Positions 1-64,000 of a stretch of 64,000 nt of DNA are shown piece by piece; the stretch's first letter is position 1, and every line of letters begins with the position of its first letter. The position numbers and the translations under genes are program-made. Origin of the DNA: Acidimicrobiia bacterium (GTDB lineage: Bacteria; Actinomycetota; Acidimicrobiia; Acidimicrobiales; Acidimicrobilacustridaceae). The stretch is from NCBI GenBank assembly GCA_020832495.1, contig JAFIEP010000101.1, forward strand, positions 1-64,000, in the 5' to 3' direction. A model generated the notes under the pieces. It made no database searches and was not told the DNA's origin. It was given only the letters and a program-made list of their open reading frames with translations.

Positions 1-569
1 AGGCCGTCCACGGTCCAGCAGTGGGGCCCGGCCTGTGCCGGACGGGCGGCGAGGTCCTCGAACCACTGGGCGGGGGTGTCGCGGGTCAGGACCGCCTCGT
101 CGGCCCGGGCCGACTGCCAACCTCGGGCCGGCACCACTGGCGGGCACACCAACACCGGCAGCCGACAGATGTGGCGCCATCCTGCTCGCACGACGGGGGT
201 GATGGAGCGGTCGTTGGTCACCCCCACGACCGCTGCCACCCCGTCTTCGGCCGCCCGACCCCACACGATGCGACCCAGCTTGGTGAACGTGCCCTTCCGT
301 TGAGCGCCAGAGCGTGTCACTGCATTGAGCGAGAAGACCATGTCCCGTGCACCGTGGCGGTTCCGGTAGCGCTGGGGGACCAGTGCGTAGTGGCCGTCGA
401 GGCGCTCGCCCTCGTAGGCGTCGGCCACGTAGGCCGCACCGAGGGGGTTGTCAGCGTAGAGCGCTCGCAGGTACCGGTCGTCCACGAAGCGACGGTCGGG
501 GAGCTCGCGGTCGAGCAACCGGCTGGCCGCTGTGATGTCACCGAGTGGTCGAGTGGTCGGGGCGGTCAC
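1..569 (-). CDS. GNAT-type N-acetyltransferase-like protein (partial, 3' end off the window)
   Basis: An open frame of 189 codons runs from a GTG at 569 leftward off the window edge. The GTG overlaps the TGA of the upstream glycosyltransferase in a GTGA arrangement, so the two are translationally coupled. The visible protein begins TAPTTRPLGDITAASRLL and contains GHYALVPQRYR, FSLNAVTRSGAQRKG and FTKLG, which resemble the beta-strand and acetyl-CoA-binding region of GNAT proteins found in polysaccharide clusters. The basic stretch around QRKGTFTKLG would be the pyrophosphate loop. Substrate unknown; the context suggests acylation of a sugar or surface glycan. The C-terminus is missing, so the family call is tentative. 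Frames on the opposite strand here are shadows. Confidence 0.6.
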   Translation of the reverse strand, partial: MTAPTTRPLGDITAASRLLDRELPDRRFVDDRYLRALYADNPLGAAYVADAYEGERLDGHYALVPQRYRNRHGARDMVFSLNAVTRSGAQRKGTFTKLGRIVWGRAAEDGVAAVVGVTNDRSITPVVRAGWRHICRLPVLVCPPVVPARGWQSARADEAVLTRDTPAQWFEDLAARPAQAGPHCWTVDG

Positions 570-2107
570 CGCTGGTCCTCGTCGGGGTCGGGCGGGTCGA
601 GTGCGAACGCCGCCGGTCGACCGCGTGTGCGGACGTCGGGCTCCGGCGCCGGGCCGGTCCAGCGGCGGAGCAACCAGGCCACGCAGACGGCGGCTGCGAC
701 GACCAGGACGGCGTCGGCGGGGGCACGATACCGCGTGATGCCGAAGGTGAGTGCCGCGGTGACGGTCACTGCGGCAGGGACGGCCACCAGCGGGCTGATG
801 GGCACACCCCGTCGGAAGAGCAGCACCAGCCCGCCGAGGGCGAAGGGCACCAGCGCGAAGTAGGCCCACTGACCCCACTGCGAGGGACCCTGGCCCCTAC
901 CCTCCACCACGGCGTTGAACTGCACGCTCTCACCGGGTCGGTAGACGTCCCACATCCGACCCACCCGGGCGGCCACCACCACCGGCAGGCGCCGGACGTT
1001 CTCGCGGGTGTAGGTGAGTGCCGCCTCGAGGGGCACCGCGTCCACCTGTGACTCGTCGAGGACGGTGCGGTCCGGCCAGTCCTCGACGCGGCCGGTCTCG
1101 ATGTACCAGACCATGCAGTCGTCCCAGTAGCCCAAGCGGTCGCCATAGAAGGTGCTGTCGCAGCTCGCTGCGGACAGCACCGCCCCGCTCTGCGCCGTCA
1201 TGAGCACTCGTTCCTCGAAGCGCGTCATGTTGTAGGCGAACCAGGGCGCGCACACCGCAAGGGCGGCCAGGCCGAACACGACCACGCGCAGTGCGCGGGC
1301 GCGCAGGCCGCTCACGGCGCCCACCAGGGCCGGCAAGAGGAACGGCACCGCCAGCAAGGCCTCCGCTCGGGTCAGGGCAGCCAGGCCCGTGGCCGCGCCG
1401 GCAATGGCTGCCCACCGCACGGTCGGTTCGTCCCAGTACCGGTACACGGCCAACAATGCGGCCACCACCAGGGGGACGAACATCGACTCCGACAGCAGCA
1501 TGCCGTCGTTGATCCACAGCATCGGGTAGACGGCGGCGATGAGCGCCGCCACCACGCCGGCCACGTAGCCCCCGACACGGCGGGCCAGCATCGCCACGAG
1601 GACCACCCCGATGATCCCCATGGCTGCCGACAACAGGCGCATCGCGGTGCCCGACGTCAACCCGAGCCGGGCGAAGAACGACAGGGTCAGGGCGTACAGC
1701 GGTGGGTCCCCAGCGCTGGGACGCAACTCCTCACCGTCGGTGACGAACCATGTGGCCCCGTCGACGAACCAGTGACCACGCGCCATGAGGCGGGCCTGGA
1801 GGTAGCCGTACGCGCTGTCACCCCAGATGGCGAACGTACCCGGGTCACAGGCCTCGCCGTGCACGTAGGTCTGCTGGGGGTCCTCGACGGTGGCCACCAG
1901 GTCCTCGACACAGGTGGGACGCACGACAACGATGTTCACCACTCGGATGACGGCCCCGACCACTGCAGCCAGGGCCAGCCCGGCGACGTACCACCACGGG
2001 CGGGATCCCCGCAGCCGCGTCAACACCGTGGTGTGACCCGCCACCTCGCCGTGGTCGGCACCGCCGTTGCGCTCATCCGCTGTGAAGTCCACCGGCTGGT
2101 CGCTCAT
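566..2107 (-). CDS. GT39/ArnT-like integral membrane glycosyltransferase
   Basis: A 513-residue multi-span membrane protein of the GT-C fold. After a cytoplasmic N-terminus of about 35 residues comes the first membrane helix, then a long extracytoplasmic loop with an acidic GDS site (AIWGDSAYGYLQA), followed by PPLYALTLSFFARLG and at least eight further helices. This is the usual layout of polyprenyl-phosphate-dependent sugar transferases such as ArnT and PMT relatives, where the acidic residue of the first loop is catalytic. The C-terminal soluble part carries RVGRMWDVYRPGESVQ, shared with the upstream neighbour, so the two are paralogues. The start overlaps the upstream stop by 4 bases (ATGA). 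Probable role is adding a lipid-linked sugar to a surface glycan or protein; donor and acceptor are unknown. Confidence 0.78.
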   Translation of the reverse strand: MSDQPVDFTADERNGGADHGEVAGHTTVLTRLRGSRPWWYVAGLALAAVVGAVIRVVNIVVVRPTCVEDLVATVEDPQQTYVHGEACDPGTFAIWGDSAYGYLQARLMARGHWFVDGATWFVTDGEELRPSAGDPPLYALTLSFFARLGLTSGTAMRLLSAAMGIIGVVLVAMLARRVGGYVAGVVAALIAAVYPMLWINDGMLLSESMFVPLVVAALLAVYRYWDEPTVRWAAIAGAATGLAALTRAEALLAVPFLLPALVGAVSGLRARALRVVVFGLAALAVCAPWFAYNMTRFEERVLMTAQSGAVLSAASCDSTFYGDRLGYWDDCMVWYIETGRVEDWPDRTVLDESQVDAVPLEAALTYTRENVRRLPVVVAARVGRMWDVYRPGESVQFNAVVEGRGQGPSQWGQWAYFALVPFALGGLVLLFRRGVPISPLVAVPAAVTVTAALTFGITRYRAPADAVLVVAAAVCVAWLLRRWTGPAPEPDVRTRGRPAAFALDPPDPDEDQR

Positions 2108-3507
2108 GGGCCCACCCTGGCCCGCTCGACCGCAGATTCAGAATGCGCGGCCGAGCCGGCCACGTCCCGTCGCCGACGCCGCACGACCCAGTCGGCGGCG
2201 CCGGCCAGCGCCACGCCGGCCAACACGGCGACGGCCACCTCGAGCCCGGTCCGGTAGCGGGTGATGCCGAAGCTCATCGCCGCGGCCACCGTCGTGGTCA
2301 GGGCAATGGCGGCGTAGGGCACCAGCACCTCCCACCGGCGTCGCAGGAGCCACCCACCGGCTGCGGCGAGCGGCAACAGCGACCACCACACCACGATGGC
2401 GGCTTGACTCGTGGCCCGCCCGCGGCGCTCGAACACGTCGTTCAGCACCACACTCTGCCCCGGGCGCCACACATCCCACATCCTGGCCACCCGCGCCGCC
2501 ACCACGGCTGGCAGGCGATCGGCGTGGTCACGCATGTAGGCCACCCCCGTGGCGCGCTTGGCGGCCTCGGTGGCCGTCTCGTCACCCGGCTGCCACGGTG
2601 TCCGGTCGCACTCGGTGGACCACCAGCCGAGCTGGTCACCGTGGTAGGTGGCATCGCAGTTGGCGATCTCGAGCACGAAGCCGGCACCGGAGGACACCGT
2701 CACCGGACGCTCGAAGGTTGTGAGGTTGCGGACCAGCCACGGGCCGGCCACCACCAAGGTGCCCGCGCCGGCAACGGCCAGCAGCATCGCCGAGCGGCGG
2801 ACACCACCCGAGGTTCGGTCCTGGCCGCTCGCCCCTCCCGCTGTCGTGGGCAACTGCCGTGGTCCGCCTCCAGGGGCCCGGCGGTTCCGCGCCAGCCACA
2901 CCATGGGCACGATCGCCACCACACAGAGCAGCGCGGCCTCGGCTCGGGCCAACAGCGCCAGCCCCACCGCGGCGCCGAGCAGCAGGGCGTGCCGCCCATC
3001 GGGACGGGCCGCGAACTCCGCAGCGGCCAACAGGAACACGGCGATGGCGAAGGCGTAGCTGGATTCGCTCAGCACCAGCGAGTCGTTGATCCACAGCGTC
3101 GGCGTGACGGCCAGCAGCCCGGCTGCGGCCAGCCCGGCCCGGTCGCCGGCCAGTCGGCGGGCGGCCAGGCCACCCACCAACACGGTGCCTGCGCCGAGCA
3201 GGGCACCGACCCCCCGGTGGCCGTCGACGCTGTCCACCCCGACCAGCGACGCCCCGCCGAGCAGGGACCCGTGCAGCGGTGGGTGAACGGCGGTGGTGAT
3301 GCGCTCACCTGCCGGATGACGGTACGTGTAGCCAACCCACTCGGCCAGGTCGTGGCCCTGGTGGTGGTAGAAGACCTGGTCGCCCTCGAGTGGCAGGTCG
3401 GTGGACCAGACCTGCACCGCCACCAACCGGATCGCCAGGCCCACCACGGCGATCGCCACGAGGAGCCATCGGACGTCACGGAGGGCCGACGGGGCGCGGG
3501 TGGTCAC
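2104..3507 (-). CDS. GT39/ArnT-like integral membrane glycosyltransferase (paralogue)
   Basis: A 467-residue multi-span membrane protein paralogous to the next gene downstream; both share ARVxRMWDVxRPGxSV near the C-terminus. The first loop has EGDQVFYHHQGHDLA, with the acidic site expected for lipid-phosphosugar-dependent GT-C enzymes, then the PPLHGSLLGG segment. About ten hydrophobic helices follow. The GTG start at 3507 is preceded by TAGGAT ending 6 bases upstream and no Shine-Dalgarno sequence, so the message is probably leaderless and begins the operon GT39-GT39-GNAT. Substrate cannot be assigned from sequence; a mannosyl or arabinosyl transfer outside the membrane is an inference from the neighbouring arabinan genes. 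Confidence 0.78.
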   Translation of the reverse strand: MTTRAPSALRDVRWLLVAIAVVGLAIRLVAVQVWSTDLPLEGDQVFYHHQGHDLAEWVGYTYRHPAGERITTAVHPPLHGSLLGGASLVGVDSVDGHRGVGALLGAGTVLVGGLAARRLAGDRAGLAAAGLLAVTPTLWINDSLVLSESSYAFAIAVFLLAAAEFAARPDGRHALLLGAAVGLALLARAEAALLCVVAIVPMVWLARNRRAPGGGPRQLPTTAGGASGQDRTSGGVRRSAMLLAVAGAGTLVVAGPWLVRNLTTFERPVTVSSGAGFVLEIANCDATYHGDQLGWWSTECDRTPWQPGDETATEAAKRATGVAYMRDHADRLPAVVAARVARMWDVWRPGQSVVLNDVFERRGRATSQAAIVVWWSLLPLAAAGGWLLRRRWEVLVPYAAIALTTTVAAAMSFGITRYRTGLEVAVAVLAGVALAGAADWVVRRRRRDVAGSAAHSESAVERARVGP

Positions 3508-3513
3508 GGCCCG

Positions 3514-3519
3514 ATCCTA
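3514..3519 (-). promoter_or_regulatory. -10 element TAGGAT, leaderless
   Basis: Hexamer followed by 6 bases and the GTG start at 3507. The spacing places transcription start on the start codon. Confidence 0.55.
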
Positions 3520-3566
3520 GAGGGCACCTCACCGCGGGCCGTTGACGCTCCGGGCAGACTGTGGCG

Positions 3567-4784
3567 GTGTCCGATCCAGGGGTACCCCGGCGACGCTCCG
3601 CACCCCGCCACCGTCGCTCCGTCGTCCACTGCCTGATGGCACCGGTGGTGGTCCTCTGGGCTGTCGCCATCATGGTGGCCTGTAGCCCCGGTGACACCGC
3701 TGATGCCGACGGCTCCGCCGGACTGCTCGGAACGGACGGGGCGCTCCCCCCCGTCGATCCACCCCCAGCCGACGCCCAACCGGGCCAACTCCTCGAGGAG
3801 GTGGCGCGCATCCCGCCCGCTGCCGTGCCCGGCGCCCGGACCACCGCCTTCACCTACGTGACCACGGGGGTCGAGGACCGGACCGTCACCGCCACCGGGC
3901 TGTTGGTGGTGCCCGCCGAGCCTGCGGTGGGCCTCGTCGTGTGGGCCCATCCGACCCGCGGCCTGGCGGACCGGTGTGCACCGTCGCTGGCCGGCCCCGA
4001 GACCATCCCCCTGCTCGACGAGTTCCTCCGACGCCGGTGGGCGGTGGTTGCACCCGACTACGAAGGGCTCGGCGGGGAGGGGCTCCACCCCTATCTGGTG
4101 GGCAGCTCCGAAGGGCGTTCACTGCTCGACGCCACCGTTGCCGTGCACGACCACGTCGACGACCTTGCGCACCTGCCGGTGGTCATGTGGGGCTTCTCCC
4201 AGGGTGGGCACGCGGTGGCCTTCGCCGCCGAGATGGCGGCTGGGGCAGCGGACGTCGACCTCGTCGCTGCCGCCGTGGCCGCGCCGGTGAGCGACGTGCA
4301 CTCCTTCGCCCGCCGAGCCGAGCAGCGACCCGACCAACAGGGCGTGCTGCTGAGCATCCTGGCCGGCTATGCCGCTGCCTACCCGGAAGTGGACCTTTCC
4401 ACCCTGCTCACCCCTGAGGCCGCCGAACTGCTGCCCACCGTGGCCGAGGACTGCATCGGTGAAGTGAACGACGCCGCCCGTCGGCTCGACGCCGTGCTCG
4501 CCGGGGCGTCGATCGACGACCAGCCACTGCTCACCGAGCTGTTCGCCGCCAACCGGGCCGGCCAGCGCGACCCACGGGTCCCACTCCTGGTGGTGGGCGG
4601 CACCGAGGACGACGTCGTGTGGCCGGCGGATACCCGGGCGCTCGCCGAGCGGTGGTGCGACCACGGGGCGACGGTGTCGTTGGTGGAGCGACCGGGCGAG
4701 GGTCACGCGGTGGTGGTCGATGATCTGCTCTTCGACTGGATCGCCGACCGCTTCGCCGGCGTGCCCGCCGGTCGTACCTGCTGA
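3567..4784 (+). CDS. Secreted alpha/beta-hydrolase, LIP-type lipase/esterase, probable lipoprotein
   Basis: A 405-residue hydrolase. The N-terminus has an arginine-rich n-region, a hydrophobic core (MAPVVVLWAVAIMVAC) and a Cys fitting a lipobox, though Met at -3 is atypical, so export and lipidation are likely but not certain. The catalytic machinery is visible: nucleophile elbow WGFSQGGHA, acid in VVGGTEDDVVWPADT and histidine in GEGHAVVV. AHPTRGLADRCAPS and VAPDYEGLG match the secretory lipase family, which hydrolyses ester lipids. Alternative starts are GTG 3561 and ATG 3636; GTG 3567 is preferred because CAGACT lies six bases before it and the basic n-region is kept. It is divergent from the GT39 operon and precedes the aftD operon. 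Confidence 0.75.
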   Translation: MSDPGVPRRRSAPRHRRSVVHCLMAPVVVLWAVAIMVACSPGDTADADGSAGLLGTDGALPPVDPPPADAQPGQLLEEVARIPPAAVPGARTTAFTYVTTGVEDRTVTATGLLVVPAEPAVGLVVWAHPTRGLADRCAPSLAGPETIPLLDEFLRRRWAVVAPDYEGLGGEGLHPYLVGSSEGRSLLDATVAVHDHVDDLAHLPVVMWGFSQGGHAVAFAAEMAAGAADVDLVAAAVAAPVSDVHSFARRAEQRPDQQGVLLSILAGYAAAYPEVDLSTLLTPEAAELLPTVAEDCIGEVNDAARRLDAVLAGASIDDQPLLTELFAANRAGQRDPRVPLLVVGGTEDDVVWPADTRALAERWCDHGATVSLVERPGEGHAVVVDDLLFDWIADRFAGVPAGRTC

Positions 4785-4838
4785 GCCCGCGGCGACGCAG
4801 GCCGGGACAGGTGCCCCGGTCGGCGACCGCGCAGGCTC

Positions 4839-4844
4839 TAGTCT
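4839..4844 (+). promoter_or_regulatory. Candidate -10 element TAGTCT before the GT4-aftD operon
   Basis: TAGTCT lies 42 bases before the GTG start of the GT4 gene, in the only gap (4785-4886) upstream of this tightly overlapping operon. No good -35 element is seen. Confidence 0.3.
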
Positions 4845-4886
4845 GGCCGGGTTCCCGGTCCGCTGCCGGGGGTTTGGTGTCCACCG

Positions 4887-6074
4887 GTGACCACGATCGA
4901 TCACAGTCCACCCGCGCTCGAAGACCTCACCGCCACGGCCCTGCGGGCCGGGCTCCGACGCGTTCACGTCCTGGCCTGGCGCGACCTGGCCGACGCCGAG
5001 GCCGGCGGGTCCGAGACGCACCTGGACCACGTCGTGCGCCGGTGGGCAGCGGCAGGGCTCGAGGTCACCGTGCGCACGTCGGCGGCACCGGGTCTGCCCG
5101 ACACCGAGGAGCGTGGCGGCTACCGGGTGATCCGCCGAGGCGGACGCTATGACGTGTTCCCCCGCGCCGCGGCCGCCGAGGTCAGCGGTCGCCACGGCCC
5201 CGCTGACGGACTCGTCGAGTTCTGGAACGGCGTGCCGTTCCTCTCACCGCTGTGGTTCCGGGGACCCCGCATCACCGTGCTCCACCACGTGCACCGCAAG
5301 ATGTGGCCCATGGTGCTTCCCGAGCCACTGGCCACCGGCGGCCGCCTCCTCGAGGGTCGGCTGGCTCCCCCGTTCTACCGCTCCACCCCGGTGGTGACCC
5401 TGTGCGACTCCTCGCGCCGGGAGATCATCGAGCTGCTGGGGCTGCCCGCCGCCAACGTGCACGTCGCCCTCCCCGGGATCGACCCGTGGTTCAGCCCGGC
5501 CCCCCACGAGCGCAGTGCCACGCCCCTGGTGGTGGCCGTCGGGCGCCTCGTGCCACACAAGCGTTTCGATGCCCTGCTGTCGGTGGTGGCCGAGCTACGT
5601 CCTCGCCACGAGGGCCTCCAGGTGGTGATCGCCGGCGAAGGTGGCGAGCGGCCGGCCCTCGAGAAGCAGGCAGCCGCGCTCGGCATACAGGACTGTGTGC
5701 GTTTCGCCGGCCGCATCTCCGACGAAGAGCTCCGCAGCCTCTACCGGCGGGCGTGGGTGCTGGCCGCCACCTCGGTGGCGGAGGGGTTCGGCATGACCAT
5801 CACCGAGGCGGCCGCCTGTGGGACCCCGGCGGTGGCCACCAGGGTGGCCGGCCACGCCGACGCCGTGGTCGAGGGACGCAGCGGGGTGCTCACCTCCTCA
5901 CGTGCCGAGTTCGCCGACCGCCTCGACGCCGTCCTCGCCGACGCCGACTTCCGTCGCCGCCTGAGCGAGGGGGCAGCGAGCAGGGCCGCCGAGCTGACGT
6001 GGGACGCCACCGCGGCCCAGGTCCTCCGCCCTCTGGTGGCCAGGGCAACGGCTGGCGGACCGTCGTCACGGTGA
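4887..6074 (+). CDS. GT4-family glycosyltransferase
   Basis: A 395-residue soluble glycosyltransferase with the two-Rossmann GT-B organisation. The N-terminal half begins with VHVLAWRDLADAEAGGSETH, with the GGSE glycine-rich loop; the C-terminal half has VAVGRLVPHKRFDALL and the retaining E-x7-E motif EGFGMTITEAAACG, which binds the nucleotide-sugar donor. It would work at the cytoplasmic face of the membrane. It is the first gene of an operon: its stop overlaps the GTG of aftD in a GTGA, so it probably builds the primer or a branch of the glycan that AftD and the other transferases extend. Exact sugar and linkage unknown. Confidence 0.85.
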   Translation: MTTIDHSPPALEDLTATALRAGLRRVHVLAWRDLADAEAGGSETHLDHVVRRWAAAGLEVTVRTSAAPGLPDTEERGGYRVIRRGGRYDVFPRAAAAEVSGRHGPADGLVEFWNGVPFLSPLWFRGPRITVLHHVHRKMWPMVLPEPLATGGRLLEGRLAPPFYRSTPVVTLCDSSRREIIELLGLPAANVHVALPGIDPWFSPAPHERSATPLVVAVGRLVPHKRFDALLSVVAELRPRHEGLQVVIAGEGGERPALEKQAAALGIQDCVRFAGRISDEELRSLYRRAWVLAATSVAEGFGMTITEAAACGTPAVATRVAGHADAVVEGRSGVLTSSRAEFADRLDAVLADADFRRRLSEGAASRAAELTWDATAAQVLRPLVARATAGGPSSR

Positions 6075-9000
6075 CGTCCTCCACCACCGGCGAACGGTCC
6101 TCGCGATGGGCGACCCTCGTCGTCCCTGCACTCGTGGCCTATCTGCCGCTGCTGGCCACCGCCCCGGGGTGGGTGGGCGCCGACACCAAGACCTATCTCT
6201 ACCTCGACCCCGGACGGCTCCTGGCCGAGGCCCCCTACGTCTGGCACGACCGCATCGGACTGGGCACGGTCACCCACCAGAACATCGGCTACCTGTTCCC
6301 GATGGGGCCCTACTACTTCGTGATGGAGACGCTGGGAGTGCCGGACTGGGTGGCGCAGCGCCTGTGGTTGGGCACGATCTTGTTCGGCGCTGCCATGGGC
6401 GTGCGGCATCTCATCGGCACCTTGGCGCCGCGGTGGCGCATCGAAGCCCCCGGTGCGGTGGTGGTGGCGTCGCTCGCCTACATGCTCAGCCCCTACTTCC
6501 TGGCCTATGCAGCGCGCATCTCGGTGATCCTGCTGCCCTGGGCGGCGTTGCCGTGGCTGCTCGCCTTCACGGCACGGGCCCTCCGCTCGGGAGGTTGGCG
6601 GCAGCCGGCGCTGTTCGCCTTCGCCGTGCTCGTAGTAGGCGGCATCAACGCCACCGCCCTCATCCTCGTCGGCCTCGGACCACTGTTGTGGGTGGCGTGG
6701 GCGGTGTGGGTCGAGCGCGAGGTCACCTGGAGGCAGGCGCTGGCCGCCTGCGCTCGCATCGGGGTCCTCACCCTGGCCACGTCGCTGTGGTGGATCGCCG
6801 GGTTGTGGGCGTCGGGGCGCTACGGCCTTCCGGTCCTGCGCTACACGGAGACCTACCGCACGGTGGCCGAGGTCTCGAGCGCCACCGAGGTCACCCGAGG
6901 CCTCGGGTACTGGTTCTTCTACGGCGGCGACAAGCTGGGTCCCTGGATCGAGCCGAGCGTGTCGTACACGCAGGACCTTCCCCTCATCGTCCTGTCGTTC
7001 GCGCTGCCGGTGCTGGCGCTGGTGGCCATGGCCTGCGTGCGGTGGCGCTTCCGCGGGCTCTTCCTCCTGTTGTTCTGCGTTGGTGGATTGACCGCAGTGG
7101 CCGCTCACCCGTGGAGCGACCCCTCCGTGCTCGGTGGCTTGTTCAAGAGCATCAGCACGACCGATGCCGGGCTGTCGATGCGCTCCACCCCCCGGGCGGT
7201 ACCCCTGCTCGCCCTGGCCACCGCCATGGGCCTCGGTGCCGGCCTGGTGGCGCTGACCCGTCGCCTCCCACGCCGGGCACCAGCGGTGACGGTGCTGGTC
7301 GCCCTGCTGGTGGTGGCCAACGTGCCGCCGCTGTGGAGCGGCGACCTGGTGGCCGACAACCTCAAGCGGCCCGAGGAGTTGCCCGCTTACTGGCCCGAGG
7401 TGGCCGCCGCGCTCGACGAGCGTCCGCACACCACCCGCGTCCTCGAGATGCCCGGCGCCGATTTCGCTTCCTACCGCTGGGGGAACACCGTCGATCCGGT
7501 CACCCCCGGCCTCATGGACCGCCCCTACGCCGCCCGGGAACTGTTCCAGTGGGGGTCCCCTCAGTCGGCCAACCTGCTGAATGCGCTCGACCGACGGCTG
7601 CACGAGGACGTCATCGACCCCGAGGCCATCGCACCGCTGGCCCGCCTCCTCGGCGTGGGCGACATCGTGGTCCGCTCCGACCTGCAGTACGAGCGCTACC
7701 GCATTGCCCGACCCCAACTCTTGTGGGACCACCTGGCCCGAGCCGATGGTCTCGGCCCGCCCGAGGGGTTCGGACCGCAGACGGCCAATCGGGCCGGACC
7801 GGAACACCCCATGATCGACGAGGTACGACTCGGCGCCCGACCCGACCTCGAGGACCCTCCACCGGTGGCCATCCTGCCCGTCACCGAGCCCCGCTCGCTG
7901 CTGCGCACGGTGACCGCTGCCCACCCGCTGCTGCTTGCCGGGGACGGCGAAGGTGTGGTGGACGCCGCCTCGGTGGGCGTCGTCTCCCCCGATCAGCTCC
8001 TGCTCTACGCAGCCTCGGTGGCGGCCGACGAGGCCTTGCTGGACCAGTCGCTGGCAGCGGGCGCCGACCTGGTGGTCACCGACACCAACCGGCGGCGGTC
8101 ACAACGCTGGGGCGCGCTGCGCGAGAACACCGGCTACACCGAACGCGCCGGGGAGACCCCCATCGACGACCCCAGCGACCAACGCCTCGAGGTGTTCCCC
8201 GAGGCGGACGACGACAGTGCCACCGTCAGTTCCTGGCAGGTGGCCGAGGGAGCCACCATCGGTGCGGTGGTCACCGCCACGGCGTACGGCAACCCCATCA
8301 CCTTCACCCCCGACGACCGCCCGGCGAACGCCCTCGACGGCGATTCCCAGACCGCCTGGCGGGTCGGCGCCATCGACGAGGCGCGCGGTGAGCGCCTCCG
8401 CATCGAACTCGACGAGGCCGTGACCGCCGACCACATCGAGGTGCTCCAACCCGTCAACCTGGAACGGAACCGCTGGATCACCGAGGTGCGCCTGTCCTTC
8501 GACGACGACGACACGATCGACGTGACCCTCGAGGACATCAGCCGCGACGAGAGCGCCGTCGGGCAACGCATCGACTTCCCCGCCCGGACGTTCGAGACGC
8601 TCGAGTTCGAGATCCTCGAGACCAACATCTCTCCTCGGCCCCGCTACGACGGGTTCTCCGGTGTCGGCTTCGCCGAGGTCCGCATCCCCGGCGTCGGCAT
8701 CGAGGAACTCGTCCGGCCGCCCACCGACCTGCTGGACGTGGTCGGTGCCCGCAGTGCCGAGCACCGCCTCGTGTACGTGCTCAGCCGACTGCGGTCGAAC
8801 CCTGCAGAACCGGTGCGCCTCGACGAGGAATCCGGCCTCCGGCGGCTGCTCACCGTCCCCACCACGCGGGCGTTCTCCCTGGCCGGCCAGGCCCGCCTCT
8901 CACCCCACGTCGCCGACGACGTGATCGACGCCCTGTTGGGCCTGGACGACCACACCGCCGGGGGCGTCACCGCCACCTCCTCCAACCGACTGCCCGGCAG

Positions 9001-10534
9001 CTTCCGCCACCGGGCGTCGTCCGCCATCGACGGTGACCTGTCCACCCACTGGAGTCCCATCTTCGGCCAACAGCGTGAGCACTTCCTCGAGTTCCGCACC
9101 GCCGAGCCGGTCGCGTTCGACCGTCTGGCACTCGCCGTCGTGGCCGACGGACGCCACTCCGTGCCCACCCGCCTGCGCATCGAGGCGGCCACCGACGATG
9201 CCGAGCCGGTGCCGGTGGCCGCCGTCGAGCTGCCGGCCATCGAGGACGGCACCGAGGTGGGCACCATCGTGGAGCTGGACCTCCCCCTGACCAACGAGGT
9301 GGTCGGCGACCATCTCGTCGTGGTCGTCGAACAGGTGCGGCAGGTGCCGGTGCGCGACTGGTACTCCGACGGGCCGAACATTGCACCGGTGGGCATTGCA
9401 GAACTGGGTATCGAGGGGCTGGCGGCGGCGAGCGCACCTGCACAGGTGGACACCGGCTGCCGAGACGACCTCCTCACCATCGACGGCGACCCCGTGCCCC
9501 TGCGGGTCACGGGTCAGCTCGAGGACGCCGTCGACCGACGAGCCCTCGACGTCAGCCTCTGTGACGGCGGCGACGGGGCCGTTGAACTCGCCGCCGGCGA
9601 CACCGTGCTCCGCACCACACCGGGGCGGCGGAGTGGCATCGACATCGACCGGCTGCGGCTGTCCTCCGAGGCAGGCGGCGCACCCCTCGCGCCGGCCCTC
9701 CTCCCTCGGGAGGTGCCCTCCGGCCCCGAGCTCGCCCTCGCCGGCAGTGGCCGGGTCACCCACGACGCCACCGTGGCGCCCGCCGACGACCCCTACTGGG
9801 TGGTGCTGGCCCAGTCGTTCAACGACGGCTGGGAGGCCGACCTCGCGGTGGGGTCGACCGCCTCCACCTCGGCCGCCCCCACCCTGGTGAACGGGTTCGC
9901 CAACGGCTGGTTCGTCGAACCCGACGGTGAGCCCGTCGAGGTGCACATCGCCTGGACCCCCCAACGGGTGGTCTGGGTGGCGCTGGTCATCTCGTTGCTC
10001 GCCGGGCTCGGTTGTGTGGCGCTCGCCATCGGCAGGCCGGGTCGCCGGTCCGGGGCAGGCCAGGTAGCTCGCGCCACCGATGACGGGGCCACGGCCACCT
10101 GGCCGTTCGGTGTGAGCAGCGGCTACTCCTGGCCGGTCGCCCTGGTGGTGGGGGTCGTCGTGACCGTGGCCGCCGGGCTGAACGTCCCCACGGACATGCG
10201 CATGGCTGCTGCGCCGGTCCTCGGTGCCGTCGCCGTGGCAGTGTTCCGCTGGCGTCGCGGACGCGACCTGGCCGTCGTGCTGGCCGGGCTGGGCGTGGCC
10301 GTGGCCGGCGCCTACGTCGTGCTCCAGCAGTTCCGTCACGGCTTCCCACCCGACTTCGCCTGGCCCGTGCAGTTCAGCCGCGCCCACCTCCCGGCGTGGG
10401 CGGCACTGGCGCTCGCCGGGGTCGCCGCGTTGCGCGATGCCTTCGATCGACGGGCGGCCACCACGCCGACGCCAACCACCGAGCCGGTGTCACCCGCTGT
10501 CGGGTCCGACATGGCAGCCTTGGACCATGACTGA
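6071..10534 (+). CDS. aftD: AftD-like alpha-(1->3)-arabinofuranosyltransferase (DUF3367)
   Basis: A 1487-residue membrane protein, close to the length of mycobacterial AftD. Residues about 10-420 form a GT-C multi-span domain with a periplasmic GADTKTYLYLDP site early on. The block TVDPVTPGLMDRPYAARELF, then LLNALDRRL and RLLGVGDIVVRSDLQYERYR, is diagnostic of DUF3367/AftD. Two discoidin-like carbohydrate-binding regions follow (about 720-857 and 963-1110; the second has ATSSNRLPGSF and HRASSAIDGDLSTHWSP). Further helices close the C-terminus (about 1300-1455). Known AftD adds branching arabinofuranose to cell-wall arabinan from decaprenyl-phosphoarabinose. The GTG start at 6071 overlaps the GT4 stop; the frame is open further upstream to 5252 but that part is a shadow of the GT4 gene. 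Confidence 0.88.
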   Translation: MTSSTTGERSSRWATLVVPALVAYLPLLATAPGWVGADTKTYLYLDPGRLLAEAPYVWHDRIGLGTVTHQNIGYLFPMGPYYFVMETLGVPDWVAQRLWLGTILFGAAMGVRHLIGTLAPRWRIEAPGAVVVASLAYMLSPYFLAYAARISVILLPWAALPWLLAFTARALRSGGWRQPALFAFAVLVVGGINATALILVGLGPLLWVAWAVWVEREVTWRQALAACARIGVLTLATSLWWIAGLWASGRYGLPVLRYTETYRTVAEVSSATEVTRGLGYWFFYGGDKLGPWIEPSVSYTQDLPLIVLSFALPVLALVAMACVRWRFRGLFLLLFCVGGLTAVAAHPWSDPSVLGGLFKSISTTDAGLSMRSTPRAVPLLALATAMGLGAGLVALTRRLPRRAPAVTVLVALLVVANVPPLWSGDLVADNLKRPEELPAYWPEVAAALDERPHTTRVLEMPGADFASYRWGNTVDPVTPGLMDRPYAARELFQWGSPQSANLLNALDRRLHEDVIDPEAIAPLARLLGVGDIVVRSDLQYERYRIARPQLLWDHLARADGLGPPEGFGPQTANRAGPEHPMIDEVRLGARPDLEDPPPVAILPVTEPRSLLRTVTAAHPLLLAGDGEGVVDAASVGVVSPDQLLLYAASVAADEALLDQSLAAGADLVVTDTNRRRSQRWGALRENTGYTERAGETPIDDPSDQRLEVFPEADDDSATVSSWQVAEGATIGAVVTATAYGNPITFTPDDRPANALDGDSQTAWRVGAIDEARGERLRIELDEAVTADHIEVLQPVNLERNRWITEVRLSFDDDDTIDVTLEDISRDESAVGQRIDFPARTFETLEFEILETNISPRPRYDGFSGVGFAEVRIPGVGIEELVRPPTDLLDVVGARSAEHRLVYVLSRLRSNPAEPVRLDEESGLRRLLTVPTTRAFSLAGQARLSPHVADDVIDALLGLDDHTAGGVTATSSNRLPGSFRHRASSAIDGDLSTHWSPIFGQQREHFLEFRTAEPVAFDRLALAVVADGRHSVPTRLRIEAATDDAEPVPVAAVELPAIEDGTEVGTIVELDLPLTNEVVGDHLVVVVEQVRQVPVRDWYSDGPNIAPVGIAELGIEGLAAASAPAQVDTGCRDDLLTIDGDPVPLRVTGQLEDAVDRRALDVSLCDGGDGAVELAAGDTVLRTTPGRRSGIDIDRLRLSSEAGGAPLAPALLPREVPSGPELALAGSGRVTHDATVAPADDPYWVVLAQSFNDGWEADLAVGSTASTSAAPTLVNGFANGWFVEPDGEPVEVHIAWTPQRVVWVALVISLLAGLGCVALAIGRPGRRSGAGQVARATDDGATATWPFGVSSGYSWPVALVVGVVVTVAAGLNVPTDMRMAAAPVLGAVAVAVFRWRRGRDLAVVLAGLGVAVAGAYVVLQQFRHGFPPDFAWPVQFSRAHLPAWAALALAGVAALRDAFDRRAATTPTPTTEPVSPAVGSDMAALDHD

Positions 10535-11294
10535 CCAGCAGCGCTCGAGCGAGCCATTGGCGAACCGCCCGACGGCGCCGCGCCCCTGCTTATCGGTGGT
10601 CATCCCCTGCTACAACGAGGTCGCCACCGTGGCCACCGTCATCGAACGGGTCCTGGCCTCGCCGTGGACGGCGCAGGTGGTGGTGGTGGACGACGGCTCG
10701 ACCGACGGCACCCGCGCCATCCTGGCCGAGCTCGACGACCCGCGCCTCGAGGTGCTCCTGCAACCCCAGAACCGGGGCAAGGGTGCTGCGCTGCGGCGGG
10801 GCTTCGCCGCTGCGACCGCCGAGTTCGTCATCGTGCAGGATGCCGACCTCGAGTACGACCCGGCCGAGTACGACGAGATGCTCGAGCCACTGCTCGACGG
10901 CCGAGCCGACGTCGTCTACGGCTCACGCTTCATCACGGGCAAGGCCCATCGGGTGCTCTACTTCTGGCACTTCGTGGGCAACCGACTCCTGACGCTGGCC
11001 TCCAACATGGCCACCGACCTCAACCTCACCGACATGGAGACCTGCTACAAGGCCTTCCGTCGGGAGGTGCTCGACTCCTTCACCCTCGAGGAAGACCGGT
11101 TCGGCATCGAACCGGAGATCACCGCCAAGGTGGCCGGTGGACGCTGGCGGGTCTACGAAGTGGGGATCTCCTACAGCGGCCGCACCTACGAGGACGGCAA
11201 GAAGATCGGGTGGAAGGACGGCGTCCGGGCGGTGTACTGCATCGTCCGCTACTCGCCCCTACTGGCCCGCCTCCGGAGACAAGGGACGTCGTGA
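10527..11294 (+). CDS. GT2-family glycosyltransferase, polyprenyl-phosphate sugar synthase type
   Basis: A 255-residue GT-A enzyme. It has CLSVVIPCYNEVATV at the start of the nucleotide-binding domain, VVVVDDGSTDGT, and the metal-binding QDADLEYDP site. ITAKVAGGRWRVYEVGISYSGRTYEDGKKIGWKDG matches dolichyl/polyprenyl-phosphate hexose synthases of the DPM1/DPG-synthase type. There are no membrane helices. The ATG lies inside the last codons of aftD (8-base overlap) and its stop overlaps the next start, so it belongs to the same operon. The likely job is to make a polyprenyl-phosphate sugar donor for the GT-C enzymes next door, an inference from family and context. Confidence 0.85.
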   Translation: MTDQQRSSEPLANRPTAPRPCLSVVIPCYNEVATVATVIERVLASPWTAQVVVVDDGSTDGTRAILAELDDPRLEVLLQPQNRGKGAALRRGFAAATAEFVIVQDADLEYDPAEYDEMLEPLLDGRADVVYGSRFITGKAHRVLYFWHFVGNRLLTLASNMATDLNLTDMETCYKAFRREVLDSFTLEEDRFGIEPEITAKVAGGRWRVYEVGISYSGRTYEDGKKIGWKDGVRAVYCIVRYSPLLARLRRQGTS

Positions 11295-13414
11295 CCGGCA
11301 TGTGGGCGCGCCCGTCGTCGGCGACGACCGCCGGCGCCGCCCCGAGCCGCGACGCCAACCACGCCCCGGCGCTGGACGGCCTGCGTGGGCTCGCCGTGGC
11401 CGCCGTGGTGATCTACCACTCGGGTCCGGCGTGGTTCTCGGGCGGATTCCTCGGCGTCGACGTCTTCTTCGTCCTGTCCGGTTTCCTCATCACCGCCATC
11501 CTGCTGCGCTCCGACACCACTGCGGGTCTCCGCTCCTACCTGAGTTCCTTCTGGTCACGGCGCGCCCGTCGACTCCTCCCGGCCATGGGCGTCACGTTCG
11601 CCCTGGTGACCGCCTGGGCCGCCTGGCTGGCGCCCGACGACCTGGCCCGACGAGCACGTGGCGACACCTTGGCGGCCATGGCGCAAGTGGCGAACTGGCG
11701 CTTCGTGTTCGAGGGACGCTCGTACTTCGCCGAGTTCATTCCGTCACCGGTCCGCCACCTGTGGTCGCTCGGTGTGGAGATGCAGTGGTACCTGCTGTGG
11801 CCGTTGGTGGTCTTCGCCGTGGCCGCCCTCGTCGGCCAGCGCCGGGTCCACGGCGTGCTGGCCGTGGTGGCCGCAGCGTTGGCCGCCGCCTCCACCCTGC
11901 TGGCCGCCGTACTCTTCGACGCCGGCGCCGATCCGTCCCGCATCTACTACGGCACCGACACACACGCTGCGCCGCTCCTGGTCGGCGCGGTGCTCGCCGC
12001 GCTACTCGGTCATCCGGCCCGCAGCACCGCTGAGCGGGCCTACGGGGCACCCCCGGCGGGTGCCATCACCCAGGTGGTGGCAGCGGGGGCACTCCTGGCC
12101 CTGTTGGCGGCGTTCATCGGTGCCACCGGCCTGTCACCGTGGCTGTACCAGGGAGGGTTCGGCGCAGTGGCACTGGCCGCCGCCGCCCTGATCTGCTGCG
12201 TGTTGCAACCGGACCCCACCTGGCGGACCACACCGGTCACGGCGCTGCTCGCCCTGCGGCCACTGCGCTACCTGGGACTCATCTCCTACGGCGTCTACCT
12301 CTACCACTGGCCGCTGTTCTTCATCATCACACCCGAACGCACCGGCCTCGACGGCCCGGCCCTGTTCTTTGCCCGAGCGGCGATCACCCTGGCCATGGCA
12401 GCCGCGTCCTACCATCTGCTCGAGGTGCCGGTCCGCCGCCAGCTACGGCTGAGCCCACGCCGCGGGCTGGCGCTGGCTGCCACCACCTCGGTGGTCCTGA
12501 TCGCCGTGCTGTTGGCGGCCACCGCGGCACGGCCTCCCGGCTGGATGGAGCGGGTCGACGCCACCTCTGAGGTCCGCCCGGTGCCGGTCACCGCCGCTCC
12601 CGCTGCCGAGCCGCCGTCGCCCTCCGACGGGACCGACCCTGCCGGGGAGCCAGTCCAGCCGGAACGACCCGTTCGCGTGCTGGTGGTGGGCGACTCGATG
12701 GCCTACTCGCTGGCGCTGGGCTTCGACGAACTCGAACCCCAACGCAGCGACCTCCTGGTGTGGAACCAAGGGATCCTCTACTGCGAGCTCATGGCCCACC
12801 CCCGGCGCGAGAGCGGGAGCCACGAGGTACCTGCCGACCCGCGGTGCGCCGACTGGCCCGACCGCTGGGCGGGCTTCGTCGAGGAGTTCGACCCCGACGT
12901 GTCGGTCCTGATCGTCGGACCGTGGGAGGTGTTCGACCGGCGGGTCGACTCGGAGTGGCTGGAGTTCGGCGACCCGCGCCTCGATGCCCTGCTCCGCCAG
13001 GAGTTCGTCCACGCAGTCGACGTGCTCTCCGCTGGCGGCGCCACCGTCGTGCTCATGGCGGCACCTCCGTTCGATCGCGACGACGGGGTCTCTGCCAGCG
13101 AGTGGTCCCTGCGCGAACGCTGGCGGGTGGAGCACCTGAACGATCTCCTCCGATCCGTGGCCGACGGCGACCCCGCTCGAGTGGGCATGGTGGACCTCGG
13201 AGCACTGGTGTGCCCCGCGGGCGTCTGCGCGAACCGGATCGGCGACGTCGCCCTGCGCAGCGACGGCATCCACTTCACCAGCGACGGCGCCCGAGTGGTG
13301 GCCGCCGAGCTGGTCCCCTTGGTTCGCGCCGAGGTCGAACGGGTCCAGGCCGCAGCGGCGGCAGCCAGCGCCGCTGGGGCCCCTGAGCAGGCGGCGCCCG
13401 AACCCGGGGACTAG
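11291..13414 (+). CDS. Acyltransferase-3 / SGNH hydrolase fusion (OafA/OatA-like O-acyltransferase)
   Basis: A 707-residue two-domain protein. The N-terminal half is an acyltransferase-3 membrane domain starting ALDGLRGLAVAAVVIYHSG, with GFLGVDVFFVLSGFLIT, RRLLPA and SYGVYLYHWPLFF. The C-terminal part (from about residue 462) is an SGNH esterase-like domain with GDSMAYSL (catalytic Ser) and DGIHFTSDGARV (catalytic Asp/His). Such fusions move acyl groups from cytoplasmic acyl-CoA to surface glycans or peptidoglycan. The GTG start overlaps the GT2 stop (GTGA), placing it as the last gene of the GT4-aftD-GT2 operon, so it probably decorates the same polymer. An Ala-rich, low-complexity tail ends the protein. 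Confidence 0.88.
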   Translation: MTGMWARPSSATTAGAAPSRDANHAPALDGLRGLAVAAVVIYHSGPAWFSGGFLGVDVFFVLSGFLITAILLRSDTTAGLRSYLSSFWSRRARRLLPAMGVTFALVTAWAAWLAPDDLARRARGDTLAAMAQVANWRFVFEGRSYFAEFIPSPVRHLWSLGVEMQWYLLWPLVVFAVAALVGQRRVHGVLAVVAAALAAASTLLAAVLFDAGADPSRIYYGTDTHAAPLLVGAVLAALLGHPARSTAERAYGAPPAGAITQVVAAGALLALLAAFIGATGLSPWLYQGGFGAVALAAAALICCVLQPDPTWRTTPVTALLALRPLRYLGLISYGVYLYHWPLFFIITPERTGLDGPALFFARAAITLAMAAASYHLLEVPVRRQLRLSPRRGLALAATTSVVLIAVLLAATAARPPGWMERVDATSEVRPVPVTAAPAAEPPSPSDGTDPAGEPVQPERPVRVLVVGDSMAYSLALGFDELEPQRSDLLVWNQGILYCELMAHPRRESGSHEVPADPRCADWPDRWAGFVEEFDPDVSVLIVGPWEVFDRRVDSEWLEFGDPRLDALLRQEFVHAVDVLSAGGATVVLMAAPPFDRDDGVSASEWSLRERWRVEHLNDLLRSVADGDPARVGMVDLGALVCPAGVCANRIGDVALRSDGIHFTSDGARVVAAELVPLVRAEVERVQAAAAAASAAGAPEQAAPEPGD

Positions 13415-13447
13415 TGACCGCGACGCGAACCGAACTCGGTGTGTCGC

Positions 13448-14104
13448 TCAGCGCTCGCCGGTGCGCGGCACCCGGGCCATGCGATGTGGGGGGTATTCGA
13501 AGCCGGTGAACTGCGGCTGAATGGGGAGCCCGCGGCGAACGGCCAGGCCGTGGACGATCTCCTCGACGTCGTCCCAGGTGCGCGCCCGTTCGCCGCCCAG
13601 CTCACGGTTGTAGGGCTGGTCGAACACGATCACCGTCTGCCCGGCCGCCCGAAGGTTCTCGACGTTGTGGGGTGCGTCATCGATGTAGACGTCGGCACCC
13701 ACCTGGGGCTTGTCGCCCAGGAAGCAGAGGTCCCGGTAGGGGATGCCGTGATCGTCGAGCCACTGCACGGTGTCGCCGACGGCCACCTTGTGACCCCAGT
13801 TGGCGTACAAGCGGTGGGTGACGATGCGGATCCACACACCGGCGTCGGAGAGCCGCCACAGCACCTCGGCGGCGCCCTCGATCGGGGCCATGGTGGCGAA
13901 CATGCGTCCTTCGAGGACCGCTCGGCGGTGCAGCTCGAGGAAGGTGGCGTCGTCGATGCCCCACTCGGCGTAGCTCCACGAGGTCTGCTCGCCCAGCGAG
14001 GCAGGGTCGACGCCCAACTCGTCGGCCACCACCTGCCGGAATGCGGCCGTGTGGTCGGCGCACACGCCGTCGAGATCCACACCCAGCACGAACGAACCGC
14101 TCAC
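13448..14104 (-). CDS. HAD-superfamily 5'-nucleotidase-like protein
   Basis: A 218-residue HAD-fold protein. Motif I is GVDLDGVCADH (nucleophile Asp and acid/base Asp), motif II lies around RIVTHR, and the C-terminal acidic motif is DVYIDDAPHN. The arrangement matches 5'(3')-deoxyribonucleotidases (NT5C family), which dephosphorylate nucleoside monophosphates in the cytoplasm; substrate not provable here. The frame is open to a GTG at 14164, but a TAGGGT -10 hexamer directly abuts that codon, so transcription should start near 14158. GTG 14104, with GAGGAC nearby upstream, is therefore the better start. Convergent with the acyltransferase gene, divergent from the GGDEF gene. Confidence 0.75.
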   Translation of the reverse strand: MSGSFVLGVDLDGVCADHTAAFRQVVADELGVDPASLGEQTSWSYAEWGIDDATFLELHRRAVLEGRMFATMAPIEGAAEVLWRLSDAGVWIRIVTHRLYANWGHKVAVGDTVQWLDDHGIPYRDLCFLGDKPQVGADVYIDDAPHNVENLRAAGQTVIVFDQPYNRELGGERARTWDDVEEIVHGLAVRRGLPIQPQFTGFEYPPHRMARVPRTGER

Positions 14105-14164
14105 GGCCGCGTCCTCGGGTGGCGTGCGCCGACCCGGCGCATGTCGTGACAGCCCACCTGCCAC

Positions 14165-14170
14165 ACCCTA
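14165..14170 (-). promoter_or_regulatory. -10 element TAGGGT of the nucleotidase gene (leadered)
   Basis: The hexamer touches the upstream GTG at 14164, so RNA would begin inside the longer frame and translation should use GTG 14104. Confidence 0.45.
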
Positions 14171-14247
14171 TCGTGACCGGTGTCGTCGGTCGGCAGACGA
14201 TGTCGGCCGACACTCAAGGTGAGGGGACCAACGAGCCGATCCTCTCG

Positions 14248-14253
14248 TAAGGT
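14248..14253 (+). promoter_or_regulatory. -10 element TAAGGT of the GGDEF-EAL gene
   Basis: TAAGGT followed by a short leader with GAGGAG at 14264-14269, five bases before the GTG start at 14275. Confidence 0.45.
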
Positions 14254-14274
14254 CACCGACGCCGAGGAGCGACC

Positions 14275-15936
14275 GTGGTCGATCGTCAACAGGAGCAGGC
14301 ACGCTTGGCCCTCGAACGGATGGGGGCCGACGGGCGCGCCGGGCACGACCTGTCGTGGATCGTGGTCACCTGCATCATCGTCACCACCGCAGCGATCCTC
14401 ACCGGTGCCGCAGCCGCGCTCCTCGGATGGCTCGACGACGTCGGGAGCCCAGCCAGCGACGCGCTGCTCGTGTCGCTGATCGTCGTCCCCATCGCCTCGA
14501 CGTTCTACGCCGTCCGCCGCTATCGAGACGCTGCGGCGGCCGGGGAACTCCTCGCCGAACTCTCGATGCACGACAGCCTCACCGGCCTCCCGAACCGCCG
14601 CTTCCTCGGTGACGGGTTCGAGGACATGCTGCAGCAAGCACGGCGCACCTCGGCCAGGGTGGCCGTGTTCTTCGTGGACCTCGACGGGTTCAAGCAGATC
14701 AACGACCAGCACGGCCACGAGGTGGGCGACCGTGTCATGGTGGAGATGGCCGACCGCCTGACGGGGATCCTGGGCCAGGACGACGTCGTCGTCCGCTACG
14801 GCGGCGATGAGTTCGTTGTCCTCGTGCCCGACACCGCCGGGCGGACCAGCGCCGAACGGCGGGCCCGGGACATCATCCGGGCGGTCGAGTCCCCCATTGA
14901 TCTCGACGGCCTCGAGGTGTCGCTGTCGGCCAGCGTGGGCATTGCCTTGTCCGAACTGCGCTGCACCCGCCCCGGCGAGGTGCTGCGCGACGCCGACGCC
15001 GCCATGTACCGGGCCAAGGCCGCCGGACCCGGACGGTACGCGTTGTTCGACCGGGGTGCCAGCGATCGCTTCACTCCGTCGACGGCCGATCGACGCCTGC
15101 GAGCGGCACTCGAGCGCGGGGAGTTCCGCCTGTACTACCAGCCCATCGTGTCACTGTGGACCAAGCGCCTGGTGGGCGCCGAGGCCCTGCTGCGGTGGAA
15201 GGATCCCGACGCGGGCATGGTGAGCCCCGACGAGTTCATGCCCGCGCTCGAGGAGACGGGCCTCATCGTGCCCATCGGCGACTGGGTGTTCTCCGAGGTC
15301 GTGCGCCAGAGCACCAAGTGGCAGCAACAGTTCCCGGACCGACCGGCCCTCAACGTCAAGGTGAACGTGAGTGCCCGCCAACTGGCACAAGCGGACTTCT
15401 GTGAGCGGCTCGACAAGGCGCTGGCCGCCGGTCAGGGGTCGGCGGATCGGCTGTGCCTGGAAGTGGCCGAGACGGCCATCGGCGTGGACGTCCACACGGC
15501 GTGGTCAACGTTGCGCGACGCCAAGGCATCGGGGGTCACCTTGGCCCTGGCCGACTTCGGCACCGGGCAGTCCTCCATGTCGTACCTCCGGCAACTGTCG
15601 TTCGACCTGCTGACCATCGACCGCTCTTTCGTCGACGGCATCGGCTTGTCCCGTGAGGACACCACCATCATCGAACACATCATCGGTCTGGCCAAGGCGC
15701 TCGGCATCGTGAGCGTGGCCCAGGGCGTGGAGAACGAAGCCCAGGTCGAACAGTTGCGGGCGCTGAACTGCGACCTGGCGCAGGGCTACTACTTCAGCCA
15801 CCCGCAGCCGCCTGACGTCATCACCCGACTGCTCGCCGCCGACGGCAACGCCATGGAGTGGCGCCCACCCACCGAGGACGAGGCGGCCGACGCCGACGAC
15901 TCGGCCGTGGTGTTGGCCGACCGGTTCTCCACCTGA
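14275..15936 (+). CDS. Membrane-bound GGDEF-EAL protein; active-looking cyclase, degenerate EAL
   Basis: A 553-residue c-di-GMP protein. Two hydrophobic helices (about 27-51 and 62-80) anchor it, followed by a GGDEF domain with intact GGDEF at 176-180. The I-site RxxD is absent: Gly167 stands where Arg is expected, so product inhibition is not expected. The EAL domain starts near 283 and keeps EAL at 303-305, NVSARQL and LEVAET. However the first Asp of DDFGTG is Ala426, the Lys of LKIDRSF is Thr447, and the Glu of AEGVE is Gln483. These are metal-binding or catalytic positions in active phosphodiesterases. The protein is probably a diguanylate cyclase whose EAL part senses or regulates. A GAGGAG ribosome site precedes GTG 14275. 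Confidence 0.88.
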   Translation: MVDRQQEQARLALERMGADGRAGHDLSWIVVTCIIVTTAAILTGAAAALLGWLDDVGSPASDALLVSLIVVPIASTFYAVRRYRDAAAAGELLAELSMHDSLTGLPNRRFLGDGFEDMLQQARRTSARVAVFFVDLDGFKQINDQHGHEVGDRVMVEMADRLTGILGQDDVVVRYGGDEFVVLVPDTAGRTSAERRARDIIRAVESPIDLDGLEVSLSASVGIALSELRCTRPGEVLRDADAAMYRAKAAGPGRYALFDRGASDRFTPSTADRRLRAALERGEFRLYYQPIVSLWTKRLVGAEALLRWKDPDAGMVSPDEFMPALEETGLIVPIGDWVFSEVVRQSTKWQQQFPDRPALNVKVNVSARQLAQADFCERLDKALAAGQGSADRLCLEVAETAIGVDVHTAWSTLRDAKASGVTLALADFGTGQSSMSYLRQLSFDLLTIDRSFVDGIGLSREDTTIIEHIIGLAKALGIVSVAQGVENEAQVEQLRALNCDLAQGYYFSHPQPPDVITRLLAADGNAMEWRPPTEDEAADADDSAVVLADRFST

Positions 15937-15950
15937 GCTCCGCCACTCAC

Positions 15951-15956
15951 TAGGGT
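15951..15956 (+). promoter_or_regulatory. -10 element TAGGGT, leaderless
   Basis: Six bases (GCCGCC) separate it from the ATG of the quinone oxidoreductase; no ribosome-binding site. Confidence 0.6.
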
Positions 15957-15962
15957 GCCGCC

Positions 15963-17012
15963 ATGGCCGCTGGCGCCCTGACGCCTCCCCCACCTGATGC
16001 CGGCGACGTGTCCCTCGCCTGGCAGGTCGAACGACTCGGGGAGCCAGCCGATGTCCTCGTGCTCACCGAGCGGGCGTCACCACGACCAGGACCGGGGGAG
16101 GTGGTGGTGGACGTCGAGGCCTGCGGCCTCAACTTCGCCGACGGGTTGCTCTGCCGTGGCCGGTACCAGCAGCGCCCGGATCTCCCGTTCACCCCGGGCC
16201 TCGAGGTCGCTGGCAACGTCGTCGACGCTGGCCCGGGCGTCGACCTCGCCCACGGTGATCCCGTGGTCGGCTCACCGATCCTGCCCCACGGCGGACTCGC
16301 CGCCCGATGCCTCCTGCGCGCCGATGCCGCCGTGCGCCGCCCACCGGCACTGTCCGCAGTCGTGGCCGCGGGCTCCATCATCACCTACCCCACCCCCAGG
16401 GCGGCGCTCGGCCGACGGGCCGGCGTCCGCCCTGGGGACACGGTGGTGGTGCACGCCGCCGCCGGGGGGACGGGCAGCGCCTGTGCGGCCGTCGCACGAG
16501 CACTCGGGGCCGAGGTTGTGGCCACGGCCGGTGGGGCCGACAAGGTCGCCCGATGTCTGCAGGACGGAGCCGCGGCTGCGATCGATCATCGCCGTGAGGA
16601 CGTGGCCGAACGGGTCCTGGCCCTCACCGACGGCCGAGGCGCCGACGTCATCGTCGACACCGTGGGTGGTGACCTCTTCGACGCCGCCACGCACTGTCTG
16701 GCCTTCGAGGGACGCCTCGTGGTGCTCGGCTTCGCCAGTGGTCGGATCCCGAACCTGGCCGTGAACCATCCCATGGTGAAGAACTACGACGTGGTGGGCG
16801 TCCAATGGCCGGCCTACCCGGCGATCCGGCCTGCCGTGGCCGCCCAGGCCGCCGAGGCGGTGGTGACCTGGCTCACCGAGGGCACCGTGCCCCCGCCGAC
16901 CATCAGCGAGGTCCCCTTCGGCGAGGCGTCCGCCGCGCTGGCCCGGCTCGTCGAGGGCTCCACGACCGGGAAGCTGGTGGTGGTCCCCTCACGGGGCGAC
17001 CACCCGCACTGA
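15963..17012 (+). CDS. NADPH:quinone oxidoreductase-like MDR protein
   Basis: A 349-residue medium-chain dehydrogenase/reductase of the zinc-free quinone oxidoreductase branch. The N-terminal GroES-like domain has GEVVVDVEACGLNFADGLL, with Asn-Phe-Ala-Asp in place of the zinc-ligand Cys of alcohol dehydrogenases, and LPFTPGLEVAGNV. The Rossmann domain has VVVHAAAGGTGSACAAVARALGAEV and a later DVIVDTVGGDLF. The family reduces quinones or enoyl groups with NADPH in the cytoplasm; the substrate here is unknown. It stands alone behind its own leaderless promoter and converges on the Gfo/Idh/MocA gene. Confidence 0.85.
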   Translation: MAAGALTPPPPDAGDVSLAWQVERLGEPADVLVLTERASPRPGPGEVVVDVEACGLNFADGLLCRGRYQQRPDLPFTPGLEVAGNVVDAGPGVDLAHGDPVVGSPILPHGGLAARCLLRADAAVRRPPALSAVVAAGSIITYPTPRAALGRRAGVRPGDTVVVHAAAGGTGSACAAVARALGAEVVATAGGADKVARCLQDGAAAAIDHRREDVAERVLALTDGRGADVIVDTVGGDLFDAATHCLAFEGRLVVLGFASGRIPNLAVNHPMVKNYDVVGVQWPAYPAIRPAVAAQAAEAVVTWLTEGTVPPPTISEVPFGEASAALARLVEGSTTGKLVVVPSRGDHPH

Positions 17013-17033
17013 GCCGAATCCTCCTCGAGCGCC

Positions 17034-18077
17034 TCAGGGTTCGGGAACCACCACCCGTGCACCCTCTGCCTCCGCTGAGCGGTAGAGCGCGTCGACCACC
17101 ACGTGCGCCCTCAAGGCATCGGCGATCGACGGACGTGCCGGTCGTCCCTCGGTGACCGCCTCGACGAAGGCGACGTCGGGATTGCGGCCCTGCCAACCTC
17201 CCTCGGCGAGGGCGTCGAGCAGTTCGTGGTTCTCGAACGACCCCTCCAACCCTGGGACCACAGGGCTCTCCTCCTGACGACTCCAGCGCACCGGGCCGAA
17301 CACATCGCCTTCCACCGCCACCCACGCACCGGTGCAGAAGACCTCCACACGGCGTTGGCTGGGACGGCTCAGGACATCGTGCCAGACCGACGTGAGGGTG
17401 GAGGTGGCGCCGCTGCGGTGCTCGAGTACGGCCGACACGGTGTCCTCGATCGGACCGAGGCCGTGGTGGTCGGCCACCAGGGCACGGACCGAGCGAACCG
17501 GTCCGACGAGTTGCTCGAGCAGGTCGACGTCGTGGATCGAGTGCTCGAGCAGGGCCCCACGGCCGGCGCGGGCGGGATCGCTGCGCCACGTCGAGCCGTA
17601 GATACCCTGCACCGGGAGGTACTGGTCGTCACGGAACACCACGGCCATCGGCCGGCCGCTCGCGGGGTCCTCGATGAGCCGGCGAGCCATGGCGAACGCC
17701 GGCGAGTCACGCAGCACCAGCCCCGACTGTGCCACCACCGACGACTCGGCGACCGCCTCGGCCACGGATCGGGCCGCCGCCAGATCGACGCCGAGCGGTT
17801 TCTCGCAGAAGACGGCCAACCCCCGCTCACACGCCGCCTGCACCAGGCGCGGGTGCTCCGAGGTCCATGTGCAGACGTAGACGGCGTCGACTTGCTCGAA
17901 GAGTGCCTCCTCGCTCTCGACGGCGGTGCTCCCCCAGCGAGCGGCGAACGCTGCGGCGGCCTCGGCGTCGGGGTCGTACACCGCCACCACGGTGGCGTCG
18001 GCCCCACCCGAACGCAACATGGCTGCATGGAACGCAGCGATGAACCCACAGCCCAGGAACCCCACGCGAACGGTCAC
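17034..18077 (-). CDS. Gfo/Idh/MocA-family NAD(P)-dependent oxidoreductase
   Basis: A 347-residue oxidoreductase. The N-terminal Rossmann domain starts VRVGFLGCGFIAAFHAAML, continues with DAVYVCTWTSEHPRLVQAACERGLAVFCEKPLGVDLAAA (the EKP motif holding the catalytic Lys), and the C-terminal alpha/beta domain includes LLEHSIHDVDLLEQLVG, with the family's conserved Asp/His pair. Relatives oxidise sugars, inositols or other polyols with NAD(P); the specific substrate is not visible. The GTG start at 18077 has TACCCT six bases upstream and no ribosome site. It is divergent from a TetR gene across the 18078-18198 gap. Confidence 0.85.
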   Translation of the reverse strand: MTVRVGFLGCGFIAAFHAAMLRSGGADATVVAVYDPDAEAAAAFAARWGSTAVESEEALFEQVDAVYVCTWTSEHPRLVQAACERGLAVFCEKPLGVDLAAARSVAEAVAESSVVAQSGLVLRDSPAFAMARRLIEDPASGRPMAVVFRDDQYLPVQGIYGSTWRSDPARAGRGALLEHSIHDVDLLEQLVGPVRSVRALVADHHGLGPIEDTVSAVLEHRSGATSTLTSVWHDVLSRPSQRRVEVFCTGAWVAVEGDVFGPVRWSRQEESPVVPGLEGSFENHELLDALAEGGWQGRNPDVAFVEAVTEGRPARPSIADALRAHVVVDALYRSAEAEGARVVVPEP

Positions 18078-18083
18078 GCCGGG

Positions 18084-18089
18084 AGGGTA
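18084..18089 (-). promoter_or_regulatory. -10 element TACCCT, leaderless
   Basis: Six bases before the GTG start at 18077 of the oxidoreductase gene. Confidence 0.55.
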
Positions 18090-18167
18090 GCGCCGGGTCG
18101 CCCACGGTCGCGCCCTCGTTGACCGGACCTACCGGAGACGGCTAGAACCTGCGGAGTTGGCGCCGCG

Positions 18168-18180
18168 CCCCCCCCCCCCC
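18168..18180 (+). repeat. 13-base poly-C tract
   Basis: Thirteen consecutive C residues lie 18 bases before the GTG of the TetR gene and just before its GGGAGG ribosome site (18187-18192). It is the longest homopolymer I noticed in the window. A tract of this length is prone to slippage, and its position would alter promoter-to-RBS spacing rather than a reading frame. It could also be an assembly artefact. Confidence 0.8.
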
Positions 18181-18198
18181 ACGACGGGAGGCACCACC

Positions 18199-18807
18199 GT
18201 GGCCAAGTCATCACCGGAGCGTCGAGACGCCACGCGTCGCCGCCTCCTCGATGCCACACACCGTTGCCTGGCCCGCAACGGCTTCCGCTCGGCCACGACA
18301 CGCGAGATCCTGGCCGAAGCCGAGTTGTCACCGGGCACCCTCTACAACCACTTCGACTCCAAGGAGGACCTGTACCTGACCGTCGCCCGCGAACTGCTGC
18401 GCGACGACATCGAACGGCTGGATCTCGCCGCCCGCTCCGACGACGTGCGCGATGCCGTGACCCAGTTCCTGTTCCACGCGCTGCTCACCGTGCGCCCCAC
18501 GGCCACTGCCCTGGCCGATTTCCGCAGTCACGCCGACACTCCCGAGGCGGTCGACGCCCTGCGATCGTTCAACCAATGGCTGGTGGCACAGTTCGGTAGT
18601 CCCGTCGCCGCCGCCCAGGAGCGGGGCCCGTTGCGATCCGACATCGACGGCGACGCCCTCGTCGAGTTGCTCGACATCATCTGGGACGGCCTGGGCCGCC
18701 GCACCGGCCAGGGCTCGTTCGCCACGTCGGCCGAGCGCATCGCCAGCGTGGTCACCGCCGTGATGAAGGACGGGGCCTTCACCGACCGCACCGAACCCGC
18801 CGGCTGA
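18199..18807 (+). CDS. TetR-family transcriptional regulator
   Basis: A 202-residue regulator. The N-terminal helix-turn-helix spans about residues 8-55: RRRLLDATHRCLARNGFRSATTREILAEAELSPGTLYNHFDSKEDLYLTV is a typical TetR DNA-binding domain. The C-terminal ligand-binding part is all-helical and not recognisable to a ligand class. GTG 18199 is chosen because GGGAGG sits 6 bases upstream; the frame extends to a TTG at 18157 but only through the poly-C tract. The neighbour across the divergent gap is the Gfo/Idh/MocA gene, a plausible target, and it converges on a second TetR gene. Confidence 0.88.
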   Translation: MAKSSPERRDATRRRLLDATHRCLARNGFRSATTREILAEAELSPGTLYNHFDSKEDLYLTVARELLRDDIERLDLAARSDDVRDAVTQFLFHALLTVRPTATALADFRSHADTPEAVDALRSFNQWLVAQFGSPVAAAQERGPLRSDIDGDALVELLDIIWDGLGRRTGQGSFATSAERIASVVTAVMKDGAFTDRTEPAG

Positions 18808-18838
18808 CGCGGTCCGCTCGCGCTGGTCCGTCAGCCGG
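18800..18838. terminator. Bidirectional terminator-like inverted repeat spanning two stop codons
   Basis: Perfect 10-bp arms (CCGGCTGACG at 18800-18809 and its complement at 18829-18838) enclose a 19-base loop. The arms contain the TGA of the rightward TetR gene and the stop of the leftward one. No T-tract follows, as is common for actinobacterial hairpins. Confidence 0.55.
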
Positions 18839-19469
18839 AGACGGAGCGCAAGGTGGCTGCCACGTCCGTTGCGCGGGCCACCGCCAGCTCCTCCCAGCGG
18901 TCCCGAGCCAGGAGGCTCTCGACCACACAGCCGTAGACGGCTGCTCGCACCAGTCGGGCGGTGGACCCGACGTCGAGCTCATCGGGGCTGAAGATGTCCC
19001 CGAGCCACACGACGAGCACCTGTTCGAACGCATCAGAGAGCGCGGCGGCACTCTCCACCACCGTGGGCTCACCGCGCAGGCTCTCGCCCAGCAGGAGGCG
19101 CCAGGTGGCATCGCCCCGTTCGGGGATCCGTCGCAGGATCCACTCCACGAGCGCCGCCACACGGTCGGGCACGTCGAGCGAGCGGTCGACCACCGGCGCG
19201 TCCTCACCCAGGAGGTCGATGGAGTGCAGGGTGAGCGCCGCAGCCAGGATGGCCTGCTTCGACGGGAAGTAGTGGTAGATGGTGGCGACGTTCAGCCCGC
19301 ACGCCGAGGCCAGGCTGCGCATCGAGGTGCCATGGAGTCCTCCGTCGGCCATGAGCTGCAGCGCCGTCTCGAGGATCCGCGTCCGCTGATCGGCAACCGG
19401 CGCCTCGGGGCCACCGTCGCCGTCCACGAGGACCGCCGCGCCGCCATGGTCGGGATCAGCCTGGCTCAT
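18831..19469 (-). CDS. TetR-family transcriptional regulator, linked to P450
   Basis: A 212-residue regulator with an acidic 25-residue lead, then a TetR helix-turn-helix: RILETALQLMADGGLHGTSMRSLASACGLNVATIYHYFPSKQAILAAAL. The C-terminal half is helical and of unknown ligand. It lies 114 bases downstream of the cytochrome P450 gene in the same orientation. Both start codons are preceded, at identical spacing, by AAGAGT plus six bases, suggesting matching promoters. The most likely regulon includes the P450 and the gene itself, judged by context only. A run of four downstream bases separates it from the shared terminator arm. Confidence 0.85.
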   Translation of the reverse strand: MSQADPDHGGAAVLVDGDGGPEAPVADQRTRILETALQLMADGGLHGTSMRSLASACGLNVATIYHYFPSKQAILAAALTLHSIDLLGEDAPVVDRSLDVPDRVAALVEWILRRIPERGDATWRLLLGESLRGEPTVVESAAALSDAFEQVLVVWLGDIFSPDELDVGSTARLVRAAVYGCVVESLLARDRWEELAVARATDVAATLRSVSG

Positions 19470-19475
19470 GGTGCC

Positions 19476-19481
19476 ACTCTT
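19476..19481 (-). promoter_or_regulatory. AAGAGT -10-like element of the TetR gene
   Basis: AAGAGT followed by GGCACC and the ATG at 19469. The same hexamer and spacing occur before the P450 gene. Confidence 0.35.
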
Positions 19482-19583
19482 GCACTCCGCTCCCGGCCGC
19501 GTGCGGATCAGCGACGTGGCGTGGTCGTCGCGGGCCGCGAGCGCCAGGCCGCCGGTGGGTCGCAGAGCGGCTCGGGCACCCCA

Positions 19584-20828
19584 TCACACCGGACAGCTTG
19601 CCGGCACCGGGGTGAACACTGCCGGCAAGCGCTCGATGCCGAGCACCAGGGCGTTGTCGGCGCGCTGCAGCGGTGCGTGCGGATCCACGACCTCGATGTC
19701 GTGGAGACGGGTGAACAGTTCCTCGAGCACGATCTTGATCTCGAGGCGGGCCAGGTTGGCGCCCAGACAGAAGTGCGGTCCGATCCCGAACCCGAGGTGT
19801 GGATTCGGATCCCGGTCGAGGACCAACTCGTCGGGCCGGTCGAACACCCGCTCGTCGCGGTTGGCCGACTGGTAGAGCAACAGCACCTTGTCGCCCTCGC
19901 GTAGCCGGACCCCGTGCAAGTCGTGGTCCTCGGTGACCGTTCGGGTGAAGCTCATGACCGGCGAGACGTAGCGGACGATCTCGTCCACCGCCGTGTCCAT
20001 GAGCGACAGGTCCTCGATCAACCGTTGTCGTTGCTCCGGGAACTGGGAGAGGGCGCGGATCCCACCAGCGATGGCGTTGCGGGTCGTCTCGTTGCCCGCC
20101 ACCACCAGCACGCAGAGGAACATCAGCAGTTCATCGCTGGTGAGCCCCTCCCCCTCGACGGCGATGGCGTCGCCGCCGTCGAGACCACCCTCGTCGTAGG
20201 CGCCCGTCAGGATGCTGATGAGGTCGTCCCGGGGCTCGGCCCGCCGGGCCTCGATGATGGGCAGCAGGTGTTCGACGAACTCCCCGAACGCCTCGGCCGC
20301 AGACTGCAGCACCGGATCGTCGGGGTCGTCGTGGCCGTCACCGGCCATCATCTGGTCGCTCCAGCGGTACAAGCGCTCTCGGCCCATGTCGTCCATGCCC
20401 ATCAGCTCGGCGATCACGATGAGCGGCACGTGCACGGCGAGGTCCTCGACGACGTCGATCTCCCCTTTCGCCTGCACCTCGTCGATGATCTCGTTGGCCA
20501 GGGTACGCACGTGCGGGGCCAGGCGCCGCACCTGCCGGGGGGTGAAGCCCTTGTTGATGAGACGTCGCTGGCGCGTGTGCTCGGGGTCGTCCATCGAGAT
20601 GATGGACATGGGTGCCGCCACCCGTGGCCTGACCCCGTAGCGCGAGCAGTAGCGATCCGGATCCCGCGAGATGGCCGCCACGTCCTCGTGGCGGGAGATG
20701 AGCCACAGACCGTTGTGCTCGTCGCGGTGGACGGGATCGTTGTCGCGGAGCCAGCGGTACCCCTCCCACGGGTCGTCGTAGAAGCGGCCGTCGTTGGCGT
20801 CGATGACTGGGCAGTGGAGATCACTCAC
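19584..20828 (-). CDS. Cytochrome P450 monooxygenase
   Basis: A 414-residue soluble bacterial P450. Visible hallmarks are the I-helix oxygen-activation motif VVAGNETTRNAIAGG, the ExxR pair in DEIVRYVSP, and the haem-binding loop FGIGPHFCLGANLARLE with the axial Cys thiolate. An early MDDPEHTRQRRLINKGFTPRQV is typical of class-I P450s of actinobacteria active on lipids, sterols or alkanes. It would need ferredoxin and ferredoxin reductase, neither of which is in the window. The GTG start at 20828 follows AAGAGT by 6 bases. A TetR gene lies downstream in the same orientation. Substrate unknown. Confidence 0.93.
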   Translation of the reverse strand: MSDLHCPVIDANDGRFYDDPWEGYRWLRDNDPVHRDEHNGLWLISRHEDVAAISRDPDRYCSRYGVRPRVAAPMSIISMDDPEHTRQRRLINKGFTPRQVRRLAPHVRTLANEIIDEVQAKGEIDVVEDLAVHVPLIVIAELMGMDDMGRERLYRWSDQMMAGDGHDDPDDPVLQSAAEAFGEFVEHLLPIIEARRAEPRDDLISILTGAYDEGGLDGGDAIAVEGEGLTSDELLMFLCVLVVAGNETTRNAIAGGIRALSQFPEQRQRLIEDLSLMDTAVDEIVRYVSPVMSFTRTVTEDHDLHGVRLREGDKVLLLYQSANRDERVFDRPDELVLDRDPNPHLGFGIGPHFCLGANLARLEIKIVLEELFTRLHDIEVVDPHAPLQRADNALVLGIERLPAVFTPVPASCPV

Positions 20829-20834
20829 CCCGCC

Positions 20835-20840
20835 ACTCTT
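20835..20840 (-). promoter_or_regulatory. AAGAGT -10-like element of the P450 gene
   Basis: AAGAGT, then GGCGGG and the GTG at 20828; no ribosome site. Matches the element before the linked TetR gene. Confidence 0.35.
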
Positions 20841-20844
20841 CCAT

Positions 20845-20858
20845 CAAGCGTTCGTTTG
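20845..20858. promoter_or_regulatory. Candidate TetR operator, imperfect palindrome
   Basis: CAAGCGTTCGTTTG is a 14-bp near-palindrome (one mismatched pair) just upstream of the P450 -10-like element, where a repressor would block transcription. A second TCAAGC follows at 20860-20865. The assignment to the adjacent TetR protein is by context. Confidence 0.35.
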
Positions 20859-20924
20859 GTCAAGCATTCCGGGGCGCGGGCGAGGCACCGCGAGCTCGAT
20901 CGTCCGGTGCCGAGCGCGTCCCGC

Positions 20925-20930
20925 TAGCGT
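20925..20930 (+). promoter_or_regulatory. -10 element TAGCGT, leaderless
   Basis: Six bases before the GTG at 20937 of the small membrane protein. Confidence 0.55.
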
Positions 20931-20936
20931 GACGGA

Positions 20937-21194
20937 GTGGAACTCGGCGCCGTGGGACGCGAGCTGCTGTTGATCACTGTGGCGTGCATCCCGATCGGCC
21001 TCTCGCTCTGGGCCATTCTCGACATCGCCCGCCAACCGGCGTGGGCGTGGTCGTTGGCCGGCAGGAACCGCACCGCCTGGATGGCGGCGGTGCTGATCGG
21101 AATCCTGTTCCTGGTGCTCGGGCTGGTGGTGGCCAGCTACTACCTGGTGCGCGTACGACCTCAGATCGCCGCTGCGGAACAGGGACGCTTCTGA
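20937..21194 (+). CDS. Small two-helix membrane protein
   Basis: An 85-residue protein with two hydrophobic helices (about 8-27 and 47-69) joined by a loop carrying DIARQPAWAWSLAGRNRTAWM. The layout resembles the short PLDc_N or DUF2516-like membrane proteins of actinobacteria, whose function is unknown; I cannot choose between them. A TAGCGT hexamer six bases before the GTG supports both the start and a leaderless message. Its stop is seven bases from that of the convergent GTPase gene, within a short inverted repeat (21191-21205). Confidence 0.65.
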   Translation: MELGAVGRELLLITVACIPIGLSLWAILDIARQPAWAWSLAGRNRTAWMAAVLIGILFLVLGLVVASYYLVRVRPQIAAAEQGRF

Positions 21195-21201
21195 GACCGT
21201 C

Positions 21202-21816
21202 TCAGCCCTGGGTAGCCTTCACCAAGGCGTGCTGCACCAACTCGAGGAGCGCCATCTTGGTCTGCGCTCGGTCCCGGGCGTCAGTGGTGATCATGGGCAC
21301 GTCCTCGGGCACGGCCAAGGCCTCACGCACGTCGGGCAGCGAGTGGAACTGCTTGCCGTGGAACAGGTTCACCGCCACGATGAACGGCACCCCCTGGGTC
21401 TCCATGTAGTCGACCGCCGGGAAGCAGTCGCCCAACCGGGTGGTGTCCACCAGCACCACGGCGCCGATGGCCCCGCGGACGAGGTCGTCCCACATGAAGC
21501 GGAACCGGTCCTGTCCGGGTGTGCCGAACAGGTAGAGGATGAGGTCCTCGCCGAGGGTGATGCGACCGAAGTCCATCGCAACGGTGGTCGAGGTCTTCCC
21601 CGTGTTCGTGCCACCGGTCTCGTCGATGCCTTCCGCCACCTTGGTCATCGCTGCCTCGGTGGTGAGGGGAGCGATCTCCGAGATGGACCCGACGAACGTG
21701 GTCTTGCCGACGGCAAAGCCCCCCGCCACGATAATCTTTACCGGAAGTGGCGAACTGTCGCTCGCTTCGGCAGGAGCGTCGTTCGAGGCTGGAGCCTCAG
21801 AGCGCTTGAAGGCCAT
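21202..21816 (-). CDS. Conservon GTPase (CvnD-like)
   Basis: A 204-residue small GTPase of the MglA/CvnD type found in actinobacterial conservons. After a variable N-terminus comes the P-loop GGFAVGKTTFVGSI. Switch II region GTPGQDRFRFMWDDL has Thr-Pro-Gly instead of the Asp-x-x-Gly of Ras, as usual for this group, and VDTTRLGDCF and VAVNLFHG stand in for the later G motifs. It is the last gene of kinase-roadblock-DUF742-GTPase and overlaps DUF742 by 20 bases. Such GTPases are thought to switch on the membrane-linked signalling complex built by the three partners; the output is unknown here. Confidence 0.9.
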   Translation of the reverse strand: MAFKRSEAPASNDAPAEASDSSPLPVKIIVAGGFAVGKTTFVGSISEIAPLTTEAAMTKVAEGIDETGGTNTGKTSTTVAMDFGRITLGEDLILYLFGTPGQDRFRFMWDDLVRGAIGAVVLVDTTRLGDCFPAVDYMETQGVPFIVAVNLFHGKQFHSLPDVREALAVPEDVPMITTDARDRAQTKMALLELVQHALVKATQG

Positions 21817-22165
21817 TGAGCACCCTTTCGAGCAGTTTGAGGTCGGGCCCGTCGCCCGTCTCGGAGTGTTGCGGCTTGAAACTGGACAGAAAGCCCTCTT
21901 CGGCCATGTCGCCGACGAGGACGCGTGCCACGCCGAGCGGAACGCTCAGATGGGCAGAGATCTCCGCGATGGAGATGGGGGTGGTGCAGAGGGTGACGAT
22001 CTTTTTCCGTTCGAGCGCGAGCCTCGGCGCGGCCGACTGGCCCTGGCTCGTCACCTTCACAAGGGTTTCGAGGGGCAGGTCGGTCGTGGATCTGGTCCGT
22101 CCCTGGGTGAGGACGTAGGACCTGACCCGGAACCCTGGTCCGTCGTCGTGGTCGTCGCTCGGCAT
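21797..22165 (-). CDS. DUF742 protein, conservon component (CvnC-like)
   Basis: A 122-residue DUF742 protein. Recognisable parts are FRVRSYVLTQGRT, LETLVKVT, ERKKIVTLCTTPISIAEISAHLSVPLGVARVLVGDMAEEGFL and the C-terminal LKLLERVLNGLQAL. The central part looks like a winged-helix. In conservons the DUF742 protein binds the roadblock and GTPase partners. ATG 22165 is chosen because the longer frame (to 22303) runs through the roadblock gene and has no family-like residues. Two bases separate the start from the roadblock stop; the 3' end overlaps the GTPase gene by 20 bases. All are signs of a co-translated operon. Confidence 0.9.
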   Translation of the reverse strand: MPSDDHDDGPGFRVRSYVLTQGRTRSTTDLPLETLVKVTSQGQSAAPRLALERKKIVTLCTTPISIAEISAHLSVPLGVARVLVGDMAEEGFLSSFKPQHSETGDGPDLKLLERVLNGLQAL

Positions 22166-22167
22166 GG

Positions 22168-22590
22168 TCACCTCGGCATCGCTGATTGCAGTTCTGCGCG
22201 GAGTTCGGGAGTGAGCACGGCACCAGCCTTCTCGACCAGCACCGCCATCTCGTAGGCCACGAGGCCGATGTCCGACTCCGGTCCGGCCACGCAGGCCAGA
22301 CACGAGCCGTCACTGATCCCCGTGACGAAGAGGAAGGCGTTCTCCATCTCGATGATCACCTCGTTGACCGCTCCGCCTCCGAAGCGGCCCGCTGCACCAT
22401 AGGCCAAACCGATGAGGCCCGAGGCGACCGCCGCGAAGCGATCGGCAGCGTCGCGGTCCAGACCGGCCGAGCTGGCAATGGGGAGCCCGTCTGAGGAGAC
22501 CACCACGGCCTCGTTCACACCAGGCACCTTTTCGGCGAAGCTCTGTACGAGCCAGCTCAGGTTCTTGGCTTCGGCGCTGAGTTCGGACAT
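22168..22590 (-). CDS. Roadblock/LC7 protein, conservon component (CvnB-like)
   Basis: A 140-residue Roadblock/LC7-fold protein. Typical segments are LSWLVQSFAEKVPGVNEAVVVSSDGLPIASS, GLAYGAAGRFGGGAVNEVIIEMENAFLFVTGISDGSCLACVAG and LVAYEMAVLVEKAGAVLTPELR. Roadblock proteins dimerise and regulate small GTPases of the MglA type, here the CvnD-like GTPase two genes downstream. The gene sits between the sensor kinase (59-base gap) and DUF742 (2-base gap). The conserved length and motif order leave little doubt about family; the physiological process controlled by this conservon is unknown. Confidence 0.93.
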   Translation of the reverse strand: MSELSAEAKNLSWLVQSFAEKVPGVNEAVVVSSDGLPIASSAGLDRDAADRFAAVASGLIGLAYGAAGRFGGGAVNEVIIEMENAFLFVTGISDGSCLACVAGPESDIGLVAYEMAVLVEKAGAVLTPELRAELQSAMPR

Positions 22591-22649
22591 CTTCGATCTG
22601 GCCTCCGGGTTGTGCCACCGTGACGGTCCACGGCAGCGGGAACACTGCT

Positions 22650-25310
22650 TCAGTCTTTCGATTCTCCATCGGTACCGCCACGAGCCTTGTTGAGGCCGGT
22701 GCGGTAGCGAGAGAGCATTTTGCGGATCTCCTCCGGTGAGCGCTGCGACTGGCCGCTGCTCGGAGCGGCGGCCATGGCCGCCATGCTCCCGGGTTCGGGT
22801 TCCGCGGCCCGCTTCTTCGGGGTGCGCTTCACCAGGCCGGCAGCCGTGATCGGCGGAGCGTCCGGCTGCGCCTCGGCCTCGGCCGGTGCGGGAGCCTCGA
22901 CCGGTGCCGGCGCGGGCGGGGGTTCCTCCACCACGGTCGGCTCGGGCTCGGGCGGTGCCTCGGGGGTCAGCACCTCGGTGCTGGCCCCGGTCACCTCGGG
23001 CTCGACGGGCGCCTCGGGAAGATCGTCGCTCACCAGCGACTGCAGACCCCGGTCGAACTCTTCGCCCTCGGGGATCGAACTCTCCTCGAAGAGCTCGTCG
23101 ATGAGGGCGTCGGCGGCGTCATCGTCCTCGAGAACGATGGTGGGCTCGTCGTCCTCGACCACTGCAGTGGCCACGGGCTCGCTCGCCGGGGGTTCCTCGT
23201 CGCCCTCGAAGGTGACGATGTCGGCCGGCAACGAGACGAGTGCGGTGACGCCGCCCGATGGTGAGGCGGTCAGCTTCACCTGGACGTCGAAGCGCTGCGC
23301 CAGGCGACCGATCACGATGAAACCGAGGGATCGGGACAGCGCCAAGCCGACGAGTGGCGGCTTGGCCAACTGGGTGTTGGCTTCCGCCAACTGATCGGCG
23401 CCCATGCCGATGCCCTGGTCGGTCACCGACAGGACGTAGCCCCCGTCCGCACGCTGGCCGACGACCTCCACCATCGTGTCGGGCGGCGAGAAGTGGGTGG
23501 CGTTCTCCATCAACTCCGACAGCAGGTGGGCGAGGTCGACCGCCACGTTGCCACCGACGGTGGCCTCGTCGAGCGAGAGGATCTGGATTCGGGCGAAGTC
23601 CTCGACCTCACCGATGGCCACTCGGACGACATCGGCCAGCGCCACCGGTCGCCCACGACGACGAGGCGGCTCGGCGCCGGCGAGCACCAACAACGACTCG
23701 GCGTTGCGACGCATCCGGGTGGCGAGGTGATCGAGCTTGAAGAGGTTGTCGAGCTGATCGGGGTCTTCCTCGTTCGACTCGAGCTGATCGATGAACTCGA
23801 TCTGGCGGTCGAGGAGGGTCTGGTTGCGACGGGCCAGGTTGATGAAGATGTCGCCGATGCCCTTGCGGAGGAGCTGCGACTGCTCCTCGGCCACCTCGAC
23901 GGTCACCTGTTGGATGGAGTTGAAGGCGTCGGCCAGCTGACCGATCTCGTCGCGTGAGTCGATGTCGATCGGCTTGAGGTTGGCCGACAGCGACTCACCA
24001 GTGTCCTGCTCGGGGTTCCGCAGGCGCTCCACCAGCGCAGGCAGGCGTTCGGTGGACAACGTGTAGGCCGCACCGGTGAGCTTGCGCAGCGGACCCGTGG
24101 TCGCCCGGGCCACGAGGATGGCGATGGTCAGGGCGATGAGCACTGCGCCGAGTGCGAACACGCCGTAGAGGAGCGCTGCACGTTGCGCCGAGCTGGCCTG
24201 CTCCTGTGCGGTGAGGAGCACCTCGTCGATGATGGTCTCCTCGCCATCGGCCAGCGAGGGCACGGCGCCGAAGGTGGCACCTTCACCGAGGGCGTCGGAC
24301 ATCCACTCGGCCTCGTCCCAGGTCAGATCGCCGAGCGCCTCGGCGGCGTCCTCTGAGGTGCCGGCCAGGATCAGGCTCTGCGTCTTGGTGTCGAAGCGCA
24401 GCGTGGCGATGTTCGTCAGCACCGCCATGAGGTCTGCAGGGGCGGTGTCGGTGTAGAGATCACGGGAGCGATCGGCGTCCTCACGGTTCTCGGTCAGCGC
24501 CGAATACAAAGGGCAGTCCGACGCTGCGGCGGTGGTCAACCGGTCGACGTCTCCGGCGGCGAGGCGCTGTGCCTGCTCCTCGTCACTGACGTCTGCGCCG
24601 GGTCGTGGCGATCCACACGGCCACGGCGAGCGAGGACCGCTCCATTGGTAGATGTCGCCGGTCTCGACCACGATCGTCCCGTAGGCAGCCAGCGCCGCCA
24701 TGTTCTGCTTGTAGCGGGAGAGGTCGGTGAAGGCACGGAGGCTGCGAGCGAGCGTCGGGTCCTCCTCGAGCCGGGCGATGGCCAGGTTCACGTCCACCAT
24801 GTCCGACACGATGCTGGCGAACAGGTCGACGCCCGCCACAGGGTTCGTCGAACGGGCATCCACCGACGTGCGGTGCTGGCGGAGATCCGCCAGACGGGCC
24901 TGCGCCGAGGGGATCACCGTGACCAGATCCTGGGTCAGGGCCTGGTCCTCGGCATCACCCGACCGGTCGTCCAGACGGGCCTCGTAGAGCGGCTGCACGT
25001 CGGCGAGTTCGCGCTCGAAGGCCTCGATGGCTTCGTCGGTGCGATCCCGCTGCTCGGCCAACTCGGCCTGTCCGTTCTCCCCGTTCGATGCGAGGTACAG
25101 AGCCGAGTAGACCGCTTCGATCTGCACCTGGTTGACCATGTCGGAGGTCACCTTGGCCAACTCTGCCAGGCGCTCCGTGTCGGCCGCTTCCTGAGCCGCC
25201 TCGTTGCGCTCGATCACGCCCACAACGGCGAGCACGATGAGCACTGCCACCGGCGCCACCAGGATGGCGAAGAGCTTGGTGCCCATCTTGAGGTTCTTGA
25301 AGATGTTCAT
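22650..25310 (-). CDS. Conservon sensor histidine kinase-like protein (CvnA-like, NIT-HAMP-HATPase)
   Basis: An 886-residue membrane sensor. A first helix (about 13-33), a large extracytoplasmic sensor region (about 35-375, nitrate/nitrite-sensor type) and a second helix (about 378-400) are followed by a HAMP domain ending SRDEIGQLADAFNSIQ. Then come the helical LARRNQTLLDRQIEFIDQL and LDHLATRMRRNAESLLVLAG segments, and an ATPase domain with ELMENATHFSPP and VTDQGIGMG. The last ~180 residues are a Pro/Glu/Ala-rich tail, probably disordered. The start at ATG 25310 is set by the conserved MNIFKNLKMGTKL opening and a GAGGAC site just upstream; the frame stays open much further but is not family-like. 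It heads the conservon operon. Confidence 0.9.
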   Translation of the reverse strand: MNIFKNLKMGTKLFAILVAPVAVLIVLAVVGVIERNEAAQEAADTERLAELAKVTSDMVNQVQIEAVYSALYLASNGENGQAELAEQRDRTDEAIEAFERELADVQPLYEARLDDRSGDAEDQALTQDLVTVIPSAQARLADLRQHRTSVDARSTNPVAGVDLFASIVSDMVDVNLAIARLEEDPTLARSLRAFTDLSRYKQNMAALAAYGTIVVETGDIYQWSGPRSPWPCGSPRPGADVSDEEQAQRLAAGDVDRLTTAAASDCPLYSALTENREDADRSRDLYTDTAPADLMAVLTNIATLRFDTKTQSLILAGTSEDAAEALGDLTWDEAEWMSDALGEGATFGAVPSLADGEETIIDEVLLTAQEQASSAQRAALLYGVFALGAVLIALTIAILVARATTGPLRKLTGAAYTLSTERLPALVERLRNPEQDTGESLSANLKPIDIDSRDEIGQLADAFNSIQQVTVEVAEEQSQLLRKGIGDIFINLARRNQTLLDRQIEFIDQLESNEEDPDQLDNLFKLDHLATRMRRNAESLLVLAGAEPPRRRGRPVALADVVRVAIGEVEDFARIQILSLDEATVGGNVAVDLAHLLSELMENATHFSPPDTMVEVVGQRADGGYVLSVTDQGIGMGADQLAEANTQLAKPPLVGLALSRSLGFIVIGRLAQRFDVQVKLTASPSGGVTALVSLPADIVTFEGDEEPPASEPVATAVVEDDEPTIVLEDDDAADALIDELFEESSIPEGEEFDRGLQSLVSDDLPEAPVEPEVTGASTEVLTPEAPPEPEPTVVEEPPPAPAPVEAPAPAEAEAQPDAPPITAAGLVKRTPKKRAAEPEPGSMAAMAAAPSSGQSQRSPEEIRKMLSRYRTGLNKARGGTDGESKD

Positions 25311-25619
25311 CGTGGTCCTCGGAGCAGGTGTCGAGAGGAGGTCGTTCCCGCCGTGCCGCCGGTCGTGCCGCCGCTCGACAGGGTGCTGGCTGTTGCTGCG
25401 GTCCCCCATCGGCCACTTGCAGCCGATCTTGAGGAGCCGATGCTCACCGGTCGCGCTCGATGCACCGTTGCTCTTCCCCCTCGGGTTCGCCCTGGCCGGG
25501 CATCGTACAACGTCGATCACCAGGGTGTGGGAACCGACACGGCGAGCGGTGCCGCACGACCAGTCTGGCCGTCCCACGCGGCGCAGCGGTGCATGAGCCG
25601 ATCGACCCACGCGACCTTC

Positions 25620-25683
25620 GGTGATCTGGCCCACCACCCTTGGGTGATCTGGCCCTCCACCCTTGGGTGATCTGGCCCTCCAC
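25620..25683. repeat. 23-bp tandem direct repeat, about 2.8 copies
   Basis: Three head-to-tail copies start at 25620, 25643 and 25666, each beginning GGTGATCTGGCCC; the third is cut after 18 bases. Copies 1 and 2 differ at one base (A or T before CCACCCTTG). The 23-bp period is about two helical turns, so a protein bound at each copy would face roughly the same side. It lies between divergent promoters. Confidence 0.85.
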
Positions 25684-25732
25684 GGACGGGACCGATGGAG
25701 CGGGATCCGTGCGGACCGCGCCCACAAGCCTC

Positions 25733-25738
25733 TAAGGT
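25733..25738 (+). promoter_or_regulatory. -10 element TAAGGT of the GWW-motif protein gene
   Basis: Followed by a leader of about 60 bases with AGGAG at 25793-25797, eight bases before GTG 25806. Confidence 0.4.
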
Positions 25739-25805
25739 GCTCCGTGTCGACATCGGTCGGCACCGAACACATCGCGGCCATTGTCTGCCAAGAGGAGCAC
25801 AGAAC

Positions 25806-26528
25806 GTGAGCGATCAATCCCAGGGTCCCGGATGGTGGCAAGCCTCCGACGGCAAGTGGTATCCGCCTGAGCAAGCCCCTGGCGGCGCCCCGCAGCAACC
25901 CGGCCCACAGCCGGGCGGCGGTGCGCAACCGGCCCCCGCCGGCATCGACGTCGGCAGCGCGCTGAGCTATGGCTGGAACAAGTTCACGGCCAACCTCGGC
26001 GACATCGTGGTGATCTGGCTGATCGTCATCGGCGTCCAGATCGTCTTCAACGTGCTGGCCCAGACGATCGGCAACATCCTGATCTCGCTGCTGTTCAGCG
26101 TCGTCGGCTTCATCGTGAGCATCATCGTGCAGATCGCCCTCGTCCGGGTGGGCCTGCTCATCACTGCCGGACAGAAGGTCACGCCTGCGGCGGCGTTCAG
26201 CACCGACAAGCTGGCGCCCTATGCCGTGGGTGCCATCCTCTACGGCCTGGCGGTGTTCGTCGGCTTCTTCGCCCTGTGCATCGGCGCCATCATCGTCGGC
26301 TTCCTGCTGTGGTTCTACGGCTACTACATCCTCGACCAGGACCAGGACCCCGTCACGGCGCTGAAGTCGTCGTTCGAACTGACCACCAAGAACTTCGGCA
26401 CCGTCGGCGTGTTCGCCCTGGTGGCGTTCGTCCTGCTGATGGTGACGTGCGGTCTCGCCGCTCCGATCGTGCAGATCGGCTCCGCCTACCTGTACCGCAA
26501 CCTGAACGGCCAGGCCGTCGCCCCCTGA
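25806..26528 (+). CDS. Membrane protein with N-terminal GWW/DUF2510-like motif
   Basis: A 240-residue protein. It opens with GPGWWQASDGKWYPPE, a short aromatic motif related to DUF2510 and very common in Acidimicrobiia, then a Pro/Gln/Gly-rich linker (about 25-55). Four to five hydrophobic segments follow, rich in Ile and Val, including WNKFTANLGDIVVIWLIVIGVQIV and LKSSFELTTKNFGTVGVFALV. The latter resembles the repeated segments of DUF975-like or glycerophosphoryl-diester membrane proteins. Function unknown. GTG 25806 is preferred over an upstream in-frame ATG (25695) because AGGAG is correctly spaced and the motif normally starts the protein. A CapA-like gene follows 15 bases downstream. 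Confidence 0.75.
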   Translation: MSDQSQGPGWWQASDGKWYPPEQAPGGAPQQPGPQPGGGAQPAPAGIDVGSALSYGWNKFTANLGDIVVIWLIVIGVQIVFNVLAQTIGNILISLLFSVVGFIVSIIVQIALVRVGLLITAGQKVTPAAAFSTDKLAPYAVGAILYGLAVFVGFFALCIGAIIVGFLLWFYGYYILDQDQDPVTALKSSFELTTKNFGTVGVFALVAFVLLMVTCGLAAPIVQIGSAYLYRNLNGQAVAP

Positions 26529-26543
26529 GGGCAACGCCATCTC

Positions 26544-27722
26544 GTGCACGGCGGCACGCGCACGGCGGCTCTCGGGCCGCACCACTCTGGGAGGACGACG
26601 GCGAGTACCGCAGTTGCGGTGCTCGCCGTCGTCGCGCTCGTCGTGGGCGCCTGCGGAGCGGACACGCCCACCGATGGTTCGGCCGGCGGGATCGAGCCCC
26701 GAACGCTGGCTGCCGGCAGCCATCCGGCGGTGGCCGTGCCGACCACCCGAACACCCGACGCCACCCTGGACGGTCGGTGGGATCCCAATTGGTTGGGCAG
26801 CGGCGAGCCGGTTGTGTTCGCCTTCGGGGGTGATGTCCACTTCGAGGCCGACATGGTCACGATGCTCGACGACCCCACGGTGTCCATGGCCCCGGTGGCC
26901 GAACTCCTCGCCCCCGGCGACGTCAGGGTGGTCAACCTCGAGGCCGCCATCACCGACGCAGCCACGCCCGTCGCCAAGCAGTTCACCTTCAAGGTGCCCG
27001 AGCGATCGCTCGACGCCTTGGCCAGCCTCGGCATTCATGCGGTGTCGTTGGCCAACAACCACGGTATGGACTTCGGGGAACAGGGCCTGCGCGACAGCCT
27101 CGACGCTCGGGCCCGCGCCCCGCTCGCCGTCATCGGTGTCGGGGAGAACGACGACGACGCCTACCACCCGTACCTGACCGAGGTGCGTGGCCAACGCATT
27201 GGCGTGATCGCCGCAACCCAGGTGCTCGACACCGAGTTCATACCCTCGTGGACGGCGACCTCCGACCAGGCGGGTCTGGCCTCGGCCAAGGAAGAAGGAC
27301 GCCTCCTCGCCGCCGTCGAGCGCTGGCGACCCGAGGTCGACACCTTGGTGCTCTACCTGCACTGGGGTACCGAGCGCCAGACGTGCCCGAACCCGGCACA
27401 ACTGAGCCTGGCACCCCGGCTCGTCGAGGCCGGGGCCGACATCGTGGTCGGGGGCCACGCCCACGTCCTGCAGGGCGCCGGCATGTTGGACGGCGCCTTC
27501 GTGGCCTACGGCCTGGGCAACTTCATCTGGTGGAACGACCTCCTCCCCGGCGCGCAGACGGGTGCCCTCATGGTGACCGCCACCGGCCGCCGCATCGAGG
27601 GGTACCAGCTCGTACCGGCGCGCATCCGGGGGTGGCTCCCCTACCAACTGACCGGCGCCGAGGCGGAGGCCGACCTGGCCGCCTTCGAGGCGCTGCGCGG
27701 CTGCACCGACCTCGACCCCTGA
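26544..27722 (+). CDS. CapA-like metallophosphatase-fold lipoprotein
   Basis: A 392-residue exported protein. The N-terminus has a hydrophobic stretch ending LVVGACGAD, a good lipobox, so it should be anchored to the membrane outside the cell. The PGA_cap/CapA domain has FAFGGDVHFE, VVNLEAAITD, SLANNHGMDFGEQGL, LYLHWGTERQ and VVGGHAHVLQGAGML, the metal-ligand motifs of the calcineurin-like fold (Asp, Asn-His, His-x-His). CapA proteins act in poly-gamma-glutamate or capsule biogenesis, but many homologues are of unknown role and no other pgs genes are here. GTG 26544 is the only start that keeps the whole signal; its ribosome site is poorly spaced, so coupling to the upstream gene is likely. 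Confidence 0.82.
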   Translation: MHGGTRTAALGPHHSGRTTASTAVAVLAVVALVVGACGADTPTDGSAGGIEPRTLAAGSHPAVAVPTTRTPDATLDGRWDPNWLGSGEPVVFAFGGDVHFEADMVTMLDDPTVSMAPVAELLAPGDVRVVNLEAAITDAATPVAKQFTFKVPERSLDALASLGIHAVSLANNHGMDFGEQGLRDSLDARARAPLAVIGVGENDDDAYHPYLTEVRGQRIGVIAATQVLDTEFIPSWTATSDQAGLASAKEEGRLLAAVERWRPEVDTLVLYLHWGTERQTCPNPAQLSLAPRLVEAGADIVVGGHAHVLQGAGMLDGAFVAYGLGNFIWWNDLLPGAQTGALMVTATGRRIEGYQLVPARIRGWLPYQLTGAEAEADLAAFEALRGCTDLDP

Positions 27723-27762
27723 GCGTCCGCCGACCACCGCGCTCGGGCCTGGGCCTGCCCGG

Positions 27763-27768
27763 TAGCGT
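27763..27768 (+). promoter_or_regulatory. -10 element TAGCGT, leaderless
   Basis: Eight bases before the ATG at 27777 of the M18 aminopeptidase gene. Confidence 0.55.
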
Positions 27769-27776
27769 GAGCAGCC

Positions 27777-29063
27777 ATGACCCCACCTGCCGAGCGACGC
27801 GAGGACCTACTCGACTTCCTGCGGCGATCGACCTCGCCCTATCACGCGGCGCACGAGGTGACCGAGCGACTGCGAGCCGCCGGGGCGGTGGTCCTCGACG
27901 AGCGTGACCACTGGCCGGCTACCGAGGGCCTCTACGCGGCCGTGCGCGACGGATCGGTGGTGGCCTGGCGGGTGCCCCGCTCGTTCCGTGTCGAGGCCGG
28001 CGTCCGTATCGTCGGGGCCCACACCGACAGCCCCAACCTGCGCCTCATGCCGTCGGGCACGGTGCGCACTCCCCTCGGCTCGCTGGCCGCCGTCGAGGTG
28101 TACGGCGGCGCGTTGTGGAACTCGTGGCTGGACCGTGACCTGGGCATCTCGGGCCGCCTGGCCACCGTCGGTACCGACGGGCCGGAGGTCCACCTGGTGA
28201 GCATCGACGAGCCGGTGGCCCACATCCCCCAGTTGGCCATCCACCTCGACCGCAACGTCAACTCGGGTGGCCTGAAGCTCGACCCGCAACGTCACCTCCG
28301 CCCGCTGTGGTCGATCACCTCCGGGCAGGCCGCTGACCTGCGCGACGTGCTCGCCGCGCGCCACGACCTCGACCCCGGCACCGTGGTGGCTGCCGATCTC
28401 ATGTTCCACGACACCAACCCACCGGCACTGATCGGGATGGACCAGGCCCTGCTCTCCTCCGCCCGCATCGACAACCTGGTGTCGTGCTGGGCCGCCACCG
28501 ATGCCCTCTGCGACCCGGCATCGACCAGTGAGGAGTCCCTGGCGGTGATGGCACTGTTCGACCACGAGGAGGTCGGTTCGGTGTCGGCCTCGGGCGCGGC
28601 GGCGCCGCTCCTCCTCGGCCTGCTCGACCGCATCGTGGCTGCGCTCGAGCTCCCCGGAGCCGAACGCCACCGGCTCTCCGCCGCCAGCACGTGTCTGTCC
28701 GTCGACGGCGCGCATGGCACCCACCCCAACTACGCGGAACGGCACGAACCGGGCCACCCCATTCGCCTCGGGGCGGGCCCGGTGCTCAAGTGGAATGCCA
28801 ACGAGCGCTACGCCACCGATGCGGGCGGTGCCGCCATGGTCCACGACCTCGCCGCCCGGTGCGGGGTTCGACTCCAGGAGTTCGTGATGCGAGCAGACCT
28901 GGCCTGCGGGTCCACCATCGGGCCCTTGACCGCCGCCGGACTGGGCATTCGCACGGTGGATCTGGGTGTCGCACAGCTGGCCATGCACTCGGCCAGGGAG
29001 CTGTGCGCCCACGAGGACGTGGCCGCCCTGGCCAAGCTGCTGAGTGCCTATTGGGCCGGCTGA
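27777..29063 (+). CDS. M18-family aminopeptidase (aspartyl aminopeptidase type)
   Basis: A 428-residue cytoplasmic zinc peptidase of the typical M18 length. The start MTPPAERREDLLDFLRRSTSPYHA is family-like. Metal-binding and catalytic segments are VGAHTDSPNLRL (His, Asp), FDHEEVGSVSASGA (tandem Glu plus Asp) and GAHGTHPNYAERHEPGHP. ADLACGSTIGPLTAAGLGIRTVDLGVAQLAMHSARE is the conserved C-terminal block. The family removes N-terminal acidic residues, Asp or Glu, from peptides. A TAGCGT hexamer eight bases before the ATG points to a leaderless message. The gene converges on the lipoprotein gene downstream of ruvB. Confidence 0.93.
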   Translation: MTPPAERREDLLDFLRRSTSPYHAAHEVTERLRAAGAVVLDERDHWPATEGLYAAVRDGSVVAWRVPRSFRVEAGVRIVGAHTDSPNLRLMPSGTVRTPLGSLAAVEVYGGALWNSWLDRDLGISGRLATVGTDGPEVHLVSIDEPVAHIPQLAIHLDRNVNSGGLKLDPQRHLRPLWSITSGQAADLRDVLAARHDLDPGTVVAADLMFHDTNPPALIGMDQALLSSARIDNLVSCWAATDALCDPASTSEESLAVMALFDHEEVGSVSASGAAAPLLLGLLDRIVAALELPGAERHRLSAASTCLSVDGAHGTHPNYAERHEPGHPIRLGAGPVLKWNANERYATDAGGAAMVHDLAARCGVRLQEFVMRADLACGSTIGPLTAAGLGIRTVDLGVAQLAMHSARELCAHEDVAALAKLLSAYWAG

Positions 29064-29069
29064 CGGCCC
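29053..29069. terminator. Short hairpin at the 3' end of the M18 gene
   Basis: GGGCCG (29053-29058) pairs with CGGCCC (29064-29069) around a five-base loop; the loop contains part of the TGA stop. It lies between convergent genes. Only six pairs, so weak. Confidence 0.3.
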
Positions 29070-29094
29070 GGGTACCACACCGAGGGGTGATCGG

Positions 29095-29532
29095 TCAGCA
29101 CCCGAGCTGCGATCGCAACGGCGCAGGGAGCCGCTCGTCGGCGCAGGCTGCCGCCACCTCCGACATTGATGCCAGGACCGGCTCATCGCCCGGCTCCACG
29201 AGGAGCACCACCAGGTTGGCGGGCGAGCGCACCGTCCCCCACAACCCGTGCTCTGTGCAGCCGTGGGCCGCCACGACCTCGCCGACGTCGAGCGCACCAC
29301 GATCCTCGTGGTCCAGCCAGGCCGCAGCAACGGTGGCTGCCATGGCCGGTGGGTCGACGGGCTCCTCTCCGCCCTCGCAGCTCGCGAGCAGCGCGGCGGA
29401 CGCTTCCGGTGTGGTGATCGGCTCGTCGCCGCCCGTGGCACCGCACGACGCCGCTCCCAGCACCAGCACCAGCACCAGTAGGACACCCAACCAACCGTTC
29501 GCCCTGCGAGGGACGCCTCCCGAGGGGCTCAT
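29095..29532 (-). CDS. Small secreted lipoprotein of unknown function
   Basis: A 145-residue protein with a basic n-region (PRRANGW), a long Leu/Val core and [11 protein letters not shown], a usable lipobox with Ala at -3. The mature part has no recognised domain; it holds three further Cys (in LASCEGG, AHGCTE and VAAACADE) and ends in a fourth, LGC, which could form disulphides outside the membrane. Its ATG overlaps the ruvB TGA (ATGA), so it is translated as the last gene of ruvC-ruvA-ruvB. No homologue family is recognised. The link to a DNA-repair operon is probably positional. Confidence 0.65.
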
Positions 29533-30611
29533 CGGTCGAACAGGGTCGGGTCGTCGGCCAACGAACTCCCGAAGGTGGCGTCAGCCGGTGGGGTCACACC
29601 GAGGTGGTGCCAGGCGGCGGGCGTGGCCACCCGACCGCGCGGGGTGCGGGCCAGCAGGCCCTCTTGGATGAGGAACGGCTCGTAGACGTCCTCCACCGTC
29701 TCGGTGGGCTCCCCCACCGAGATGGCCAGGGTCGACAACCCCACGGGCCCGCCTCCGAAGCGGCGGCAGAGCGCGTCGAGGATGGCGCGGTCCACCTTGT
29801 CGAGGCCCCGCTCGTCCACACCGAACACCGCCAGGCCGTCGCGGGCGGTGTGTTGGTCAATGGTGCCCTCGGCGCGCACCTCGGCGTAGTCCCGGACACG
29901 CCGCAGGAGACGGTTGGCGATCCGCGGGGTGCCACGCGCCCGTCGGGCGATCTCTCGGGCACCGGCCGAGTCGATGCTCACCCCGACGATGTCGGCAGCA
30001 CGCCGCACGATCGCCTGGAGATCGTCGGGGCTGTAGTAGTCCAGTCGAGCGACCAACCCGAAGCGGTCCCGCAGCGGCCCGGTGATGAGCCCGGTGCGGG
30101 TGGTGGCACCGACGAGCGTGAAACGGGGAAGGTCGAGCCGCAGTGAACGGGCCGCCGGACCCTTCCCGAGCACGATGTCGAGTTGGAAGTCCTCCATGGC
30201 GGGATAGAGCACCTCCTCGACGGCACGGGACAGCCGATGGATCTCGTCGATGAACAGCACGTCACCGTCGGTGAGTCGGGTCAGGATGGCGGCGAGGTCA
30301 CCGGCCCGCTCGAGGGCCGGCCCGGACGTGACATGGAGGCCGACACCCATCTCCACGGCGATGATGCCCGCCAGCGTGGTCTTCCCCAGCCCTGGGGGGC
30401 CGGCGAACAACAGGTGGTCAACCGCCTGTGCCCGCCCGTGGGCCGCCTCCAAGATGATGGAGAGATGCTCCTTCAACTCCGCCTGCCCAACGAACTCCGC
30501 CAGGTTCCTCGGACGCAGTCCCGGGTCGTCGGCTGCACCGACGTCGAGATCCTCCTCGGCCGGGTTGGGGTCGAGGAGGTCGCGCTCGGCGAACTCATCG
30601 CCGCCGCTCAC
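29529..30611 (-). CDS. ruvB: Holliday junction branch-migration ATPase RuvB
   Basis: A 360-residue AAA+ motor that drives branch migration at RuvA-bound Holliday junctions. Landmarks are [19 protein letters not shown], Walker [12 protein letters not shown], Walker [11 protein letters not shown], sensor 1 [20 protein letters not shown], sensor 2 [16 protein letters not shown] and the C-terminal winged helix with [19 protein letters not shown] 30611 overlaps the ruvA TGA (GTGA); the frame stays open to 31376 but that is a shadow of ruvA. The N-terminal ~20 acidic residues before the AAA+ core are of normal length. Operon order ruvC-ruvA-ruvB is that of other actinobacteria. Confidence 0.97.
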
Positions 30612-31204
30612 GACGACCCCAGTCGCACCAGCGCCTGACGCAGGAGTACCTGCGCATCGTCGGACCCGTCGGCGCCCTCGAGGGCGGCAGCGACCTCGTC
30701 GGGTCCGTAACCCAGGTTGGCCAGGGCCGCCCGCACGTCGTCGTGTGCCGCGTTGGTGCCGACCACCGCCACCGGTTCGTCCCCCGGTGTGCCACCGACC
30801 ACGTCCGCCAGGCGAGGACGCAGGTCGATCAGCAACCGCTGGGCCGTCTTCTTCCCCACACCCGGCACCTGACACAGCCCGGCCAGGTCTTCGTCGGCCA
30901 CCACACGTTGCAGGGCGGCGGGGGGATGTACGGCCAGGATGGCCTGGGCCAATGCCGGGCCCACACCGTGGGCGGCCAGGAGCACCTCGAAGCAGCGCAG
31001 TTCCTCGACGGTGGCGAACCCGAACAGCGTGCGAGCATCCTCTCGCACGTGGTCGTGGACGTAGACGAACACCTCGGTGCCCGCCTCGCCCAACTCCAGC
31101 GACGTCGTCGGTCCGACCACCACCCGGTGCCCGAGCCCGGCCACCTCGATCAACACCTCGTTGCCCCACCGCTCGGTGAGGGTGCCCCGCAGCGATCCGA
31201 TCAC
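30608..31204 (-). CDS. ruvA: Holliday junction DNA-binding protein RuvA
   Basis: A 198-residue protein that forms the tetrameric platform on Holliday junctions and recruits RuvB. Domain I begins [30 protein letters not shown] (OB-fold); domain II has two helix-hairpin-helix elements, [18 protein letters not shown] and [23 protein letters not shown]; a flexible linker leads to domain III ([21 protein letters not shown]), which contacts RuvB. The GTG start overlaps the ruvC stop, and its stop overlaps the ruvB start, so the three are translationally coupled. Confidence 0.97.
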
Positions 31205-31803
31205 CGGCCGTCCCCGTTGCCCGGTGTTTCCGGCCGTCGGCGGACACGGTTGCGCACCGCCCCGCCGACGGGAGCGAGCCGCTCGGCAGTGATCGTCGCC
31301 GCCCCGCCACCGCGACCGGCGCCGGCCAACGGACCCCCGGCCACGGCCACGTGACAGAGGGCCACCGCAGCGGCATCAGCGGCGTCGGCCGGTCGTGGAA
31401 CGGCGTCGAGGCCCAGCAACACCCGCACCATCTCGCCCACCTGGTCCTTCGGTGCCCCGCCCCAACCGCCGACGGCCGCCTTCACCTCGTTGGGCGAGTA
31501 CTCCACCACTTCGGCCCCCCGGCCGGCCGCCTCGGCCATCACGACACCGCTCGCCTGACCCACCGACATGGCAGTGCGGACGTTCACCCCGAACAGGACG
31601 CGCTCCACGGCCACGGCCACCGGGCGGTGTTCGGCCATGAGCGCTCGAAAGCTCTGCTGGACCTGCGCCAGACGCCGGGCGACCGGGTCGGCCGGGTCGG
31701 TGCGAACCACCCCGATGGCCACGGCGCGCGTCGACCCGCGGTCGTGAGCGACCACCGCATAGCCACAGCGCGACAAGCCCGGATCCACACCCAGCACGAA
31801 CAC
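31201..31803 (-). CDS. ruvC: Holliday junction endonuclease RuvC
   Basis: A 200-residue resolvase, slightly longer than the usual 170-190 because of a basic C-terminal tail. The RNase H-like core has the catalytic Asp in [16 protein letters not shown], the Glu in [24 protein letters not shown], and the Asp pair in [15 protein letters not shown]. It cuts Holliday junctions held by RuvAB. GTG 31803 is chosen because TAGGGT lies seven bases before it and the protein then starts directly at the first beta-strand; the frame extends to 31968 but is not conserved-looking. First gene of the ruvCAB operon. Confidence 0.95.
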
Positions 31804-31810
31804 TCGTACG

Positions 31811-31816
31811 ACCCTA
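31811..31816 (-). promoter_or_regulatory. -10 element TAGGGT of ruvCAB, leaderless
   Basis: Seven bases before the ruvC GTG at 31803. No LexA-type SOS box was recognised beside it. Confidence 0.55.
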
Positions 31817-31889
31817 TCCCACCGGCGCCCGTGACCGGTGGACCACATCCTTCCCTTTCGGTGGGGACCCGTCGGCCGATGGACATGGG

Positions 31890-32882
31890 ATGGCTGATCA
31901 ACCACCTCCCGTTGGCGACCGTTCGCAGACCTCGGCACCCGAGCTGGTGGTGGAGATCCGCAACGCATCGAAACGCTTCGGCACGGTGCCGGCGCTCAGC
32001 AACCTGACCATCGTGGCGCCCCGGGGGCGCATCACCGTCCTGCTCGGGCCCAACGGTGCCGGGAAGACCACCGCCATCCGCCTGGTCACCGGCGCACTCA
32101 CCCCTGACAGCGGCAGCGTCCGAACGTTCGGTCTGGATCCCGACGCCGACGGCGAGGAGGTGCGGCGTCGCTGTGGGGTGGTCTCGGCCAAGCCCGCCCT
32201 CTACGACCGGCTCTCGGGTTGGGACAACCTCCGCTATGCAGCCTCGTTGTACGGGCTCGGCGACGATGCCCTGGATCGCATCGACGATGCCGCCACCCGG
32301 TTCGGCATCCGCGACGCCCTCGACCAGCAGGTCGGTGGCTACTCCACCGGCATGAAGACCCGCCTCGCCCTCTCCAGAGCCATCCTCGCCGATCCGGACC
32401 TCTTGTTGTTCGACGAGCCGACCAGCGGGCTGGACCCGGAGTCCTCCCAGGCCGTCCTGGCACTGATCCGCAAGATGACCGGTGAAGGACGGACCGTCGT
32501 GATGTGCACGCACCTACTGATCGAGGCGGAGGGTCTGGCCGACCAGATCGTCGTGCTCGACACCGGCACGGACCTGCTCACCGGCGCCCAGGACGAACTC
32601 GTGGCGCGCTATTGGCCCTATCCGTTGGTGCGGCTGGAGGCGGAGCGACCCCTCGACCCCGGTCGCCTCGCCACCCATGACGCCGTGCACACCGTGGCCC
32701 CCCATCCGGCGGGTGGCCTGCAGGTGGAACTGACCGACAGGGCCCTCCTGGCCGGACTGGTGGCCGACCTGGTCGGCGAGGGCATCCCGTTGACCCGGGT
32801 GGATCCCCACGAGCCCACGCTCGAGGAGCTCTACTTCGCGGTGCGACGAGATCGATCCGCTGCGGAAGCGGTGGCGTCGTGA
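31890..32882 (+). CDS. ABC transporter ATP-binding protein
   Basis: A 330-residue ATPase of the ABC-2 exporter type. It has Walker A LLGPNGAGKTTAIRLVTGAL, signature VGGYSTGMKTRLALSRAIL (the STGMK variant of LSGGQ, normal for this DrrA/NatA-like group), Walker B LLLFDEPTSGLDPES and the switch His in MCTHLLIEAE. A C-terminal extension of about 100 residues follows the nucleotide-binding domain. The permease gene overlaps its stop by 4 bases (GTGA), so they form one transporter. The substrate (drug, lipid or Na+) is unknown. It is divergent from ruvC and inserted between yebC and ruvC, which are adjacent in many actinobacteria. Confidence 0.93.
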   Translation: MADQPPPVGDRSQTSAPELVVEIRNASKRFGTVPALSNLTIVAPRGRITVLLGPNGAGKTTAIRLVTGALTPDSGSVRTFGLDPDADGEEVRRRCGVVSAKPALYDRLSGWDNLRYAASLYGLGDDALDRIDDAATRFGIRDALDQQVGGYSTGMKTRLALSRAILADPDLLLFDEPTSGLDPESSQAVLALIRKMTGEGRTVVMCTHLLIEAEGLADQIVVLDTGTDLLTGAQDELVARYWPYPLVRLEAERPLDPGRLATHDAVHTVAPHPAGGLQVELTDRALLAGLVADLVGEGIPLTRVDPHEPTLEELYFAVRRDRSAAEAVAS

Positions 32883-33724
32883 ACTGGCACCGGATCCGGG
32901 TGGTGTGTACCACCGACCTGCGCCAGCTCTGGCAGTCGAAGGACTTCTGGGTGCCGATGCTGTTACTCGGCAGCATCTTCTTCCTGTTCGTCCCGCTGTT
33001 GTTGCTGAGCACCATCAACTCGGTGGGCGAAGGTGCCACCGCGCAGCGGTTGGCCCAACAGCTCGACGTGCTCCCCGCAGCCACCCAGGCCCAGATCGAC
33101 GAGAACCTGCCGGCCGGCTCCCCACCCCAGAGCAGGGTCATCTACGCCCTTGCCGTCTTCCTCCTGGCCCCGATTGCCGTCGTCGTCCCCCTCACCATCT
33201 CCGCGGCGGTGGGCGCCGCCACCATCGTGGGGGAGCGCGAGCGGGGCACGGGCGAGTTCCTGGCCCACTCCCCCGCCTCCACCCGCGAGATCTACCTCGG
33301 CAAGCTCATCGCCAGCTTCATCCCGGGATACCTCACCACCATCGGCGGTTTTGCCATCTACTCCGTCCTGGTGAACGCCTTCCTGGCCCCTCGGGCCGGT
33401 CGGCTGGTGTTCCCCACCGGGCCGTGGTGGCTCCTCATCTTGTGGGTGCTCCCCGCGTTCCTGCTCCTGGCCCTCTCGCTGATCCTGCGCATCTCAGCCA
33501 GGGTCCGCTCCACTGCCGCTGCCCAACAAGCGGCGGGGCTGGTCAGCTTCCCGCTCATCATCTTGGGCTACACCCAGTCGACCGGAGCCCTTTTCGGTAC
33601 GAACGTGGTGCAGATCACGTTCGTGCTCGGCGGCGTCGCCTGGGTGGTGGCCGCGCTCAGCCTGGCCAGCGGCATGCGTTCGGTCCGGCGCTCCGATCTC
33701 CTCGGCGTGGCGAACAATCGCTGA
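32879..33724 (+). CDS. ABC-2 type transporter permease
   Basis: A 281-residue membrane protein. One helix near the N-terminus (about 20-44, FWVPMLLLGSIFFLFVPLLLLS) is followed by an extracytoplasmic loop and five more hydrophobic segments. VGAATIVGERERGTGEFLAHSPASTREIYLGKLIASFIPGY is the classic ABC-2 permease coupling region. The GTG start overlaps the stop of the ATPase gene. Together they should form an exporter, possibly acting on envelope lipids or toxic compounds; nothing in the sequence fixes the substrate. It converges on the peroxiredoxin gene across a tandem repeat. Confidence 0.9.
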   Translation: MNWHRIRVVCTTDLRQLWQSKDFWVPMLLLGSIFFLFVPLLLLSTINSVGEGATAQRLAQQLDVLPAATQAQIDENLPAGSPPQSRVIYALAVFLLAPIAVVVPLTISAAVGAATIVGERERGTGEFLAHSPASTREIYLGKLIASFIPGYLTTIGGFAIYSVLVNAFLAPRAGRLVFPTGPWWLLILWVLPAFLLLALSLILRISARVRSTAAAQQAAGLVSFPLIILGYTQSTGALFGTNVVQITFVLGGVAWVVAALSLASGMRSVRRSDLLGVANNR

Positions 33725-33738
33725 GACGGGCCACCAAT

Positions 33739-33810
33739 TCAGTGGTTCGCCCAGACTCAGTGGTTCGCCCAGACTCAGTTGTCCGCCCAGGCTCAGTGGT
33801 TCGCCGAGGC
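33739..33810. repeat. 18-bp tandem repeat, four copies, overlapping the peroxiredoxin 3' end
   Basis: Unit TCAGTGGTTCGCCCAGAC. Copies start at 33739, 33757, 33775 and 33793; the first two are identical, the third differs at three positions and the fourth, inside the coding region, at two. On the minus strand every copy contains an in-frame TGA at the same place, so the end of the gene (codons for Ala-Asn-His-stop) is followed by three more stop-bearing copies. Confidence 0.9.
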
Positions 33811-34272
33811 CTCCCGCACCGCCTCCACGATCTCCTCGGTCGGACGGAAGGTGAGCCCGGCGGTGGAGCGGTGGGCGTAGCGCACCACACCGGCAGCGTC
33901 GATGACGAACACGCTCCGCCGGTAGAAGCCGAGCGGTCCCAGCGTGCCGAAGGCCTCCGCAGCCTCGCGTTCGGTGTCGGCGAGCAACGGGAAGGCGAAC
34001 CCCCCGTTGGCGGCGGCGAAGCGCTCGTGGTCCTCCACCGACTGCGGGCTCAGGGCCAGCACCTGCGCGCCGACCTTCTCGAACTGCGAGATGTCCGCCG
34101 TGTAGCTCATCAGCTGCACCGTGCACACCGGTGAGGCGTCCGCCGGGTAGAACGCCAGCACCACTGGTTGACCGCGGTACTCGCTGAGTCGGAACCGGCG
34201 GCGGGTCCCTGGATCCCCCTCGGTACCTTCCAGGTCGATCTCGGGTGCGAGGACACCTCGACTGAGGGTCAC
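33793..34272 (-). CDS. bcp: Peroxiredoxin, one-Cys Bcp/AhpC-TSA type
   Basis: A 159-residue thioredoxin-fold peroxidase. FRLSEYRGQPVVLAFYPADASPVCTVQL carries the peroxidatic Cys (about residue 50) in the P-V-C-T context, with the supporting Arg in FYRRSVFVIDAAG. This is the only cysteine in the protein, so no internal resolving Cys exists and reduction must come from an external thiol; mycothiol is a fair candidate because mshC is in the window. It removes hydrogen or organic peroxides in the cytoplasm. The GTG start is three bases downstream of the yebC stop, in the pdxS-pdxT-yebC direction. Its last codons belong to an 18-bp tandem repeat. Confidence 0.88.
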   Translation of the reverse strand: MTLSRGVLAPEIDLEGTEGDPGTRRRFRLSEYRGQPVVLAFYPADASPVCTVQLMSYTADISQFEKVGAQVLALSPQSVEDHERFAAANGGFAFPLLADTEREAAEAFGTLGPLGFYRRSVFVIDAAGVVRYAHRSTAGLTFRPTEEIVEAVREASANH

Positions 34273-34275
34273 TGC

Positions 34276-35031
34276 TCAGGCGTCGACGGCGATCGACGCG
34301 AACACGTCGTCGGAGATGTCGAAGTTGGCATACACGTCACCGACGTCGTCGTGGTCCTCGAGGGCGTCGATGACACGGAGCACGGCCTTCGCCTCCTCGA
34401 CGCCTCCGAGCGGGACACTCGTGGTCGGGACCATCGTCACGTCGGCGGATTCGTAGGCCAGGCCGGCGGCGTCGAGCGCGTCCCGGACCTCGGGGAGGTC
34501 GGTCGGTGCACAGGTCAGGCGCCAGGCGTCGCCGTCGTCGGTGAGGTCCTCGGCGCCGGCGTCGAGCGCGGCCTCCATGACGGCCTCCTCGTCGACCGAC
34601 CCGGGGAGGGTGACGACCCCCTTGCGCTCGAACTGCCAGGCCACCGACCCCGGTTCGGCGATCGATCCACCGAGCTTCTTGAACAGGCTGCGGATCTCCG
34701 AGCCAGTGCGGTTCCGGTTGTCGGTGAGCACCTCGGCGAGCACGGCGACCCCGTGCGGCGCGTAACCCTCGTAGGTCACGGCCTCGTAGTTCACGCCCTC
34801 GAGTTCGCCCGTCCCCCGCTTGACGGCCCGGTCGATGGTGTCGAGCGGCACCGAGGCGTCACGCGCCTTCTGGTACATGGTGCGCAAGGTCGGGTTGGCG
34901 TCGACGTCGCCCCCACCCTCTCGGGCGGCGACCTCCACCTGCCGGATCAGCTTGGCGAACAGCTTTCCCCGCTTGGCGTCGAGCGCACCCTTCTTGTGCT
35001 TGATGGTGGCCCACTTGGAGTGACCCGACAT
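34276..35031 (-). CDS. yebC: YebC/PmpR-family regulator or translation factor
   Basis: A 251-residue YebC-family protein of normal length. It opens MSGHSKWATIKHKKGALDAKRGKLFAKLIRQ, the family signature, and continues with DTIDRAVKRG, YEGYAPHGVAVLAEVLTDNRNRT and the Asp/Glu-rich C-terminus. Members were described as transcriptional regulators and more recently as factors that relieve ribosome stalling at proline stretches. ATG 35031 is preceded by AAGGAG with short spacing; the frame is open further upstream but without homology. It lies in the conserved pdxS-pdxT-yebC-(ruv) neighbourhood, with the peroxiredoxin gene three bases after it. Confidence 0.96.
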   Translation of the reverse strand: MSGHSKWATIKHKKGALDAKRGKLFAKLIRQVEVAAREGGGDVDANPTLRTMYQKARDASVPLDTIDRAVKRGTGELEGVNYEAVTYEGYAPHGVAVLAEVLTDNRNRTGSEIRSLFKKLGGSIAEPGSVAWQFERKGVVTLPGSVDEEAVMEAALDAGAEDLTDDGDAWRLTCAPTDLPEVRDALDAAGLAYESADVTMVPTTSVPLGGVEEAKAVLRVIDALEDHDDVGDVYANFDISDDVFASIAVDA

Positions 35032-35063
35032 CGTGCTCCTTCGAGATCGTGTGACCAGCGATC

Positions 35064-35717
35064 CTACTCTGCGCCAGTGGGCTCCGGGACAACGAGTCGC
35101 TCGGTGGGACGGTCGAGCGATGCCACCCATCGGGCGTGGAGGCGGAGGTCCCCGCTGAGCTCGGGATGGAAGGCGGCCAGCAGGAAGGGGCCCTGCTCAC
35201 ACAGCACCGGTACGCCGTCGAGCGTCGCCAGGGGCCGCACCGCAGGCCCGTGGGCCTCGATCAGCGGAGCACGGATGAAGACGCCGGGGAACGGCCCGCC
35301 GTCGAGGCCGTCGACAACGAGGGACGTCTCGAACGACGCACTCTGGCGGCCGTACCCGTTGCGCCGCACGGACACGTCGACCGTCTCGAAGCTCCACTGG
35401 TCGCCCCGGCCGTCGAGGATCTCCCTGGCCAGCAGGATCATGCCTGCGCACGTACCGAAGGTCGGCAGTCCGTCGGCCAACGCGTCCTGCAGCGGCTGGC
35501 GGATGCCGCAGCGATCGAGCAGCAACGCCATGGTGGTCGACTCGCCACCGGGCAACACCAAGCCGTCGAGGCCGTCGAGGTGAGCCGGCTGGCGGATCTC
35601 CCGGACCCGGGCGCCCACCGCTTCGAGCATGTCCCGATGCCGCTCCACTGCTCCTTGCACGGCGAGCAGGCCGACGAGCGGACGGTCGGCGACCTCCTGG
35701 GGTGCGGGGAGGCTCAC
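35064..35717 (-). CDS. pdxT: Pyridoxal 5'-phosphate synthase glutaminase subunit PdxT
   Basis: A 217-residue class-I glutamine amidotransferase that supplies ammonia to PdxS for vitamin B6 synthesis. [16 protein letters not shown] starts the domain; [11 protein letters not shown], the nucleophile elbow [11 protein letters not shown] (catalytic Cys) and [12 protein letters not shown] (His and Glu of the triad) are all present. GTG 35717 overlaps the pdxS TGA (GTGA), giving coupled synthesis of the two subunits; the TTG one codon upstream is less likely. Confidence 0.96.
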
Positions 35718-36643
35718 CAACCGCGGTCGGACAAGCGAGTGTCGAGCGAGTCGATCTCGATGCCGTCCATGGCGCTGCCCAGCCCCCGGCTCACCTTGGC
35801 CAGGATGGACGCGTCGGCGTAGTTCGTGGTCGCCTCCACGATGGCTGCGGCGCGCCGTGCCGGATCATCGCTCTTGAAGATGCCGGATCCGACGAACACC
35901 GCCTCGGCCCCAAGTTGCATGACGAGCGCAGCGTCGGCCGGTGTGGCGATGCCCCCGGCACAGAACAGGGGCACGGGCAGTCGACCGGTCGACGCCACCT
36001 CCTGCACCAGCGGGAGCGGCGCCGAGAGGCGCTTGGCCCACTCGAACTGCTCGGCGGCGTCGGCCTGGGTGAGCTTGCGGATGTCACCACGGATCGACCG
36101 CAGGTGACGCACCGCCTCGACGATGTTGCCGGTGCCGGCCTCGCCCTTGGAACGAATGAGCGCCGCGCCCTCGCTGATCCGTCGCAGCGCTTCGCCGAGG
36201 TTGGTGGCGCCGCACACGAAGGGCACGGTGAACGCCCACTTGTCGATGTGGTGTGCTTCGTCGGCCGGCGTCAGCACCTCGCTCTCGTCGATGTAGTCGA
36301 CGTCGAGGGCGGCGAGGATCTGGGCCTCGGCGAAGTGCCCGATGCGGGCCTTGGCCATGACCGGGATGGTGACCGTCGCTTGGATCCCCTCGATCATCTC
36401 CGGGTCCGACATGCGGGCCACACCACCGTCGGCGCGGATGTCGGCAGGCACCCGCTCGAGGGCCATGACCGCCACGGCACCGGCGTCCTCGGCGACACGA
36501 GCCTGCTCGGCGTCGACCACGTCCATGATGACCCCGCCCGACAGCATCTCGGCCAGCCCACGCTTGACGAGATCGGTGCCGGTGCGGGCACCGTCGTCGC
36601 TGCCCGAACCGCCGGACGCCTGAGTGGTGGAGTGATCGCTCAT
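35714..36643 (-). CDS. pdxS: Pyridoxal 5'-phosphate synthase subunit PdxS
   Basis: A 309-residue TIM-barrel synthase that joins ribose 5-phosphate, glyceraldehyde 3-phosphate and ammonia into pyridoxal phosphate. After a 20-residue variable leader come [83 protein letters not shown] and [14 protein letters not shown], which hold the two catalytic lysines and phosphate loops. ATG 36643 has TAGACT six bases before it, so the pdxS-pdxT-yebC-bcp message is probably leaderless. Confidence 0.97.
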
Positions 36644-36649
36644 GGACTC

Positions 36650-36655
36650 AGTCTA
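36650..36655 (-). promoter_or_regulatory. -10 element TAGACT of pdxST, leaderless
   Basis: Six bases before the pdxS ATG at 36643; no ribosome site. Confidence 0.6.
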
Positions 36656-36716
36656 CGGCTCCGCCGAGTGCTCCGGCGAAGCGATTGGCGACCAGGGAGC
36701 CCCGTTCCGAGCGGGC

Positions 36717-37802
36717 TCACACGGCGGCGTCGAACAACTCGGCGGCTCGCTCGGGGCTCATCACGGTGGCCACCGCGTCCCGACTCGGCAAGCCAACCCA
36801 GGTCGGACCGGGAGTGAGACCCGGTCGGGCACCGTCGGTGGTCTCGTAAATGGTGGCGGACTCGAGTGTGGGCCGGTCCCACTGCACCTCGATGACGTGC
36901 CCGGCAGTGAACAGCAGCGCCGTGCCCGACCCCGTGGTGCGGGCGACGGGCGACCCCGAGGAGTTGTCGTAGTCGACGTGCTGCACGACCACGTTGGTGG
37001 GACAGAGTTGACGACCTTCCCCGTCGGTCATCGGCCCACCCTGATAGCGGAGCCAGCATCCTTCGCCAGCGGACCAGACGTATTCAACGGTGTTGGCCGA
37101 CCCCCCACCGAACTCGATGACCACACCGGCGGCCGGCACACCGAGGAGCGGGTCGTCGTCGTCACGGTAGAGGAAGAGGTCGCGCGGTCGACGGGCATCC
37201 TCGGCGGTGAAGTGTTCGCGGATGGTCGGCACCGAGGTGAACAGGTTGTGCGGGGCCGACCGGCCGGATTGGCGCCAGTAGTGGTCCCAACCCACCGAGT
37301 GGCTCACGTCCTGCAACAACCCGTTGTCCTGCGCGCGGCGGACCTCCTCGCTCACCCCCGGATTCGCACCCGACCACAACAGGAGCGGTCGCTCGAGGTT
37401 GGCCAGCAACTCGATGTCGCTCGAGCGCGCCGATCGCACCGGACCGACCGGATCGGGGCTGTGCGAGTGGAAAACGGCAGCGAACCGGGTGATCCCCTCG
37501 ACCAGCAGTTCGTAAACCACGTCGGCCTGCTCGAGCCCGACGTGCGGACGAGCGGACGGACTGTTGTCGATCTTGGCCACGACGGCCGGGAAGTCGGTGA
37601 GCGCCGGGTCGTCGACCGCCACGCCGCTCAAGGGCCAGCTGTACTCCGGCGGCGGCTCGGTCGTGGTGGTCGGCGCGACCGTGGTCGTCGTCTCCGCCGC
37701 CGTGGTCGGCGTCGGTTCAACGGCCTCGGAACCGCTGCATGCAGCAGCGAGCAACCCGAGCGCCGCCACCACAGCGAGCATCGGGAACGAACGACGGTTC
37801 AC
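36717..37802 (-). CDS. DUF3048 (YerB-like) lipoprotein 1
   Basis: A 361-residue exported protein. The N-terminus NRRSFPMLAVVAALGLLAAACSGS is a lipoprotein signal with its lipidation Cys, followed by a Thr/Pro-rich spacer (about 25-48, TTTTVAPTTTTEP). The DUF3048 body includes VVAKIDNSPSARPHVGLEQADVVYELLVEGITRFAAVFHS, PVGPVRSARSSDIELLA, and a C-terminal domain with NVVVQHVDYDNSSGSPVARTTGSGTALLF. The family is related to Bacillus YerB; function is not established. GTG 37802 is chosen because GGAGGAA lies just upstream. The paralogue upstream is 107 bases away. The pair may act on cell wall or envelope proteins, an inference from localisation only. Confidence 0.86.
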   Translation of the reverse strand: MNRRSFPMLAVVAALGLLAAACSGSEAVEPTPTTAAETTTTVAPTTTTEPPPEYSWPLSGVAVDDPALTDFPAVVAKIDNSPSARPHVGLEQADVVYELLVEGITRFAAVFHSHSPDPVGPVRSARSSDIELLANLERPLLLWSGANPGVSEEVRRAQDNGLLQDVSHSVGWDHYWRQSGRSAPHNLFTSVPTIREHFTAEDARRPRDLFLYRDDDDPLLGVPAAGVVIEFGGGSANTVEYVWSAGEGCWLRYQGGPMTDGEGRQLCPTNVVVQHVDYDNSSGSPVARTTGSGTALLFTAGHVIEVQWDRPTLESATIYETTDGARPGLTPGPTWVGLPSRDAVATVMSPERAAELFDAAV

Positions 37803-37908
37803 AAGAGTTCCTCCGTGGAATGCGAGTTCGAATCCTCGCTCCGCCCGGGCCACACGCTAGATGTCGGCGAGTGTGCACAGGTGGATGACCCCACCACCTG
37901 CACGATGG

Positions 37909-39039
37909 TCACTCCCCACCGTCGCCGACGGCCGCCGCAGACTCGACGATGGTTGCTTCGGCGTCGGTCGGCAGGAGCAGCACCCAGGTGGTTCCGGGAC
38001 GGAGCGACACCGGATCCCCGGCCACGTCGGTGAGCGCCGCCGGCTGATCCAGGTCGCTGCGGGACCACCGGCCCTCGACCAGTTGCTCAGCGGTGAGGAT
38101 CCACGCCGCCCCACCCGCCGCATCGACCAGCCGCGCCTCGGGTACCAGTGCCCCGGCGGAGTCCCGGATACCGGTGTCCTCGTAGTCGACGAAGAGCACC
38201 ACCACGTTCTGTGGCGCCACCACCAGGTCCTCTTCGTCGACGTGGGGTGTGGGTTCTGACGCCCCACCGCCCGCACCGCCACCTTGACGGCGAGCCCACC
38301 CCGCTCGCTCCTCGTCCCACTCGTGAGTCACGAGCACACCGCCCGAGCCGAACCGGACGCTGATCCCCTCGATGGGACGAGCGTCGGACGTACCGGGGGC
38401 ATCGGCGCTGTAGGCGAACTGCGGCTCGGGCGGGGGGCCGTCAGCCACCGGGAGTGCCCACAACAACCCAGTGGACGTGAACAGGTCCTCCGGCGCGCGA
38501 CGCTCGGGACGCCGCTCGTACGCCTCCGGTGCCACCCCCACCCCGGCGTCCACCAGGGGGCCGCTGCGGATCATGGCCAGGAAGGTGTCGTTGGCGCCAC
38601 TGAAGGCGAACAGCGGGTCGTTGAACGACGCCACGATCTCGATGTCGGTGCTGCGCCCCGAACGCACCGGGCCGATCGCCGCAGCATCCGTCGAGTGGTA
38701 CACGGCGGCGAACCGGGTGATCGAACCCTCGACCAGTTCCTCGAACACGATGTCGGCCTCGGCCAGGCCGGCCTGCGGACGGGCGCGTCCGTCGTTGTTG
38801 TCGATCTTGACCACCAGCGCCGGCCGTTCCAGCGCGGTGTCGACCTCGAGTCCGGTCAGCGGGGCGACGACGGGTATCGCCTCGGTGGTGGTCGGCGACA
38901 CCACGTCGGCGTCACTGTCGTCACCGCCCGAACACGACGCGGCGACCAGCACGGCGACGGCTGCCACCCAACCGATCGTTCTCGTCCGCGGACCCCGTGG
39001 GGACGTCGTCGGTACACGGTGCCGCATGTGGTGCTCCAT
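37909..39039 (-). CDS. DUF3048 (YerB-like) lipoprotein 2
   Basis: A 376-residue paralogue of the next gene downstream. A basic n-region (RGPRTRTIGW), hydrophobic core and VAASCSGGDDSDAD give a lipoprotein signal. The DUF3048 body repeats the same landmarks: VVKIDNNDGRARPQAGLAEADIVFEELVEGSITRFAAVYHS, IGPVRSGRSTDIEI and NVVVLFVDYEDTGIRDS. ATG 39039 overlaps the htpX TGA by one base (TGATG); a second Met four codons in is an alternative start. Tandem duplication with divergence is clear. Synthesis coupled to the HtpX protease suggests an envelope quality-control or surface role, but no direct evidence is visible. Confidence 0.86.
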   Translation of the reverse strand: MEHHMRHRVPTTSPRGPRTRTIGWVAAVAVLVAASCSGGDDSDADVVSPTTTEAIPVVAPLTGLEVDTALERPALVVKIDNNDGRARPQAGLAEADIVFEELVEGSITRFAAVYHSTDAAAIGPVRSGRSTDIEIVASFNDPLFAFSGANDTFLAMIRSGPLVDAGVGVAPEAYERRPERRAPEDLFTSTGLLWALPVADGPPPEPQFAYSADAPGTSDARPIEGISVRFGSGGVLVTHEWDEERAGWARRQGGGAGGGASEPTPHVDEEDLVVAPQNVVVLFVDYEDTGIRDSAGALVPEARLVDAAGGAAWILTAEQLVEGRWSRSDLDQPAALTDVAGDPVSLRPGTTWVLLLPTDAEATIVESAAAVGDGGE

Positions 39040-39935
39040 CAGAGCTCACGGAGCGCGGCGATGCGCTCCTCGAGGGGTGGGTGGGTGTCGAAGAGATGCG
39101 TCCACTTGCTGGCCGAGCGGGTGTCGTCGCGATGCGGCACCGGTTCCTCGATCCACATGTGTGCCGTTGCCCGGTTGGCCGACTGCACCACCGCAGGGTT
39201 CGCCCGCAGCTTCTCGAGCGCCGAGATGAGCCCCGGCGGGTACCGGGTCATCTCCACCGCCGACATGTCGGCCAGGCTCTCCCGACGTCGACTGACGGCG
39301 AGTTGCAACGCCTTGGCGGCGATCGGTGCGATGGCGATGAGCACCAGGGCCAGGAGCACGATGGGGCCACTGGCACTGTTGCCGCCACCTCGGCGGCCGC
39401 CGCCGAACCACAGCGCCCGGATGCCGACATCAGCGAGCAGCGCCGCCGCCCCCACCATCGTGACGGCCAGGGTCCCCACCAGGATGTCGTAATTCTTGAT
39501 GTGGCTCAGTTCGTGGGCCAGCACCCCTTCGAGTTCCACCCGGTTCATGGTCTCGAGCAGGCCAGTGGTCACGGCGATGGCCGCATGGTTGGGGTTCCGC
39601 CCAGTGGCGAAGGCGTTGGGCGCCGGGTCGGCGATCACGTACAGGCGCGGCTTCGGGAGCCCCGAGGCGATGCAGAGCCCTTCCACCAGGTTGTGGAGCC
39701 GGGCATAGGTCTGCTCGTCGGCCGGTTGCGCACGACTCATGGCCAAGGCGATCGTGTCGGACTTCCAGTACGAGGTGAAGGCCATGGCGCCGGCGACCAC
39801 CACGGCCACCACCAGACCAGCCGGTCCGTAGCCGATCAGGACGTTGAAGGCCACACCGACCAACACGAGGAACACGACGAAGGCCGCCACCAAGAGGGCG
39901 GAACGTCGCTTGTTCTGGGCAACCTGCTCGTACAG
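39039..39935 (-). CDS. htpX: HtpX-like M48 membrane zinc protease, probable CTG start
   Basis: A 298-residue membrane protease. The N-terminus reads (L/M)YEQVAQNKRRSALLVAAFVVFLVLVG, matching the family's MYEQIAxNKRRS opening, but the first codon is CTG (39935). The frame is closed by a TGA seven codons earlier and has no ATG, GTG or TTG until 39893, inside the first helix. GGAG lies ten bases before the CTG. Zinc ligands are HELSH, with the downstream Glu in RRRESLADMSAVEMTRYPPGL; four hydrophobic segments and the TGRNPNHAAIAVTTGLL strand are as expected. HtpX degrades damaged membrane proteins. lemA lies 33 bases upstream, a common partner. Confidence 0.9.
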   Translation of the reverse strand: MYEQVAQNKRRSALLVAAFVVFLVLVGVAFNVLIGYGPAGLVVAVVVAGAMAFTSYWKSDTIALAMSRAQPADEQTYARLHNLVEGLCIASGLPKPRLYVIADPAPNAFATGRNPNHAAIAVTTGLLETMNRVELEGVLAHELSHIKNYDILVGTLAVTMVGAAALLADVGIRALWFGGGRRGGGNSASGPIVLLALVLIAIAPIAAKALQLAVSRRRESLADMSAVEMTRYPPGLISALEKLRANPAVVQSANRATAHMWIEEPVPHRDDTRSASKWTHLFDTHPPLEERIAALREL

Positions 39936-39968
39936 GGCTCTACGACTCCGGCGTCAGCAGCGCACAGA

Positions 39969-40532
39969 TCAGAACTGCACGCGGGGCGCCTCGCGGCTGC
40001 CCTGCTCGGCCTCGAAGAACTCGCGCTGCCCGAAGTTGAACATGTTGGCGATGATCACCGACGGGAACTGCTGGATCTTCGTGTTGTAGGCCCGGACCTG
40101 GTCGTTGTAGAACTGCCGCGCGTAGGCGATCTTGTCCTCCGTGGAGGTCAGCTCTTCTTGGAGCTGGCGGAAGTTCTGATCGGCCTTCAGCGTCGGATAG
40201 GCCTCCTGGAGGGCGAACAGCTTGCTCAGCGCGCCCGTGATCATGTTCTCGGCTTCGGCCTGCTGCTGCGGCGACGACGCCGTCACGCCGGCGTTGCGAG
40301 CGGCGATGACCGCCTCGAGCGTGCCCGACTCGTGCGAGGCATAGCCCTTGACCGTCTCCACCAGGTTGGGGATGAGGTCGTAGCGGCGCTTCAGCTGGAC
40401 GTCGATCTGCGACCAGGCGTTCTCGATGCGGTTCCGCAGCGAGACCAGCCCGTTGTACATGCCGATGACCCACACCGCGAGCAGGATGACGATGAGCACC
40501 AGCACACCGAGCACGATCAGCACAGCATTCAT
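39969..40532 (-). CDS. lemA: LemA-family protein
   Basis: A 187-residue LemA protein. An N-terminal helix (about 4-24, VLIVLGVLVLIVILLAVWVIGMYN) anchors it, with a helical-bundle body outside: NGLVSLRNRIENAWSQIDVQLKRRYDLIPNLVETVKGYASHESGTLEAVIAAR is the family signature. ENMITGALSKLFALQEAYPTLKADQNFRQLQEELTSTEDKIAYARQFYND follows. Function is poorly known; LemA is often next to HtpX and may present substrates or scaffold envelope proteins. ATG 40532 has TAGGGT six bases upstream, so the lemA-htpX-DUF3048-DUF3048 transcript is probably leaderless. Confidence 0.95.
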   Translation of the reverse strand: MNAVLIVLGVLVLIVILLAVWVIGMYNGLVSLRNRIENAWSQIDVQLKRRYDLIPNLVETVKGYASHESGTLEAVIAARNAGVTASSPQQQAEAENMITGALSKLFALQEAYPTLKADQNFRQLQEELTSTEDKIAYARQFYNDQVRAYNTKIQQFPSVIIANMFNFGQREFFEAEQGSREAPRVQF

Positions 40533-40538
40533 GGGAAC

Positions 40539-40544
40539 ACCCTA
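40539..40544 (-). promoter_or_regulatory. -10 element TAGGGT of lemA-htpX, leaderless
   Basis: Six bases before the lemA ATG at 40532. Confidence 0.6.
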
Positions 40545-40595
40545 GCCCCTCGGTCGATGCCCGGTCCCATCGGCACCATCCCCGGGGTGTGCGGA

Positions 40596-41690
40596 TCAAC
40601 CAGAGCGCTGCTCGGCGGCGCACACCTCGATGGCCTGCTCGTAGAGCTCGACGTAGCGGGCCGCCAGGCGATCCATCGAGAAACTGGCTGCCCGTTCGGC
40701 TCCCGACCGGCGCAGGTCGGCTGCCAGGGCGGGATCGTCGAGCACGCGGCGCACGGCGGCTGCGAGGGCCGAGGCATCGCCCGGCGGGGTCAGGACCGCG
40801 TCCCGCCCCGAGCGAGCCACGTTGGCGTAGCCGGCGAGGTCGCTGGCCACCACCGCGGTGTCGGCGGCCATGGCCTCGAGCAGCACGATCCCGAAGGACT
40901 CCCCCCGCAGGGACGGAGCGCAGAACACGTGCGCCCCTCGGAGCCGACGGGCCCGCTCCTCGTCGTTGACACGACCCAGCCACTCGATGCGCTCGTCGGT
41001 GTACCGACGCCGCAGCGACTCGGTCTCGGGTCCGTCCCCGGCCACCCACAGCCGGACGTCCGACGGCAGCTCCGCCATGGCAGCGAGCAGCACGTCGAGC
41101 CCCTTGCGCGGCTCGTGCCGGCCCAGGAACAGCACGGTGGGGCCGTCGGTGGGCCACGGCTCGGCCTCGGCGAACTGTGCGATCTCGACGGCGTTGAAGA
41201 CGCGTTCGTAGTGGCCGCCGAGCGCACCTTCGGCCATGGCGATCGCCTCATCGGACACGGCGCAGCGCACGTCGAGGCGGTCGGCCCCCTTGCGCACCAG
41301 GGGCTTGAACCACCGGTAGCTGGCACTCGTCCCCGCCGCGTGGAACGTCCCGACGAGCGGTGCGCTCTTGAACAGCATGGCGGTCTGGGTTGGACCGGGA
41401 CACAGCGGTTCGTGCAGGTGCACGACGTCGAACGACTCGTCGCGCAGCGCCCGGATGGTCCGCAACTGCGCCGACACGTCGGGCGCAATGGGCGCCACCG
41501 AACCGTTGGCGGCGGTGGGAACGCTCGCCCCGAGCGGCGTGACCCCGGCATCGGGGGGCGGCCCGTCGCACGGCCCGAGCACCCGTACCTCGTGCCCATC
41601 ACGGCGCAGGGTGCGCGCCAGGCCCAGCACCTGTCCCTGAACACCACCGGGCACGGTCAGGCTGTAGGGGCAGATGATCCCGATGCGCAC
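40596..41690 (-). CDS. pimA: PimA-like phosphatidylinositol alpha-mannosyltransferase
   Basis: A 364-residue GT4 enzyme. It starts VRIGIICPYSLTVPGGVQGQVLGLARTLRRDGHEV, with the GGV loop and Gln typical of PimA, and has VVHLHEPLCPG, VLFLGRHEPRKGLDVLL and the E-x7-E motif ESFGIVLLEAMAADTAVVASDLAGYANV. PimA transfers the first mannose from GDP-mannose to phosphatidylinositol on the inner leaflet. The GTG at 41690 (34 bases inside the end of the acyltransferase gene) is chosen because it begins the first beta-strand. It follows pgsA and the acyltransferase in the actinobacterial PIM gene order, which raises confidence. Confidence 0.93.
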   Translation of the reverse strand: MRIGIICPYSLTVPGGVQGQVLGLARTLRRDGHEVRVLGPCDGPPPDAGVTPLGASVPTAANGSVAPIAPDVSAQLRTIRALRDESFDVVHLHEPLCPGPTQTAMLFKSAPLVGTFHAAGTSASYRWFKPLVRKGADRLDVRCAVSDEAIAMAEGALGGHYERVFNAVEIAQFAEAEPWPTDGPTVLFLGRHEPRKGLDVLLAAMAELPSDVRLWVAGDGPETESLRRRYTDERIEWLGRVNDEERARRLRGAHVFCAPSLRGESFGIVLLEAMAADTAVVASDLAGYANVARSGRDAVLTPPGDASALAAAVRRVLDDPALAADLRRSGAERAASFSMDRLAARYVELYEQAIEVCAAEQRSG

Positions 41691-42619
41691 GGGGCAACCG
41701 TACCGGTCCGTCGGTCGGCGTCCGAACCGAGCGCCTCGTGGTCGCTCGGCCAGTTCGGCTGCATCAGGTGCCACTGCTCGGGCGCGGCGCGTACCAGCAG
41801 TTCGAGTCGTCGGGCCACGTCCTGGGTGACGCGTGCGATGTCCTCGCGCAGTGACCCGTGTCGTTCGACCGGGATCGCTTCCTCCACGACCGCCAGGTGA
41901 CCCGACGTGCCGGGGGGCGCGAAGAAGATGGCACTGGGCAGCAGGGGCGCACCGGTACGGAAGGCCAGCGTCGCCGGGCCAGCCGGGAGGGTGGTGGTCT
42001 CCCCGAAGAACTCCACCGCGACGCCCTTGCCGTCCAGATCACGATCGGTGACCAGGCAGATGACGTCACCTCGGCGGATGCCCTCGATGACCTCACGTCC
42101 AGCGGTCGGCCCGAGCGGGACGACGTTCATGCCCAGGGAACGACGGAACTCGGCGAAGAAGTCGAACAGCTCCGGCGGGTCGAGGCGCTCGACCACCGCC
42201 GTCACCCGGTGACCGGCCACCTGGGTCAGCCAGAAGGCAGCCCACTCCCAACCGCCGAGGTGGGGCAGCACGACGATCGGCCCGACCCCCTGCTCGATCG
42301 AGCGACGGATGTGGGCGTAGCCGACGTAGGACAACCCGGCGTCGATCTGCTCGGGGGTCAGCGTCGGCAGGCGGAACGACTCGACCCAGTAGCGGCCGTA
42401 GCCGGCGAAGGCTCGCCGCACGCTCCGTCGCAGGCCGGCCGGGTCGTCGTCGGCGCCGGCTCGACGAAGGTTCCGCTCCATGACCAGGCGTCGATCGGGC
42501 GTCACCCGCGGGGCGACGGCGGCGGCCCCACCCACCAGGGTGTGGGCCACCGGCGGGGGCACGACGCGAGCGGCGAGAGCGAGCGCCCGGTACGCCAGCG
42601 TGGCCCGGTCCACCGGCAC
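41657..42619 (-). CDS. Phosphatidylinositol mannoside acyltransferase (LABLAT family)
   Basis: A 320-residue membrane-associated acyltransferase related to lipid A lauroyl transferases and to mycobacterial PatA (Rv2611c). The H-x4-E site is VVLPHLGGWEWAAFWL; further conserved blocks are RNLRRAG near the N-terminus, GDVICLVTDRDLDGKGVAVEFFG and PEQWHLMQPNWP at the C-terminus. It would acylate the mannose of PIM on the cytoplasmic face. Between pgsA (stop 42625) and pimA it occupies the expected position. GTG 42619, six bases past the pgsA stop, is the natural coupled start; upstream frame is a pgsA shadow. Confidence 0.92.
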   Translation of the reverse strand: MPVDRATLAYRALALAARVVPPPVAHTLVGGAAAVAPRVTPDRRLVMERNLRRAGADDDPAGLRRSVRRAFAGYGRYWVESFRLPTLTPEQIDAGLSYVGYAHIRRSIEQGVGPIVVLPHLGGWEWAAFWLTQVAGHRVTAVVERLDPPELFDFFAEFRRSLGMNVVPLGPTAGREVIEGIRRGDVICLVTDRDLDGKGVAVEFFGETTTLPAGPATLAFRTGAPLLPSAIFFAPPGTSGHLAVVEEAIPVERHGSLREDIARVTQDVARRLELLVRAAPEQWHLMQPNWPSDHEALGSDADRRTGTVAPCASGSSAPTA

Positions 42620-42624
42620 GCCGC

Positions 42625-43302
42625 TCAGCGGTTGGGGGTGCTGCGGGTGCGCCAGGACCCGCCGCTGCGCACCCTCGACCGCCGGCGGGCGGTGCGTCGG
42701 CGCGTGGCTCGCGTCGCTCTCGGTGTGCTCGCCTGGGACCAGACCTTGGCGAACCGCTGCACGGCGGTGAAGAGGGTGAGGGCCAGCATGAGCCACAGCA
42801 GCGGCACCAGGAGCACCTCGAAGAGGAGACCCAGGCCGAGCAGGATGATGCGCTCGGCGCGCTCCATGATGCCGCCGCGGGCGTCGAAGCCGAGCGACTC
42901 AGCCTTGGCCCGCTCGTAGGAGATCAGCATCGATGCGGCCAGGACGGCGACGGGCAACATGACGAGCAGGCCCTGGCCCGTCGCTGCCAGGTACCAGGCG
43001 ACACCACCGAAGAACAACGCGTCGCTGACCCGGTCGGCCACCGAGTCGAAGAAGGCGCCTCGGGCCGAGGCAGAACCGGAGGCCTTGGCCACGGCACCGT
43101 CGAGGATGTCGGGCACGGCGGCGAGCACGAGGAACAACAGCCCCAGGTGGAGTTGGCCGAACCCGACGGCCACCGCAGTGGCCAGAGCCATCACCACCCC
43201 CACGGCGGTGAGGTGGTCGGCCGTCACACCCGAGCGCCGGATGTTGGCACCGATCGGCCGGAGCCGCTTCTCGACATGTCCTCGAAACTGGCCGTCCAAC
43301 AT
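42625..43302 (-). CDS. pgsA: Phosphatidylinositol phosphate synthase (CDP-alcohol phosphatidyltransferase)
   Basis: A 225-residue membrane enzyme with about five helices. The CDP-alcohol motif D-G-x2-A-x9-G-x3-D-x3-D is LDGAVAKASGSASARGAFFDSVADRVSD; Lys replaces the usual Arg after Ala. It joins inositol 1-phosphate to CDP-diacylglycerol, the first step to phosphatidylinositol in actinobacteria. The start at ATG 43302 follows GGAG at good spacing and gives the MLDGQFRGHVEKRLRPIG opening. A basic, Arg/Ser-rich tail of about 35 residues ends the protein and overlaps no other gene. First gene of the PIM block pgsA-acyltransferase-pimA. Confidence 0.93.
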   Translation of the reverse strand: MLDGQFRGHVEKRLRPIGANIRRSGVTADHLTAVGVVMALATAVAVGFGQLHLGLLFLVLAAVPDILDGAVAKASGSASARGAFFDSVADRVSDALFFGGVAWYLAATGQGLLVMLPVAVLAASMLISYERAKAESLGFDARGGIMERAERIILLGLGLLFEVLLVPLLWLMLALTLFTAVQRFAKVWSQASTPRATRATRRRTARRRSRVRSGGSWRTRSTPNR

Positions 43303-43489
43303 GAGCTGCTCCTTGGCGGCTGCGGCCCGACACAGGATCGGCACGACGTCACCGCTTTCGCGCAGTAGCCGCCGGCCAGGTTACCAGTAGGACGGGGGAA
43401 GTGGCGGATCGCTGCTGTGGTGGGCCCCGAGCGCGCCGGCAGGCCCGACACATCGGGCGGTCGCCGCACCGCCGTGCCACTCGGGGCGG

Positions 43490-43495
43490 TACCCT
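43490..43495 (+). promoter_or_regulatory. -10 element TACCCT, leaderless
   Basis: Seven bases before ATG 43503 of the DinB-like gene. Confidence 0.55.
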
Positions 43496-43502
43496 CGCCC
43501 CC

Positions 43503-44009
43503 ATGGCAGGAGACCGCCCGGATCTGGCCCAGATGACTCCTGGCGACGCCTCGGTCGCCATGCGGAGCTTCCCCCGTCGGTTCCGTGAGATCCTCGCCCG
43601 ACACGACGATGGCGACCTGGCCGAACTGGTGGAGCGGTCGGATGCCGCCGGCCGCTGTGCGCTCGACCTGATCGCCGACACCGTCAGCACGATCGCCTTT
43701 CTCGAGCGCTCACTCGAGAAGATCCTGCGCGAGGACCACCCCACCCTCCACCCCGCCGTGGTCGACCCCGGCGAGCGGCACTGGGAACGCCCCGCCGACG
43801 TGGCCCTCGATGGCGTCCTCGACATGCTCGACGACGCCTGTGCAGACGCCGCCAGAACCGCCGATGCGGTGTCGCTGCGCGACTGGGCACGCCCCGGACG
43901 GACACCCGACGGTCGCCACGTCACGGCCCTCGACCTCCTGCGCGAGATGGCCAAGGTGGGCAGTGAGAACATCCGGAGCGTCGACGCGGTACTGGCCGCC
44001 GTGAGGTGA
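43503..44009 (+). CDS. DinB/MDMPI-like four-helix protein
   Basis: A 168-residue, wholly helical protein. ALDLIADTVSTIAFLERSLEKILREDHPTLHP and SLRDWARPGRTPDGRHVTALDLLREMAKVGSENIRSVDAVLAAV recall the DinB/mycothiol-dependent maleylpyruvate isomerase N-terminal bundle, with a conserved-looking His in the third helix, but metal-binding His triad is not complete. Some members are mycothiol-dependent S-transferases, so a link to mshC is possible but unproved. ATG 43503, seven bases after TACCCT, is taken over the longer frame to 43401. The gene is divergent from pgsA and precedes the large surface-protein gene by 187 bases. Confidence 0.6.
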   Translation: MAGDRPDLAQMTPGDASVAMRSFPRRFREILARHDDGDLAELVERSDAAGRCALDLIADTVSTIAFLERSLEKILREDHPTLHPAVVDPGERHWERPADVALDGVLDMLDDACADAARTADAVSLRDWARPGRTPDGRHVTALDLLREMAKVGSENIRSVDAVLAAVR

Positions 44010-44196
44010 CGGCGAGCACTCGACGAGCGGGCATCGGCACTCCCACGACGAGCTGAATGGACACTTCGTTCCCGCGGCAGCCCGACCGGAGGTGTGACAT
44101 ACTTCTCACCGGACCCGGCGAGACCGTGCACGCGCCGGTCCGGCCACCGCCTCGACGGAGCGTCGAGCGGCTCATCTCACTCAGGGGAGACAATCG

Positions 44197-46389
44197 ATGA
44201 CATCACGCACACCCACCCGTCGACGAGCGACAGCAGCGCTCGCCGTCGGTGCCTTGGTGACCGGCGGGCTGGCGCTCGCTGCACCAGGCGCCGGCGCATC
44301 CCAGTCAACGGTCGGGATCACCTGCAACGCCGACGGGGCCATCACCCAGGTCGGCAACCCGCTCGTGGCTCCGTCAGTGGTCGAGGGGCTCGAGCAGAAC
44401 CCGATCCCGCTGAGCTTGCAGGTGAACACCAACGCCCCCGCCATCATCGACGTGGACGAGCCCATCACCTACGAGTTGACCATCACCCAGGACTTCCCGG
44501 CGCTGGCCCAGGGTGCGTTCAACGAGCAGGTGGCACCCGGCATCGACGCCCTGATCCCCGGCGCCTCGGCCGACACCGAGCTGAACCTCCACATCACCAA
44601 CCTCGAGCTGGACCTGCCCATCCCGGCGGGCACCAGCCTCGACGGCATGCCCGTGGTGGCCAGCACCGGGCCGGACGTCAGCGTCTCGGTCGAGGGTGAC
44701 ATGATGACGATCGCTCTCGATCCCATCGGTGCCACCGGCGGCGGCAACGGCACGAACCCCGGGCCGCCGGACCGCAAGCCCCCGGGCTACGTGGACGAGC
44801 CGTTCGACGTGACGCTCACGTTCACCGTGGACACCACCGAGATCCCCTTCGGGTCGTCGGTGGCCCTGCTCCCGGGCAACGCCAGCTTCACCTTCGCCGA
44901 CTGGACCGGCACCGTGGACGGCGCCTCGACCACCCTCGGCGGGTTCAACGTCGGCTACCAGACCACCGTGGCCGGTGGCGGCTCGGGCAACTTCGCCTGC
45001 ACGCCGACCACGCCCGGCACGCCGATCTTCAGCACCGGCGTGGGCACCTTCCCCGACGTGCCGCTCGGCCACCCGTTCTTCGATGAGATCTCGTGGCTCG
45101 TCCAGCAGGGCATCACCACGGGCTACGCCGACGACACCTTCCGCCCGGCCATCCCCATCTCCCGCCAGGCCATGGCGGCGTTCATCTACCGCTACGAGAT
45201 GGGTGACGGCGAGAGCGTGCCGGACGCACCCGAGTGCACCGAGATGCCCTTCACCGACGTGGAACTCAGCAACCCGTTCTGCGGCGAGATCCAGTGGATG
45301 AAGGACATGGGGCTCACCACGGGCTTCCCCGACGGCAGCTTCGGCATCGCCAACCCCATCAGCCGTCAGGCCATGGCGGCGTTCCTGTACCGCCTGAGCG
45401 TGCACGATCACGACCACAGCGGTGAGAACGGCGACAACGGACACGAGGGCCACAGCGCCCGCACGACCGGTGAGATCCCGATCGCACCCGAGTGCACCAC
45501 GGCGCCCTTCCCTGACGTCCCGGTCGCGAACCCGTTCTGCGGTGAGATCAAGTGGCTGGTCGACGCCGGCATCACGCAGGGCTTCGCCGACGGCGAGTTC
45601 AAGCCGACCAACCCGGTGTCTCGTCAGGCCATGGCGGCCTTCCTGTTCCGCTACGACCTGTTCGTGAACCTACCGGGCAACATCATCGAGGTGGCCACCG
45701 AGGCCGGGAGCTTCACCACCCTGCTCGACCTGCTCGACGAAGCCGGCCTGACCGAGACGCTCGAGGGCGAGGGGCCGTTCACGGTCTTCGCTCCGACCGA
45801 CGAGGCCTTCGAACAGCTCACGGTCCAAGAGGTGGCCTACCTCCTGGCCAACCCTGAACTGCTCGAGTCGGTCCTGCTGTACCACGTGGTGCCCGGCGAG
45901 TTCACCGCCGAGATGCTGCTCGACATGGACGGCGAGAACCTCGTGACGGCCTCCGGCACGAATGAACTCGAGGTCCAGGTCGTCGGCGAGACCGTCAGCC
46001 TCCTCGACGGCGCCGGCCAGACCGTGCAGGTCATCAACGTGGACATCCAGGCGTCCAACGGTGTCATCCACGTGCCCGAGTCGGTGCTGTTGCCGGTGGC
46101 CCTCCCGGTCGCTCCTGACGCCCCGACCAACGTGATCGGCAGCCCGCTCGACGGCGCCGTGCTCGTCGAGTGGGACGCGCCAGGCGACGACGGTGGAGCG
46201 CCCATCACCAGCTACGAGGTCACGGCCTCGCCTGGTGGCGAGACCTGCTCCACCCCGGGCGACACGCTGGCCTGCGCGGTCGGGGGCCTGGACAACGGGA
46301 CGGCCTACACCTTCACGGTGGTGGCCACCAACGACCTGGGCGACAGCCCTGCGTCGGCTCCGTCCGCCCCGGTGACACCAGAGGCGTGA
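44197..46389 (+). CDS. Secreted SLH - fasciclin (FAS1) - fibronectin-III surface protein
   Basis: A 730-residue secreted modular protein. Signal peptide: TRRRATAALAVGALVTGGLALAAPGAGAS. An unknown beta-rich region (about 40-275) precedes three SLH repeats (about 284-335, 352-405, 437-490), each with FPDV or FTDV, F.GEI.W and SRQAMAAFLYR-type ends; such repeats bind cell-wall polymer. A His/Asp-rich linker (about 403-422, HDHDHSGENGDNGHEGHS) between repeats 2 and 3 could bind metal. A FAS1 adhesion domain (about 496-635, GPFTVFAPTDEAFEQL, LLYHVVPG, GVIHVPESVLLP) and one FN3 domain (about 638-729) follow. GGGGAG seven bases before ATG 44197 marks the start. Likely adhesion or outer-layer role. 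Confidence 0.92.
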   Translation: MTSRTPTRRRATAALAVGALVTGGLALAAPGAGASQSTVGITCNADGAITQVGNPLVAPSVVEGLEQNPIPLSLQVNTNAPAIIDVDEPITYELTITQDFPALAQGAFNEQVAPGIDALIPGASADTELNLHITNLELDLPIPAGTSLDGMPVVASTGPDVSVSVEGDMMTIALDPIGATGGGNGTNPGPPDRKPPGYVDEPFDVTLTFTVDTTEIPFGSSVALLPGNASFTFADWTGTVDGASTTLGGFNVGYQTTVAGGGSGNFACTPTTPGTPIFSTGVGTFPDVPLGHPFFDEISWLVQQGITTGYADDTFRPAIPISRQAMAAFIYRYEMGDGESVPDAPECTEMPFTDVELSNPFCGEIQWMKDMGLTTGFPDGSFGIANPISRQAMAAFLYRLSVHDHDHSGENGDNGHEGHSARTTGEIPIAPECTTAPFPDVPVANPFCGEIKWLVDAGITQGFADGEFKPTNPVSRQAMAAFLFRYDLFVNLPGNIIEVATEAGSFTTLLDLLDEAGLTETLEGEGPFTVFAPTDEAFEQLTVQEVAYLLANPELLESVLLYHVVPGEFTAEMLLDMDGENLVTASGTNELEVQVVGETVSLLDGAGQTVQVINVDIQASNGVIHVPESVLLPVALPVAPDAPTNVIGSPLDGAVLVEWDAPGDDGGAPITSYEVTASPGGETCSTPGDTLACAVGGLDNGTAYTFTVVATNDLGDSPASAPSAPVTPEA

Positions 46390-46441
46390 ACCCTGCTGCG
46401 GTGTGACGGCAATCGGTTGACACACCGCAGTGAAAGCGTGA

Positions 46442-46469
46442 GGAGGAGGGGCCTACGGGCCCCTCCTCC
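46442..46469. terminator. Strong hairpin with UACG tetraloop between convergent genes
   Basis: Perfect 12-bp stem: GGAGGAGGGGCC (46442-46453) and its complement (46458-46469) around TACG. The closing C-(UACG)-G is a UNCG tetraloop, especially stable in RNA on the plus strand. It follows the surface-protein stop and faces the stop of the leftward gene (46494); no T-tract follows. Confidence 0.85.
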
Positions 46470-46493
46470 CGCGTTCGGGCCCTGTCCCCCAGT

Positions 46494-47057
46494 TCAGCTG
46501 CGTGCGGTGAGCTGCGACCAATCTTCGGGATTGTCCTCGACGAACCACTCGATGACCTCGCCGTCGCAGCCGTCCACCAGCACCAGCCCACGGGCCGTCG
46601 GCGGATCCTCGGCGCTGTAGAGCAGGATGCGCCAGGTGGGGCGGCTCAACAGTCCGCGCCAGCCCATCTGCGCCGAGGCGTGGCCGACGGGAAACCCAAC
46701 GGTGCGCACCGCCACCACCAGGGCGTCCTGTTCGTCCACGTCGAGGTTCCAGCCGACGACCACCGAGTAGATGCCGACCACGACGAGGAGCACTCCGGCC
46801 CACGCCACGCCGGCGTTGAGGTACACGGCGTCGCTGCCCGCAGCCACCCATCCACCCACGGCGACGAGCCCGAGGGCGATGTAGATCGCTCCGGGGATCC
46901 GTCGCCGGTTGTTGTTGGGGAACAGGTACGGGCCCACGTAGCCCGCTGCGTCGAGGTCCTCGGGCAGCGCGTCGCGGATGTCCTCGTCACGCAGCGGCTG
47001 GGTGCCCCCATCCCCCGGTTCCTCGTCAGGACGATCGTCGGCACCACTCGAGGCCAT
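46494..47057 (-). CDS. Two-helix membrane protein, unknown
   Basis: A 187-residue protein with an acidic N-terminus (about 1-45), two adjacent helices (about 54-72 and 80-101, PGAIYIALGLVAVGGWVAAG and AGVAWAGVLLVVVGIYSVVVG) and a cytoplasmic C-terminal domain of about 85 residues with LVVAVRTVGFPVGHASAQMGWRGLLSRPTWRILLYSAEDPP. I do not recognise the family; similar genes beside HIT and thrS are not known to me. ATG 47057 is set by TACCGT seven bases upstream. The downstream side ends at the strong hairpin shared with the surface-protein gene. Confidence 0.7.
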   Translation of the reverse strand: MASSGADDRPDEEPGDGGTQPLRDEDIRDALPEDLDAAGYVGPYLFPNNNRRRIPGAIYIALGLVAVGGWVAAGSDAVYLNAGVAWAGVLLVVVGIYSVVVGWNLDVDEQDALVVAVRTVGFPVGHASAQMGWRGLLSRPTWRILLYSAEDPPTARGLVLVDGCDGEVIEWFVEDNPEDWSQLTARS

Positions 47058-47064
47058 GGCGGGC

Positions 47065-47070
47065 ACGGTA
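47065..47070 (-). promoter_or_regulatory. -10 element TACCGT, leaderless
   Basis: Seven bases before ATG 47057 of the two-helix membrane protein; located in the short gap after the HIT gene. Confidence 0.5.
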
Positions 47071-47081
47071 CCCGGGGCGCC

Positions 47082-47648
47082 TCAGATGGTCGAATCTGCT
47101 GGCGGCCAGGCGGCCACCACCCGATCCCACACCTGTGACAACGGTTCGGGCATCACGCGGGCCTCGGCCACGGTCGTCATGAAGTTGGTGTCACCCTGCC
47201 AGCGGGGCAGCACGTGCACGTGGAGGTGGTCCGGCACGCCCGCACCAGCAGCGGCGCCCAGGTTGGCCCCGATGTTGATCCCGTCGGGTCGGTAGGCCAC
47301 CCGCAGCGCCACGGTTGCTTCGCCCACCATGGCCCACAGCGCCGCCGCCACCGACGGTTCGAGGTCGTCGAGGTGCTCGACGGCCTGGTTGGGGAGCACC
47401 AGCAGGTGGCCGGAACTGTAGGGGTAGGCATTGAGCACGGCCGACACCGTTTCGCCGCGGCGCACCACCCCATTGGCTCGGTCGTCGCCCGGCAACGCCA
47501 GGATGCGCTCGAACAACGACCCACGCTCGTCGGGTCGCAGCGGGGCGGGGTCCTCGACCACCTCGCGCAGGTAGCTGGCCCGCCACCCGGCCCACAGGTG
47601 ATCGAGCCCTCGGCGTGGCGGCGGCTCGGACATCGGCGGCTCCGACAT
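47082..47648 (-). CDS. HIT-family hydrolase/phosphorylase (Ap4A-type)
   Basis: A 188-residue HIT protein related to mycobacterial Rv2613c, an Ap4A phosphorylase. GHLLVLPNQAVEHLDDLEP and the triad PDHLHVHVLPRWQGDTNFMTT carry the His-phi-His-phi-His nucleotide-binding motif. The N-terminus has a repeated MSEPP-MSEPP from a 15-bp duplication (47623-47652) that doubles the start codon; either ATG 47648 or 47633 could serve. The first lies seven bases after the thrS stop, so thrS and HIT are coupled, as in other actinobacteria. Likely cytoplasmic dinucleotide polyphosphate turnover. Confidence 0.9.
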   Translation of the reverse strand: MSEPPMSEPPPRRGLDHLWAGWRASYLREVVEDPAPLRPDERGSLFERILALPGDDRANGVVRRGETVSAVLNAYPYSSGHLLVLPNQAVEHLDDLEPSVAAALWAMVGEATVALRVAYRPDGINIGANLGAAAGAGVPDHLHVHVLPRWQGDTNFMTTVAEARVMPEPLSQVWDRVVAAWPPADSTI

Positions 47649-47655
47649 GGGCGCT

Positions 47656-49602
47656 TCAGACGTGCGCCAGGACGTCGGCGGCCAGCCGGTCCACGAAGTC
47701 GTCCACGTGCACGCCGCGCTCGACCTCGCCACCGCGCGGGTTGACGCCCACGGTGCCGGCGGCCACGTCGTCGTCGCCCACCACCAGCACATAGGGCAAC
47801 TTCTCCATCTTGGCCCGGCGGATGCGAGCCCCCAGCGGCTCGTCGGCGACCACCGTGTCCGCCCGGTAGCCCTCCGCCAGCAGGCGGTCCACCAGGCGGT
47901 CGGCGTACACGTGGTGGTCGGCTCGCACGGGCAGCACCCGCACCTGCACGGGTGCCAGCCAGGCCGGGAAGGCCCCGGCATAGTGCTCGAGCAGCACGGC
48001 GAAGAAGCGTTCCACCGAACCGAACAACGCCCGGTGGATCATGACCGGGCGATGCCGCTCGTTGTCGGCGCCCACGTACTCGAGGCCGAACCGTTGTGGG
48101 AGTTGGAAGTCCAACTGGATGGTGGACATCTGCCAGCTCCGCCCGATGGCGTCGCGCACCTGCACCGACACCTTGGGGCCGTAGAAGGCGCCACCGCCCT
48201 CGTCGAGCACGGGATCGAGGCCCTTGGCCACCGCCGCCCGCCGGAGGATCTCGGTGGCCGTGTCCCATTCCTCCTCTGTGCCGACCGCCTTCTCCGGTGG
48301 CCGGGTGGAGAGCTCCAGCTCGAAGTCGGTGAGGCCGTAGTCGCGCAGGAGCCCCAGCACGAAGTCGAGCGCTCGCGTGATCTCGCCCTCGGCCTGCTCG
48401 TGCGTGCAGAAGATGTGGGCGTCGTCCTGGGCGAAGCCCCGGGCGCGGGTCAGACCGTGCACGACACCCGACTTCTCGTAGCGGTACACCGTGCCGAACT
48501 CGAACATGCGCAACGGCAGGTCGCGGTAGGACCGCAGACGGTTGCGGTAGATCAGGATGTGGAACGGGCAGTTCATCGGCTTGAGGTAGTAGTCGGTGCC
48601 CCCGTCGAGCTCCATCGGGGGATACATCCCGTCGGCGAACCACTCGAGGTGGCCCGACTGCTCGAACAACGCCGACTTCGTGATGTGCGGCGAGTAGACG
48701 AACTCGTAGCCCGCCTGTTCGTGGCGGGTCCGCGAGTAGTCCTCCATGAGCCGGCGCACGAGGCCGCCCTTGGGGTGGAAGACGGCCAGGCCCGAGCCCA
48801 CCTCGTCGGGAAAGGAGAACAGGTCGAGTTCGACGCCGAGCTTGCGGTGATCGCGGGCCTCGGCCTGACGGAGTCGCTCCAGGTGCTCCTCGAGTGCCTT
48901 GGCGCTCTCCCAGGCCGTACCGTAGATGCGCTGCAGCATCGGCCCCTTCTCGTCACCTCGCCAGTAGGCGCCGGCCACCTTCATGAGCTTGAAATGCCCC
49001 AGGCGTCCTGTGGACGGGACATGCGGGCCGCGACACAGGTCCACGAAACCCTCGGTGTTGCGGTACAGGCTGACCGAACCGTCGCCCGCCACCTCGGAGC
49101 TCTCCACCCGTTCGATGATCTCGCGCTTGTAGGGCTGCTCGGCAAACACCTCGAGACCTTCGTCCACCGAGCACTCGGCGCGCACGAACGGCTGGTCGGC
49201 GCCGACGATCTCGCGCATCTTGTCCTCGATGCGCTCGAGGTCGTCCTCGGAGAAGGTCTGCCCGTCGGGCAGTTCGAAGTCGTAGTAGAAGCCGTCGTCG
49301 ATGGCCGGGCCGATGGCGAAGCGAGCACCCGGCCACAGGCTCAACACCGCTTGGGCCAGCACGTGGGCGGTGGAGTGGCGCAGCACCTCGCGGCCTTCGT
49401 CGCTCGCAGCAGTGATGATGCGCACGGCGGCATCCTCGGGCAGGTCACGCGTCAGGTCGCGCTGTTCACCGTCCACCTCGACCACCACGGCGTCGCGGGC
49501 CAGGCGCTTGCCGATCGAGGCGGCCAGATCAGCCCCGGTGCTGCCCGACGGCAAGGACTTGGTGGTTCCGTCGGGCAGGGTCACGCAGATCTCGGCAGGC
49601 AT
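47656..49602 (-). CDS. thrS: Threonyl-tRNA synthetase
   Basis: A 648-residue class-II synthetase. Domains in order: TGS (VTLPDGTTKSLPSGSTGADLAASIG), the TGS-linked editing domain with HSTAHVLAQAVLSLWPGARFAIGPAIDDGFYYDF (zinc-type editing histidines), catalytic core with motif 1 around RTRHEQAGYEFVYSPHI, motif 2 PLRMFEFGTVYRYEKSGVVHGLTRARGFAQDDAHIFC and motif 3, and the anticodon-binding domain. The active-site zinc ligands Cys, His and His are in LKPMNCPFHI and DAHIFC. It charges tRNA-Thr. ATG 49602 is preceded by TACGAT at seven bases, and the HIT gene is coupled downstream. Confidence 0.98.
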   Translation of the reverse strand: MPAEICVTLPDGTTKSLPSGSTGADLAASIGKRLARDAVVVEVDGEQRDLTRDLPEDAAVRIITAASDEGREVLRHSTAHVLAQAVLSLWPGARFAIGPAIDDGFYYDFELPDGQTFSEDDLERIEDKMREIVGADQPFVRAECSVDEGLEVFAEQPYKREIIERVESSEVAGDGSVSLYRNTEGFVDLCRGPHVPSTGRLGHFKLMKVAGAYWRGDEKGPMLQRIYGTAWESAKALEEHLERLRQAEARDHRKLGVELDLFSFPDEVGSGLAVFHPKGGLVRRLMEDYSRTRHEQAGYEFVYSPHITKSALFEQSGHLEWFADGMYPPMELDGGTDYYLKPMNCPFHILIYRNRLRSYRDLPLRMFEFGTVYRYEKSGVVHGLTRARGFAQDDAHIFCTHEQAEGEITRALDFVLGLLRDYGLTDFELELSTRPPEKAVGTEEEWDTATEILRRAAVAKGLDPVLDEGGGAFYGPKVSVQVRDAIGRSWQMSTIQLDFQLPQRFGLEYVGADNERHRPVMIHRALFGSVERFFAVLLEHYAGAFPAWLAPVQVRVLPVRADHHVYADRLVDRLLAEGYRADTVVADEPLGARIRRAKMEKLPYVLVVGDDDVAAGTVGVNPRGGEVERGVHVDDFVDRLAADVLAHV

Positions 49603-49609
49603 GCGGGGG

Positions 49610-49615
49610 ATCGTA
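49610..49615 (-). promoter_or_regulatory. -10 element TACGAT of thrS, leaderless
   Basis: Seven bases before the thrS ATG at 49602. No T-box-like leader is possible with this spacing. Confidence 0.5.
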
Positions 49616-49664
49616 CCGGCCCGCTCAGCGAGCGCCCATCCGGTTGTCCGCGAGACGGACGTGT

Positions 49665-50471
49665 TCAGGAGGCGGATGCGCGCAGCACGTCAGCGGAGGA
49701 TCGCCGTTGCGCCTCGCCGTCGGCCTCGTGGCCGTTGCCCTGTCCGTCCATGGTCGGCACCACGGCGGTGGCCGCCGGCATCCCCTCGGCCGAGTCGGTG
49801 TCGCTGCGCTTGGCGTTGGCGTAGGTGTCCACGTACTCCTGGCCGGTGAGCGACCGGATCTCGTACATGACCTCGTCGGTGATCTGCCGCAGGATGAGCC
49901 GATCGTCGGCTCGGTCGCGGTAACGGGTGACGTCGATGGGACGGCCGAAGCGCACCCGCATCATGTCGAACATCTTCGGCATGCTGCGATCCGGAGGCTG
50001 GACCTCGGCGGTGCCCTGCAGGCCACAGGGGATGATCGGCGCGCCGGTGCGCAGCGCCAGCCGGGCGACCCCCGTGTGGCCCCGGTGCAGGTTGCCGTCA
50101 CGCGAACGGGTGCCCTCGGGGTAGATGCCGAACAGTTCGCCGCTCTCGAGCAGGCGAGCCGCAGCGGACAGCGCTCGGTCGGCCTTCGAGCCGCCACCAC
50201 GGTCGATGGGGATCATCCCGAGCGCCGGGAAGATGTAGCGGGTCTTCCATGAGTCCATGTACTCGGCCTTGCCCACATAGGTGATGCGGCGTGGCAGGGC
50301 CGCCCCCACCACGAAGTGGTCGATGACCGACAGGTGGTTGGGCGCCACGATCGCACCCCCCGAGGTGGGGATGTTCTCGGTGCCTTCCACCTCGATTCGC
50401 CACGCGAACGAGAACGCGGGGCGCAGCACCATCTTGGCGACTGAGTAGAGCTGACCGACCTCGCGGCCCAT
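49665..50471 (-). CDS. PlsC-like 1-acyl-sn-glycerol-3-phosphate acyltransferase
   Basis: A 268-residue acyltransferase of the PlsC family. It has the catalytic NHLSVIDH (N-H-x4-D), the acceptor-binding YPEGTRSRDG and LRTGAPIIPCGLQG. An amphipathic N-terminus (LYSVAKMVLRPAFSFAWRIEV) sits on the membrane. It acylates lysophosphatidic acid to phosphatidic acid, feeding CDP-diacylglycerol to pgsA. ATG 50471 is preceded by GGAGG eight bases upstream. The last ~50 residues (Ala/Asp/Glu-rich) are not part of the domain. 101 bases separate it from mshC in the same orientation. Confidence 0.92.
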   Translation of the reverse strand: MGREVGQLYSVAKMVLRPAFSFAWRIEVEGTENIPTSGGAIVAPNHLSVIDHFVVGAALPRRITYVGKAEYMDSWKTRYIFPALGMIPIDRGGGSKADRALSAAARLLESGELFGIYPEGTRSRDGNLHRGHTGVARLALRTGAPIIPCGLQGTAEVQPPDRSMPKMFDMMRVRFGRPIDVTRYRDRADDRLILRQITDEVMYEIRSLTGQEYVDTYANAKRSDTDSAEGMPAATAVVPTMDGQGNGHEADGEAQRRSSADVLRASAS

Positions 50472-50572
50472 GGCAGGCCTCCGTGCTGTTCCCCATGCCC
50501 GATCGGGCCTGGTCCCTGTCGGACCAGTCTGGCACACCCCGGCGAGCGGGACACGCCCCTCGCGCCAGGTCG

Positions 50573-51733
50573 TCAGCGATGCACCGAGCCGTCGAGGAAC
50601 ACGCCGAGGAGCGCAGCCGCAGCGGTGGGATCGCGCCCCTCGTGAACCGCTCCGTCGATGGCCGCCACCGCCTGGGGTGTGTCGAGGTCGTCGTCCAGCG
50701 CCGCACGCACCACCTCGAGCACCTCGTCGTCACCGTGCCCGTCCACTGCGGCACGCCAGCGGTCCAGGCGGTCGCTCGCCTGGCCCATGAGGTCGTCGGT
50801 CCACGACCACGGGTGCCGGTAGTGATGGGCCACGATGGCCAGACGGATGGCGGTGGGGTCCCACTCCTTGCGGAGCTCGCTCACGAACACCAGGTTGCCG
50901 AGCGACTTCGACATCTTCTCGCCGTCCATCTCGACCATGGCCTGGTGCATCCAGTGCCTGGCGAAGCGCTCACCGGTGGCGGCCTCGGACTGGGCTGCCT
51001 CGCACTCGTGGTGGGGGAAGACGAGGTCCGAGCCGCCGCCGTGCAGGTCGATGGTGGTGCCGAGCTCGCGCAGGGCCAGCGCCGAGCACTCGATGTGCCA
51101 GCCGGGTCGACCGGGTCCCCACAGCGAGTCCCAGCTGGGCTCGTCCGGTTCGGAGACCTGCCACAGGACGAAGTCGAGCGGATCCCGCTTGGCCGGATCG
51201 TCGGGGCGCCCACCGCGCTCGGCGGCCAGCGCCAACATCTCGTCGCGCGACAGGTGGCTGATCTGACCGAAGCGATCGAAGGAGCTGACGTCGAAGTAGA
51301 CGTTGCCGTCGGCCACATAGGCGTACCCGGACTCGAGCACCATGCCGATGAAGCCCCGGATGTCCGCAATGGCCGACGTGGCCCGGGGCTCGCTCCAGCT
51401 CTCGATGACGCCGAGCGCCGCCATGTCGTCGTCGAACCGGGCGGTCTCGGCGGCGGCGAGGTCGAGGTAGTGCACTCCGAGGTCGCGGGCCTTGCGCAAC
51501 AGGTCGTCGTCCACGTCGGTCACATTGCGCACGCAATGGGTGCGATGACCCCGATCACGCAACCGCCGCTGCAGCACGTCGTAGGTGAGGTACACCGCCG
51601 CGTGACCCACGTGCGTGGCGTCGTAGGGCGTGATGCCACACGTGTACATGGTGACCGTCTCGCCGACATCGAAGTCCACCACGGCACGGCGAGCTGTGTC
51701 ATACAGCCGCATCGGCGGCACGTCCGGAGTCAC
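50573..51733 (-). CDS. mshC: Mycothiol ligase MshC (cysteine:glucosaminyl-inositol ligase)
   Basis: A 386-residue class-I synthetase-like ligase. MYTCGITPYDATHVGHAAVYLTYD carries the HIGH-like site in the MshC form (ITPYDATH instead of the PTVYDxxH of cysteinyl-tRNA synthetase). The zinc site is GWHIECSALA, with DLHGGGSDLVFPHHECEAAQSE, and the KMSKS loop is GEKMSKSLGN. There is no C-terminal tRNA-binding DALR extension, as expected for MshC. It ligates Cys to glucosaminyl-inositol in mycothiol synthesis. GTG 51733 is chosen because TACCCT ends seven bases before it; ATG 51712 is an alternative. Confidence 0.93.
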   Translation of the reverse strand: MTPDVPPMRLYDTARRAVVDFDVGETVTMYTCGITPYDATHVGHAAVYLTYDVLQRRLRDRGHRTHCVRNVTDVDDDLLRKARDLGVHYLDLAAAETARFDDDMAALGVIESWSEPRATSAIADIRGFIGMVLESGYAYVADGNVYFDVSSFDRFGQISHLSRDEMLALAAERGGRPDDPAKRDPLDFVLWQVSEPDEPSWDSLWGPGRPGWHIECSALALRELGTTIDLHGGGSDLVFPHHECEAAQSEAATGERFARHWMHQAMVEMDGEKMSKSLGNLVFVSELRKEWDPTAIRLAIVAHHYRHPWSWTDDLMGQASDRLDRWRAAVDGHGDDEVLEVVRAALDDDLDTPQAVAAIDGAVHEGRDPTAAAALLGVFLDGSVHR

Positions 51734-51740
51734 CCGCCGA

Positions 51741-51746
51741 AGGGTA
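51741..51746 (-). promoter_or_regulatory. -10 element TACCCT of mshC, leaderless
   Basis: Seven bases before GTG 51733, which fixes the start. Confidence 0.5.
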
Positions 51747-51781
51747 CCGCCCACGGACGCCGTCGCGAGCCGAGCCGGCGC

Positions 51782-52441
51782 TCAGCCGACGTCGATGCCG
51801 GTGAACTTCACCGCGGCGCGGGTCTTGTAGCGCACGTTCAGCTGCAGGAGCACCGCGGCGAAGGCCTCGATGGGAGCGGCGTTCGACAGTTGCCCGGCGT
51901 CGAGCGGGCGCAGGTCGGGGATCTTGCCCACGATGTCGACCGCCGTGGCGGTGGCGGCGGGGTGGTCCGAGCAGATCAGCACGTCGCTGACCACCGGCTC
52001 GTCGAGATCGCCGAGCTCCTTGGCCGGCACGTGGTGCAACGCAGCGGCCACCCGCGACTTGGGGACGGCCGCTTGCACGCTGGCCGCCACCGAACCCCGG
52101 GGCGGGACCAGGGGCTGGAACTCACTACCCACCTTGGCCAAGGCATTCGCCATCGAGATGACGACCTTGCCCTGCAGCTGGCGGGCCACCGAGGCAGCCG
52201 TCCCGGCGGCCGCGTCCCACGGGGTGGCGATGACCACCACGTCGGCATCGGCGGCGCCCGAGTTGTCGGCGGCGCTGATGGACAGTTGGCGGTCGGGCCA
52301 CCGCTCGGTGATCGTGTCGCACACCTCCAGCGCCCGGTACTTCGACCGAGAACCGACCACGACATCGAACCCCACCGAGGCGAGGCGCCCGGCGAGGCCG
52401 CTACCGGCTGGACCTGTTGCTCCGAGGATTCCGATCTGCAT
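51782..52441 (-). CDS. npdG: F420H2:NADP+ oxidoreductase (NpdG/Fno)
   Basis: A 219-residue Rossmann enzyme passing hydride between cofactor F420 and NADP. GILGATGPAGSGLAGRLASVGFDVVVGSRSKYRA is the NADP-binding start (GATGPAGSG, with SRS contacting the 2'-phosphate); VVVIATPWDAAAGTAASVA and AALHHVPAKELGDLDEPVVSDVLICSD follow, and NVRYKTRAAVKFTGID closes it, all typical of Fno. It points to F420 use in this organism. TAGATT lies six bases before ATG 52441, and the inhA-like gene is divergent across a 160-bp gap. Confidence 0.93.
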   Translation of the reverse strand: MQIGILGATGPAGSGLAGRLASVGFDVVVGSRSKYRALEVCDTITERWPDRQLSISAADNSGAADADVVVIATPWDAAAGTAASVARQLQGKVVISMANALAKVGSEFQPLVPPRGSVAASVQAAVPKSRVAAALHHVPAKELGDLDEPVVSDVLICSDHPAATATAVDIVGKIPDLRPLDAGQLSNAAPIEAFAAVLLQLNVRYKTRAAVKFTGIDVG

Positions 52442-52447
52442 CGGGCC

Positions 52448-52453
52448 AATCTA
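52448..52453 (-). promoter_or_regulatory. -10 element TAGATT of npdG, leaderless
   Basis: Six bases before ATG 52441. Confidence 0.55.
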
Positions 52454-52567
52454 CTGCGCGCTCCCCCACCCGGGTCGAACTCCCGGCCGTCCCACGCCAC
52501 CGCGGGTCACCGCCGGTGGCCGACCGACCACCCGGTGCGGCCAACGTCGCCCGCTCGGCTCGAGCGG

Positions 52568-52573
52568 TAACGT
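52568..52573 (+). promoter_or_regulatory. -10 element TAACGT of the InhA-like gene
   Basis: Twenty-eight bases before ATG 52602; a short leader holds CGGAGG at 52591-52596. Confidence 0.4.
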
Positions 52574-52601
52574 GCGCTTCCCAACCTCGGTCGGAGGCCC
52601 C

Positions 52602-53372
52602 ATGCAGCTGCTCGATGGCAAGAACATCCTGGTCACCGGCGTCCTCACCGACGCCTCGCTGGCCTTCGGCGTGGCGCGCCTCGCCCAGGAACAGGGAGCG
52701 AACGTCATCCTCACCGGCGCCGGACGCGGCCTGCGCCTCACCCAACGGACGGCCCGCCGCCTGCCCACCGAGCCCGAGGTGCTCGAGTTCGACGTCACCG
52801 ACCCCGACCACCCCGACCAGTTGCGGGCGGCCCTGGCCGAACGGTGGGACCGAGTCGACGGAGCCCTGCACGCCATCGGATTCGCCCCCGAGGTGTGCCT
52901 GGGCGGCACCTTCCTCGACGCCGGGTGGGACGACGTGAAGGTGGCCCTCGAGATCTCGGCCTACTCGCTCAAGACGCTCTCGGACGTGGTCGTCCCCCTC
53001 ATGGGCGACGAGGGCGGCAGCATCGTGGCACTCGACTTCGACGCCACTGTCACCTGGCCGGCCTACGACTGGATGGGCGTGGCCAAGGCGGCACTCGAGT
53101 CGACCGCCCGCTACCTGGCGCGCTACCTCGGCCCTGAGGGTGTGCGGGTGAATCTGTTGGCCGCCGGGCCGATCCGGACCATGGCCGCCCGCTCGATCCC
53201 CGGGTTCAACCAGTTCGAGGAGGTCTGGGACGAGCGGGCACCGTTGGGCTGGCAGGTGCGCGACCCCGAGCCCGTGGCCCGGGCGGCGGTGGCATTGCTG
53301 TCGGACTGGTTCCCGGCCACCACCGGGGAAATGGTGCACGTCGATGGCGGCTACCACATCACCGGCGCATGA
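52602..53372 (+). CDS. inhA: InhA-like enoyl-[acyl-carrier-protein] reductase
   Basis: A 256-residue short-chain reductase of the InhA/FabI type. It begins LLDGKNILVTGVLTDASLAFGVARLAQEQGANVILTG, giving the glycine-rich NAD site with the FabI-type insertion, and has HAIGFAPE, the catalytic pair in YDWMGVAKAALES (Tyr-x6-Lys), and LAAGPIRTMAARSIPGFN, the substrate-loop opening. It reduces trans-2-enoyl-ACP in fatty-acid elongation. A CGGAGG site precedes ATG 52602. Its strong resemblance to InhA rather than Gram-negative FabI fits an actinobacterium. Confidence 0.94.
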   Translation: MQLLDGKNILVTGVLTDASLAFGVARLAQEQGANVILTGAGRGLRLTQRTARRLPTEPEVLEFDVTDPDHPDQLRAALAERWDRVDGALHAIGFAPEVCLGGTFLDAGWDDVKVALEISAYSLKTLSDVVVPLMGDEGGSIVALDFDATVTWPAYDWMGVAKAALESTARYLARYLGPEGVRVNLLAAGPIRTMAARSIPGFNQFEEVWDERAPLGWQVRDPEPVARAAVALLSDWFPATTGEMVHVDGGYHITGA

Positions 53373-53411
53373 GCACCGGCGTCCGAGCACCGTCCCGCTC
53401 GCCGGCGCCTC

Positions 53412-54584
53412 TCAGCAGTGGCGGGCGGTCGTCGGGTAGGGATTGACCGGGTTGCCGCGCCCACCGATGTGGATCTCGAAGTGCAGGTGGTGACCGGTGC
53501 CGCGGGCGTCGCCGGTGTCACCCACGTACCCCACCAGCGTGCCCGCCGGATGGTGACCGGGGGCGAGTGGGGCATAGGAGTCCATGTGGGCTCCGTAGTA
53601 GTAGTTGCCGTCGTCGCCCTGGAGGTGGAACGACAACCCACCGAGGGTGTTGGAACGCTGGGTGACGGTCCCACCGACCGGGATGACCACCGGCGTGCCT
53701 CTCGGCGACATGATGTCGACACCTTGGTGAGCCCGCCCACCCGGGCGCGGGAAGCCCCACGAGTCGACGAAGGAGCGCGGGCCCTGGACGGGACACACCC
53801 ACCCGCCACCCGCGGGCGGCGCCGGCGTGGTCGGAGCCGGTGCCGGGGCCGGAGCGGCAGTGGTCGGCGCCACCGTGGTGGTCACTCCCGTGCCCGCCGC
53901 GCCGGTGGTGGTGGGGCCGGACGCAGCCGACCCCGTGGTCGACGGGCTGGCCGTGGTCGTGGTGGCACTGGCTGCGGCGGCCCGCTCACGGGCAGCGGCC
54001 GCCTCGGCGGCCTCTCTCTGACGGCGCTCGCGCTCGCGACGCTCACGCTCGAGGCGTTGACGTTCGGCTGATTCCAGGCGGGCCAGCTCGGCGTCGAGGT
54101 CGACACGGGCTCGCCGGAGTTCCTCGAGCTGCGCCGCCTGTTGGCGGCGGGCCTCGGCGATCGTGCGCTCGGCGCGATCCCCGCGCTGGCGCGCCGCCCG
54201 GTACTGCTCGATCGCATCGAGGTTCTCGCCCCCGACGGTGGCCACCAGCACCTGGGCCCGCAGGTGGGCGGACAGGTCGCCGCTCACCACGATTGATCCG
54301 CTGTCGCTCTGGACGTAACGCCGCACGGCCAGGGCAGCCACCTGGTCCTGGAGTGCCTCCACGCGAGTGGCAGCCTCCTCCCCGTCGGCACGAGCCCGCT
54401 CCATCTCGGCGTCGAGCTCCCCGAGTGCGCTCTCGGCGGCGTTGATGCGGGCGGCAGCCGCATCAGCGTTGCGCCGAGCCTCCTCCAACCCCGGCGTGCC
54501 GGCCTGCGCGCTCACGGGCGCGACCGTGACGGTGAGCACGGCGAGCACGACAAGGCCTGCGACGGATCGGTGGAGAGGAGACAT
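53412..54584 (-). CDS. LytM/M23 peptidoglycan hydrolase with coiled coil (EnvC-like)
   Basis: A 390-residue exported protein. The signal peptide runs to about residue 28 (VLAVLTVTVAPVSAQA). A long coiled coil (about 30-205) is rich in Ala, Glu and Arg, with RERRERERRQREAAEAAAARERAAAA at its end, followed by a Thr/Pro linker (about 205-262). The C-terminal LytM domain has AHQGVDIMSPRGTPV and GTGHHLHFEIHIGG, the zinc ligands H-x3-D and H-x-H, so it should cut peptidoglycan crosslinks. No ribosome site precedes ATG 54584; TAATAT is 12 bases upstream. Similar to the protein at 59962-61326. Confidence 0.9.
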   Translation of the reverse strand: MSPLHRSVAGLVVLAVLTVTVAPVSAQAGTPGLEEARRNADAAAARINAAESALGELDAEMERARADGEEAATRVEALQDQVAALAVRRYVQSDSGSIVVSGDLSAHLRAQVLVATVGGENLDAIEQYRAARQRGDRAERTIAEARRQQAAQLEELRRARVDLDAELARLESAERQRLERERRERERRQREAAEAAAARERAAAASATTTTASPSTTGSAASGPTTTGAAGTGVTTTVAPTTAAPAPAPAPTTPAPPAGGGWVCPVQGPRSFVDSWGFPRPGGRAHQGVDIMSPRGTPVVIPVGGTVTQRSNTLGGLSFHLQGDDGNYYYGAHMDSYAPLAPGHHPAGTLVGYVGDTGDARGTGHHLHFEIHIGGRGNPVNPYPTTARHC

Positions 54585-54596
54585 GAGAGGAGCACA

Positions 54597-54602
54597 ATAT
54601 TA
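54597..54602 (-). promoter_or_regulatory. -10 element TAATAT before the M23 gene
   Basis: TAATAT in an AT-rich island (54594-54610) in a very G+C-rich context, 12 bases before ATG 54584. Transcription start would leave a leader of about six bases. Confidence 0.4.
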
Positions 54603-54632
54603 CAATTTCATGTCGAACGGTAGCAGGGTGGC

Positions 54633-55715
54633 TCACCGACGCGGGGGATCCGCCGCCATCCGTCCCTGCGCCTCGCCGTCGGCATCGGCATCGGACTCGT
54701 CGAGGATGTCGCCCACCAACTCCTCGAGGAGGTCCTCGAGGGTGACCAGGCCGAGGGTTCGGCCGCCGTCGGCCACCAAGGCCAGGTGCACCCCGGCGGT
54801 GCGCATTGCAGCCAGCAGATCGTCGCACGGAAGCTCGGGTCGCACCACGGGCAGTCGACGGACCAGCCGCGCCGGGATCGGACGGGACGTCTCCTCGTCG
54901 GAGAGGGCGAGCAGGTCCTTGACGTGCACGAAGCCCTTCGGCTCGTCGATCGACCGGCCGTACACCGGCAGCCGGCTGTGGTGCGACTCGGAGGCCACGG
55001 CCTCGGCGTCGGCCGCCGATCCACCCCACGACACCCCGACGATGTCGTCGACCTCGACCATGATCTGCCGCGCTGTGGTATCGCCGAAGTCGAGGACCCC
55101 GACGAGCAGCTCGTGGGCGAAGTCCTCGATCAGGCCTTCGCCGTGGGCCTCCGCCAACATGGAGGCCAACTCCTCGGCGGTGTGCGCCTCGTCGATGGCA
55201 TCGCGGGGTTGCACCCCCAGGAGCCGCAACCCGCCCGTGGCCACCCAGTTGAGCACACTCACCAGTGGCCCGAAGACGGTCAGGTAGAGCTGGTTCAGCC
55301 GGGCGAGACGCAGCACGGCGCGCTCGGGCTCGGCGATGGCCAGGTTCTTCGGCACCATCTCACCGATGACCATGTGCAGGAAGACCACGATGGCCAACCC
55401 GAGCGCCAGCGCGATGCCCCGGCTGAGCGCCGTCGGCACGTCGAACTCGCCGAAGAGGTCCTCCAGGCCGTGGACCACGGCCGGCTCGGCCACGTAGCCC
55501 AACAGCAGCGAAGCCATGGTGATGCCCAACTGGGCGCCGGCCAGCTGGCGGTTCAGGTCCCGCATCTGGCCGAGCGCCAGGCGAGCTCGGCGGTCCCCGC
55601 CCTCGGCCGCCGGTTCCAGCTGGGTCTGGCGGGCGCCGACCAGGGCGAACTCCACCGCCACGAAGAAGCCGTTGGCCAACAGCAGCACCACCCCGGCGAG
55701 CAGGGCGAAGATCAC
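54633..55715 (-). CDS. CNNM/DUF21-CBS domain membrane protein
   Basis: A 360-residue member of the CorC/CNNM family. The DUF21 transmembrane domain begins IFALLAGVVLLLANGFFVAVEFALVGARQTQL (about 1-190; four helices) and includes HMVIGEMVPKNLAIAEPERAV. Two CBS repeats follow with VHVKDLLALS and LVTLEDLLEELVGDI. Unlike the partner gene upstream, it lacks the CorC_HlyC domain and ends after the CBS pair. Relatives move Mg2+ (or Na+) out of the cell. GTG 55715 overlaps the stop of the upstream paralogue (GTGA). Transport substrate is inferred. Confidence 0.88.
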   Translation of the reverse strand: MIFALLAGVVLLLANGFFVAVEFALVGARQTQLEPAAEGGDRRARLALGQMRDLNRQLAGAQLGITMASLLLGYVAEPAVVHGLEDLFGEFDVPTALSRGIALALGLAIVVFLHMVIGEMVPKNLAIAEPERAVLRLARLNQLYLTVFGPLVSVLNWVATGGLRLLGVQPRDAIDEAHTAEELASMLAEAHGEGLIEDFAHELLVGVLDFGDTTARQIMVEVDDIVGVSWGGSAADAEAVASESHHSRLPVYGRSIDEPKGFVHVKDLLALSDEETSRPIPARLVRRLPVVRPELPCDDLLAAMRTAGVHLALVADGGRTLGLVTLEDLLEELVGDILDESDADADGEAQGRMAADPPRR

Positions 55716-57064
55716 CGGTCCGCCCTCCGTTGACGGCGTCGACCGACTCCGGCGACGCCCGGTCGATCCTCCGGCGGTGCGGTCAGCTCCACGGTGGCGA
55801 TGCGGCGACGATCCATGGACACCACCCGCACAACCCAGCCGTCGAGGCGCACCTCGTCGCCCGGTTCGGGGAGCTCGCCGAGGCGTTCGAGGACGAAGCC
55901 GGCCAGCGTCTCGAACGGCCCCTGCCCCATGGAGAACCCGCACAGATCCATGACCTCGTCGGCGTGCAGGGAGGCATCCACCAGCCAGACGCCGGGGGCG
56001 GTGCGACGAGCCAGGTCGACGGCTTCGACGTCGTGCTCGTCGCTGATGTCGCCGACGATCTCCTCGATCACGTCCTCGAGGGTGATGATGCCGGCCGTGC
56101 CGCCGTACTCGTCCACCACCACCGCCATGTGCAATCGGGCCGAGCGCATGTCGTGCAGCAGGTCGTCGAGATCCCGGGACTCGGGCACTGCCAACGCGTC
56201 GGTCATCAGCTCGCCGACCGAGGTGCTCGACCGCTCGGCTCGCGGGACGTCCATGACCGCCTTCACGTGCACCACGCCTCGCACGTCGTCGAGGTCGGCA
56301 CCGTGAACCGGGAAGCGTGAGTGCCCGGTGGCCGCGGAGAGCGCCACCAACTCGGCCACCGACGCATCGTGGGCCAGCGCCTGTACCTCCACCCGTGGCA
56401 CCAGCGCGTCAGCCGCGGTCTTGCGACTGAGCCGCACGCTGCGATCCAGCAGTCGAGCCGCAGAGCCGGCCAGGCGACCGTCGGCTGCAGACAGCCGGAA
56501 CAGCAGCTCGAACTCCGGCAGGGTCCGCACGCTGGCCAACTCCTCGCGCGGCTCCACCCCGAGCCGGCGAACAGTCATGTTGGCCGCGCCGTTGAGGAAG
56601 CGGATGAGTGGCCCGAACACGAAGCCGTACACCCGAAGGATGGGCGTCAGTCGCCGGGCCGTTCCCTCGGGGCGGGCGATGGCGTAGCCCTTGGGCATCA
56701 GCTCGCCCACGATCATCTGGAACACGGTGGCCGACACCAGAGCGACGGTCACGCCGACCCCGAGCACGGCCCGCTCACCGACCAGGGGCTCGAGCAACGG
56801 TCGGAGCAGCTCCGCCACCACCGGTGCGGCCAACAGACCGATGAGCAACGAGGTGATGGTGATACCCAGCTGTGCGCCCGAGAGGTGGAACGACAGCCGC
56901 TTGAGCAACGCCAGGATCTGACGTGCCCGACGGTCACCCGCCGCCGCCTGCGCCTCGATCCGGTTGCGGTCGGACGCGACCAGGGCGAACTCGGCAGCCA
57001 CGAAGAAGCCGTTGGCGGCGATGAGGGCGACGACGACGGCGAGGGCGGGAAGACCGCTGATCAG
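55712..57064 (-). CDS. CNNM/DUF21-CBS-CorC_HlyC membrane protein, probable CTG start
   Basis: A 450-residue paralogue of the next gene. The first helix reads LISGLPALAVVVALIAANGFFVAAEFALVASDRNRI: the conserved NGFFVAAEFAL needs the upstream residues, but the frame has no ATG, GTG or TTG between an in-frame TAG three codons before CTG 57064 and GTG 57001. A start at 57001 would remove half the first helix. CTG 57064 follows AGGAG by only three bases, so it is less certain than the htpX case. DUF21 helices, MIVGELMPKGYAIARPE, two CBS repeats (VHVKAVMDVP, IITLEDVIEEIVGDI) and a CorC_HlyC domain (VWLVDASLHADEV) follow. Probable Mg2+ or ion efflux role. Confidence 0.85.
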   Translation of the reverse strand: MISGLPALAVVVALIAANGFFVAAEFALVASDRNRIEAQAAAGDRRARQILALLKRLSFHLSGAQLGITITSLLIGLLAAPVVAELLRPLLEPLVGERAVLGVGVTVALVSATVFQMIVGELMPKGYAIARPEGTARRLTPILRVYGFVFGPLIRFLNGAANMTVRRLGVEPREELASVRTLPEFELLFRLSAADGRLAGSAARLLDRSVRLSRKTAADALVPRVEVQALAHDASVAELVALSAATGHSRFPVHGADLDDVRGVVHVKAVMDVPRAERSSTSVGELMTDALAVPESRDLDDLLHDMRSARLHMAVVVDEYGGTAGIITLEDVIEEIVGDISDEHDVEAVDLARRTAPGVWLVDASLHADEVMDLCGFSMGQGPFETLAGFVLERLGELPEPGDEVRLDGWVVRVVSMDRRRIATVELTAPPEDRPGVAGVGRRRQRRADR

Positions 57065-57284
57065 GGGCTCCTAGCACGGGCGTGAGGACCACGCCGGAAC
57101 GTACGCCGAGCGTAGCGGAGCCACCCTCGGTCGTACCTGCTGGTCGAGCGTGTGGCCAGCGGCCAGCACGTTGGCGTCGACCCGTCCGCCGTTGGCAGAC
57201 TCCGCCGGTGCCCGCACCTGTTCACCGCCCTCGTCGATCGCACCAACGGCGCGCCGTCACGCGGTCTGCCGGCACCGCCCCGCA

Positions 57285-58007
57285 GTGATCGATCCCAGCG
57301 CCTTCGCACTGGCATTCGCCATCATGGCCCTGGCTGCCGCCATCCAAGGGGCGGTCGGCTTCGGGGCCAACCTGCTCGCAGCGCCGCTGCTGGTGCTCGT
57401 CGACCCGGCCTTCGTGCCGGTGCCCATCATCGTCGCTGCGCTGGCCATGAACCTGCTCGTCCTGCGGCGCGACCGGTGGCCCGATGCGTGGGCCACCATC
57501 GGGCCGGCGCTCCCCGCGCAAGTGCTCGGCGCTGCTGCTGCCGCGCTGTTGTTGGCCCGCACCGGTGGCCGTGCGCTGGACATGGCGCTGGCCCTCATCA
57601 TCCTGGCCGCCGTGGCGCTGTCTGCCTCGGGCCTGCGGCCCCGCCGCGGTCGGGTCACCCTGGCCGTTGGTGGTCTCGGCTCGGGGTTCATGGGGACGGC
57701 GTCGGGCATCGGCGGCCCACCCATTGCGCTGGTGCTCGCCGACCTGCACGGCGTGGCCCTGCGCGCCAGCCTGGCGCGCTTCTTCATCGTGAGCGCCGTC
57801 GTGTCGCTCGTGGTGCTCGGCCTCGTCGGCGAGACAACCGTCAGCGGCGTCCTCACCGGCGTGGGGCTGGTACCGGGCATCGTCGTCGGGTTCATCGCCT
57901 CGCGGTTCCTGGCTCGTCACGTGGACCGGGGCAACGTCCGCCGAGCGGTGCTCGTTCTGTCGGCGGCCTCGGCCGCCCTCGTCCTGCTCCGAGCCGTGCT
58001 GGTGTGA
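57285..58007 (+). CDS. TauE/SafE-family membrane transport protein
   Basis: A 240-residue membrane protein of the TauE/SafE (sulfite exporter) family. The first repeat has LAFAIMALAAAIQGAVGFGANLLAAPLLVLVDPAFVPVPIIVAAL, with QGAVGFGANLLAAPLL as the typical family motif; the second has GSGFMGTASGIGGPPIALVLADL. Eight hydrophobic segments are predicted. Family members are linked to export of sulfite, sulfoacetate or other anions. GTG 57285 starts the first helix cleanly. It is divergent from the CBS gene across 57065-57284, where I see no other feature. Confidence 0.85.
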   Translation: MIDPSAFALAFAIMALAAAIQGAVGFGANLLAAPLLVLVDPAFVPVPIIVAALAMNLLVLRRDRWPDAWATIGPALPAQVLGAAAAALLLARTGGRALDMALALIILAAVALSASGLRPRRGRVTLAVGGLGSGFMGTASGIGGPPIALVLADLHGVALRASLARFFIVSAVVSLVVLGLVGETTVSGVLTGVGLVPGIVVGFIASRFLARHVDRGNVRRAVLVLSAASAALVLLRAVLV

Positions 58008-58030
58008 GCAGCGTTGCCGCCACTGCCGGG

Positions 58031-58036
58031 TAGCGT
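58031..58036 (+). promoter_or_regulatory. -10 element TAGCGT, leaderless
   Basis: Seven bases before ATG 58044 of the ABC ATPase gene. Confidence 0.55.
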
Positions 58037-58043
58037 CCCGCCC

Positions 58044-58847
58044 ATGGCGCCTTCCGACGGCCACCCGCTCGCCCTCGAACTCTCCGACGTCACCCGACGC
58101 CATGACGAGCGCACCGTGTTGGGACCACTCGACTGGCAGGTGGGTGCACGGGAACGATGGGCTGTGCTGGGACCAAACGGGAGCGGCAAGACCAGCCTGC
58201 TGCGCATCGCCGCGTTGTGGGACCACCCGAGCAGCGGCTCGGTCACCGTGCTGGGCGAACGACTCGGCGCCACCGACGTCAGGACCGTCCGCCGCACGGT
58301 GGGCTTCACCTCCGCCGCCATGGCCGACCAGCTCCGGCCGTCGCTGCGAGCGGAGGACGTCGTCGTCACCGGGCTCACCGGCGCGCTCGAGCCGTGGTGG
58401 CACGACTACGACGACGCCGACCGCCGGCGGGCGCGCCGGGCGTTGGCCGGCGTGGGCTGCGCCACGCTGGCCGAGAGGACCATGGGCACACTGTCGTCGG
58501 GCGAGCGACAACGGGTGTTGCTGGCCCGGTCACTGGTGCGCGACCCGGCACTGGTCATCCTCGACGAACCGGCCGCCGGGTTGGATCTCGGTGGACGTGA
58601 GGAACTGGTGGCCGGCCTCGACCGTCTGGCCTCCGAGCAGCCGACCACCGCCATCATCCTGGTCAGCCACCACGTCGAGGAGTTGCCCTCGTGCATCACC
58701 CACGTGCTGCTGCTGCGTGCGGGCCAGGTGCAGGCGTGCGGTCCGGCCGAGGACGTGTTGGCCAGCGGGCCGGTGAGCGCCACGTTCGGGGTGTCGGTCA
58801 CCGTCGACCGTCACGGCGGCCGCTGGTCGGCCCGGATCTCGAGCTGA
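58044..58847 (+). CDS. Stand-alone ABC transporter ATP-binding protein
   Basis: A 267-residue ATPase of the ModF/YlmA-like group. Walker A is LGPNGSGKTSLLR, the signature TLSSGERQRVLLARSL, Walker B LVILDEPAAGLDL, and the switch His VSHHVEELPSCITHVLLL. No permease or binding protein lies next to it, so the partner subunit is elsewhere or it acts without one. ATG 58044 follows TAGCGT by seven bases. Its stop is three bases from that of the convergent SRPBCC gene. Confidence 0.88.
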   Translation: MAPSDGHPLALELSDVTRRHDERTVLGPLDWQVGARERWAVLGPNGSGKTSLLRIAALWDHPSSGSVTVLGERLGATDVRTVRRTVGFTSAAMADQLRPSLRAEDVVVTGLTGALEPWWHDYDDADRRRARRALAGVGCATLAERTMGTLSSGERQRVLLARSLVRDPALVILDEPAAGLDLGGREELVAGLDRLASEQPTTAIILVSHHVEELPSCITHVLLLRAGQVQACGPAEDVLASGPVSATFGVSVTVDRHGGRWSARISS

Positions 58848-58850
58848 ACG

Positions 58851-59288
58851 TCAGGCTGCTGCGGCCAGGGCCACCAAGCGGTCCCGGGCCGCCGTGACCT
58901 CGTCGCGCAGCATCCGCTCGATCACCGCATTGGCGAACCGCCCGCCGTAGTGCAACTCCATGGTGACCGATGCCCCACCGGAGTCCGGCTGGATCTCGAC
59001 GGTGAGCTCCCACGGTGCGTGGTCACGGCCGTCGAGCTCTCGCCGCTCGAAGCGCACCCGCGCCGGCCGCTGGTGCTTCGTCCGCACCATCCGCAGACGC
59101 TTGGAGCGCGCCAGGGGACCGACCCGGCCACGCAGCTCGACCTCCCAGGCAGCACCGTTGGCCCCGGTGGGCTCGGGTCGGGCGGAGGCGACGATGGTCA
59201 ACCACCGGTGGTAGGTGGCCAGATCGTCGACGAGATCGAAAGCCTGCTCGGGGGAGCACGCCACCACCACTTTCTCGCGGAGCTGCAC
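58851..59288 (-). CDS. SRPBCC/START-like protein (polyketide cyclase family)
   Basis: A 145-residue single-domain protein. [38 protein letters not shown] is the usual START-fold opening, and [33 protein letters not shown] is the C-terminal helix with its hydrophobic face. Such proteins bind a hydrophobic ligand in a central cavity; the ligand is unknown. GTG 59288 is the natural start of the domain. The frame is open much further upstream but only as a shadow of msrA. It is divergent from msrA (39-base gap). Confidence 0.8.
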
Positions 59289-59314
59289 CCGGCCATTCTG
59301 CCCGACACCGCCGA

Positions 59315-59320
59315 TAGCCT
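59315..59320 (+). promoter_or_regulatory. -10 element TAGCCT of msrA, leaderless
   Basis: Seven bases before the msrA ATG at 59328. Confidence 0.55.
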
Positions 59321-59327
59321 TCACCCC

Positions 59328-59972
59328 ATGCGGTTCTTTCGCCCCGAGCCCCACATGATCGACCCGACCGACGCCCTTCCCGGACGTCCCACCCCCATGG
59401 CGGTGGCCGACACCCACCTCGTGACCGGCAACCCGATGACGCCGCCCTGGCCCGAGGGTGCCATCTCCCTGGTGGTGGGCATGGGCTGCTTCTGGGGAGC
59501 GGAGCGGGCTTTCTGGCAACTCGAGGGTGTGTGGACCACCGCGGTGGGCTACGCCGGCGGGTTCACCCCCAACCCCACCTACGAGGAGGTGTGCAGCGGT
59601 CGCACCGGGCACACCGAGGCGGTGCTCGTGGTGGCCGACCCCGCGCTCGCCTCGCTGACGACACTGCTGCGGACCTTCTGGGAAGGCCACGACCCCACCC
59701 AGGGGATGCGTCAGGGCAACGACATCGGCACCCAGTACCGATCGGCCTGCTGGTGGACCGATCCGTCCCAGCGAGACGCCGTCGAGACATCGCACCAGCG
59801 GTACGCCGAGGCACTGGCCGCTGCCGGCCGAGGACCCGTCACCACCGAGGTCGGGCCGGCACCGACGTTCTTCTACGCCGAGGACTACCACCAGCAGTAC
59901 CTGGCCAAGAACCCCGGTGGCTACTGCGGGATGGGCGGCACCGGGGTTTCCTGCCCGGCCCTCACGGCCTGA
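59328..59972 (+). CDS. msrA: Peptide-methionine (S)-S-oxide reductase MsrA
   Basis: A 214-residue enzyme repairing methionine-S-sulfoxide. [28 protein letters not shown] holds the catalytic Cys in [39 protein letters not shown] and [24 protein letters not shown] complete the family blocks, with a resolving Cys near the C-terminus. An N-terminal extension of about 47 residues before the domain is common in actinobacterial MsrA. ATG 59328 is leaderless by the TAGCCT spacing. Its last 11 bases overlap the convergent LytM gene. Confidence 0.95.
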
Positions 59973-61326
59973 CGCCGTCGGCCCGCTCGCCCAGCGCGTC
60001 GAGCGCTGCCAGCTGCCGCTCCCAGGCCAGCCGGAGCAACGGATAGGGGTTCACCACGCCGCCCTCGGGCCGACGGATCTCGAAGTGCAGGTGCGGTGGA
60101 CCTCCGAGCGCGTCGCCCGTGTCGCCCACGTAGCCGATGTGGTCCCCCCGCTCCACGCGCAGCCCCTCGGTCACACCCTCCGCGTAGGCCGCCAGGTGGG
60201 CGTAGTAGTAGACGTGCCCACTGTCGCCTCGGAGACGCAACGAGATGCCTCCGAGCCGGTTGGATCGCACCCGTTCCAGCACGCCGTCCTCCACCGCCAC
60301 CAGCGGCGTACCGATGGCTGCCATGATGTCGGTGCCCTCGTGCCAGTGCTCGTCGGGTGTGCCGACGTTGCGGGGCGCCCCGAACGAGTCGATGAAGCTG
60401 CACTCACCCTGGACGGGGAAGACAAAGCCGGCGACCACCACGTGGCTCCCCACCTCGTAGGCCGCCACCCGTTCCTCGACCGCCACCAGCGCGGCGTCGG
60501 CATCGGCCAGCTCCTCGACGGCGCGGCGGAGGTCGCGCTCCGCCGTGCGCACCGCCTCCGCCCGGTGACGGGTGGTGTCGTCGAGCGACCGATCAGCGGC
60601 CAGGTGACGTCGGGCCAGGTGGCGATCCCGTTCGGCGACCGCTGACACGTAGACCGACGCCACCTCGTAGCGGGCGGCGTCGACGCTGACCAGCGGCGCC
60701 TGCTCGACGCCCACCCGACGCCAGACGTAGGCCTCGGCCGCCGCTCCCTCGAACGACCGACGGGCGGCTGCGGCAGCCTCGAGTGCCTGGCGACGGTCGC
60801 CGTCGAGCTCGGCCACCGCCTGCTCGGCCGCTGCGGCGACCTGCTCTGCGGTGGCCACCGCTTGCCGTGCGTGGTCCACCCGTCCGGCGGCCCGGGCCAG
60901 CTCGGCACGCGCCCCGGCCAGCTCGTCGCCCAGCACCCGGTTGTAGGCCTCCGGATCGAACGGGGGCTGTGAGGCGTAGTAGCCACTGCGCTCGGGGTCG
61001 CTGGGCTCGTCACCACCGCCGTCGGGCGGTGCCGGCTCGTCCGGGTCGGGGAGCGGATCGGCGTTGCTCACCGGTGGCTCATCGCCCGTCGTCGGCGGTG
61101 GCGGTGGTGGCGGTGGTGGCGGTGCGGTGGTGGTCGGCGCGCTGGTGCTCGTCGTCGTCTCCAGCGGCGGCGCCGTGGTGACGACCGGATCGGCCGGCTC
61201 CCCTGGCTGGGCCGAGGCGACGGGCACGGCAGTTGCGGCCAGCAGCGCCCAGCTCAGCGCGCACCCCACGCCCAGCGCGAGGTGTTGCCGACACCTCGCG
61301 AACCGTACCGTCGACCCCGTCCCCAC
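59962..61326 (-). CDS. LytM/M23 peptidoglycan hydrolase with coiled coil (second copy)
   Basis: A 454-residue exported protein. Signal peptide ([26 protein letters not shown]) to about residue 40, then a Thr/Pro-rich segment with [18 protein letters not shown], then a coiled coil (about 125-290, Ala/Glu-rich, many RAR/AEQ repeats). The LytM domain has [17 protein letters not shown] and [16 protein letters not shown] (H-x3-D and H-x-H zinc ligands). GTG 61326 is used. It differs from the copy at 53412-54584 in linker and coiled coil but matches in order. Peptidoglycan cleavage is the likely function. Nine bases separate it from the ABC ATPase gene upstream. Confidence 0.88.
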
Positions 61327-61335
61327 GGGCGACAG

Positions 61336-62448
61336 TCAAGCACCGCCGAGGTCGTCGGCGCCATCACTCCCCGCCGGCGGTGGCCACAGGACACAGGCGC
61401 TCGGATCCACCACCACCGCAACGGGCTCACCCGGGGCACGGACGGCACCGATGCCCGCCGCCACCCGCAACCGCAACCGACCGGCCACCTCGACGCTGAT
61501 CTCACTCGCGGCACCGACGAAGCGAGCGGCGGACACCACCGCAGGCCACCGGCACCAGCGCGGGTCCGGGTGGTCTCCCGACGCCTCGCCCAGCCCTCGC
61601 ACGGCGTCAGGTCGCACCAGCACCCGCGCCGGCCCGTCCGGTGCGCCCGGACGGTGGAACAGCTCCACGCCGCCGATCCACACGGCGCCGGCACGCACCT
61701 CGGCGTCGGCGATGGCGTCCATGCCGAGCAGGCGCGCCACCGTCTCGCTCACCGGGAACTTCCACAGCTCCATCGGCTCGCCCACCTGCAGCACCCTGCC
61801 GTCGCCCATCACCGCCAGCCGATCGGCCAGGGCCAGGGCTTCTGCGGGGTCGTGGGTGACGTGCACCACGGTGGCACCGGAGGCGTCGAGCACCTGCGGC
61901 AGGTCCTCCACCAGGCGGCGGTGCAGTTCGCGGTCGAGGGCGGCCAGTGGTTCGTCGAGGAGCAGCACGGCGGGCGACGGTGCGATGGATCGAGCCAACG
62001 CCACCCGCTGGGCCTCACCACCCGACAGCGACGACACCCGTCGCTGTTCGTATCCCGCCAAGCCGACGAGGTCGAGCAGTTCGGTCACCCGCGCCTCTTG
62101 CCGACGGACCGACCAGCCCGCCATGCGCAGGCCGAAGGCCACGTTCTCAGCCACCCGGCGGTGGGGGAACAGGGCCAGGTCCTGGAACACCAGGCCCACG
62201 TCGCGGCGGTGGGGCGGGAGGCTGGTGATCTCCCGGCCACCGATGGACACCTCGCCTGCGTCCAACTCGACGAGACCGGCGACGGCCCGCAGGAGTGTGG
62301 TCTTGCCACAGCCACTGGCGCCGAGGATGCACAACGTGGTGTTGGGCGCCACCTCGAGGTCGACCGAGTCGAGTACCCGACGCCCGCCGAGCGACACCGA
62401 CAGCCCGACGATCCCCAGCGCGGCGCCCACCGCCGAACACTCACCCAT
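61336..62448 (-). CDS. ABC importer ATPase with TOBE domain (iron/thiamine/polyamine type)
   Basis: A 370-residue ATPase. Walker A LGASGCGKTTLLRAVAGL, Q-loop VFQDLALFPHRRVAENVAFGLRM, signature SLSGGEAQRVALARSI, Walker B LLLDEPLAALD and switch VTHDPAEALALADRLAVM are all normal. The ~130-residue C-terminal TOBE-like extension (VWIGGVELFHRPGAPDG, VLVRPDAVRGLG) makes it closer to FbpC/PotA than to short ThiQ proteins. ATG 62448 overlaps the permease stop by eight bases, so both form one importer. The substrate is iron(III) or thiamine/polyamine, not resolved here. Confidence 0.9.
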   Translation of the reverse strand: MGECSAVGAALGIVGLSVSLGGRRVLDSVDLEVAPNTTLCILGASGCGKTTLLRAVAGLVELDAGEVSIGGREITSLPPHRRDVGLVFQDLALFPHRRVAENVAFGLRMAGWSVRRQEARVTELLDLVGLAGYEQRRVSSLSGGEAQRVALARSIAPSPAVLLLDEPLAALDRELHRRLVEDLPQVLDASGATVVHVTHDPAEALALADRLAVMGDGRVLQVGEPMELWKFPVSETVARLLGMDAIADAEVRAGAVWIGGVELFHRPGAPDGPARVLVRPDAVRGLGEASGDHPDPRWCRWPAVVSAARFVGAASEISVEVAGRLRLRVAAGIGAVRAPGEPVAVVVDPSACVLWPPPAGSDGADDLGGA

Positions 62449-64000
62449 CGGTTCGTTCCCGGCGCCACTCCACGGCCATGACGATGGCCGCCGTGAGGAC
62501 CATGAGCAAGGTGGACGCCGCCATGGCCTGACCACGGTTCATCTCTCCCGGCCGTCCGAGCAGGCGCCCGATGGCCACCGGCAGGGTCGGCGTGTCCGGC
62601 CCCGCCAGCAGGGCGGTGGCACCGAACTCGCCGACGGCGATGGCGAATGCGAACGAGGCGGCCACCGCCAGTGGGCGGGCCAGGAGCGGTCGATCCACTT
62701 CCCAGGCGACGCGCAACGGCGATGCCCCGAGTACCGAGGCGGCATCACGCCAGCGGCCGTCCACTGCGCGCCACGCCGGGAGCACCGTGCGGACCACGAA
62801 GGGGATGGCCACCAACGCCTGGGCCAGCGGGATGAGCGCCACGCTGTCCCGCAGGTCGAGCGGGGGCCGGTCGAGCGCCACGACGAACCCCAATCCGATG
62901 GTCACCGCCGACACCCCGAGCGGCAACATGAGCAGGGCGTCGAACGCTCCTCGGCTGGCCGAGCGGGTGCGGCGCCCGTGCCGCCGCTCAGCAGTGACCA
63001 GGGCGGCCGCCGCCAGCACGCCGACCACCATGGCCACCGTGGCGGCCGCCGCACCCAACACGAGCGAGTTGCGGGCGGCGGCCAGCGCGGACACGCCGGC
63101 CACGGTGTCCCTTCCCGACCGCCCGAGCGCTTCCCAGTAGGTGAGCGCCACCCCGCTGGTGGTCTGCACCGAACGGACCACCAACACCAGCAGGGGGACA
63201 GCAACGAGCAGCGCCAGGACCGTCAACGACGCGCCCACCAAGAGCCGCTCGAGCGCTCCCCGGGCTCGACGGCGCCCGCCGGCCGGGTGACTGCTGGCCA
63301 CTGTGCGCTGCCGCTGCACCCGGCTGGCCAGCGCCAGCACGGCCACCACCACGACGACCTGCACGAGGGCCAGGGCCGCCGCCGTCGAGAGATCCAAGAG
63401 TCGCACCTGCTCGTAGATCTCCACCTCGATGGTGCGCCGGCGTCCGGCCCCCAACAGGAGCACCACCCCGAACGAGGTGAAGGTGAAGAGGTAGACGATG
63501 GCCCCCGACGCCACGATCGACGGGGTGAGCAGCGGCACGGTGACCGAGCGGAGCACCCGCGCGGGTGAGGCGCCGAGCACGGCTGCGCTCTCGGTCAGGC
63601 GCGTGTCGATGTCCCCCCAGGCGGTGCCGACCACCCGGATGACCACGGCCACGTTGAAGAAGGCGTGCGCCACCACCAGGATCCACACCGACCCGGGCCC
63701 GACCAGCGCCGGGCTGTCGGGCGAACCCCACCCGAGGGTGGCCAACAGGCGGTTCAACGGTCCGTCGGGGGCGCTGAGGGTGGTGAAGGCACTGGCCACC
63801 ACGACGGTGGGCATGACGAACGGCACCACCAGCGCACTCCACAGCAGGCGCCGACCCACGAAGGAGCGACGCCCGAACACCCAGGCGCACGGCAGACCGA
63901 TGGCGAAGGTCACCACGGTGGACAGCGCCGCCTGCCAGGCGCTGAACCACACCACGCCCCGGACCCACGGGTCACCGAGGACATCGCCGACCGCGCCGAA
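62441..64000 (-). CDS. ABC importer permease, ThiP/FbpB-like two-domain (partial, 5' end off the window)
   Basis: A 519-residue visible part of a fused permease with two binding-protein-dependent transport domains. The visible N-terminal side reads FGAVGDVLGDPWVRGVVWFSAWQAALSTVVTFAIGLPCAWVFGRR, so the true start lies to the right of the window and the GTG at 63955 is not it. EAA-like loops are in the two halves (about ESAAVLGASPARVLRSVTVPLLTPSIVASGAIVYLFTFTSFG and DAASVLGASPLRVAWEVDRPLLARPLAVAASFAFAIAVGEFGATALLAG). The GEFGAT segment is typical of ThiP/FbpB. A substrate-binding protein gene would be expected just beyond the right edge. Confidence 0.9.
   Translation of the reverse strand, partial: FGAVGDVLGDPWVRGVVWFSAWQAALSTVVTFAIGLPCAWVFGRRSFVGRRLLWSALVVPFVMPTVVVASAFTTLSAPDGPLNRLLATLGWGSPDSPALVGPGSVWILVVAHAFFNVAVVIRVVGTAWGDIDTRLTESAAVLGASPARVLRSVTVPLLTPSIVASGAIVYLFTFTSFGVVLLLGAGRRRTIEVEIYEQVRLLDLSTAAALALVQVVVVVAVLALASRVQRQRTVASSHPAGGRRRARGALERLLVGASLTVLALLVAVPLLVLVVRSVQTTSGVALTYWEALGRSGRDTVAGVSALAAARNSLVLGAAAATVAMVVGVLAAAALVTAERRHGRRTRSASRGAFDALLMLPLGVSAVTIGLGFVVALDRPPLDLRDSVALIPLAQALVAIPFVVRTVLPAWRAVDGRWRDAASVLGASPLRVAWEVDRPLLARPLAVAASFAFAIAVGEFGATALLAGPDTPTLPVAIGRLLGRPGEMNRGQAMAASTLLMVLTAAIVMAVEWRRERTDG

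Follow-up and report, generated by a model that had tools for sequence, protein, structure and literature searches.

The choice of start codon can set protein dosage at the level of translation, as the AUU start codon of infC does. The start codons of the E. coli lactose operon are described as dosage control of the same kind (PMC11445065). CUG is considered nearly unusable in bacterial initiation: it is reported to yield 0.86% of the output of AUG and to make up 0.024% of annotated bacterial starts (PMC11497404). A mycobacterial leadered selection reports no enrichment of CTG (0.03%; PMC4633059), a chloroplast reporter study mentions lacking GUS expression beside its discussion of CUG (PMC9845219), and a survey of close genomes gives AUG-to-CUG switches at 2 of 61,358 ancestral AUG starts (PMC5622118). 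Herein, we describe an htpX gene in a 64,000-nucleotide stretch of Acidimicrobiia DNA (the window, meaning the whole stretch analysed) that stands second in a lemA-htpX pair and whose translation very probably starts at CTG 39935. In the class, htpX seems to depend on CTG in about one third of high-GC rows (28/78, in a sample led by similarity).

The htpX locus and its start region

The features of the locus are as follows.

39039 to 39935, minus strand: htpX, 298 codons from CTG 39935 plus stop, an M48-type membrane zinc metalloprotease with HELSH (translation, Pfam, NCBIfam)
39933 to 39935, minus strand: proposed CTG start codon, aligned with ATG, GTG and TTG starts in relatives; amino-acid-type constraint starts here
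39946 to 39949, minus strand: GGAG, probable Shine-Dalgarno core (sequence; anti-SD duplex of -6.1 kcal/mol)
39954 to 39956, minus strand: in-frame TGA closing the htpX frame upstream (sequence)
39891 to 39893, minus strand: TTG at residue 15, the first canonical start codon downstream, rejected as main start
39969 to 40532, minus strand: lemA, the upstream gene, with ATG start and TGA stop (Pfam LemA PF04011, 216 bits)

The protein carries an M48 peptidase domain (Pfam PF01435, 113.2 bits against a cut-off of 20.3), and the HExxH zinc motif is present as HELSH. The best NCBIfam HtpX model, NF003425, aligned with residues 1–297 at 326.3 bits. Since this score lies under the naming cut-off of 355, the protein is an HtpX-type homologue and not a certified equivalog.

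The first-pass annotation had proposed CTG 39935 as the probable start, in order to retain the opening YEQVAQNKRRS. Reading of the minus strand from 39956 to 39936 gives TGA CGC CGG AGT CGT AGA GCC, followed by CTG (39935–39933) and then by TAC GAG CAG GTT GCC CAG AAC AAG CGA CGT TCC, so the frame does encode this opening and is closed upstream by the TGA. None of the six sense codons between TGA and CTG is ATG, GTG or TTG. The GGAG at 39949–39946 lies 10 bases 5' of the CTG, as had been claimed, and the lemA stop lies 33 nt from it. The first canonical codon was correctly given as 39893; it is the TTG of residue 15, at the beginning of the first membrane helix. A mechanical ORF caller places the htpX start there.

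The start column in relatives

HtpX loci were gathered by translated search at the family, order, class and phylum levels and from named contigs. Sampling followed similarity to the window protein, and only part of the matches was fetched. After removal of duplicates 232 rows were available, of which 210 reach ≥45% and 152 reach ≥55% identity; 22 loci were dropped, their alignments starting past residue 12 or running off the end. In the 152 distinct sequences, the codon aligned to 39935 was ATG in 63, CTG in 32, GTG in 29, TTG in 13 and another codon in 15; the column was thus NTG in 137/152 rows. The comparison of htpX starts in Acidimicrobiia proposed by the first-pass annotation finds ATG, GTG or TTG in class relatives at exactly this codon, and no different N-terminus was seen among close relatives. 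Fourteen of the 15 non-NTG rows have a canonical in-frame codon 1–15 codons upstream and hence a slightly longer N-terminus. The remaining one, L184 (genome G419), has ATC at the column and no ATG, GTG or TTG across the 91 codons back to the stop, and is a candidate AUC start.

CTG occupied the start column in 34/210 rows at ≥45% identity. In 27 of these 34 an upstream in-frame stop is reached without an intervening ATG, GTG or TTG. Six have a canonical in-frame codon upstream, at five codons in L164 and at ≥13 codons in the other five, and one has no canonical codon in a frame that stays open to the end of the stretch. A canonical codon within 1–15 codons upstream was found in 3/34 CTG rows (L072, L029, L164), against 14/15 of the rows with other codons. 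The same-family relative in genome G017, represented by L032 and L164, seems to be frameshifted: the L032 match covers 896 bases, the open gene of L164 only 64 codons, and the upstream codon in L164 is a TTG.

By kinship, CTG was found in the window itself, in 6/7 rows of the same family (the seventh, L077, carries GGC there), in 19/74 of the same order and in 7/46 of the same class; it was found in 1/25 named contigs and in 0/57 rows from other classes of the phylum. The single-gene CTG start put forward by the first-pass annotation is, as a putative start, a recurrent property across the class. A sequencing or assembly error that conceals an ATG or GTG might be suspected in a 147-contig assembly. 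However, CTG stands at the same codon in 33 further distinct rows, six of them from the same family, which makes the lone error envisaged by the first-pass annotation very unlikely, and we give this reading practically no weight.

If the CTG were an ordinary internal leucine codon, other leucine codons should occupy the column as well. The expectation was taken from the internal leucine codons of the same genes, and the test was not conditioned on CTG. Only 2 of the 47 Leu-type codons at the column did not end in TG, against an expected fraction of 0.497 (P = 1e-11). CTC makes up 39% of internal leucine codons in htpX genes; at the column it occurs in the two exceptions, which have an ATG two codons or a GTG six codons upstream. 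This excess of TG-ending codons argues that the CTG is a start. The onset of constraint points to the same codon. Pairwise comparison of 32 CTG genes gave differences of 0.23, 0.12 and 0.37 at positions 1, 2 and 3 of codons 2–12, and of 0.69, 0.69 and 0.68 in the 33 nt upstream. The drop past the CTG indicates that selection on the amino acids begins there. The window gene has these sequence features of a CTG-initiated gene: its CTG is aligned to the canonical starts of orthologues, no other in-frame start precedes it before the upstream stop, and coding constraint sets in at it.

The same observations bear on two other positions for the start. Initiation at TTG 39893 or GTG 39890 would use a canonical codon, the former being the one that mechanical calling selects, and would give a product without its first 14 residues, the codons upstream being an untranslated relic. 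But codons 2–12 are under amino-acid-type constraint in the CTG genes, the anti-SD duplex is weak at both codons (-2.0 kcal/mol, compared with -6.1 at the CTG), and the next canonical codon shifts between the 13th and the 42nd codon among the 34 CTG rows. A downstream start is accordingly improbable. Initiation could also lie upstream, for example at GTG 39965, with readthrough or recoding of the TGA, or ribosomes could frameshift out of lemA; GTG 39965 shares the frame of TGA 39954–39956, and lemA ends only 33 nt ahead of the CTG. Yet none of the three codon positions is constrained in the stretch upstream, the upstream stops vary in place and type among relatives, and the column keeps NTG, although an internal leucine would not require it. 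This route is scarcely credible, and CTG 39935 is retained as the start.

Among high-GC NTG rows (GC3 ≥ 0.85), CTG was found in 28/78 inside the class and in 0/22 outside it (p = 0.0003). A tree was built by a quick method from 134 rows, after removal of 3 rows that were too short and of the 15 with a codon other than NTG. On this tree CTG, TTG, GTG and ATG are intermixed. At least 14 changes between CTG and non-CTG are required, 8 of them forced by starred branches, and the window's family, present with five rows, makes up a single CTG group (SH-aLRT 96). Five records titled Bifidobacterium breve or Acidobacteria (L033, L034, L068, L053, L063) have an htpX that falls among Acidimicrobiia-side sequences and seem to be mislabelled; L063 sits on a long branch, and its placement is unsure.

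Control genes and the origin of the CTG

Control genes were sampled in 30 genomes picked for CTG at the htpX start. CTG stood at the start column in 0/26 ruvA, 0/26 recR, 1/29 pimA and 3/27 trmD rows. The pimA row has an ATG directly upstream. The three trmD candidates (L293, L300, L315) are preceded in frame by a GTG or TTG, at a distance of 13, 3 and 15 codons, and were set aside as CTG starts; the same rule applied to htpX would make three htpX rows ambiguous. L306 and L313, counted among the 27 trmD rows, are false matches to the motif; where a trmD, recR or ruvC row shows another codon, the gene mostly begins elsewhere. A further motif scan found CTG at the start column in 0/29 ruvC, 0/21 rpsP and 0/4 yebC rows. 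Since ruvA, recR, pimA and trmD show no CTG start without an upstream alternative, the habit looks largely specific to htpX.

The neighbouring lemA was also considered. Where the lemA alignment of a CTG-htpX locus began by residue 10, an ATG or GTG was present no more than 4 codons from the aligned lemA start (28/28). Over all 198 lemA loci, a canonical codon was present near the alignment start in 143 and absent in 55, the latter including stretches that end short of the beginning of lemA. Syntenic families were surveyed as well: the eight that were resolved had CTG at 0/65 codons, and at least three of their columns look doubtful (29532–31481, 33796–34275, 47659–49689); 13/21 families, htpX and lemA included, were unresolved. 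As the survey needs 60% canonical codons, it cannot detect families with frequent CTG.

An automatic family survey, in which 5 families passed the filter, some of them shadow frames, turned up one further case in the window's genome. A DUF2469 gene behind rplS (L296, G000:C13, reverse strand) probably starts at a CTG that shares bases with the rplS stop (CTGA); AAGGAG precedes this CTG, and the frame upstream holds no canonical start. The aligned start column of DUF2469 in 20 rows was GTG in 9, ATG in 8, and TTG, CTG and TCC in one each. CTG is concentrated in htpX among the few genes tested, and such putative starts may not be confined to htpX.

The CTG start could have arisen as a relic of a second codon, if the Met codon of an ancestral M-L-Y-E-Q disappeared and the Leu2 codon took over initiation. 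Translation would still begin at CTG, by another origin. Such a history would account for the excess of CTG and TTG, and two observations favour it: position 2 of the NF003425 model is aligned with residue 1, and TTG makes up 13/53 of the ATG, GTG and TTG starts in high-GC htpX compared with 4/91 in controls (p = 0.0007; controls counted without false trmD matches, rows starting elsewhere and four CTG candidates). Against it, an ATG directly before a column CTG or TTG occurs in none of the aligned rows shown, and the four codons are mixed on the tree. We consider this origin unlikely, and favour interchange of the start codon itself.

Candidate factors, proposed mechanism and comparison with known systems

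Next, we considered factors that could set CTG-htpX genes apart. The normal initiator tRNA anticodon stem-loop, GGGCTCATAACCC, was present in 20/30 CTG-htpX genomes, the window's own included. A loose search of the other ten gave a match in 7, and most of the stems matched there we take to be elongator-type. With the normal stem-loop in 20/30 genomes, a variant initiator tRNA with an M1-like anticodon-stem change was rejected as the general cause; a change of this type is reported to lose discrimination against CUG (PMC11497404). One further stem among these matches, AGG/CCT in genome G490, is initiator-like; the htpX row of this genome, L170, has a CTG that runs into the stop codon of lemA (TTCTGA).

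The Shine-Dalgarno interaction, for which the anti-SD UCACCUCCUU is given for Acidimicrobiia (PMC10783764), was stronger at CTG than at ATG starts when GC was not controlled for (p = 0.0007). With the comparison restricted to high-GC genes the difference was gone (p = 0.30), so that Shine-Dalgarno compensation at CTG starts is no more than a possibility. RNA structure in the start region of high-GC genes differed little (CTG -15.7, ATG -15.8, GTG -15.5, TTG -17.1). The distance to lemA overlapped between start types, ranging from -4 to 72 nt among 31 CTG rows and from -1 to 85 nt among 62 ATG rows, and closer lemA spacing was rejected as a mark of CTG genes. Translational coupling of lemA and htpX is plausible from the spacings of the CTG rows, although ATG genes are spaced similarly.

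Pure mutation bias was rejected as well. In the two richest GC3 bins, fourfold sites hold about 0.5 C and about 0.42 G, with A and T at a few percent each, while the htpX starts in these bins (n = 59) were CTG in 23, ATG in 14, GTG in 12 and TTG in 10. Given this mismatch, the first base is not simply neutral, although CTG rises with GC.

What the sequences show is the start column, the recurrence of CTG there and its excess in htpX relative to the control genes; the course of initiation is a proposal. The 30S subunit would be positioned by the GGAG, and ribosomes terminating lemA 33 nt upstream would perhaps supply the htpX start too. Most likely, ordinary fMet-tRNA would read the CTG with a first-position mismatch, pairing through the second and third bases. 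The product, predicted to begin fMet-YEQVAQNKRRS, would keep its charged segment in front of the first membrane helix. Over the class, htpX start codons interchange A, G, T and C at their first base, CTG having been gained or lost several times, and a weak start would be tolerated or favoured because little HtpX is needed.

Why such a start should be tolerated or preferred can be answered only tentatively. The leading suggestion, which we hold as a possibility, is that a weak start limits the dosage of a membrane protease. In Acidimicrobiia, selection could conceivably keep htpX on weak YTG starts, CTG above all, with CUG initiation working better than in E. coli or mycobacteria. The habit might then be a gene-specific means of keeping a membrane protease scarce, or of tying its synthesis to lemA translation or to initiation stringency, but we advance this with considerable reserve. 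If the measured CUG efficiencies held here, HtpX production would be very low; either this is acceptable, or these bacteria read CUG better.

If the CTG start is true, gene finders that ignore CTG would leave 12 to 41 residues off the HtpX-type protease of such genomes. The true beginning of htpX may often be missed in annotations, many related bacteria seemingly sharing the CTG. The clade would also be a natural test of bacterial CUG initiation and of why one gene tolerates it.

Among the literature matches listed, no paper describes a conserved CTG start in htpX; most subscription journals lay outside the coverage. The window gene shares with HtpX-type M48 membrane metalloproteases the M48 peptidase domain, the HELSH motif, the N-terminal YEQ-NKRRS opening and the membrane helix after it; it differs in its start codon and in scoring under the NCBIfam HtpX equivalog naming cut-offs. 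With start codons that act as dosage control it would have in common a weak start that could give low or adjustable output. With bacterial CUG initiation, as described in PMC11497404, it shares the codon class and would share reading by initiator tRNA with a first-position mismatch; the efficiency reported for such initiation is very low. In conclusion, CTG initiation is already known in bacteria, as rare cases; the new part is its apparent recurrent use at one gene across a class.
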